NCBI GenBank assembly: GCA_021816965.1 | Contig: JAKAWU010000011.1 | Location: 1 to 32,718 of the forward strand | DNA: 32,718 bases | Reading direction: 5' to 3' | From: Thermoplasmata archaeon | GTDB lineage: Archaea > Thermoplasmatota > Thermoplasmata > Thermoplasmatales > Thermoplasmataceae | Part shown: piece by piece, positions 1 to 32,718 of the stretch | Layout: every line of letters begins with the position of its first letter | How positions within the stretch are numbered: the stretch's first letter is position 1 | Translations under genes and position numbers: made by a program | The notes under the pieces: generated by a model | Told to the model about the DNA's origin: nothing | Seen by the model: the letters and a program-made list of their open reading frames with translations, nothing else | Databases searched by the model: none

Positions 1-682
1 TTTTGAGTATTTCAATTGTTTTGATCACTGTGCCGCCGGTTGAAATAATATCATCAACCACAAGAACATTCATACCCTTCACATTCAGATTTTCCATGTC
101 ATATTCCACAGTTGTGGGCCCCGTTCTTGTTTTTACCAGATACATTGAGTCTGCTGAGAGCGCTTTTCCAACTGCTTTTGCTTTTTCAAATGCCCCATCA
201 TCCGGCGCAACCACCATGCTTATGGAATCCTTCCTGTGGCTCTTTGCGATTGCTTCCACAGGACTGAAATTTATGCAATTCCTGTCAGTGAATATGAATG
301 AAGCAGTATCATGTATGTCCACTGTAATGATTCTCTCCGCAACCTGACTGATAGCCTGAATAATTACCTTTGATGATATTGCCTCTCCCCTCCTGTATAT
401 CATGTGCTGCCTTGCGTATCCAAAGAAGGGAACAACTGCAGTTATGCTCTTTGGATTCTGCTCCTTAGCTGCATTGAGGAGGAAAAGGAGTTCAAGAATG
501 TCTTCCTCACTTCTTGTGTTTCCTACCACGGCCACATCCTGATCCTGGAGATTATCCAGTATTCTGATGTACAGTTCCCCATCAGGGAAACGTTTTTTCT
601 CCACAGGTGACAGATGGGACATTGATCTTGCTGACATTTTACTTGAAAAATCCGACGATCTTTGGCTGGAAACTATGTACAT
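1..682 (-). CDS. prs: Ribose-phosphate pyrophosphokinase, C-terminus beyond window
   Basis: This enzyme makes PRPP from ribose 5-phosphate and ATP for nucleotide, histidine and tryptophan synthesis. I translated 227 codons from the reverse strand. The N-terminus reads MYIVSSQRS, followed by the family signature KRFPDGELYIRI. Next come NTRSEED, VVPFFGYARQ and a VDIHD segment, and then the PRPP-binding loop VVDDIISTGGT at about residues 208-218. The frame is open to base 1, so only the last 60 or so residues are missing. The start at 682 is chosen because the N-terminal strand matches the family and because the AT-rich TATA tract at 702-716 lies about 26 bp upstream, giving a leaderless transcript. 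An ATG at 694 (MSWK extension) is the alternative. It is separated from the suf operon end by about 215 bp and is probably monocistronic at its 5' side. Confidence 0.93.
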   Translation of the reverse strand, partial: MYIVSSQRSSDFSSKMSARSMSHLSPVEKKRFPDGELYIRILDNLQDQDVAVVGNTRSEEDILELLFLLNAAKEQNPKSITAVVPFFGYARQHMIYRRGEAISSKVIIQAISQVAERIITVDIHDTASFIFTDRNCINFSPVEAIAKSHRKDSISMVVAPDDGAFEKAKAVGKALSADSMYLVKTRTGPTTVEYDMENLNVKGMNVLVVDDIISTGGTVIKTIEILK

Positions 683-696
683 CTTCCATGACATGT

Positions 697-716
697 TATA
701 TTTTTATATATATTTT
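697..716 (-). promoter_or_regulatory. TATA-box region of prs
   Basis: A pure A/T tract, read on the minus strand as AAAATATATATAAAAATATA, has its centre near 709. That is about 26 bp before the ATG at 682, the spacing expected between an archaeal TATA box and a transcription start at the start codon. The rest of the gap up to 898 holds no ORF or hairpin that I can support. Confidence 0.55.
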
Positions 717-898
717 GATTTCGTACTAATTCAACACATTATTCACATATATATCATGGCATCCTGAAACATATGGGTGATTTCTGACTTTCAAAAAAGA
801 AGAAATGCCCATCATAAATGATCATTAACCAATATTCCTCAGCCATTTCATTTTCAATCCTCAAACCTCCTGCCTCGGGTTAAATATTATTTTAAGAA

Positions 899-1279
899 TC
901 AGGATGAATTGTAACGATCGATGGCCTTCATCAATGCATCATAGGATATGAGTGCGCACTTTTCCCTTGCAGGCCCGAGTTTGAGCCCTAGATTCTTAAG
1001 GACATCGCTCTTTGTCATGGTCCGTATCTCTTTCAGGGAACTGCCTGTAGCCTTTTCTGAAAGGATTGATGCTGATGCCACGCTTATAAGGCATCCGCTT
1101 GCAACATAGGATATTTCCGCAAGGTTGCCATCTTTCACCTTTATGAAAAGAGATATGGTATCACCGCAGGTTGGATTTGTCTCTGTGACCTGCACATCCG
1201 GATCTTCCATCCTTCCAAAATTTCTTGGCTCCCGGTAATGGTCGTCAAGTATCTGGCTGTATATGGTGTCATCTGTCAT
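899..1279 (-). CDS. sufU: SufU/IscU-like Fe-S cluster assembly protein
   Basis: A 126-residue protein that receives sulfur from SufS, either as a scaffold or as a zinc-dependent sulfurtransferase as in Gram-positive SufU. It has the three family cysteines: C38 in the PTCGD motif, C63 in SGCLIS and C110 in the segment GPAREKCALISYDAL. The aspartate next to the first cysteine is also present. The segment between the second and third cysteines is long, as in SufU rather than classical IscU. The N-terminus (IYSQILDDHYREPRNFG) is typical of the family. Its ATG overlaps the sufS stop by 4 nt (ATGA), so the two are translationally coupled. It is the last gene of the suf operon. Confidence 0.92.
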   Translation of the reverse strand: MTDDTIYSQILDDHYREPRNFGRMEDPDVQVTETNPTCGDTISLFIKVKDGNLAEISYVASGCLISVASASILSEKATGSSLKEIRTMTKSDVLKNLGLKLGPAREKCALISYDALMKAIDRYNSS

Positions 1280-2535
1280 GCTATCATCTTCTTTTCAATT
1301 GCCTTCAGTGCATCAAAGAATGTGTCAACATCCTCTTTCCCATTATATATGTAAAAGGAGGCCCTTGCAGTTGCATATGTTCCAAGGGCAACAGTCTGTG
1401 GCATTGCACAGTGGTGTCCCGATCTTATCTCAACCCCCCTGATCCTGTCCGCAAGGTGTGATATGTCATGTGGATGAACATAATTTCCAAAGGGCTTGCC
1501 AGAATCACCCTTCTTCATCTGGAATGTGTATATTCCAGCCCTGATATCAGGATTCCTTGGCCCATATGAATGGAGGGATTCGAGGGCATATTCCTCCTCC
1601 TTCTCCAGAGTGTACTTGATGAGTTCCTTCTCATGTGATCTCACATTATCCATCCCTATTTTTTTCAGGAAATCCACTGCTGCCGAAAGTCCGATTGCTC
1701 CTTCAATATTTGGGGTTCCTGCCTCAAATTTCTCCGGGACATCAGCAGTGGTGAATCCATTTTCGTAAACTTCCCTGATCATCTCTCCGCCACCCATGTA
1801 TGGAGGCATATTTTCAAGTATTTCAGATGTGCCGTACAGGCATCCGATTCCTGAAGGCCCCAGCATCTTGTGCCCTGAGAATGCCAGAAGATCACAGTTC
1901 AGCTTCTTCACATCTACAGGCATATGAGGTACACTCTGTGCAGCATCCACCACAAATATTATTCCGAGTTCATGAAGCCTCTTTCCGATTGCTGACAGAT
2001 CATTTATTGTCCCCAGTATGTTTGAGCACTGTGAGAGTGAGACAATTCTTGTCTTTTCTGTGAGGTTTTTCTCTATATCTTCCCATGTTATCTGCCTGTC
2101 AGGAAGATTCTCCATCATTTTCACCCTGATGCCGTACCTTGTGGATGCTATGTGCCATGGGACTATATTGGAATGATGTTCCATTCTTGATATTATTACT
2201 TCTGAATCCCTTCCCACCACATCCGGCAGGTTGTTGGCGGCAATATTCAGCGCCTCGGTGGCGTTCCTTACAAAAACAATCTCCTCAGATCTTGCTCCTA
2301 TGAAGGAAGCAATATTCTCCCTGGAATGGTTGTACAATTCAGTGGCCTCTTCCCCTATCCTGTAGACTCCTCTGTGCACATTGGAATTGCTGTTATAGTA
2401 AAAACTGGTGATTGCATCTACGACTTCCCTTGGCTTTTGGGTTGTGGCAGCATTATCCAGGTAAACAATTCCATCCCTCCTGAACCTGTCAAATATGGGA
2501 AAGTGTTTTCTTATCTCCTCAACGTCAATGTCCAT
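1276..2535 (-). CDS. sufS: Cysteine desulfurase SufS
   Basis: A PLP-dependent class V aminotransferase-fold enzyme that converts L-cysteine to L-alanine and delivers persulfide sulfur. At 419 residues it has the normal length. It shows YLDNAATTQKP near the N-terminus, EHHSNIVPW at about 119-127, the PLP-contacting aspartate D197 in VVDAAQSVPH, the Schiff-base lysine K223 in SGHKMLGPSG, and the catalytic cysteine C376 in RSGHHCAMP. The short catalytic-cysteine loop marks it as group II (SufS/CsdA) rather than IscS/NifS. It lies 12 nt after sufD and overlaps sufU by 4 nt. The pairing with SufU fits its need for a sulfur acceptor. Confidence 0.95.
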   Translation of the reverse strand: MDIDVEEIRKHFPIFDRFRRDGIVYLDNAATTQKPREVVDAITSFYYNSNSNVHRGVYRIGEEATELYNHSRENIASFIGARSEEIVFVRNATEALNIAANNLPDVVGRDSEVIISRMEHHSNIVPWHIASTRYGIRVKMMENLPDRQITWEDIEKNLTEKTRIVSLSQCSNILGTINDLSAIGKRLHELGIIFVVDAAQSVPHMPVDVKKLNCDLLAFSGHKMLGPSGIGCLYGTSEILENMPPYMGGGEMIREVYENGFTTADVPEKFEAGTPNIEGAIGLSAAVDFLKKIGMDNVRSHEKELIKYTLEKEEEYALESLHSYGPRNPDIRAGIYTFQMKKGDSGKPFGNYVHPHDISHLADRIRGVEIRSGHHCAMPQTVALGTYATARASFYIYNGKEDVDTFFDALKAIEKKMIA

Positions 2536-2547
2536 GACATCATCTTC

Positions 2548-3753
2548 TTAAATCGCAAGGTGTTCCGAGAAACGATTCACTATATCAATGAATTTCTGGT
2601 TATTGCTTTTTTCTATGAGTGATCCTACAAATCCACCTGTTATGAGAGTTGCGGCATCCTTTAGCCCTATTCCCCTGCTCCTTAAGTAAAGTATCTGCTC
2701 AGAATCTATGTTGCTTATGGCTGAGCCATGCTTCGATCTTGTGCTGTTGTTCTTTATCATAAGCCCTGGTTTTGAGTTTGCGTATCCTTCCTTTGAAAGT
2801 AGAAGTATCCTGGAATCGTAGAAACCCGTGGAATTGATGCTCTCAAGTTCTATGTCCACATTTCCGCGGTGTATGGTGGAACTGGCCCCGGTGACAACAC
2901 CCCTGACCTGTATGTCTGCAGACGAATTCTTTCCTATCTCAAAACTGCTGTCCCGGATGTCTGCCTGTTGATCCCCGTCTGTGAATGATATACCGTATAC
3001 TCTGTAATCCGAAGCGTCTCCCTCCTGATATGACTCATTCTGGAATAGTACTTTCGAGGCCCCATGATTCACATGATATATGTTGAATGAAGAATTTTTC
3101 TTCTGAAAACTCCGTATGAAAGTTATATCAGTTATATTTCTTCCCTTATCCTGGAGATAATTGAAGTTCACCGTTGAGCCCTCCTCCATGAAGAAGTAGA
3201 TGGATTTTCCCTGTGTTTCCATCCTCTTCCCTTCACCAATTGAGTATCTTGATTCAGCAATGTTCAGTCTCGCCATCCTTCCCACCACTATGACATTCTT
3301 CTCAGAACCAGATTGATGGGTGCAGAAACTGTCCAGTGAAACAGTGATATCCTTTTCAGGTTCCACTTCCATGTAGTAGCCGGATGACCATGCTGCATTT
3401 ATTAGAAATTCCTCCCTCTCCTTTCCCTTCTGGCCCCAGACGAAGAGAGGAATTTCATTCAACTGATCTCCTATGTTCTTTATGATGAGCCCCTCAATAT
3501 CTCTTGCTCTGGATATAAACCCGTTCTGAAGCAATATGTCAGCATCTGAATCCACTTCCACTTCTGCTCTCTCAAATGTGGTTGATGCCATGCTCTCGAA
3601 CTGCGAACCTTCGATCCTCACATAATCCTTCACTGTGGGGCTTTCCTTAAAATCCCTAAGGGGTGACTTCAGGAAGGAAAGAAATGAATCCTGCCTGTAA
3701 TCGTATGCAGGATCCTTGAGCCTTGTTTTAAGGTAGTCTGCGAACTGTTCCAT
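2548..3753 (-). CDS. sufD: SufD-like subunit of the SufBCD complex
   Basis: A 401-residue SufB/SufD-family protein with the beta-helix core region FNIYHVNHGASKVLFQNESYQEG and a C-terminal helical part containing EQILYLRSRGIGLKDAATLITGGFV. This matches the SufC-contacting end of the family. SufD pairs with SufB and two SufC to form the scaffold complex. It is shorter than the neighbouring SufB, and the sufB-then-sufD order is usual. The N-terminal part (about residues 1-110) is poorly conserved, as expected. It lies 6 nt downstream of sufB and 12 nt upstream of sufS in one operon. Paralogues of this family can be hard to separate, so the SufD name rests on order and length. Confidence 0.88.
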   Translation of the reverse strand: MEQFADYLKTRLKDPAYDYRQDSFLSFLKSPLRDFKESPTVKDYVRIEGSQFESMASTTFERAEVEVDSDADILLQNGFISRARDIEGLIIKNIGDQLNEIPLFVWGQKGKEREEFLINAAWSSGYYMEVEPEKDITVSLDSFCTHQSGSEKNVIVVGRMARLNIAESRYSIGEGKRMETQGKSIYFFMEEGSTVNFNYLQDKGRNITDITFIRSFQKKNSSFNIYHVNHGASKVLFQNESYQEGDASDYRVYGISFTDGDQQADIRDSSFEIGKNSSADIQVRGVVTGASSTIHRGNVDIELESINSTGFYDSRILLLSKEGYANSKPGLMIKNNSTRSKHGSAISNIDSEQILYLRSRGIGLKDAATLITGGFVGSLIEKSNNQKFIDIVNRFSEHLAI

Positions 3754-3759
3754 GGAATA

Positions 3760-5208
3760 TCATCCTACTGATCCGAGTTTTCCCATTTCAAGCTTAACGA
3801 GCCTGTTCATCTCAATGGCAAATTCCATCGGAATCTCTTTCATCACATCATCCAGGAAACCGAGCACAATCATGGAGGATGCCTCATCCTCTGAAAGTCC
3901 TCTTGACCTCAGGTATGTGAGCTCTTCAGTTCCTATCTTTCCGACGCTTGCCTCATGTGAAAATGTTGCAGTGGGCTCATATATCTCATCATGCGGAAAT
4001 GTGAATGACTGTGACTGATCATTTATGAGAAGTGCATCGCACTGGACTTTGCTCCTTGATTCCACTGCACCCTTGTTCATTCTGAGAAGGCCCCTGTATA
4101 TGGCCTTTCCATCATCAATGGATATGCTCTTTGCTATGATCTTTGACGTTGTGTATGGTGCGAGATGAACTGCCTTTGCTCCGGTATCCTTTATGGTTCC
4201 AGGGCCTGCAAGTGATATATTCAGGTTTGATGTGGATGCATGGGGCCCCCTCAGGTATGAAGATGGATATATCATTGTGATCTTTGAGCCCAGCGATCCT
4301 CCTACCCACTCCATGTTCGCGTTCTCGTCAACCCATGCTCTCTTGGTTGGCATGTTATACACGCTCTTTGACCAGTTCTGCACACTGGTGTACCTCACAT
4401 TTGAATTTTTATGTGCATATATTTCGACTATGGCACTGTGCAGGGAGTCTTTGTCCCATCTTGGAGCTGTGCATCCCTCAATGTAATGAAGGCCTGAGCC
4501 CTCGTCACCCACAACAATGGTATGTTCAAACTGCCCTGTACTCTCGTTATTCATCCTGAAGTAAGTCTGAAGTGGCATGTCTATGTGAACGCCCTTTGGA
4601 ACATAGAGGAATGAGCCACCGCTCCATACTGCCCCGTTCAGTGCTGCGAACTTATTGTCTGTCATTGGTACAGCCTTGCAGAAGTATTCTTTCACAAGAT
4701 CGGGATGATTCTTCACCGCAGAGTCCAGATCCATGAATACAACTCCCTTGTCTTCCCACACCTTTTTCAGGGAGTGGTAAACACCCTCGCTCTCGTACTG
4801 GGCAACTGACCCTGCAAGATATTTCTGCTCCATCTCCGGTATTCCCAGCTTTTTGAATGTATCCTTTATCTGGTCAGGCACATCCTCCCAGTTGGTTGAT
4901 TTCCTCTCATCAGGTTTGTTGTAGTAATTGGTGTTCTCCCAGTCTATTCCTGAGAGATCGGGGCCCCATGATGGCATGGGCTTTGACAGGAACACTTCAA
5001 GTGCTTTCAACCTGAATCTCCTCATCCAGTCCGGCTCTTTCTTTATCTCTGAAATTTCCTCAACCACTGCCCTGTTGAGTCCCTTGCCTGTTGAATACAC
5101 AGGCTTGTATCCGCTGTCTGAGAATTCCCAGTCACTGGTGTTGATATTCTTGAGACCTTCTACGAGTCTGTCTATTTCTTCTTCCTTTTTTTCAATCTGA
5201 CTTTCCAT
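3760..5208 (-). CDS. sufB: Fe-S cluster assembly scaffold SufB
   Basis: A 482-residue protein, the main scaffold on which the Fe-S cluster forms with SufC and SufD. Family features seen: an N-terminal region with EPDWMRRFRLKALE, the segment SEGVYHSLKKVWEDKGVVFMD written here in two parts (SEGVYHSLKKVWE, then DKGVVFMD), and the core LYVPKGVHIDMPLQTYFRMN. There is also the cysteine of SKVQCDALLIND near residue 390 (equivalent to the sulfur-accepting Cys405 of E. coli SufB, from memory) and FSHEASVGKIG with the conserved histidine and glutamate. The C-terminus contains ELTYLRSRGLSEDEASSMIV, which contacts SufC. It starts 2 nt after the sufC stop, so the stoichiometric subunits are coupled. Confidence 0.96.
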   Translation of the reverse strand: MESQIEKKEEEIDRLVEGLKNINTSDWEFSDSGYKPVYSTGKGLNRAVVEEISEIKKEPDWMRRFRLKALEVFLSKPMPSWGPDLSGIDWENTNYYNKPDERKSTNWEDVPDQIKDTFKKLGIPEMEQKYLAGSVAQYESEGVYHSLKKVWEDKGVVFMDLDSAVKNHPDLVKEYFCKAVPMTDNKFAALNGAVWSGGSFLYVPKGVHIDMPLQTYFRMNNESTGQFEHTIVVGDEGSGLHYIEGCTAPRWDKDSLHSAIVEIYAHKNSNVRYTSVQNWSKSVYNMPTKRAWVDENANMEWVGGSLGSKITMIYPSSYLRGPHASTSNLNISLAGPGTIKDTGAKAVHLAPYTTSKIIAKSISIDDGKAIYRGLLRMNKGAVESRSKVQCDALLINDQSQSFTFPHDEIYEPTATFSHEASVGKIGTEELTYLRSRGLSEDEASSMIVLGFLDDVMKEIPMEFAIEMNRLVKLEMGKLGSVG

Positions 5209-5210
5209 AA

Positions 5211-5951
5211 TTATTCACTCCTTATCCAGTCGTAACCTCTTTCCTCTATCTGGACGGCAAGTTCCCTGTTGCCCTCCTTGGCTATTTTCCCATTCACAAG
5301 CACATGCACAAAATTTGGATCGATGTTTTTCAGTATTCTCTGATAGTGCGTGATCATCAGGAAACCGACTTCGCCATTGAAATAATCCATTATTTCCGTT
5401 GCCACAAGGTTCAGTGCATCCACATCCAGTCCCGAGTCGATTTCATCCAGAATTATGATCTTCGGTCTGAGTATGACCATCTGCAGTATCTCAAGCCTCT
5501 TTCTCTCCCCGCCTGAGAATCCATCGTTGACCGATCTTGACAGAAATGATTCATCAAGTCCCACCTTCTTCAGTTCTTTCTTCACTCTGTCATAGAACTG
5601 GGTCACTGTTGTCTTGTCTTCAGGATGAAGCTGTTTGTATGCAGTCCTGAGGAATGATGATATCTTCACCCCTGGAATCGCTATGGGGCTCTGAAATGCC
5701 AGAAACAAACCTGCCCTTGCCCTCTCTTCCGGTGTCTTGTCCACAAACTCCTTTCCGTCAAGCATTATGGAACCTCCTTCGATAACATAGTTTGGGTGGC
5801 CTATGAGCACATTTCCCAGCGTGCTCTTCCCTGCTCCATTGGGGCCCATAAGTGCATGTATCTCTCCGCCTTTGATATGGAGATTGACACCATTCAGTAT
5901 CTTTTTTCCATTTACACTGGCTGAAAGGTCAATAATCCTGAGTTCTGTCAT
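5211..5951 (-). CDS. sufC: Fe-S assembly ATPase SufC
   Basis: A 246-residue ABC-type ATPase that drives conformational change of SufB-SufD. It contains Walker A GPNGAGKS at 36-43, the Q-loop in LFLAFQSP (residues 82-89), the ABC signature FSGGERKR at 145-152, Walker B IIILDEIDSGLD at 165-176 and the switch histidine H202 in MITHYQR. The motif FSGGERKRLEILQM with a following glutamate is characteristic of SufC. It is the first gene of the operon. The ATG at 5951 is chosen because TTTAAATATA (minus strand, 5970-5979) lies about 25 bp upstream. A GGAG immediately before the ATG is too close to act as a normal ribosome binding site. Confidence 0.96.
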   Translation of the reverse strand: MTELRIIDLSASVNGKKILNGVNLHIKGGEIHALMGPNGAGKSTLGNVLIGHPNYVIEGGSIMLDGKEFVDKTPEERARAGLFLAFQSPIAIPGVKISSFLRTAYKQLHPEDKTTVTQFYDRVKKELKKVGLDESFLSRSVNDGFSGGERKRLEILQMVILRPKIIILDEIDSGLDVDALNLVATEIMDYFNGEVGFLMITHYQRILKNIDPNFVHVLVNGKIAKEGNRELAVQIEERGYDWIRSE

Positions 5952-5969
5952 ACTCCTTTATGAATTCAG

Positions 5970-5997
5970 TATATTTAAACACTTTGACGTGTCTAAA
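5970..5997. promoter_or_regulatory. suf promoter with overlapping palindromic operator
   Basis: The palindrome TTTAAACAC-TTTGAC-GTGTCTAAA spans 5974-5997; its two 9-base arms match at 8 of 9 positions. The left arm overlaps the sufC TATA box (TATATTTAAA on the plus strand, 5970-5979). A bound protein would therefore block TBP and switch off sufCBDSU. The ACAC-N6-GTGT core has the same N6 spacing as the CAAC-N6-GTTG site recalled for cyanobacterial SufR. The assignment to the adjacent regulator is an inference from position. Confidence 0.6.
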
Positions 5998-6005
5998 ATA
6001 ACTAA

Positions 6006-6015
6006 AGTATAAATA
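6006..6015 (+). promoter_or_regulatory. TATA box of the SufR-like regulator gene
   Basis: AGTATAAATA has its centre at about 6011, which is 26-27 bp upstream of the ATG at 6038. This indicates a leaderless transcript. The suf palindrome ends 9 bp upstream of this box, close enough for autoregulation. Confidence 0.55.
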
Positions 6016-6037
6016 CCATCTTCACATATAATTCTTC

Positions 6038-6697
6038 ATGAAGGAAGAAATTAACGTGAGCCCATTGCTTGGTAGCGTTAAAACGAAGATCATAAATTAT
6101 CTTTCAGACGGGGAGAAGAGTATAAGTTCCATATCTGAACTGCTTCATATAAACAAAACAGCTGTGAAGGAACACATGGAGACCCTGGAAAGAATGGGCT
6201 ATGTGCATTCATTTTTCAGGAAGGAAAAAACAGGAAGGCCATCAAAGTATTATGAGATGACACAGGCAGGAATGGAACTTTTTCCCAAAAAATACTCTGA
6301 ATTGATGGCGGCATTTATAGAAGAGGCCAGGATTGAAATAGGTGAGCAGAAACTGAACCTGCTTCTTGGAAAGGTGGCAGACAGGCTTCTGAACCAGGCA
6401 GGCTATATGTCTGTCCTGAATGGCTCAGGTGAAAGGGATGCAAAGATCAGGGAACTGAGCAATTTTGTCTCCACCCTTAACAGGCTTGGATACTATGCCA
6501 GGATGGAGATTGATGGGGAGATTGTCAGAATAATAAGGCATAACTGCATATTCTATGAAATGGCAAAAACAAATGGAAGGGTCATCTGTGACGTTCTGGG
6601 AAAAGATATGATAAAGTTGCCAGGCGAGAAAGGTTTCTCCATGAAGGAGAAGTTCTCTGATGGCGGAAACAAGTGTGTTGTTGAAGTGGACCTCTAA
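6038..6697 (+). CDS. SufR-like Fe-S cluster-responsive transcriptional regulator
   Basis: A 219-residue winged-helix protein divergent from the suf operon. The N-terminal half holds the HTH (SISSISELLHINKTAVKEHM, about 28-47) and the wing GRPSKYYEMTQAG (66-78). The C-terminal half carries C170 (RHNC), C184 (RVIC) and C213 (GNKC). In SufR of cyanobacteria and actinobacteria the pattern is C-X12-C-X13-C-X14-C and the cysteines hold a 4Fe-4S cluster. Here C184 and C213 are 29 residues apart, exactly the outer spacing of the last three, but the middle one is missing: K198 stands at that position. The cluster could be held by three cysteines plus another ligand. The palindrome in the divergent promoter is the likely target. 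The stop is 3 bp from the convergent threonine dehydrogenase gene. Confidence 0.82.
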   Translation: MKEEINVSPLLGSVKTKIINYLSDGEKSISSISELLHINKTAVKEHMETLERMGYVHSFFRKEKTGRPSKYYEMTQAGMELFPKKYSELMAAFIEEARIEIGEQKLNLLLGKVADRLLNQAGYMSVLNGSGERDAKIRELSNFVSTLNRLGYYARMEIDGEIVRIIRHNCIFYEMAKTNGRVICDVLGKDMIKLPGEKGFSMKEKFSDGGNKCVVEVDL

Positions 6698-6700
6698 AAC

Positions 6701-7630
6701 TCATGCGGGAGAAGTGTAATGATCCAGCATGTCATCAATTGTTTTCTCAAGATCAAACTTACAGTTGAATCCCCAGTCATTCACTGAATCCTCAATGTTT
6801 ATGGACGCAGGCCATGATTCTGCAATTGCCTGCCTGTAATCCGGCGCATATTCAACCTGGAAATTTGGAATCCTGTTTCTTATTATCTCTTCCATCTCGC
6901 CAGGTGAAGTGCTGTATGACATGAAATTGTATACTCTTCTTTTTACTGTGTCCTGATACATAAGCTTCATTGTGTTGCTCATAGCATCCGGCATATACAT
7001 CATCGGGAGTCTTGTGTCACTCTTCAGATAACAAGTATATTTCTTCCCCATGGCTGCGTGCTTTATCATGTCCACAGAGAAATCTGTTGTTCCTGCCGTG
7101 GGTTCTACCTTATAACTTATTAGTCCCGGATATCTCACGCTCCTGACATCAAGATTGTAACGGGAATGATAATATTTGAAAAGCATCTCGGATGTTACTT
7201 TTGTTATTCCATACATGGTTGTTGGTAAAGAATAATTGTCAACAGGTGCATTCTCTTTTGGCGTTTCGGGGCCATACACCCCTATGGTTGAAGGTATGAA
7301 AGCCCTCTGCACACCATTGGTTACACATGCTGAGAGTATGTTAATTGTTCCTGTGGAATTCACGTTATGCGTCACAACAGGATCCTTCTCTCCTGTGGCA
7401 GACAGGATTGCGGCAAGATGATACACATTTTCCGGCTTGAATTTCTTGAAAATACTTTCTACAAGGACTCTTTCCTTTACATCCATATATTCATACTGAA
7501 CGCCTTCAACCTGTTCCTTTGGTTGAGTTATATCTGTAGCAAGTATGTTGCAGTCCGTAGTTTTCTTAAGAAATTCTATAATTTCTGAACCGACCTGACC
7601 GTTACTTCCGGTTATGAGTATCCTTACCAT
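6701..7630 (-). CDS. L-threonine 3-dehydrogenase, short-chain (epimerase-like) type
   Basis: A 309-residue extended short-chain dehydrogenase. It carries the NAD-binding glycine motif GSNGQVG (about 8-14), the acidic residue after beta-2 (ATDI), YHLAAILSATGEKDP, STIGVYGP, and the catalytic YGITK (Tyr and Lys). SVRYPGLISY follows. The LSATGEKDP and RYPGLISY segments match the threonine dehydrogenases of Flavobacterium and Thermoplasma volcanium as I remember them, rather than UDP-sugar epimerases. The expected reaction is L-threonine + NAD to 2-amino-3-oxobutanoate, the first step of threonine catabolism to glycine. This fits a peptide-scavenging lifestyle. A generic sugar epimerase is the less likely alternative. 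It is monocistronic, with its own TATA box. Confidence 0.85.
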   Translation of the reverse strand: MVRILITGSNGQVGSEIIEFLKKTTDCNILATDITQPKEQVEGVQYEYMDVKERVLVESIFKKFKPENVYHLAAILSATGEKDPVVTHNVNSTGTINILSACVTNGVQRAFIPSTIGVYGPETPKENAPVDNYSLPTTMYGITKVTSEMLFKYYHSRYNLDVRSVRYPGLISYKVEPTAGTTDFSVDMIKHAAMGKKYTCYLKSDTRLPMMYMPDAMSNTMKLMYQDTVKRRVYNFMSYSTSPGEMEEIIRNRIPNFQVEYAPDYRQAIAESWPASINIEDSVNDWGFNCKFDLEKTIDDMLDHYTSPA

Positions 7631-7650
7631 ACACTGTTATATTATTGGGC

Positions 7651-7658
7651 TAAATAAA
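7651..7658 (-). promoter_or_regulatory. TATA box of the threonine dehydrogenase gene
   Basis: TTTATTTA on the minus strand has its centre about 24-25 bp upstream of the ATG at 7630. Start and promoter agree with the leaderless arrangement seen elsewhere in the window. Confidence 0.45.
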
Positions 7659-7798
7659 TGATACTTCCGTCAGTCAGGCATGGGATTGATCAGACCTTCA
7701 CCGGGATCAGCTATCAGGAAAATTTTTCTGGAATCAGCATTCTTGAAGGCGTGAAGATGGCAACAATTAACGCATATTATAAATTGCTTGTACAATGA
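7658..7798 (+). CDS. Possible 46-residue ORF or gene remnant
   Basis: An ATG-to-TGA frame of 46 codons divergent from the threonine dehydrogenase gene. It begins MILPSVRHG and ends NAYYKLLVQ. The composition resembles local coding sequence (SGISILEGVKMATINAYY), and an AT-rich TTATATTATT lies upstream at 7637-7646. I recognise no family. It could be a real small protein, a decayed piece of a larger gene, or chance. Confidence 0.22.
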   Translation: MILPSVRHGIDQTFTGISYQENFSGISILEGVKMATINAYYKLLVQ

Positions 7799-8269
7799 TG
7801 GATATTGTGCAATGGAAAAATTACAAATTATTTTAGGGAATATGGAACATGTTTAGTTTATCCCCCGGTTTATATGATTTACGAAATCCTGCAAACCTTT
7901 TCAGGCAGATTGTGAAGCACGCCGAAAGCTGGCAATGAGACTGCTACTGCATAGATCCCTGCGGCAGCCTTTACATGAGGAAATGAAAGTAATTTGAACT
8001 TTCGTTCAACTCTCTTTCAGAAAGAACCTATTCAAAGAGTATTGAATATCTAAAGCAATTTATATATTATATTTGGAACCCCCGAATTTCAACTTTAAAG
8101 AGACGAAGGAAAATTCTGATGATGAACACAATATGATTCTTGTAATGGCGATTCCGGCATATCATCTCAAACCCCTTAAGAACAGGAAAAGTGAATAAGA
8201 TATATTGGTGTTTTCTGACACATTTTACATTCATTTTCCATTATATCGATGAAATAATAGATATTGCAA
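7799..8269. other. Long intergenic stretch without a supported gene
   Basis: Together with the small ORF before it, this is the only gap above 300 bp. On the plus strand there are short open stretches with no start. One lies at about 7876-7993 (contains QADCEARRKLAMRLLLH). Another lies at about 7996-8134 (contains FNSLSERTYSKSIEYLKQ and ends LMMNTI). They look like fragments of a degraded gene, possibly a transposase, but I cannot name a family. TTTATATATTATATT at about 8060-8074 is TATA-like, yet no gene follows. No tRNA fold, CRISPR unit or terminal inverted repeat was found. Confidence 0.35.
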
Positions 8270-10966
8270 TCATATGAGATTCACGATTTTCGATACTCCA
8301 TCATTCTTCATTATCTCGTAGGCAACATCTGCGCCGTCATACATCTCCTTGTCATGTGTTATAACGATCATCTGTGGAAATATGCCCTCACTGTAGAGTT
8401 CCTTCTGTGAATTCTGTATTATATCCCTGAACTCTGTTTTTCTCTCGTCGTCAAGGTAAATGGTGGGTTCATCCATGATCACCGTGCTGATGTTTGAACC
8501 AAGATACTTGCTGATGGCAAGTCTCAGCGCGATGGCAACGGCTACCCTTTCCCCTCCACTGAGCTGGGAAACATCCTTCGTGTTTCCATCCTGCGTAATG
8601 GTTATGCCAAGATCTTCGGAAATGCGTATATCCTCTATGGAAAGATTGAATCTTGCCACGATCTCCCTTGCCTTTGAGGTTATGCTCTGAACTGCTATGT
8701 CTCTCAGGTATCTTGGAATTCCATCCCTTCCGAATACTCTTTTCAGTTCAAGAAGGAAATTGTGGGCATTTTCTGCCTTCCTGATCTCCTGAATCTTTAT
8801 GTCAATATTATCCAGTTGCTCTTTCCATCCCTTGATGAACCCTGAATTTTTTCCTGAAATTATTTTGTTTTCCTCCAGTTCTTTCCGCAGTTTATCCACA
8901 TTGGCCTCGCACTCTGAGCGTTTATTTCTCAGCGAGTCAAGATCCTGAATGTTCTTCTCCTTATCCGATATGAATTGTGCAAGTTTCTTCAACGCCTGTT
9001 CCTCCACTATTTTATTTGCTTCCATACTTGTTAGCTTGTCCCTGTCAGAATCCATCATGCGTAGTTTACTGTCAATATCTGCAATTTTCCTCTCTATCCT
9101 GGACACGTCATCATATGTTTTTCCTTTATTTGCCAGAATGGCCCCTTCTCCAAGTTTTCCAAGGGACAATTCCACGTTTTCAATATCTAATGAGTATTTT
9201 TTCATCTCATCATTAAGCTTATTTAGGTCTGTGACAGACAGAACCCCTTCTATTTTCCTGAATTCCCTCTCCTTTGCTTCCCATGTGAAGGAATTTTTCT
9301 TTGCAACCTGAAGTTCACCCTGTTTTTTCTCATAAATATTCTTTGTTTTGACAGCAGAATCAACTTTGTCCTTCATTTCATTAATTTCTCTGTTCAGTTT
9401 CCCAATACTCTCCAGAGTGGATATATACCTGTGTGTGCTGGAAGAATTGAAGTCTTTCAGCAAATCATCAAGTTTTTTCTTCTTGGTTTCCAGAGCTTTT
9501 TTATGTGCCTCTTTTTCTGATATTATTTCCTCCTTCTCCCTCTTCTCCGCATTGAACTCGTCAATCATTTTTGAATGATCATGGACCTCCAGTTCATGCC
9601 CGCACAGGGGGCATATGGATGCGTTACTGAGCCTGTTTATCTTCTCGCTGAGATCATCCCGCGCACTTTTTGCCTTGGTGATGTTTTCATTATCAGCCTC
9701 AATATCCTTCACGATCCTTTCAATATCACCCTGCAATTCTTTTATTTTTGAAGGAATGGAAGAAATATCAATCTTCAGGATTTCAGGATGCATGGTATTT
9801 TTCAGATCTTTCATTTCTTTCTCCTGCTGCATCAACTGTTCCATTGCTTTCCTGTTTCCTTCTATGATCCTTATGGCATCCTCATTTTCTTTCCTCATGG
9901 ATTCCATTTCCAGTTCCAGCTTTTCCATTTCCTTTTTCTGCTCATGAAATGGCTTAAGTTCATTTTCCAGGACAGTTTTCTGTTCCATATTCCTCTTATA
10001 TTTTTCCTTCTCCTTCTGGTTCCTCTCCATGTCTGTCTTCAGATTGTCCCTTTTCTGTAAAAGCTGGAGAGCTTTCACAAGATTTTCCCTGTGCATATAT
10101 TCAGGTATCGCAGCCAGCATAGATTTCTGTTTTCTGAATTCATCAATTTGGGAGATTGAGTTTTTAAGTTCTTTAATTTCTAAGTCTATTTTTGCAATCT
10201 TCCTCTTATTTTCATCAAGTGATTCCCTGAGTTCTTTGATTTGGTTAAGAATTTGTTCTTTTCTGGCAACCTCAGCCTTTATCCTGTCCAGTTCAGAATT
10301 CTTCCTGCTGAGGTCATCTTCCTGTTCCTTGATGATACCACCCACGGATTTGAGTTCTTTCTCCGCTGCCTGAATTTTTCCCCTGATTTCTTCACTCTCT
10401 TCTTCAAGTTGAGTTTTCTGCCTGACCTGAACATCAAGACTTTTTATTATGGGATCAAGCTCCCTGATGGCCCTCTCAAACCCATTCAGCTGTATGATCT
10501 CGTTGAAATTCTCCTTCCTTTTAGCGGGAGTGTCTGTTATGAGGCTGTCAATCTGTCCCTGTTCAATGAATAGGGAATTTGTAAGTGCATCCTGGCCCAT
10601 GCCAAGCTCTTTAGCAAGCCTTTCTATGATTCCACTGTGGTTGTCCTCGGCAGGTTCGTCGTTTATTTTCATAAACGCATATTTCATTCGTTCAGTACCA
10701 TTTTTGTTTTCGAAGGCCCTCTCCACATGGAAAACATGTCCATTGTGTTTGAATTTCACCCAGATTCTGCAGCTTGACTGCCCGTATGAAATGATCGTTC
10801 CTCTCCTTGTGGACTTGATTCCATAAAGGGCCACAAGCATTGCTTCCAGAATTGAGGATTTTCCTGCACCATTCTTTCCGACCAATATGTTCAATCCAGT
10901 GCCAAGGCTCACTTTACTTTCCCTGTGGGAAAGGTAATTTTCAACTCCTATAGAATCAATTATCAT
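8270..10966 (-). CDS. rad50: DNA double-strand break repair ATPase Rad50
   Basis: An SMC-like ATPase that, with Mre11, holds and processes broken DNA ends. From the start at 10966 the protein has 898 residues. Walker A GKNGAGKS is at 30-37, and long coiled coils rich in K, E and L run on both sides of the zinc hook CPLC (about residue 450, motif ICPLCGHELE). The C-terminal lobe carries the signature QLSGGERVAVAIALRLA and Walker B TVIMDEPTIYLDD. The start at 10966 (MIIDSIGVENYLSH) is preferred because family members begin with this strand. An upstream in-frame ATG at 10984 would add only MLQVVL. It overlaps the mre11 3' end by 11 bp, which indicates translational coupling. It is the last gene of the nurA-herA-mre11-rad50 operon. 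Confidence 0.96.
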   Translation of the reverse strand: MIIDSIGVENYLSHRESKVSLGTGLNILVGKNGAGKSSILEAMLVALYGIKSTRRGTIISYGQSSCRIWVKFKHNGHVFHVERAFENKNGTERMKYAFMKINDEPAEDNHSGIIERLAKELGMGQDALTNSLFIEQGQIDSLITDTPAKRKENFNEIIQLNGFERAIRELDPIIKSLDVQVRQKTQLEEESEEIRGKIQAAEKELKSVGGIIKEQEDDLSRKNSELDRIKAEVARKEQILNQIKELRESLDENKRKIAKIDLEIKELKNSISQIDEFRKQKSMLAAIPEYMHRENLVKALQLLQKRDNLKTDMERNQKEKEKYKRNMEQKTVLENELKPFHEQKKEMEKLELEMESMRKENEDAIRIIEGNRKAMEQLMQQEKEMKDLKNTMHPEILKIDISSIPSKIKELQGDIERIVKDIEADNENITKAKSARDDLSEKINRLSNASICPLCGHELEVHDHSKMIDEFNAEKREKEEIISEKEAHKKALETKKKKLDDLLKDFNSSSTHRYISTLESIGKLNREINEMKDKVDSAVKTKNIYEKKQGELQVAKKNSFTWEAKEREFRKIEGVLSVTDLNKLNDEMKKYSLDIENVELSLGKLGEGAILANKGKTYDDVSRIERKIADIDSKLRMMDSDRDKLTSMEANKIVEEQALKKLAQFISDKEKNIQDLDSLRNKRSECEANVDKLRKELEENKIISGKNSGFIKGWKEQLDNIDIKIQEIRKAENAHNFLLELKRVFGRDGIPRYLRDIAVQSITSKAREIVARFNLSIEDIRISEDLGITITQDGNTKDVSQLSGGERVAVAIALRLAISKYLGSNISTVIMDEPTIYLDDERKTEFRDIIQNSQKELYSEGIFPQMIVITHDKEMYDGADVAYEIMKNDGVSKIVNLI

Positions 10967-12068
10967 CAGAACCACCTGAAGCAAGTTCTATTATCTCATT
11001 CTCACGGAATTCGCCGGATGTGAGCAGCTTATAGATGTGGTGCGCAATCATGCCTTTTTTCTCATCCTTCATGTATTCCCGGAATATGGCCTGCATGTCA
11101 TGTTCAGGATTGAACTCAACAAAAGGTGTTTCTTCCCCTGAAAAGTTGAAGATAGGATTCCTGAACATGAATCTGTCAGAATATTCATCGATCTTCTCCT
11201 TCAATGTGTGAGCTTCCACTTTTTCTGTCACTGTAATAGATATGAGTGGTTTTTTTATCTCATTCTTCTTTATCCCGTCCAGCTGGGAGAATATTTCGTC
11301 TATGCTACCCCTGACCTCATACTGCATCCTCGCACTTCTGATCTGTTTCCTGTCAATTTCTGCAGAATCTCCAAGTGTTACAATATTGATTCCCTTGCCC
11401 TGCTTCATGAGGCCGCTTATCTCATTCATGCTCTTCACTTCAGTTGAGCCTGCATATGAGAATATTGATCTTCCGACAGTCTCCTTCCTGTACTGGTGTA
11501 TATGTCCAAATGCGAGATAATCGAAATTCACTGGAAGTTTATCCTTGCTTGTTTCACATTGGTCTTCCGGAAAAAATGGGGCCACAGCCTGGTGAGACAT
11601 GAATATGCATTCTTTCCATTCCTCAGCCATCCTGTTTGCCTTCTCGTATATATCATTGAGCTGCTCCTTCCTGAATCCTTTCATATTCCCTATTCCGGCT
11701 ATGGTCACGTCTCCCACTGAAATATTATCAAGCTCCACTGCTCCTATGATCTTCATGCCCATGAAATCAAATATGGAATGTGGCGAGGAATCGTTTCCTC
11801 GGGGCCTGTCATGATCACCCGGGATTGCAATCATCGGAATTTTCTTCTCCTGGAGCTTTATCATATTGTTCTTCAGGCATGAGAGTGCGCTGTTGGAAGG
11901 TTTTCCTGTATCAAAGAGATCCCCTGTGTGGATTATGAAATCCACCTCGTTCTCCATGGCTACGTCTATAGCTTCGGAAAAAGCATCATAGAAATCTGTC
12001 TCCCTTTCAGGAATTCCATATTGAACCGCTCCGATATGCGTATCCGAAATGTGCGCAAATCTTGTCAT
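10956..12068 (-). CDS. mre11: DNA double-strand break repair nuclease Mre11
   Basis: A 370-residue metallophosphoesterase nuclease (Mn-dependent exo- and endonuclease) that works with Rad50, HerA and NurA in end resection. Metal-binding motifs in order: SDTHIG (D9, H11), HTGDLFD (D50), PGDHDRPR (84-87), MSHQAV and the final GHIHQY. The third motif usually reads GNHD; here the asparagine is aspartate (D85). The capping domain follows after about residue 240, and the C-terminal 60 or so residues should bind the base of the Rad50 coiled coil. Its ATG overlaps the herA stop codon by 1 nt (TAATG). Confidence 0.95.
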   Translation of the reverse strand: MTRFAHISDTHIGAVQYGIPERETDFYDAFSEAIDVAMENEVDFIIHTGDLFDTGKPSNSALSCLKNNMIKLQEKKIPMIAIPGDHDRPRGNDSSPHSIFDFMGMKIIGAVELDNISVGDVTIAGIGNMKGFRKEQLNDIYEKANRMAEEWKECIFMSHQAVAPFFPEDQCETSKDKLPVNFDYLAFGHIHQYRKETVGRSIFSYAGSTEVKSMNEISGLMKQGKGINIVTLGDSAEIDRKQIRSARMQYEVRGSIDEIFSQLDGIKKNEIKKPLISITVTEKVEAHTLKEKIDEYSDRFMFRNPIFNFSGEETPFVEFNPEHDMQAIFREYMKDEKKGMIAHHIYKLLTSGEFRENEIIELASGGSDDN

Positions 12069-13618
12069 TAAGAGCTGAGCCTCCTGATCATGTCCCTGTT
12101 GCTCTCAGGGTCGAGGATTTCTTCCCTCAATCTCTTTGATTTTTCAAGGAGAGGAAGTATGTCTATGTCTCCTCCACCCTCCCTTGTTTCCCTTCTTCTC
12201 ACCTTGACTATGACAGGAAATCTAACGAATTCTCCAACAAGAACTGCTTCTCCTGTGTTCAGGGAAGGCAGATCGTTTATGACAGACTGACTCACACCCT
12301 CGCAGCTTTCCTCAATGGCCCTCTGATCAAGAGGATTTGTTATCCTGAGAATGATCTGTGAGTTACACTGGCTCAGGACGTCCTGATCGATCTTGCCCGG
12401 CCTCTGGGTTATTACTACAAGGAAAACACCAAATTTCCTCCCCTCTGCTGCGATTTTCTTTATAAGTCCCGGAAGTTTTCCGATACTCTCCCTGCCAACG
12501 AAGTTATGTGCCTCCTCGATGAATATGAATACCGGGTACTGGAATTCCCCTGAAACCTTCCTGTCATAAATCTCATTTACGACCTTCAGGCAGAAATAAG
12601 AGGTTATGTCCTGATCCAGCCCTGAGAGATCAAGAATTGAAAGCTGCCCAGGCCTGAGGTATGTATCAATGCCTGTGGTATTGTTCCCAAAAATTGGCTT
12701 GATGGCTTTCAGAAGAGATACCCTTCCCGCTATTCTCGCCCTGTCTCCCTTATCCATTGCCTGGAAAGCCGCAAGGAAATCATCAAGAGAACCCTTTCCT
12801 CTTGTGCCTGCAATTATCTTCCTGACTATCTCCTTCAGTGTGGTCCACTGGTCATCGATCCTCATTATGTTGAAAAGATCCTCCTCGGAAAGATCCTGGA
12901 AACGCAGGGAGAATATCTCCGTAACAGCATTCAGTTCCTTTCCGTATCTGCCCGTGCTCATGGGTGTTTTCATGACCCTGGTGAAATCTGCCATTTCCCT
13001 GTCAGCTTTTATGAGGGCATAATCTGCGTGCGGATCAAGAACAACCACTGTGGCCCCTTTCCTCACAAGCTCCTCGATCATCACTGCTGCAGCATTGCTC
13101 TTTCCTGCTCCAGTCTGTGCCATTATGGCAACATGCCTCCTCATGCCGTTGATTGACGCCCCAACTTCCACAGTGGAATAGTTGCTCAATGCACCGAGAA
13201 TTACAGAATTATTGTTATCATACCCGAACAGTATCTTCATCTCATCTACGCTTGATTTTTTGACGCCTGTTCCGGGCCTGATGAATTCCCTGTTTCCCTT
13301 GGAGACTGTACCATCATTATGTATTGTACCCACAGAACGGGCCACTGCAATATCAACCGCCTGCCTTACATTCACGTCATGCAGCTTGCTAATTGTTCTG
13401 TAATCCGTATTTTCCTGCATTATATCGCTGAAAGATGTTAATTTCTCAACCCTTCCAATTATCTTGCCCCCTTTTCCTGTAATCGTTACATATTCCCATT
13501 TCCTGATCTCCGCTTCCGGATCTATCACGAATCTGAAAATATCGCTGTCATTTTCTCCCGTTGTAAATCCAATTTCATAATCTGATTCTTTCACGCCTCT
13601 GCCCCCTTGTCTCAGCAT
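12068..13618 (-). CDS. herA: DNA translocase/helicase HerA
   Basis: A hexameric FtsK/VirB4-like ATPase that feeds DNA to NurA. The protein has 516 residues, with an N-terminal HAS-barrel-like domain (about 10-110). Walker A MAQTGAGKSN is at 166-175, preceded by the typical GMRRHVAIM. Walker B FIFIEEAHNF follows, then a sensor segment VVITQRPGKID and the arginine-containing stretch QIILRITNPLDQ. The start is uncertain. The ATG at 13618 (MLRQGGRG) overlaps nurA by 44 bp. A GTG at 13594 (VKESDYEIGF) begins where HerA homologues normally begin and overlaps by only 20 bp. Either way it is coupled to nurA upstream and mre11 downstream. Confidence 0.95.
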   Translation of the reverse strand: MLRQGGRGVKESDYEIGFTTGENDSDIFRFVIDPEAEIRKWEYVTITGKGGKIIGRVEKLTSFSDIMQENTDYRTISKLHDVNVRQAVDIAVARSVGTIHNDGTVSKGNREFIRPGTGVKKSSVDEMKILFGYDNNNSVILGALSNYSTVEVGASINGMRRHVAIMAQTGAGKSNAAAVMIEELVRKGATVVVLDPHADYALIKADREMADFTRVMKTPMSTGRYGKELNAVTEIFSLRFQDLSEEDLFNIMRIDDQWTTLKEIVRKIIAGTRGKGSLDDFLAAFQAMDKGDRARIAGRVSLLKAIKPIFGNNTTGIDTYLRPGQLSILDLSGLDQDITSYFCLKVVNEIYDRKVSGEFQYPVFIFIEEAHNFVGRESIGKLPGLIKKIAAEGRKFGVFLVVITQRPGKIDQDVLSQCNSQIILRITNPLDQRAIEESCEGVSQSVINDLPSLNTGEAVLVGEFVRFPVIVKVRRRETREGGGDIDILPLLEKSKRLREEILDPESNRDMIRRLSS

Positions 13619-14573
13619 TCCATACGCCTATCTCATTCTCAAACATTTCCATCACGATCCTGGTTGTGTCCCTACTCAGTTTCACTTTCTTGTCAACAAG
13701 GGAAGCCCATATGTTATGTGACCTGAGGCCACTGTATCCCCACATCATCCATGAAACAATATCCTTCACTGTTGTTTTTACACCTTCTGGTATGATAAAG
13801 TCTATCTTCATTGGCAGGTCATCCATTGCTGGAAGCACATGTATGGTCTGGAATTCGTATACATAATCACCATATTCCCTCTGAAGAAGCATTGGTTCAG
13901 TATAGCATGGTTTTTCCGCAATTGATTTTATCAGGACATGATCTGTAATGTTGCTCTCTTTTACAAACTGTGGAAGAGATTTTTCATTCTTATGAATCTC
14001 TCTTTTCATAACACCTGTATCGGATGTTTTGGAAATATACAGTATTATTATTTTTTTCTCCCGTGCCTTTTCCAGCAGGGCAACAAAGGATTCCATATAT
14101 CTGTTATAGAAATCCTTTCCTATTTCTCCGCTGTAGTTTGCCTTTCCCCAGTAAAACCTGCCAGAGAGTGAACCATCCATTACCATAATACAGTTTTTCT
14201 CTTTGATGAGAGCATTCAGTGCCGCCCTGTGCTCTGCATCCTCCATTATCCTCTTCACCAGTTGCTGCACGTCATCCCTTTCAATCTCAAGCACATTGAA
14301 ATAAGTGCTGTAATATTCCCTCTCCTGTATCTGGCTTATGGCCCTTGCAACAACAAACTTCTTTCCATTATAAAGTTCCTGGACATATTCAGAACCATCA
14401 GTTGCACATATATCATATGGAGGTTTGGATGAGTCCGGAAGTTCATGAAGAACTCCTCTTACCCTATCTCTGTAATATTCATACAGGGGATTATCCTTAC
14501 TGAGAAGGAGATCTTCCCTTATACGGTCAGAATTGCTCTTCAGAAAACTGTCAAGATCTGAATAGAAATCCAT
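13575..14573 (-). CDS. nurA: 5'-3' nuclease NurA
   Basis: A 332-residue NurA-family nuclease with RNase H-like fold that resects 5' ends together with HerA, Mre11 and Rad50. Acidic metal-binding positions are visible in CATDGSEYVQ (near residue 57) and IMVMDGSLSG (near 130). The conserved LYISKTSDTGV follows (near 183). The C-terminus VWNAETRGQRRERIRL lies over the herA start. First gene of the operon. The ATG at 14573 is preferred to an out-of-frame ATG at 14577, because a TATA box at 14595-14605 lies about 26 bp upstream. Confidence 0.92.
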   Translation of the reverse strand: MDFYSDLDSFLKSNSDRIREDLLLSKDNPLYEYYRDRVRGVLHELPDSSKPPYDICATDGSEYVQELYNGKKFVVARAISQIQEREYYSTYFNVLEIERDDVQQLVKRIMEDAEHRAALNALIKEKNCIMVMDGSLSGRFYWGKANYSGEIGKDFYNRYMESFVALLEKAREKKIIILYISKTSDTGVMKREIHKNEKSLPQFVKESNITDHVLIKSIAEKPCYTEPMLLQREYGDYVYEFQTIHVLPAMDDLPMKIDFIIPEGVKTTVKDIVSWMMWGYSGLRSHNIWASLVDKKVKLSRDTTRIVMEMFENEIGVWNAETRGQRRERIRL

Positions 14574-14585
14574 ACATACTGATCG

Positions 14586-14616
14586 CTCTGCAGGAATATA
14601 AATTTAGACTGCAGAG
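14586..14616 (-). promoter_or_regulatory. nurA operon promoter inside an inverted repeat
   Basis: A TATA box (AATTTATATT on the minus strand, about 14595-14604) sits about 26 bp before the nurA ATG. It is framed by perfect 8-bp inverted repeats, CTCTGCAG at 14586-14593 and CTGCAGAG at 14609-14616, with a 15-bp spacer holding the box. This is a likely operator for a dimeric repressor, or alternatively a chance PstI-type palindrome pair. Confidence 0.5.
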
Positions 14617-14685
14617 AGTTCATAGATTATTTCCTGCATCCCTTCTCTGGCATTCCTTCAGTAATTGGGAGAATTCCAAATAGGA

Positions 14686-17600
14686 TCAAATCAGTTTGTT
14701 TATTTGTTTCATATATTTAGCTGGTACCGGTTTTTCCAGTTCCCATATTATATTCATGGGATTGCTGCCCTCATGCGATTTGTAGTTCACGAGCCCCAAA
14801 AAGGTGTAGGGTGCACCCAGGTCATCCATGGTTCTCCTGTATTCTCTCACAAAAAGAAGTATTTTGCTTCCCTGTGCCCTGTGGTTGATGTATCGTGTGC
14901 CCGTTACTGAACTTTCTGATGTGGTGCTCTGGCTCTGCCAGTGGAAAAGAGTGTCACTTATGAGATAATCCTCATACATGTTAGTTGGAGAGTAATCCTT
15001 ATCTGACTTGTTCAAAGTTACAAAAAGAATATCTGTTTTCTTTTCTGAAATGTATCTGACTCCTTCCCTCACAATTTTGGGGTTCATGATCTCCATGGAA
15101 ACAAGTATCTGATCCCTCGTATAATTGCAGTGCAGCTCAAGGGGACATTCAAAACCAAGGTCAATGTCAAAATCCACAATATCCGTTCTGGACAGTTTGT
15201 ATTCTATTATCTCCATCATCTCGTTGAAAAGTGGGCCACACTCTTTTATTTCAGCGAAGCTCTCTGCAAAGTCCGTGAAACCGCATTCCTGGAGTGAATC
15301 TCCCCATGCTGTGAATTGGAACATATTCAGCATTTTCTTTTCAGATTCAGAAATTTCCTTCAATTCTGAATGATCAAGATTTCTCATTATATTTAGGAGG
15401 AAATTGAGCCATTTCCTGGAATCAATATCTGATACTTTCCTGAGGGCTTTTGTGATTTTATCTTCTTTCGGATACATGAAATCTTCATAAATCCCGGCCA
15501 TTACACATAATCTTGAAAAAGAACCCTTGGAATATATGTCCACTGGATCAAGGTGGTAATAGGTGAGAAAATTTTCAAGAGTGAGTTCAATTCCCGTGTC
15601 ATCATTGAAATTTCTGATTCTTGTGACAAGAGCTGATTTCACGCCAAATGTTCTCCTGATATTTTCAAGGATATTTTTTTTGGCTACTTCCTCAAGTTCT
15701 ATGTAACTTCCTGCAGGGAGATGTGTGAAACCTTCCTTAATCTGCTTCTCAATGCTTCTGTTTGATTTTTTTATCAAAGATGCATATTTCTCCTCGAAAT
15801 TGTATTTTTCATTTGCCCGCCCTATGAAATCAAGAACCGTGAGGCATTCCTTTCCTGGCGATAAACGCAGACCCCTTCCCAACTGTTGTATGAATAATGT
15901 CAGACTCTTCGTCGGCCTCAGGAAAAGAATTGTGTTGATCTCCGGTATATCGACTCCTTCGTTGTATATATCCACTACAAAAATGAACTTGATTTGTCCA
16001 TTTCTGATCATTTCTCTTGCATCTTTCCTCACATTATCAGGAGAATCACCGGTAAGATACATTGAGTCTATTCCGGCATTGTTGAAGAAATCAGACATGA
16101 ACTTTGCATGTTTGACGGAAACACAGAATCCCAATCCCCTTGCATGTTCCAGATCGGTAAGATACTTGTTGATTGAATTCACAATAAGAGAGGCACGATT
16201 TCCAGCACTGTTGCTATCAGAGACATACAGTCTTTCAAGTTCTTCCTCATCATAACCCCCCCTTTTCCAAATTGTGTTTTTCAGATTCACAGAATCCGTA
16301 ATTCCAAAATACTGAAATGGTGAGAGCAATTTCATTTCAATGGCTTCCGGCAACCTTATTTCTGCCGATATGTGATTATCAAAATATCTTGCCACATTTA
16401 TCCCATCGCTCCTCTCCGGAGTTGCGGTGAGTCCCAACAACACCTTCGGTTTATAATGGGAAATAATGGAACTGTATGATTTTGCTGATGCATGGTGGAA
16501 TTCATCAATTACGATGAAATCATAAAAATCTGCTGATGTTTTTTCATGAAACTTTTGAGAATTAAAGGTTTGAATAGAAACGAAAAGGTGATCAATTGAA
16601 TCTGCCCTGGAGTTTCCTACGAAAAGCGAACCAAAATTTAAATCCTTAAGAATCGCCCTGAATGTATCTCTTGCCTGTATGAGTATTTCTTCCCTGTGAG
16701 CAACGAAGATCAATCTGTTTTTTCCTGAAATGTTATTATCACGGAAATTTTTGTAATCAAATGCAGATATCACAGTCTTTCCTGTTCCAGTTGCTGCCAC
16801 CACCAGGTTTTTGTTTCTTCCTAAAAACTGTCTTTCTGCCTGCAGTTTATCAAGGATCTCCTGTTGATATGGAAAAGGCCGAATGTCAAACATTACTGAA
16901 GAGTGTACTTTATTCCCGACTAACTTTTCTGTATTTATCGCCTCTTCGAGACGTTTGTTCTGATCTGTTGTGTATGGATCAAACTCTTTTGAATTCCAGT
17001 AACTCTCGAAGGTTGCCCTGACCTTATTCATAGTGTCAGGCAGATCACTGGAAGTGATCTTGACATTCCACTCTAACCCTCCAGATATTGCCATGTTAGA
17101 GACATTGGATGATCCTATGTATGCAGTGGAAAAACCGGTTTCCCTGTGAAAAATGTACGCTTTTGCATGCAATCTTGTTCTTTTCGTATCATAAGAAATC
17201 TTGATGGTTGTATTTTTCAATTTGTTCAGTTCCTGTATTGCTTTGGGATCAGTTGCGCCCATGTATGATGTTGTGATGATGCGCAATATTCCTCCCCTGT
17301 CCGTAAATTTCTGTAAATGATTAATCAGGAGCCTGATTCCACTCCATTTTATAAAAGAAACAAGCAGATCCACACGATCGCTGGTGAGTATTTCATTCCT
17401 TAGCTCATCCACCATGACAGGCTCATCTTCAGATGCCGTGAACAGAGTGCTGCGCGATATGGATGTGTGGGGCCTAATCCCTTTGAATTCTGACACTCCC
17501 GCAGAACTATGTTCCTTCTTTGTCGTAAGTGCGAGCAGTTTTTCAAGTGGCTCTTCTAATGTCAGTTTTTCTGGACTTATGTTGGGAACATCTGTTGAAA

Positions 17601-17901
17601 CTGATCTTATGATTTCATTTATCAGTTTAACCTGATTAGAGGAGTAGTTTTTTGTATCTCTCATCTGAAGCAAAGCATTTTGTATAATGTTTCCTGCGTA
17701 TTTTGAAAGAATGTATGAAGCATCCTCTTTTTCTACTTTTTCACTTTCAAGTTCCATATCTTTCAATGAGTTCAATTCATTTCTGAGAATTCTGTTTATT
17801 ATCTGCTCGTATATACCCGGTTTAAGCATCAGACTTGAATATATGTGCGATTCCCTCTTAATGTTATCTGATATTTGCTTTTCTTCCGATGTGACAATCA
17901 A
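14686..17901 (-). CDS. PLD-nuclease/DEAD-like helicase with DUF3427-type C-terminus
   Basis: A 1071-residue protein. The N-terminal region has a phospholipase D-like nuclease domain with RLHAKAYIF (H245, K247) and YIGSSN (263-266). The superfamily 2 helicase core follows: ATGTGKT at 370-376, VIDEFHH at 464-470, LTATPERSDG at 491-500 and motif VI QQLGRGLRLS. The C-terminal half resembles DUF3427, with YEDYLISDTLFHWQSQS and GSKILLFVRE. The PLD-helicase-DUF3427 arrangement is widespread in bacteria and often suspected to act on foreign DNA; the exact function is unknown to me. The start is TTG at 17901. An internal ATG at 17829 (MLKPGIYEQ) aligns with where many relatives begin. It lies just upstream of the nurA operon on the same strand, but that operon has its own promoter. 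Confidence 0.85.
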   Translation of the reverse strand: MIVTSEEKQISDNIKRESHIYSSLMLKPGIYEQIINRILRNELNSLKDMELESEKVEKEDASYILSKYAGNIIQNALLQMRDTKNYSSNQVKLINEIIRSVSTDVPNISPEKLTLEEPLEKLLALTTKKEHSSAGVSEFKGIRPHTSISRSTLFTASEDEPVMVDELRNEILTSDRVDLLVSFIKWSGIRLLINHLQKFTDRGGILRIITTSYMGATDPKAIQELNKLKNTTIKISYDTKRTRLHAKAYIFHRETGFSTAYIGSSNVSNMAISGGLEWNVKITSSDLPDTMNKVRATFESYWNSKEFDPYTTDQNKRLEEAINTEKLVGNKVHSSVMFDIRPFPYQQEILDKLQAERQFLGRNKNLVVAATGTGKTVISAFDYKNFRDNNISGKNRLIFVAHREEILIQARDTFRAILKDLNFGSLFVGNSRADSIDHLFVSIQTFNSQKFHEKTSADFYDFIVIDEFHHASAKSYSSIISHYKPKVLLGLTATPERSDGINVARYFDNHISAEIRLPEAIEMKLLSPFQYFGITDSVNLKNTIWKRGGYDEEELERLYVSDSNSAGNRASLIVNSINKYLTDLEHARGLGFCVSVKHAKFMSDFFNNAGIDSMYLTGDSPDNVRKDAREMIRNGQIKFIFVVDIYNEGVDIPEINTILFLRPTKSLTLFIQQLGRGLRLSPGKECLTVLDFIGRANEKYNFEEKYASLIKKSNRSIEKQIKEGFTHLPAGSYIELEEVAKKNILENIRRTFGVKSALVTRIRNFNDDTGIELTLENFLTYYHLDPVDIYSKGSFSRLCVMAGIYEDFMYPKEDKITKALRKVSDIDSRKWLNFLLNIMRNLDHSELKEISESEKKMLNMFQFTAWGDSLQECGFTDFAESFAEIKECGPLFNEMMEIIEYKLSRTDIVDFDIDLGFECPLELHCNYTRDQILVSMEIMNPKIVREGVRYISEKKTDILFVTLNKSDKDYSPTNMYEDYLISDTLFHWQSQSTTSESSVTGTRYINHRAQGSKILLFVREYRRTMDDLGAPYTFLGLVNYKSHEGSNPMNIIWELEKPVPAKYMKQINKLI

Positions 17902-18032
17902 CGGTTAAGCTATTCTATGCCCTCATCCCTTCAGTGAGTATTTCATAAATTATCTTTGCAATTCCCTTATTGGTTGCTTTTCACCAGATTCCTTGCGTTA
18001 AAATCCTGAAGATGGCAAAATCAACTTTGCAA

Positions 18033-18071
18033 CTAAAAATGTAAAAATATTGTGTTTAAATAAAATTTTTA
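18033..18071 (-). terminator. Poly-T terminator after the thermopsin gene
   Basis: Right after the stop, the minus strand reads a run of T tracts (ATTTTATT, then ATTTTTACATTTTTAG). Such U-rich runs terminate archaeal RNA polymerase. No strong hairpin is visible. The 170-bp gap between this gene and the helicase start (17902-18071) holds nothing else I can support. Confidence 0.4.
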
Positions 18072-20861
18072 TCATATTTTAAAAATTCTCTTCAAGAGCG
18101 GTACAACTCCCTTCCTGATTCCGACAGAAATTCTCTTCCTGAATCCTATGATTGTCAGTGCGGATGAACTCCCTCCACCAATTCCCACGGTTGTTCCAAG
18201 TACAGCCTCCGATCCTACCATATTCTTTGAAGGTACTGCTGTGCCTGTTATTGAAGGATTTGGAGTGAATATTATTGACTGGGATACATTCCCTCCGTTG
18301 ACTGTTACCGTTCCATTGCTAGGTGATGCTTCGAAGCTGTTGTAGAGTTCTGTCGAATAAACCGAGAAAGTGTATGTCCCATTTGGTTCCATGAAAGTTA
18401 TTGTGGAATTTGAGGAGGATTTTGAGACATCACTAAGTGTAACCGTCCATTGTGAACCGGGTGGGAGTCCTGTTTCACTGAATGTAACGTTGTATTTTGT
18501 CTGAACAAAATTTACATTTACCGTCGAAGATTTGTTTTGAACAAGGATACTTCCGGAACTGGATGTTGCATGATACCCTCCTGAAGAATGTATTGTGTAT
18601 TCATACAGACCGTTTACTACAAGGAAGGTGATTGCATTGGAATTTGATGATTGTGTGATTCCATTGAAATTCACATACCACGTGTATCCTTGTGGGAGGC
18701 TGTTTTCATCAAATGTCACAGCATATTGTTGGGATGTAGTGAACTGAATCTGTATCGTATAAGTATTTGTTGAGCTAACTGCAATATTTCCACCTGAAGG
18801 ATTGGAGATATATCCATTTGGATTTGCCACGCTGTATTTGTATGTTCCATTCAGTTCCTCATAAATTACAGAGGTTCCATCCGTTGTGTGGGAAATGCCT
18901 GCCATAGAAATTCCCCATACCGTTCCAGCACGAAGTCCTGTCTCGGTGAAAGTGATCAGGTGTTCATAGGTGGAATAGAAGTCTATATTCACGGTGGTTT
19001 CAGAACCATTTACTGTGAATCTACCTGAATTATTCTTCGGTGAAAAATTTCCATTGGATGTTGACGTATTAAAATAATATGTTCCATTTGGAAGCACTGC
19101 GCTGATCAAATTGCTGTCTGTTTTCATTCCCATGAATCCGGAAATGTTCAGATACCATCCTGAATTTTTAGGAAGCCCGCTCTCCTTGAAGTATACTTTA
19201 TAGGAAACGAGTGAGTATATTACACTAATACTCGTATCTTTACTCAACTTGACAGTTCCAACCATTTTCGTCTGAGAATATTTACTGAAATGCGATATGG
19301 TGTAGCTGTATGTGCCATGAGGAAGGAAAAATGTTATCTCCTGGCCAACACTTGCAAGTGTTTCTGATCCAACGGTTACATTCCATTCAGTTCCTGCAGG
19401 AAGACCTTTTTCCAGAAATGAAAGCTCATAATAATTGGAAGCGTTGATGTTTTCAGCCTGGCCCTGTATGAGGCTTATCGTGTGCTGCCATACAAGAGTT
19501 CCCTTTGACATTATGGAAACTGTATAAATACCGGGAGCAACATTGATTGTAGCCTTACCTCCGGTAAAATTATAAGAGGATCCACCAATTAGTATTGTTC
19601 CGGTGTTCACAGGCGCTTCAATGGTGATACTGGAATACTGGGTTGAATTGTAACTCATGTGCAGTGATCCTTTTTTCCCCCCATAAATTTGATCTCCAAT
19701 GCTTCCATTATTCATCACTATATGCGATGTGGATGTTACATACGTTATGGATTCTCCAGTATCGCTTCCAAAATTGAACGCATTCGGGATATACTGATAG
19801 TTGTGCCCATTCCAGTACATTAGCTTCATGAACATGTTTGTAGCTGGCCCTGAACTTGTGTACAAACCATCACCAAGACCCCCAAGTGTCAGTTCAGCGT
19901 CCCAATATAGCCCCAACGGGTTCATCTGGTATCCGTCGACCACATACCTGTAGAAAGTGCTTACATTCTTCGCAAAGATAAACACTGGCGTGTCGTATGT
20001 CACCCAACCAAAACCGTCTTTGTATTGGAATATGACCTGTGGCATGCCTGAATTCATCCTTGAGAGAACTCTGAAATCAATGCTTGAAGGATAATTCATG
20101 GAGATGTCATTCCCCTTTGTTGTTTTGCTTGGAGCATATGAATATACCCCTGTACCAAGGAATGTACTCACGGAACCGTTTCCCTGCAGGGTATTTGACT
20201 GCATTCCTGCGTTGGGTGAACTGAAATTCCAGATATTATTCACGAAGCATACACAAGCAGCAGAGGTTGCATTGTTAGGTGTCACAGAAACAACATTCTG
20301 CACCCAGTAGTCGTAAAGATGTCCTGAATTGACGAAAGAGAATTGAACATTCAACTGCATTGTCATTCCGAGTTGGTTTCCGAGTTCCTCACCTATTGGT
20401 ACGACCACGTTTCCTGAACCGTTGACCGCTGCATTGGGAAGCGTTCCACCTGCAGTTCCGTTAAGTTCCAGTCTTATGATGTTAACTTTGCCTTCGAATG
20501 AACTTGTGTTGTAAAAATATGGTGACCCATTACTGCCTATTCCAAAATCGGAAATACCTACAGGTGCAGGTTCATTCTGATAATACTGATATGGGTTTAC
20601 TCCTGCCTGATTTCCCGTGGGACTCATCTGGTAACCGGATATAGATCCTAATCCAGAATTAACGGAATTCGTTTTTTCGTTGTGAACTATCGGTGAAACC
20701 CCTGAATATATACCTAAAGATGGAAGAAACACCATGGATGTAAGTATCATGATACTTGCAACGAATACCACAATCCCAGCACCTCTTGACTTTTCGGACT
20801 CACTCCTGTTTTTCCTCTTATTTATTTTTCCTGGCGTTTCCCTCTTTTTATTGTTTTCCAT
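18072..20861 (-). CDS. Thermopsin family (A5) acid protease with C-terminal repeats
   Basis: A secreted, probably membrane-attached acid protease of 929 residues. The N-terminus is a basic cytoplasmic stretch and one hydrophobic segment (about 28-50). The thermopsin domain (about 90-420) is recognised by EPAPVGISDFGIG, the YDYWVQNVVSV segment, VNNIWNFSSPNAGM, DGFGWVTYDTPVFIF, VVDGYQMNPLGLYWDAELTLGG and YWNGHNYQYIPNAFNFGSDT; each closely follows Sulfolobus thermopsin as I recall it. Five beta-type repeats of about 75 residues follow (475-868). A hydrophobic Gly/Ser-rich segment and a cationic end LLKRIFKI complete the protein. The ATG at 20861 is chosen because TATATA at 20885-20890 is 26 bp upstream. 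In-frame ATGs at 20873 and 20933 are alternatives. Its upstream region shares a motif with the S53 protease gene. Confidence 0.9.
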   Translation of the reverse strand: MENNKKRETPGKINKRKNRSESEKSRGAGIVVFVASIMILTSMVFLPSLGIYSGVSPIVHNEKTNSVNSGLGSISGYQMSPTGNQAGVNPYQYYQNEPAPVGISDFGIGSNGSPYFYNTSSFEGKVNIIRLELNGTAGGTLPNAAVNGSGNVVVPIGEELGNQLGMTMQLNVQFSFVNSGHLYDYWVQNVVSVTPNNATSAACVCFVNNIWNFSSPNAGMQSNTLQGNGSVSTFLGTGVYSYAPSKTTKGNDISMNYPSSIDFRVLSRMNSGMPQVIFQYKDGFGWVTYDTPVFIFAKNVSTFYRYVVDGYQMNPLGLYWDAELTLGGLGDGLYTSSGPATNMFMKLMYWNGHNYQYIPNAFNFGSDTGESITYVTSTSHIVMNNGSIGDQIYGGKKGSLHMSYNSTQYSSITIEAPVNTGTILIGGSSYNFTGGKATINVAPGIYTVSIMSKGTLVWQHTISLIQGQAENINASNYYELSFLEKGLPAGTEWNVTVGSETLASVGQEITFFLPHGTYSYTISHFSKYSQTKMVGTVKLSKDTSISVIYSLVSYKVYFKESGLPKNSGWYLNISGFMGMKTDSNLISAVLPNGTYYFNTSTSNGNFSPKNNSGRFTVNGSETTVNIDFYSTYEHLITFTETGLRAGTVWGISMAGISHTTDGTSVIYEELNGTYKYSVANPNGYISNPSGGNIAVSSTNTYTIQIQFTTSQQYAVTFDENSLPQGYTWYVNFNGITQSSNSNAITFLVVNGLYEYTIHSSGGYHATSSSGSILVQNKSSTVNVNFVQTKYNVTFSETGLPPGSQWTVTLSDVSKSSSNSTITFMEPNGTYTFSVYSTELYNSFEASPSNGTVTVNGGNVSQSIIFTPNPSITGTAVPSKNMVGSEAVLGTTVGIGGGSSSALTIIGFRKRISVGIRKGVVPLLKRIFKI
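18260..19440 (-). repeat. Five tandem ~75-residue extracellular repeats in the thermopsin
   Basis: Each unit begins with a strand like YxVTFxExGLPxGTxW, continues with a turn around NGTYxYTV and ends in GxxxVxxxxxxVxF. They are degenerate protein repeats, not recent DNA duplications. The same unit is found in the S53 protease and the membrane protein downstream. Confidence 0.8.
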
Positions 20862-20884
20862 ATAAATTGCCATATTGAAATGAA

Positions 20885-20930
20885 TATATACGGAAATAAG
20901 TAAAAGTGCATGTTCAAGATAAACACACAA
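20885..20930 (-). promoter_or_regulatory. Thermopsin promoter with shared upstream motif
   Basis: TATATA (20885-20890) is the likely TATA box. Upstream of it, at 20912-20930 on the plus strand, lies GTTCAAGATAAACACACAA. The form GTTCA-N5-AACACACAA recurs exactly upstream of the S53 protease gene. GTTCA-AGA-TAAAC is itself a near palindrome, as expected for a dimeric regulator site. Confidence 0.5.
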
Positions 20931-21014
20931 CAATGCCAGGATAGCTCCTAAATGCGATACTTATTCTGTTCTTATCCCTGGTATTGGAGCATCACAGTAT
21001 TCGTTTTCTTCCGT

Positions 21015-21026
21015 TCATATAAATAA
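21015..21026 (+). promoter_or_regulatory. TATA box of the TrmB-family gene
   Basis: TCATATAAATAA lies about 43 bp upstream of the TTG start, so the transcript should begin near 21047 with a leader of about 17 nt. GTTCAT (21014-21019), a half of the protease-gene motif, overlaps the box, which would allow autoregulation. Confidence 0.4.
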
Positions 21027-21063
21027 TAAAAAAGGTAATACGCAGTAATGATATTGATATCTG

Positions 21064-21891
21064 TTGTCCGATAACTTTTCAGAAGAATTGACTGAATATC
21101 TTAAAATGCTTGGAATAGACCAGGAAGTGGCCCTGATATACCTTACTCTGCTTAGAAAAGGAGCGAGCACCGCGGGGAATCTCTCTAAAGCATTTCCTCT
21201 TGACAGGGCAAAAATTTACAGGGACCTGAAAACGCTTCAATCTCTCAATCTTGTTGAAGTAGTCGGAGGGACGCCGTTGAGATTCCAGGCTGTTGATTTT
21301 GAAGCAGCCATCGAAACCATAATTAGGAGCAGAGAAGATCATATAACTCAGATCAAGAACCAGAAAGAGGGCATCATAGCAAAATATTCTGAGCAATTGA
21401 GGCCAAGAGAGGAAAACAGTGATGTTTCCCTGCATATGAGATTTCTGGAAGGGATTGACTCAGTCATTACAGGAATAAATTCGATGATTGAAAAAGCTGA
21501 CATTAGTATAAACCTGTTTCTTGACAGAAGAAACCTGATGAGAATATATTCGCATCATTCCATAATTTATCTCTCCCGTAAATTGAATGAGGGCGTGAAT
21601 GTGAAAGTGTTGATTCCAGAGAGTGAGAGCATTAGCGAACTCGTGGAGGATTTCATTAGAAATTTTGAAGTCCGGGTAAGCAATATGAATGAAACTTTCA
21701 GCTATATAACTACAGATTCTAAAGCCATATTTCTCATACTTGATTCTGAAAGTTACGTAAGTGGAAAAGCAATGAACAAGGCTGTAAATGGTATTCTCAT
21801 TGACAGTTCAGAATCAACAAAACGCTTCAATTCAATGTTTGAATTTTTCTGGAATATTTCAGAAAACGTGGAATCTAAATTTTCAATGTAA
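21064..21891 (+). CDS. TrmB-family transcriptional regulator
   Basis: A 275-residue regulator with an N-terminal winged helix (residues 10-75: YLKMLGIDQEVALIYLTLLRKG, given in part, then RAKIYRDLKTLQSLNLVEVVGG). A short coiled linker follows (about 90-120), and then a C-terminal PLD-like ligand domain (about 125-270) typical of TrmB and related sugar-responsive regulators. The start is probably TTG at 21064. In-frame CTG at 21061 is the only earlier option, since a stop lies at 21055. An internal ATG at 21106 would cut into the HTH. It is flanked by the divergent thermopsin gene and the convergent S53 gene, so local control of these proteases is plausible. The effector is unknown. Confidence 0.85.
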   Translation: MSDNFSEELTEYLKMLGIDQEVALIYLTLLRKGASTAGNLSKAFPLDRAKIYRDLKTLQSLNLVEVVGGTPLRFQAVDFEAAIETIIRSREDHITQIKNQKEGIIAKYSEQLRPREENSDVSLHMRFLEGIDSVITGINSMIEKADISINLFLDRRNLMRIYSHHSIIYLSRKLNEGVNVKVLIPESESISELVEDFIRNFEVRVSNMNETFSYITTDSKAIFLILDSESYVSGKAMNKAVNGILIDSSESTKRFNSMFEFFWNISENVESKFSM

Positions 21892-21919
21892 AAAATATTT
21901 GTTAAAAAAATTGTGGAAT

Positions 21920-24900
21920 TCAGAGTTTGAACAGATGTTTCAACCCATGAATTATCCTTTTCCCAAGTTTTCTAGCAACCACATAAGTGGAACTTGCGGT
22001 TCCTGCTGTTCCTCCTGTGGCAAATATGGCAGTGGTTACCGGCGAGGAATGTGTTTGTGTTCCGTTTGCAGAGATAAAGGTTACAGAGGACTGTGCATCT
22101 GTTCCATGCACAGAAATTGTCACGGTTTTCACTGCCCTGCTATATCCACTTTCACCAACTACATTCACAATGTATGTCCCATTCATGAGGTTCACATATA
22201 TGTGCTGTGTGCTTGAATTGTATTCTATGCCATTAATGATCACATGCCATACAGTTCCCTGTAAAAGCCCATTTTCAGAGAGCACCAGAGTATACAGCAC
22301 AGGATGGAAGTTTATGGATATGTTCTGTGCGCCGGATGCCATAGAGAAATTTCCACCTGTTCCATGGTAATTTCCATCAGGCGTCACAATGCTGTATGTG
22401 TATTTCCCAAATTCCAGTATGGCGGAGATGCTTCTTCCAGTTGTTGTGTATGTTTTACCGTTTGAGAGATGTACCTGCCATGGGGTTCCATATGGGAGGC
22501 TGTTCTCCTGGAATGTGGCCGTTCCTGAATTTGACTTGCTGTAAAATGTTATATGCTCATTTATGTTGCTGTTGCTCACATCGATTGAACCACTGGATGT
22601 GGATGGAACGTAGGAACTGTCAGATGTGCTCACAGTGTAACTGTACACTCCATCCTGCAGAGTGAAGCTTATGGAACCAGGCGAAACCGAGCTGCCATGA
22701 TCTCCATTGCTTAGGTTTACATACCATGCCTCTCCTGATGGAAGACCTGATTCAGTGAATTTAGCTGTGAAATATATCTGTGTGAATTCAATGTTTACTG
22801 TGATTGATTTTCCATTGACATTTATGAATCCGTTTGTTATGTTAGGTTCATAGCTGCTGTCCGTGGATGCAATGGTGAAACCGTATGTTCCATTCTGCAG
22901 TTCATAATTGATTGTTGAACCCTGTGAAACTTCTTGCATGCCCGTCAGGTTGGCATACCATGAAGTTCCAGAAGGAAGGCCGGATTCATGGAACATTGCA
23001 GTGAATGTTACCGGGTTGAAGAATAATGATATTCCCTGTGCAGATGATGTGACTGTGAATGTGGATGATGTAATGGCCGGTGCAAACAACTTGTCTGTGG
23101 TTGCAAATGTATACTCATAGGTTCCGGGGATGAGGTATATGGCAAACTGATCACCTGTTGAATTCAGTGAGAAAGTATTTCCCGAAACTCCGGTGATGTT
23201 CACATACCATCTGGATCCTGCTGGAAGGCCTGATTCTGTGAAAATTGTTTTGTAATTATGGGTGGTTTCTACGATTGTGCTCATTGCCTTGTTGGCTCTT
23301 CCCTGAAGATCCATGCCTGTTATGTTGAAGTGATCCGTTCCATATGGCACCTGTAGATCATTTATCACAAAGGTATAATTACTGTTTTTGGAGACCGTGT
23401 AACCGATCGATTCAGTTCCAAGGAAACCAGAAACCTGCTTCAGATCATATGAACCAAATGGACTCTGAACATCTGAGGATACGTAATAGTTGCTGTTTTC
23501 CATGAATACTTTTGGTGGTGTTATGGAAACCGGATTCAGTGAAGGAAGTGTGAGAGATATAGGATAATAGGATCCTGTCTGCGGAGAAATTGAGTATCCG
23601 ACGTTTGTTCCGCCCTCACTGGCAGTGTACCAGCTGACAATCATTGTTATTATGCTTCCCTTCCTGAGTTTGGAGAGGAGTGAGTGCATGGATACGTTGT
23701 AATCCTGTACGGAATGTGTAAGGCTCAGATTGTGTGTTGTGGAGTTTTCACCTATGAGTATGCCGTTATCAAGCACCATTATGCTCACGGTTACAGGAAC
23801 AGCACCCGGTAGGCTTCCAGAAAGTGGTGATGAAAGCGAAAGATAAAAGTTTGCATACAGTGGATCCGCCTGGGAGAGATAGAGTGAAGTGGCAAGCGGG
23901 AGCGACGAATGGAATGACCATGCGGATGTTCCCAGGACTGGAACGAGATAACTTGAATTGAAGTTACCCTGATTCGCCGGAAACTCTGTTGTCATCTGGA
24001 AGCTTGACGCTCCTCCTGTTGCCTGCGAGTCCACATGCTGCGCATACAGACTCACATAAGCAGGCTCATTGCGAAGTACCGATGATGGAGGCACGTTATA
24101 GAATGTACCAAACAGCGTGACTCCATTGCTGAATGGAATGCCTGTTCCGACTTCAATCTCTCCTGTGGTTCCCGAATATAACACACCTATTGGATTGGTA
24201 AATGTGTATGGTGGTGAAATACCTGTCAGAGGAATAGAACTCTCGAAAGATTTTACGGATGGCATGTTCATGAAAACACCGTTCTTATCGTACTGTAGAT
24301 CCCCTATGGCAACTGGCCCAAAGGAATTCAATGGTGTGTAATCTCCGTAAATTGAGATGCCAATGTATGGCAGATTATTTCCCGTACTGTTTGCATCACT
24401 GGAAAAGGTGTCAACTGTCTTTCCATTTATTTCCATTGACCAGGTGTCAGGAGCAGTTCTCACAATAGAATATGTGTTGAATGTTCCGTTTGTTCCAGCA
24501 CTCCCCGGTGAACCTGTTATGTATCCCTCGCTTCCGAATACGGAGGTCGCAGGAATGATGGCGTAGAACCATGAGCCTTCAGGATTTGACATGCTGGAAA
24601 CATATCCCAACATTATCTGCGTACCATCGGAAAGTGTCATGTTGATGAAGGCTGATGCTGTGCCGTACATGGAACCAGGCAGGATCGTCTGTATCCTGGC
24701 AGATATTCCTGATGCATGAGTTGTGTTGTAATCACCCTTTATGCCTGCAGAATAAGTCATCAGGGATAGTTCCTTGGTAAGGAACCCCGTATTGGGTGAA
24801 CCCAATCCTGTCACGGGACTCCATCCAGGTCCTGCGTCAAATAGCCCGTTAGGCCCGTTATATCCATAAATGACGTCATAGAACGCCTTATGGTACACGG

Positions 24901-26734
24901 GTGAATTGAAAATGGCATAAAAGGTTGGATTAAGATAACCAAGCATGTTCCCATTCCCATAATCCAGTTCATATGAATCCGCAGTAGCTATGACACCTGC
25001 CCATTGCGGGGATGCAAAGCTTGTGCCTCCAAATGCATATGATCCTGCGGTTACTCCATTGAACACAAACAGATTTCCTGCAAACATTGCATTTGCCGAA
25101 ACATCAGGTATTCCTCTCCTATACGCGTATTTCCCTGAAGTTGGAATGCCCTGTCCCGTCTGCCATGATGGTTTTGAGTACAGTATGCTGTAACCTCCAC
25201 CTGTGTAACCATCCCATGCTGTTTCATTGCTCATATTTGTCGGATTGAATGTTTCGTTTACGCCGGGGGGCCCGTTCAATGCGCTCTGGACACCAGTGTT
25301 CAATGTTCCATTCATGAATATAGTTGTCCCTCCCACTCCAAGAACATATGGATCATTGCTGGGCCACATGACTGATCTTGGAACGCTGGAATCGTATCCT
25401 GCGGAACCCTGATCTCCTGATGCTGCCATTACAGTGATGCCTGTTGCTGCTGCTTCCTTTGCAAATGGGTGGAAATACTGCGCCTCGTTTCCAATTTCTG
25501 GTTCAGGTGCACCCCAGCTGTTAGATATCACATTTGCAAGCTGGTTTGTGATAGTGAACACCAGTGACTGAGTGAGAGTATAGTCTGCATCCGGTGAAAT
25601 TACTGAAACAAGATTTGCATTGGGCGATGTGGCGTGAGCCATCTGGAAATCAAGGGCAGATTCAACTTCCCACAAATCCACTACAGATCCGTATGCCGTT
25701 GATACTGGAGAAGGAGTTCCGTAGGGGTAAATGGTCTGGTAAGAATTTGTGGTTGGCATATTGTATAATGTATCGTATTGAGTGAGATCAGAAAGCGAGG
25801 TTGGATCCCCAAACGCGTCCGTGACTGCGATTGTTATGTAATTGCCGTTGACTCCTGATGAGATCAATTTTGTCTCGTTATAGGCGATCTGCAGTGCCTG
25901 AGGTGTGTATGGAGGTTGTGGATTCAGCGCTCCAGTACCGCTATTAGGTGCATTCATCAACTGGGAAAACTCATTCGATATGTTTGTTCCAAGTGCTGGA
26001 TTTAAGGTAAGGCCCGGTGTGAAATATGGAAAGTTGTTGAATCCTATGGCTGTGTTTATGTAACTGGAAAATACAGACGGTACACTTATGTTTTGAAGAT
26101 TGAAATAGAAATCTCCCAAATTTGTGCTGAACATTGCAAAGGTTGTGTTGAATGCTTTCTGAAGATTCAAGAGGCTGCCTGAAACTTCCATGTATCCCCT
26201 GTCATTCTCCTTGACGACTGTCAGGCCCATGGATGAATAGTATGAAGCTATCTGGTCATATACCGTGCTGTTCACTTCAAATGAGTCAACAAACTGTGAA
26301 TGAGTCAGATAGTGCCTGTAAATTGGTGATGCGGGGTTAGAAACTTGTGCCAGATAGGCGTTCAGGAATGTGTTATGCTGAAGCTTCATTCCCATGAAAA
26401 TATTCGTTGTCATGTTGAGGTTTATGGTGCTGAGCTTGACTGCTCCCGGTGGCATATATGGCAATGTACCGGAAATCATGTAATCTGGGCTTGATAATGC
26501 TGCCTGATATAGGGCTGCATTTTTTACAATATTCCCATGCACGTTGGGAGATGCTGTATTCCCCTGTGCCCCTGTATTGATCACAACAGCGAATGCTCCC
26601 AATACCATGAGCGATACAACAACAATGCTGAATATCACCTTCAATGGCGAATGCTCTTCCATCATGCCAGTTTCTGAAATATTTCGTAGATCTTTTCGGT
26701 TTTTCTCTTTTACGTTATCTTTCATCTGGATCAT
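21920..26734 (-). CDS. S53 (sedolisin/kumamolisin-like) acid protease with C-terminal repeats
   Basis: A 1604-residue secreted serine-carboxyl protease. A basic N-terminus and one hydrophobic segment (31-53) form the signal or anchor. The activation pro-domain follows (about 95-235; HYLTHSQFVDSF and the ATG-free FTPGL region). The catalytic domain shows E358 and D362 in WEVESALDFQMAHA, D441 in AASGDQGSAG and S572 in GGTSFASPQWAG. The calcium site is YDVIYGYNGPNG to GWSPVTGLGSPN (619-647). All four key residues are present, so it should be active at acid pH. A long beta-rich region (660-1150), five repeats like those of the thermopsin (1153-1555) and a cationic end GLKHLFKL follow. TACATAAA near 26757 supports the ATG at 26734 as a leaderless start. 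Confidence 0.93.
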   Translation of the reverse strand: MIQMKDNVKEKNRKDLRNISETGMMEEHSPLKVIFSIVVVSLMVLGAFAVVINTGAQGNTASPNVHGNIVKNAALYQAALSSPDYMISGTLPYMPPGAVKLSTINLNMTTNIFMGMKLQHNTFLNAYLAQVSNPASPIYRHYLTHSQFVDSFEVNSTVYDQIASYYSSMGLTVVKENDRGYMEVSGSLLNLQKAFNTTFAMFSTNLGDFYFNLQNISVPSVFSSYINTAIGFNNFPYFTPGLTLNPALGTNISNEFSQLMNAPNSGTGALNPQPPYTPQALQIAYNETKLISSGVNGNYITIAVTDAFGDPTSLSDLTQYDTLYNMPTTNSYQTIYPYGTPSPVSTAYGSVVDLWEVESALDFQMAHATSPNANLVSVISPDADYTLTQSLVFTITNQLANVISNSWGAPEPEIGNEAQYFHPFAKEAAATGITVMAASGDQGSAGYDSSVPRSVMWPSNDPYVLGVGGTTIFMNGTLNTGVQSALNGPPGVNETFNPTNMSNETAWDGYTGGGYSILYSKPSWQTGQGIPTSGKYAYRRGIPDVSANAMFAGNLFVFNGVTAGSYAFGGTSFASPQWAGVIATADSYELDYGNGNMLGYLNPTFYAIFNSPVYHKAFYDVIYGYNGPNGLFDAGPGWSPVTGLGSPNTGFLTKELSLMTYSAGIKGDYNTTHASGISARIQTILPGSMYGTASAFINMTLSDGTQIMLGYVSSMSNPEGSWFYAIIPATSVFGSEGYITGSPGSAGTNGTFNTYSIVRTAPDTWSMEINGKTVDTFSSDANSTGNNLPYIGISIYGDYTPLNSFGPVAIGDLQYDKNGVFMNMPSVKSFESSIPLTGISPPYTFTNPIGVLYSGTTGEIEVGTGIPFSNGVTLFGTFYNVPPSSVLRNEPAYVSLYAQHVDSQATGGASSFQMTTEFPANQGNFNSSYLVPVLGTSAWSFHSSLPLATSLYLSQADPLYANFYLSLSSPLSGSLPGAVPVTVSIMVLDNGILIGENSTTHNLSLTHSVQDYNVSMHSLLSKLRKGSIITMIVSWYTASEGGTNVGYSISPQTGSYYPISLTLPSLNPVSITPPKVFMENSNYYVSSDVQSPFGSYDLKQVSGFLGTESIGYTVSKNSNYTFVINDLQVPYGTDHFNITGMDLQGRANKAMSTIVETTHNYKTIFTESGLPAGSRWYVNITGVSGNTFSLNSTGDQFAIYLIPGTYEYTFATTDKLFAPAITSSTFTVTSSAQGISLFFNPVTFTAMFHESGLPSGTSWYANLTGMQEVSQGSTINYELQNGTYGFTIASTDSSYEPNITNGFINVNGKSITVNIEFTQIYFTAKFTESGLPSGEAWYVNLSNGDHGSSVSPGSISFTLQDGVYSYTVSTSDSSYVPSTSSGSIDVSNSNINEHITFYSKSNSGTATFQENSLPYGTPWQVHLSNGKTYTTTGRSISAILEFGKYTYSIVTPDGNYHGTGGNFSMASGAQNISINFHPVLYTLVLSENGLLQGTVWHVIINGIEYNSSTQHIYVNLMNGTYIVNVVGESGYSRAVKTVTISVHGTDAQSSVTFISANGTQTHSSPVTTAIFATGGTAGTASSTYVVARKLGKRIIHGLKHLFKL
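22063..23265 (-). repeat. Five tandem ~75-residue extracellular repeats in the S53 protease
   Basis: The units start with IFTESGLPAGSRWYVNITG, MFHESGLPSGTSWYANLTG, KFTESGLPSGEAWYVNLSN, TFQENSLPYGTPWQVHLSN and VLSENGLLQGTVWHVIING. The consensus matches the thermopsin repeats. They probably act as stalk or substrate- or surface-binding beta domains. Confidence 0.8.
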
Positions 26735-26770
26735 TAGTTGTAATGGCCCCGGATTTATGTATTAGTGTTT

Positions 26771-26825
26771 GTTCATAATGAACACACAAGTTAAACTGAA
26801 TGATTGATATTGTGTGTCATGAATC
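26771..26825. promoter_or_regulatory. Shared protease-gene motif in two opposed copies
   Basis: GTTCATAATGAACACACAA at 26771-26789 contains the perfect palindrome GTTCAT-A-ATGAAC and repeats the GTTCA-N5-AACACACAA form found before the thermopsin gene. It lies 37-55 bp upstream of the S53 start, next to its TATA box (about 26753-26760). A related copy in the opposite direction, TTGTGTGTCATGAATC at 26810-26825, points toward the membrane-protein gene. The rest of the gap to 26944 shows no ORF that I can support. Confidence 0.5.
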
Positions 26826-26944
26826 TCCAAATGCATGTGAAGGGAAATAAACTGGTGACTTCCAAGAATGCAGTTCCATGAGAGCTCAATTCTGTTGTTA
26901 AGACATGTATTGTTCTTTATCTGGTTATTTCAATAGAAAACTTA

Positions 26945-29617
26945 ATGTTAAGCTATGCGTTTCATGTAAATGTATATATGAAGTATTTTGCTGTGTTGCT
27001 GGTGGGTTTGCTGATAATTTCCTTTACCCCATACATGATTCCAGTTGATCAGAATTCTGTGAATCAGTCCCCTGTGGCAAGCAATTCCATAAACAGCAGG
27101 ATGAATTCCACAGTCTCTTCCATGAATTTCGGAACAGGAAATTCCTCTTACAGTGGAGGATTGTGGAATCTAACAGGCAAAAGTGTCGGAACACTTCCGT
27201 CGAATAATACCAGCGTTTCCATATCAACTCTCAGCAAGTCCGGAACCTATATATTCAAACCGGGAAGTACTATCTCTTCCACGGGCATAGTGGGAAAAAA
27301 TGAGTCCCTCACAAATTTAACCGGATGGACTTCCCAGAACAATTTCAATTTTCTCCTCAATGGCGGTAAGTGGACATTCAATTTTTACCTAAATGTTTCC
27401 GCAACAACCAATGGAGGGATCGGATATGCAGGTGTTGCTGCATACCTCTATAATTCTACTTCCGGAAATGCTAGCAGATTCCTGATTTCGCAGAACAATA
27501 GCAACATCTTTTCTCTTTCCCCAGGAGTTTATTCTTTTGTTGGAATTTCCCCAAATTTAACATCGATCAATGGCACAGGAAAATACCTCATAATTGAGCC
27601 ATTTGTTAATATAACTTCTGTACCAACACTGATAACCTCTCTTGCAACAACCACAACATTGACTTCCCTGAACATATATTTCGGTATTGGCTCACGGGAG
27701 GGCGGTGGCTCCAACCTGTCCTATCCATTTTACGGAAATTTGAATGGGACTGTGACCCCTCAATCGTCCACTGTGCTTGTGGACGGGATACAGGTCTCGA
27801 CCCACTCAGGAACCTTCAACAGAACACTGTTTCCTGGAAATTACAATGTATCGGTAACCAGCCCCTATTACGCGAACTTCACTGAGAAGATCGTTATTGA
27901 ATCGGGGCACACCATATCGATTAATGCTGTGCTGAAAAAACTCTACAATCTTACAGTAACAGTTTCAGGCCTCTCTCCAAATACATCATGGAACCTTTCC
28001 GTTAATGGAACGGAATACGTGTTAAAAAATAGTACCTTTGTCAGGCAGGTTGTAAATGGAAGCTATTCCCTGAATGTGCCTGGTTTCATTTATGTTTCAA
28101 AGTGGGAAAGATATTACGCACAGTTTCATAACCACACCCTGAATATTAATGGCAACAGCCAGAATTACACCTTCAGATACGAGAAGGAGTATTATCTTAA
28201 TGTTAGTTCAAATTCCATTTCCCGTGGAAATGTTACCCCAATATCTGGCTGGTACCAAGCCGGATTGATCATCAACATATCTGAAAAATCCTATACCGGT
28301 TTCACATTCAGATTGTGGACAGGCACAGGAAATGGAAGTTACTCCGGCCCCAATGGGACAGGAACCATAATCCTGGATTCCCCTGTTAACGAGACTGCCT
28401 GGTTTTATCCTCTGGGTATTGTTCTGTATAAAATTTATTTCGATGAACTTGGACTTCCCGCGGGTACTTACTGGACCGTTTCCCTGAACAATACGCTTCA
28501 ACAGTCAAATTCCTCTCAGATGTACTTTGAGGAACCAAATGGAACATACAGCTATGAAACATACCATGCTAATGGATACGTATCGAACAGATCATACGGT
28601 AATGTTTCAGTTAACGGAAATTCTTCAATTATAACCTTATCTTTCAGCAAGCCAGAATTCCTGGTACAATTTGTTGAAAGCGGCCTGCCAAACTCAATGT
28701 TTCCATGGATAATAACGATTCAGAACGTAACCAGTTCATCAAGGAACAGTACCATAGAATTATATTTGGAAAATGGCACTTACAAATATTCTGTTTACAA
28801 TGTTACAGGATATTCCATCGCACCTCACAGCGGATACATCATGGTGAATGGAAGTGGGGCCACACAGTTAATCAGTTTCAACCTAATATTTTACAATATA
28901 ACATTCATAAATGAGAATTATTCCAACAATTCATTCTGGGGAGTTATTATTTATAACAGTTCAGGCAAAGCCCTGTATGAGGCAAACAATTCCAAATATT
29001 TAACCATACAACTTCCTGCCGGGGAATACAATTACTCTGCATTTGAGGGAAATAACATCAGAACATCAAATGCCTCCCTCATTCCGCAGTTTCAGAGCGG
29101 CCCGATCCTCATAACGTTCAATTCTCCTGCAAAACCGCCATTTTCCGTATATATGTTCCTTCAGTATCCAATCATCCTGATTTTCCCAATCTTGATCATT
29201 GCTGCTTTGATCTCATACCTGTATTTGCGAAGGAAATTGAAATCATGGGATGATGAATTCATCATATATCATGACGGAAGGCTGCTGAGGCATTATACCA
29301 GAAGGATGAATCCAGATGTAGATCAGGATCTGCTTTCTGCAAGCCTGATGGCAATACAGAATGCCATAAAGGAGGCGTCAGGAACCAGAAAGCTTGATTA
29401 TATCAATATAAAGGGTGCAGGAATAAACATAATCAATGGAAGATATATTTCGGTAGCATTGATGGGCAAAAATGAAATACGCAGGAGAGCGAATCTGAAG
29501 ATCAGGAGGGCCATAAAAAAATTAGAGGCTGAGAACAGGGCGGCCCTGATTAAATGGAAAGGGGATCAGGCAAGCCTGAACTGGTTAGATAAATACAGGG
29601 ACAGCCTTCGCCCATGA
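26945..29617 (+). CDS. Large single-pass surface protein with cytoplasmic longin/roadblock-like domain
   Basis: An 890-residue membrane protein rich in N, S, T and N-x-S/T sites, so probably glycosylated. A signal peptide or anchor covers 12-30. Then come an unassigned beta region (40-250), a PEGA-like domain (about 265-327) and one degenerate repeat (330-410). A bacterial-repeat-like unit with GWYQAGLIINIS and WTGTGNGSYSGP (about 417-490) follows, and then three ~75-residue repeats (493-725) as in the neighbouring proteases. A transmembrane segment (about 733-757) is followed by positive charges. The cytoplasmic part (760-890), starting DDEFIIYHDGRLLRHYTRRM and containing LLSASLMAIQNAIKEA, resembles small longin/roadblock-type domains. 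It ends 5 bp from the convergent small-GTPase gene. The start may be the ATG at 26945 or at 26978 (MKYFAVLL). Confidence 0.8.
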   Translation: MLSYAFHVNVYMKYFAVLLVGLLIISFTPYMIPVDQNSVNQSPVASNSINSRMNSTVSSMNFGTGNSSYSGGLWNLTGKSVGTLPSNNTSVSISTLSKSGTYIFKPGSTISSTGIVGKNESLTNLTGWTSQNNFNFLLNGGKWTFNFYLNVSATTNGGIGYAGVAAYLYNSTSGNASRFLISQNNSNIFSLSPGVYSFVGISPNLTSINGTGKYLIIEPFVNITSVPTLITSLATTTTLTSLNIYFGIGSREGGGSNLSYPFYGNLNGTVTPQSSTVLVDGIQVSTHSGTFNRTLFPGNYNVSVTSPYYANFTEKIVIESGHTISINAVLKKLYNLTVTVSGLSPNTSWNLSVNGTEYVLKNSTFVRQVVNGSYSLNVPGFIYVSKWERYYAQFHNHTLNINGNSQNYTFRYEKEYYLNVSSNSISRGNVTPISGWYQAGLIINISEKSYTGFTFRLWTGTGNGSYSGPNGTGTIILDSPVNETAWFYPLGIVLYKIYFDELGLPAGTYWTVSLNNTLQQSNSSQMYFEEPNGTYSYETYHANGYVSNRSYGNVSVNGNSSIITLSFSKPEFLVQFVESGLPNSMFPWIITIQNVTSSSRNSTIELYLENGTYKYSVYNVTGYSIAPHSGYIMVNGSGATQLISFNLIFYNITFINENYSNNSFWGVIIYNSSGKALYEANNSKYLTIQLPAGEYNYSAFEGNNIRTSNASLIPQFQSGPILITFNSPAKPPFSVYMFLQYPIILIFPILIIAALISYLYLRRKLKSWDDEFIIYHDGRLLRHYTRRMNPDVDQDLLSASLMAIQNAIKEASGTRKLDYINIKGAGINIINGRYISVALMGKNEIRRRANLKIRRAIKKLEAENRAALIKWKGDQASLNWLDKYRDSLRP
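28420..29130 (+). repeat. Three ~75-residue extracellular repeats in the membrane protein
   Basis: The units begin IYFDELGLPAGTYWTVSLNN, VQFVESGLPNSMFPWIITIQ and ITFINENYSNNSFWGVIIYN. The first is closest to the protease repeats and the third is strongly diverged. They lie directly before the transmembrane segment and so form its membrane-proximal stalk. Confidence 0.7.
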
Positions 29618-29622
29618 ATATA

Positions 29623-30471
29623 CTACACCTGACTTTTCAATCTCTTCCATTCACCGGAAATTCTCAAAATTTTTGAAGGGCTGATACTATTCTCCAGAAG
29701 TTTATCGGATACTATTCTCATGAATTCGTCCAGCTCTTCGGGAATTATATCTTCACTGTCCAGACTGCTCTCCTTATAGCATTCCTGTAGAATTTCCTGA
29801 GCCTGTGACTTTTCATCAAATAGATTCAACACATCCAAGACGATTTTGTCAAATACTGCCTCTAAGGATTTTTCCTCTTTTTCCTGCGTTTTTTGCGAAT
29901 CAGGTTTCGATCTTCTTGGGATTTCTGTTTCTGGCAAATTAGCAAGGGCAACTGAAACAGATTCAAATATTTCATTTACTCCATAGGCCTCCTTGCTGCT
30001 GGTCAGGAAGATCTTGTCTTTGGTTATGGCTGCACCATATCTGGCTGCCATGGAAATAAATGAAAAAACAGCTTCCTCATACCTCTCCTTTTCTATTAGA
30101 TCCACCTTATTCAGGGAAAAATATATGAATGACGTATCCACAGTTTCCGCAATGCTTGGTAACCAGAAGTCAACTGCAGATTTCATGGAATTTTCATTTG
30201 TCACATCCGATATTATAATCACTGCATCCACATTCTCAAGGGCAAGCCTCCGGACTTCACCATGCAGATGTGAGCCAAAAACATCCCATACCATCAGGGT
30301 CATTTCCACCTGATCACTTATTGTTCTCATGGGTTTTTTTCCGATATTGACCCCTATGGTTTCACTGTAGCTGTCACTGAAGGCATTCTTCAAAAACCTG
30401 GAAAAAATACTCGTTTTACCGACTCTCACATCCCCTACCAGAGCGATTTTTCTTATGACTCGTGGATGCAT
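29623..30471 (-). CDS. Ras/Rab-like small GTPase with helical C-terminal extension
   Basis: From ATG 30471 the protein has 282 residues. All G motifs are present: P-loop GDVRVGKTS (13-21), switch I threonine T38 in SETIGVNIG, switch II WDVFGS with D63 and G66, NKVD at 121-124 and TSSK at 157-160. Position 67, where Ras has the catalytic glutamine, is serine, so intrinsic hydrolysis may be slow. A charged linker (182-203) leads to about 80 helical residues of unknown function. The TIGVNIG switch I is Rab/Ras-like rather than Era- or Obg-like. TTTATAT at 30505-30511 (minus strand) would start a transcript near 30483, where an in-frame GTG (VAIEMHPR) could be a leaderless start. Its neighbour ends in a longin/roadblock-like domain, a fold that often contacts small GTPases. 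Confidence 0.88.
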   Translation of the reverse strand: MHPRVIRKIALVGDVRVGKTSIFSRFLKNAFSDSYSETIGVNIGKKPMRTISDQVEMTLMVWDVFGSHLHGEVRRLALENVDAVIIISDVTNENSMKSAVDFWLPSIAETVDTSFIYFSLNKVDLIEKERYEEAVFSFISMAARYGAAITKDKIFLTSSKEAYGVNEIFESVSVALANLPETEIPRRSKPDSQKTQEKEEKSLEAVFDKIVLDVLNLFDEKSQAQEILQECYKESSLDSEDIIPEELDEFMRIVSDKLLENSISPSKILRISGEWKRLKSQV

Positions 30472-30504
30472 CTCGATTGCCACATGAAGATATTGCAGGA
30501 TACG

Positions 30505-30511
30505 ATATAAA
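30505..30511 (-). promoter_or_regulatory. TATA box of the small GTPase gene
   Basis: TTTATAT on the minus strand has its centre at about 30508. The expected transcription start is at about 30482, on the in-frame GTG at 30483 and 11-12 nt before the ATG at 30471. The box therefore excludes the longer N-terminal frame running up to 30594. The remaining divergent spacer to 30701 shows nothing further. Confidence 0.45.
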
Positions 30512-30671
30512 TAAAATCTGTTTCTGTATACTGAGCTCTGTATTTTATCTATTGCCATGATACAGTGTAACATAGTATTTTTATAATATAGCATTAATAA
30601 GTACCATGTTCACTGAAATAATATATGGCAATCTCTATTTTCTTACATATTTTCTATGTGATGTTTCGACA

Positions 30672-30680
30672 TATTTTTAT
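30672..30680 (+). promoter_or_regulatory. TATA box of the ComA-like gene
   Basis: TATTTTTAT has its centre 26 bp upstream of the ATG at 30702, indicating a leaderless mRNA. This favours 30702 over the GTG at 30699. Confidence 0.45.
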
Positions 30681-30701
30681 CCTTGAGATTATTTAATTGT
30701 G

Positions 30702-31691
30702 ATGGTCGAAAGAGACTTATTTGGATCCGATATTTCGGAAATAACCGGATTAGACCCCGGTAGCATAGGAAAAACAATGATCATAGATCGCCTTTCACAT
30801 CACACAGAAATACTGCAAAATGTGAGCCATTTCATAACATACGTGAAGATTGGATGGGGCCTTCCATTCTTAATGAACAGGACAGCACTGCTGAAGAGGC
30901 TTAATGACATAAAATCTATGGGACTTGGTGTTTCCAATGGCGGAACATTCCTGGAAACATGTTCAATGAAGGGCAAATTTGAAAAAGGTTTAAAATCAAT
31001 CATAGAAGCAGGATTCACACATATTGAGATCAGCGAAGGATTATACGAATTGACAAGACGGGAAAAAAAGATGGCAATGGAAACGGCGATGTCGTCAAAC
31101 GTCAAACTTGTCATGGAGGTGGGAAAGAAAGGGAGAGAAAACCAGCTCAGTTTGATTGACACTATTTACAAGATACAGGAATCCATGGATTATTCTCCAG
31201 AAACCATAATCCTTGAAGGAAGAGAGAACGGACGGGATGTTGGAATCTATGACCATGAAGGTAACATAAAATGGGATTGGGTGGAAAAAATACTTGAAAC
31301 TGTTAATCTGGAGTCCTTAATGTTTGAGGCCCCACTTGAAAAACAGCAGACAGAACTGATCACGAGACTTGGAAGAGGTGTGAATCTTGGAAATGTGCAG
31401 ATTGCGTCTGCAGCATCAGTCACGGCACAGAGATTTGGACTTGCAGGAGAGAACGTGTTTATAAACGACCAGGTCAGGGAATGCAATGGGAGTCCTGCAA
31501 CAAAATTTGTATATCACATTATAAGGAATGCCATTTCTGCTGATCAGACATCACTGATGAACATCACGGGGCTCAACAGGAGAACGGTTCAGAATGCCAT
31601 ATCTGATCTGATAGATATGAAACTCATAAAAGAGGTGTATGATCCGAGAGACATGAGAAGAAAAACTTACTCATGCATCAATAGGAGTTGA
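30702..31691 (+). CDS. Phosphosulfolactate synthase (ComA)-like protein fused to a winged helix
   Basis: 329 residues. Residues 15-255 follow the ComA TIM-barrel family: ITYVKIGWGLP (45-55), NGGTFLETC (79-87), HIEISEGLYEL (107-117), LVMEVGKKG with K142, IILEGRENGRDVGIYD (169-184), LMFEAPLEKQQ (206-216) and VNLGNV (227-232). ComA adds sulfite to phosphoenolpyruvate in coenzyme M synthesis. The last barrel segment, normally LRxGLRxDT, reads AQRFGLAGENV here, so the substrate may differ. Residues 268-329 form a winged helix (SLMNITGLNRRTVQNAISDL, MKLIKEVYD and a basic wing RDMRRKTY). This fusion suggests DNA binding tied to a metabolite. No other coenzyme M gene is in view. It is convergent with sepF, 4 bp apart. 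Confidence 0.82.
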   Translation: MVERDLFGSDISEITGLDPGSIGKTMIIDRLSHHTEILQNVSHFITYVKIGWGLPFLMNRTALLKRLNDIKSMGLGVSNGGTFLETCSMKGKFEKGLKSIIEAGFTHIEISEGLYELTRREKKMAMETAMSSNVKLVMEVGKKGRENQLSLIDTIYKIQESMDYSPETIILEGRENGRDVGIYDHEGNIKWDWVEKILETVNLESLMFEAPLEKQQTELITRLGRGVNLGNVQIASAASVTAQRFGLAGENVFINDQVRECNGSPATKFVYHIIRNAISADQTSLMNITGLNRRTVQNAISDLIDMKLIKEVYDPRDMRRKTYSCINRS

Positions 31692-31695
31692 CTGA

Positions 31696-32067
31696 TCAGA
31701 GATCATACCTTACTTTTTTCTTATCCAGGAAAACATCTTCAGGCACTATAACGTAGTACTTCTGCCCTAACTTTGCTACCTGCAGTTTTTCATGAAGGTT
31801 GGAAATTTCCTCGCTCAGCCTGGATGAAGCTATGGAGTCGCTTGAAGCGTTTGATGTGTCAAGTATGACCACGTTCCCATCATAGACAAAGCTCAGCGCT
31901 TTCTTCACATGTTCAGGCTTGTCTACCTCAACAACCTTCAGTGATCTTGCGTAAGAGGTTTTACCCAGCCCAAAATCATACTCTGCAAGGTTTATGAAAT
32001 CCAGCGTTTCAACTCCACTATCTGGCCCGATCTCCTTTTTCTGATCCTTCTTCCCTATTTTCACCAT
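31696..32067 (-). CDS. sepF: Archaeal SepF-like cell division protein
   Basis: A 123-residue protein with a charged N-terminal tail and a SepF-like domain. The domain runs SYARSLKVVEVDKPEHVKKA, then YDGNVVILDTSNAS, SRLSEEISNLHEKLQVAKLG and YYVIVPEDVFLDKKKVRYDL. Archaeal SepF anchors FtsZ to the membrane at the division site. The usual short amphipathic N-terminal membrane helix is not obvious here. The start at 32067 is supported by GAGGT 8 nt upstream (minus strand, 32076-32080). A longer frame from 32109 (MHQGTHN) would overlap the upstream gene by 28 bp. It lies 14 bp after the ACT-domain gene and is probably co-transcribed with it. The assignment rests on pattern recognition of the C-terminal half. 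Confidence 0.72.
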   Translation of the reverse strand: MVKIGKKDQKKEIGPDSGVETLDFINLAEYDFGLGKTSYARSLKVVEVDKPEHVKKALSFVYDGNVVILDTSNASSDSIASSRLSEEISNLHEKLQVAKLGQKYYVIVPEDVFLDKKKVRYDL

Positions 32068-32075
32068 TTTCAGGT

Positions 32076-32080
32076 ACCTC
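32076..32080 (-). promoter_or_regulatory. Shine-Dalgarno site deciding the sepF start
   Basis: GAGGT on the minus strand, 8 nt before the ATG at 32067. As an internal operon gene, sepF would need such a site, unlike the leaderless first genes of this window. Confidence 0.5.
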
Positions 32081-32081
32081 G

Positions 32082-32600
32082 CTAAAGTATTATGAGTCCC
32101 TTGATGCATGGACTCTGTTTTATTTTTGATATTATTTCCGGGCTTAGAGGCGTATCTGTGACTATCTTTGCCCTTGGCTCTTCTGTTATTATCGGGTCCT
32201 GTACTATGACCTGCCTTATTCCTACTCCACTGTCTGCTATGATCTTCAGAGCATTGCTGATAATTCCAGGTTTTGTGGCATCCTCAGGTATTATTTCTAT
32301 GACTCCGAGATTCATGAGCTTCGAGCTTGCACTGCTCAGATCAGCAATAGCCGTAAGTTTGGAGAAGAAGCCAAGAAGTGTTTTGTCGTTCACAATCTTG
32401 GTCACGACCTGTATGACAACTCTCTTATCCACCCCTACTGACATTGCAAGGGAGTTTGACCTCACTTCCACTGACCCGCAGAATATGCCGAATTCATTGT
32501 CATATTTTTCCTTCACTGAGAAACCGTAATTCATAAGGTATTTGACCACTGTAAGTTGTGAATGATATTTTCCAAAGGCATTGTTAATTACATCCCACAT
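32082..32600 (-). CDS. HTH and ACT-domain regulator (COG1707-like)
   Basis: 172 residues. The N-terminal part (MWDVINNAFGKYHSQLTVV, then a segment ending in CGSVEV) followed by SNSLAMSVGVDKRVVIQVVTKI forms an HTH module. The C-terminal 80 residues (LGVIEIIPEDATKPGIISNALKI, shown in part, to VQDPIITEEPRAKIVTD) form an ACT-type ligand domain. This is the layout of a broadly conserved archaeal family thought to sense amino acids; the ligand is unknown. The start at 32600 is preferred because homologues, as I recall, begin MWEE and because GGTGG lies just upstream. ATGs at 32621 and 32633 would overlap the preceding gene. It starts 10 bp after the upstream stop, in one operon with sepF. Confidence 0.78.
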   Translation of the reverse strand: MWDVINNAFGKYHSQLTVVKYLMNYGFSVKEKYDNEFGIFCGSVEVRSNSLAMSVGVDKRVVIQVVTKIVNDKTLLGFFSKLTAIADLSSASSKLMNLGVIEIIPEDATKPGIISNALKIIADSGVGIRQVIVQDPIITEEPRAKIVTDTPLSPEIISKIKQSPCIKGLIIL

Positions 32601-32610
32601 GTTTCCACCG

Positions 32611-32718
32611 TTAAGTTCCATCCGAAATCCCATCTTCCGACACCTGTATCACCGCTTCACCCTCAGGGAGATATGGTGAATCAATCAGCCTTGCTATTCT
32701 TTTTCCCGCCTTTCCCTT
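32611..32718 (-). CDS. C-terminal end of an unidentified gene, cut by the window edge
   Basis: The frame open from base 32718 to a TAA at 32611-32613 encodes 35 residues, including [19 protein letters not shown] and ending SEDGISDGT. The frame is uninterrupted, ends 10 bp before the ACT-domain gene and lies on the same strand, so it is very likely the upstream gene of that operon. The fragment is too short for me to name the family. Confidence 0.6.

Follow-up and report, generated by a model that had tools for sequence, protein, structure and literature searches.

The DNA analysed here, a stretch of 32,718 nucleotides from a Thermoplasmata archaeon of the family Thermoplasmataceae (hereafter the window), carries two convergent genes whose ends lie only 5 bp apart. 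The first encodes a receptor-like membrane protein of 890 residues (26945..29617, + strand), delineated by its open reading frame, its hydropathy and its orthologues of 865-943 residues in six relatives. The second encodes a Ras/Rab-like small GTPase of 282 residues with a C-terminal extension (29623..30471, − strand), assigned by Pfam Ras and Foldseek. A preliminary description of the locus had placed a convergent GTPase gene at this distance, and the two gene ends at 29617 and 29623 bear it out.

The membrane protein begins with a signal peptide or transmembrane segment (about residues 12-34; 26978..27046, + strand) and continues with an ectodomain, one transmembrane segment (about residues 735-761; 29147..29227, + strand) followed by the residues RRKLK, and a cytoplasmic longin-type domain of 128 residues (29231..29614, + strand). 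Hydropathy thus reproduces the layout proposed earlier, namely an ectodomain, one transmembrane segment and a cytoplasmic domain of about 130 residues. The ectodomain includes a PEGA-like domain (residues 271-332; 27755..27940, + strand), which matches Pfam PF08308 at 4.8e-5 with 23.6 bits against a cut-off of 20.8. A pattern scan also finds two F-x-E-x-G-L-P...W repeats starting at residues 499 and 576 (28439..28708, + strand), of a type with four copies in the S53 protease encoded next door. With 52 N-x-S/T sequons, compared with 19.1 ± 3.7 in shuffled sequences, the ectodomain is, judged from its sequence, large, glycoprotein-like and rich in predicted glycosylation sites. No kinase domain was found in the membrane protein.

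The cytoplasmic domain has no match at curated thresholds when compared by sequence with Pfam, NCBIfam and the PDB, and its nature has to be established by less direct means. We aligned 30 homologues, seven of them taken from within STAND-type NTPases. By weak matches of individual members, the first Pfam family is Fuz_longin_1, the family of FUZ, MON1 and HPS1 (nine of 30 members, best 0.0032), and the second is Robl_LC7 (four of 30 members, best 0.023, below the cut-off); no curated longin sequence model is matched, Fuz_longin_1 being hit only weakly. An AlphaFold2 model built on the alignment (pLDDT 82, pTM 0.76) places strands at positions 8-13 and 18-23, a helix at 32-50, strands at 57-60, 63-69 and 73-79, and helices at 85-107 and 113-122. 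The resulting topology, beta1-beta2-alpha1-beta3-beta4-beta5-alpha2-alpha3, is without an N-terminal helix and has an additional C-terminal helix. A conserved TRR/helix-1 patch and the residues W109-x-G111 (domain numbering) stand out in the domain. Longin and roadblock domains are told apart by precisely these features, the N-terminal helix and the extra C-terminal helix (PMC10933270); the model therefore favours longin over roadblock. A plain roadblock assignment was rejected on topology.

All 50 PDB matches listed by Foldseek for the model are longin/roadblock or adaptor-type proteins, and they include AP sigma/mu, zeta-COP of COPI, MglB, Ragulator, TRAPP, MON1-CCZ1 and BLOC-3. E-values for AP sigma/mu, zeta-COP, TRAPP, MON1/CCZ1 and BLOC-3 range from 4e-5 to 5e-4 (best overall 3.8e-5), and TM-scores to solved structures are modest, at about 0.5-0.6. 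A sequence link to roadblocks is provided by hhalign, in which the domain profile matches a profile of 29 archaeal roadblocks with 88% probability (score 40.5, E 2.8e-6 for one comparison), compared with at most 0.56% and a score of at most 14.6 in 40 column shuffles and 1% for a GTPase profile. The match begins at roadblock column 37, that is, past the roadblock N-terminal segment. Predicted topology, structural matches and roadblock link agree with the earlier guess of a longin/roadblock-type domain, and together they support a longin-type member of the roadblock/LC7-longin superfamily.

The GTPase gene lies in an open frame of 29623-30594 (− strand). The homologues in the alignment all start at MHPR-, and we therefore set the start at this motif, at position 30471. 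The protein matches Pfam Ras at 2.2e-21, and its fold matches Rab8/Rab5 in the PDB (Foldseek, 1e-11). The motifs G1 (GDVRVGKTS), G3 (DVFG), G4 (NKVD) and G5 (TSSK) can be read, and G1, G4 and G5 are conserved in the alignment. The preliminary description of a complete Ras/Rab-like GTPase stands as far as the Pfam match and the motifs are concerned; what it missed are the C-terminal extension and the lack of an equivalent of Ras Gln61. The additional C-terminal part comprises about 100 residues, in which AlphaFold2 predicts a low-confidence linker (residues 183-199) and a four-helix extension (residues 203-281; 29629..29865, − strand). Related genomes encode this extension too, in those of their GTPases that go with a receptor, a STAND protein or a V4R protein; their other Ras-like GTPases are about 160-190 residues long. 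No function is known for the extension. The protein ends in a helix (...WKRLKSQV) and has no C-terminal cysteines for prenylation, which would mark a member of the Rab family proper. At the position of Gln61 the alignment shows no glutamine in the window GTPase; G3 reads DVFGSH there and in its nearest relatives, DVMGG in two homologues, and DVLGQ in most others and in the GTPases of Aciduliprofundum-like relatives. The window GTPase may work without Gln61 and perhaps relies on its partner for hydrolysis, which remains an inference. Apart from this protein, the window genome encodes a single clear Ras-like GTPase; it is of the short type, which genomes without the pair have as well.

The two genes are inherited together. 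Of 117 genomes surveyed in the order, 17 carry the domain, and all of these also have the GTPase. Within the window's family, sampled with about 77 genomes of which many are incomplete, the same seven genomes hold both, and neither the domain nor the extended GTPase was found in any other. In all seven the genes adjoin, convergently in five and co-directionally in two, the latter being two genomes of one genus (g11) in which the GTPase gene comes first. Adjacency that is kept despite such reordering speaks against mere inertia. No roadblock protein was detected with Pfam Robl_LC7 in nine genomes of the family, the window genome included.

A similar arrangement is found in an Aciduliprofundum-like genus (g24), where receptor and GTPase genes are convergent, with nearly abutting stop codons, in seven of eight genomes and the receptor ectodomains consist of PKD repeats. 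The carriers in this genus are named as DHVE2 archaea; the names come from a contig profile search with a narrower alignment, which biases them towards close relatives, and the distribution described here is that within Thermoplasmatota. The same genus has a second GTPase paralogue, convergent, with an overlap or a few bases between, with an NTPase-TPR protein bearing the same domain, and a third that is closely followed by the gene of a V4R protein (PF02830, 3.8e-14). V4R proteins are related to TRAPPC3/Bet3 (PMC10933270). The adjacency is thus not specific to one strain but is retained across genera, families and classes, with the order rearranged in places.

On the scale of the phylum, the domain is present in 52 of 390 Thermoplasmatota genomes, many of which have at least 10 copies. 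With GTPase presence defined as E <= 1e-40, 47 genomes have both, five only the domain, three only the GTPase and 335 neither (Fisher 4e-51, uncorrected for phylogeny). Outside the order, a GTPase gene lies within 6 kb of 18 of 100 domain loci (5.4 expected) and directly abuts ten (about 1.2 expected), some of the loci coming from sister genomes. It is important to point out that the remaining 82 domain genes have no GTPase gene within 6 kb, and pairing is therefore not obligatory. In one remote family of Thermoplasmatota, convergent pairs lie 2 bp apart, and the membrane protein carries two tandem domains (L244, L247). Domain relatives were not found in viral contigs or plasmids.

Domain and GTPase also appear to have diverged in parallel. 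In a mirror-tree comparison of 28 pairs, their distances correlate with r = 0.80, against a Mantel null maximum of 0.35. Within one genus the GTPases separate by partner type, receptor or STAND, and not by genome: where both pair types are present, as in four genomes, identity reaches 71-74% between genomes for GTPases of the same type but only 55% between the two types inside one genome. Since identity is higher within a type than within a genome, partner and GTPase were duplicated together. The preliminary description had cautioned that convergent genes need not be functionally linked, a concern that co-inheritance, the co-directional pairs and parallel duplication answer. Chance convergence of unrelated genes was rejected on co-inheritance and rearranged order.

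The architectures of 103 domain ORFs give an impression of how the domain is used: 49 have a transmembrane segment directly before it, in 19 it interrupts a P-loop NTPase at about residue 95-130, and eight carry it in tandem. Longin/roadblock folds dimerise, and the tandem copies would fit a general dimerisation module whose adjacency to the GTPase reflects conserved gene order without functional meaning. We consider this highly improbable, as the orientation and order of the pair vary while the adjacency stays, and co-occurrence over 390 genomes cannot be explained by gene-order inertia alone.

The genes next to the pair point to a wider context. A TrmB-like transcription regulator (21064..21891, + strand; Pfam TrmB 5e-12) and a secreted S53 (sedolisin/kumamolisin-like) protease with ESGLP repeats (21920..26734, − strand; Pfam Pro-kuma_activ 5e-21) precede the receptor gene in the window. 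The protease has the motifs GTSFASP and E-x-x-x-D. Across the 117 genomes, strong homologues of the TrmB-like gene are confined to exactly the seven carriers plus a single further genome, and those of the S53 gene to six of the seven carriers, with only one weaker match elsewhere. These genes cluster in rearranged order among the family carriers. Within the window's family, protease, regulator and module probably form one cassette devoted to the use of extracellular protein, a role that is inferred. A thermopsin gene adjoins the TrmB-like/S53 cluster in the window.

Such clustering could also mean that the two proteins never touch and merely belong to one co-inherited island, joined by a common process or by transfer only. 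The nearly identical distribution of the TrmB-like and S53 genes in the window's family and the many domain genes elsewhere that are not beside a GTPase gene are compatible with an island. In the Aciduliprofundum-like genus, however, receptor and GTPase genes still abut although no relatives of the TrmB-like or S53 genes were found beside them, and the STAND proteins that bear this domain are encoded directly beside a GTPase paralogue of their own, which makes an island without contact between the proteins improbable.

Longin or roadblock proteins that go together with small GTPases are of a known kind, represented by MglA-MglB, the conservons and proteins of Asgard archaea. In Myxococcus and Thermus, the small Ras-like GTPase MglA is likewise encoded with a partner of longin/roadblock fold, MglB, a roadblock that serves as its GAP/GEF. 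MglB structures are among the best of the 50 Foldseek matches listed for the domain. MglB is soluble and free-standing and, as a roadblock, has an N-terminal helix; the domain described here is longin-like and lies C-terminal to a transmembrane segment and a large ectodomain, and the GTPase differs from MglA in its C-terminal extension and the DxxG motif in G3. A published census of such GTPases left out sequences longer than 240 residues, so that GTPases of the length seen in the window fall outside it (PMC4316618). The actinobacterial conservons (CvnA-D), proposed to form a G-protein-like system (PMC4316618; PMC13343842), also encode a membrane sensor, a roadblock and a small GTPase together; there the kinase-like sensor and the roadblock are separate proteins, whereas here the membrane protein itself carries the longin-type domain.

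Asgard archaea likewise possess the longin fold, Rab-like GTPases and V4R/TRAPPC3-type proteins, although in Asgard MK-D1 the genes for roadblock, longin or TRAPPC3 proteins are reported generally not to share operons with those for GTPases (PMC10933270). In the phylum Thermoplasmatota, by contrast, the pairing is conserved and receptor fusions prevail. Rab-like GTPases of the same broad group have been reported from Aciduliprofundum and a Thermoplasmatales archaeon in a study that mentions neither longin nor roadblock (PMC4915359). The closest folds to the domain are those of the longin-based Rab GEFs TRAPP (Bet5/Trs23), MON1-CCZ1 and BLOC-3, which, unlike the proteins described here, are eukaryotic multisubunit complexes and which the domain does not match by sequence at curated thresholds. 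We found no description, in the open-licence literature, of the domain in Thermoplasmatota or of a family of longin-transmembrane receptors with dedicated extended GTPases in this phylum.

The best reading of these data is an undescribed longin family that forms receptor-to-small-GTPase modules, the interaction itself being inferred. For the pair in the window, we put the probability that both genes make up one signalling module, in which the longin-type domain binds and controls the GTPase, at roughly two in three. The ectodomain would sense or anchor something outside the cell, and the longin-type domain, probably as a dimer, may serve at the membrane as a platform to which the extended GTPase from the adjoining gene binds and by which its nucleotide state or its location is set. 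There are precedents in MglB, which acts on MglA, and in the longins and roadblocks of TRAPP and Ragulator, which act on Rab and Rag. The preliminary description had already suggested a receptor-to-GTPase module; its hypothesis has gained a predicted fold, genetic linkage and co-inheritance, and physical interaction is still an inference. Two of the outcomes that it named as refuting, a predicted fold unrelated to longin/roadblock and adjacency in this strain alone, did not come about. While architecture, predicted fold, roadblock sequence link, conserved pairing, co-inheritance and parallel duplication are in hand, direct binding, dimerisation, a role as GEF, GAP or effector platform and the direction of regulation are inferred without a model of the complex or an experiment. 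Binding or regulation of the GTPase is inferred from genomic linkage and co-occurrence alone, and the tandem copies are only an indirect hint of dimerisation.

Some longins, such as those in SNAREs and in AP and COPI subunits, are not regulators of GTPases. The domain could accordingly be an effector or scaffold, such that the GTP-loaded GTPase recruits or clusters the receptor and thereby organises surface proteins or secretion sites. Longin folds do occur downstream of GTPases in AP, COPI and SNARE proteins (Foldseek; PMC4917890), the large, glycoprotein-like ectodomain and the secreted proteases next door are in keeping with such a role, and the lack of a Gln61 equivalent could slow hydrolysis in the window GTPase. 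Inserted in STAND NTPases, the same domain rather resembles a regulatory input, which is itself an inference, and no result here separates regulator from effector; we regard the effector role as rather unlikely without discounting it.

In eukaryotes, membrane trafficking and nutrient signalling rest on longin/roadblock platforms with Rab-type GTPases, and debate on the archaeal roots of these systems draws mostly on Asgard genomes. This Asgard-centred picture is broadened by a longin family of Thermoplasmatota that is large, unannotated and wired to receptors and extended GTPases. The family also suggests a candidate route by which archaea might link receptors at the surface to the inside of the cell without relying on two-component kinases. 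The cognate pairs, some of them overlapping by a few bases, are open to biochemical tests that do not need Asgard cultures. A wider proposal, for and against which we see the balance as even, is that a whole class of Thermoplasmatota transmembrane receptors passes outside signals via a cytoplasmic longin domain directly to dedicated extended Rab-like GTPases, with STAND-TPR NTPases and V4R proteins using the same GTPase family. If so, archaea other than Asgard would have a system that signals from receptors to small GTPases. Many members of the proposed receptor class have PKD or other ectodomains, and one genome can hold as many as ten copies of the domain or more.

In related genomes, the longin-type domain is also found in STAND/AAA_16 NTPase-TPR proteins (L069:113-3142, L066:9542-12577 and L065:120-3254), inserted within the NTPase region, and each of these genes is convergent with a GTPase gene of its own. 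At loci L245 and L276, the GTPases are fused to N-terminal TPR repeats and their genes are divergent from those for NTPase proteins with the longin-type domain. The frame at L158:475-1632, upstream of the receptor in a soil Thermoplasmata MAG, appears to span two tandem GTPases, the first of them in a different frame.

Genome G016 is a single archaeon outside Asgard that combines longin, V4R and Rab-like components. Its V4R-domain protein, a TRAPPC3/Bet3 relative (L062:8235-8798), is encoded immediately downstream of an extended GTPase (L062:7441-8244), and also has a divergent short GTPase as a neighbour. PKD-longin receptors at L217 (genome G305), L223 (G266) and L224 (G328) have a roadblock gene a few genes upstream, with a P-loop kinase-like gene in between; a roadblock-longin partnership is possible in these genomes.

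Beyond the GTPase, the window encodes a phosphosulfolactate synthase-like (ComA) protein (30699-31691) that scores 200 bits, below the curated equivalog cut-off of 280, and has a winged-helix-like match at its C-terminal end; it may be a regulator, or an enzyme of another kind. A SepF-like gene (22 bits, below cut-off) and an overlapping TrpY-family regulator follow (31696-32633), an order also seen after the GTPase in relative G056. The S53 protease (21920-26734), which contains four ESGLP repeats, lies near a thermopsin (18072-20933), both being of secreted acid-protease type.
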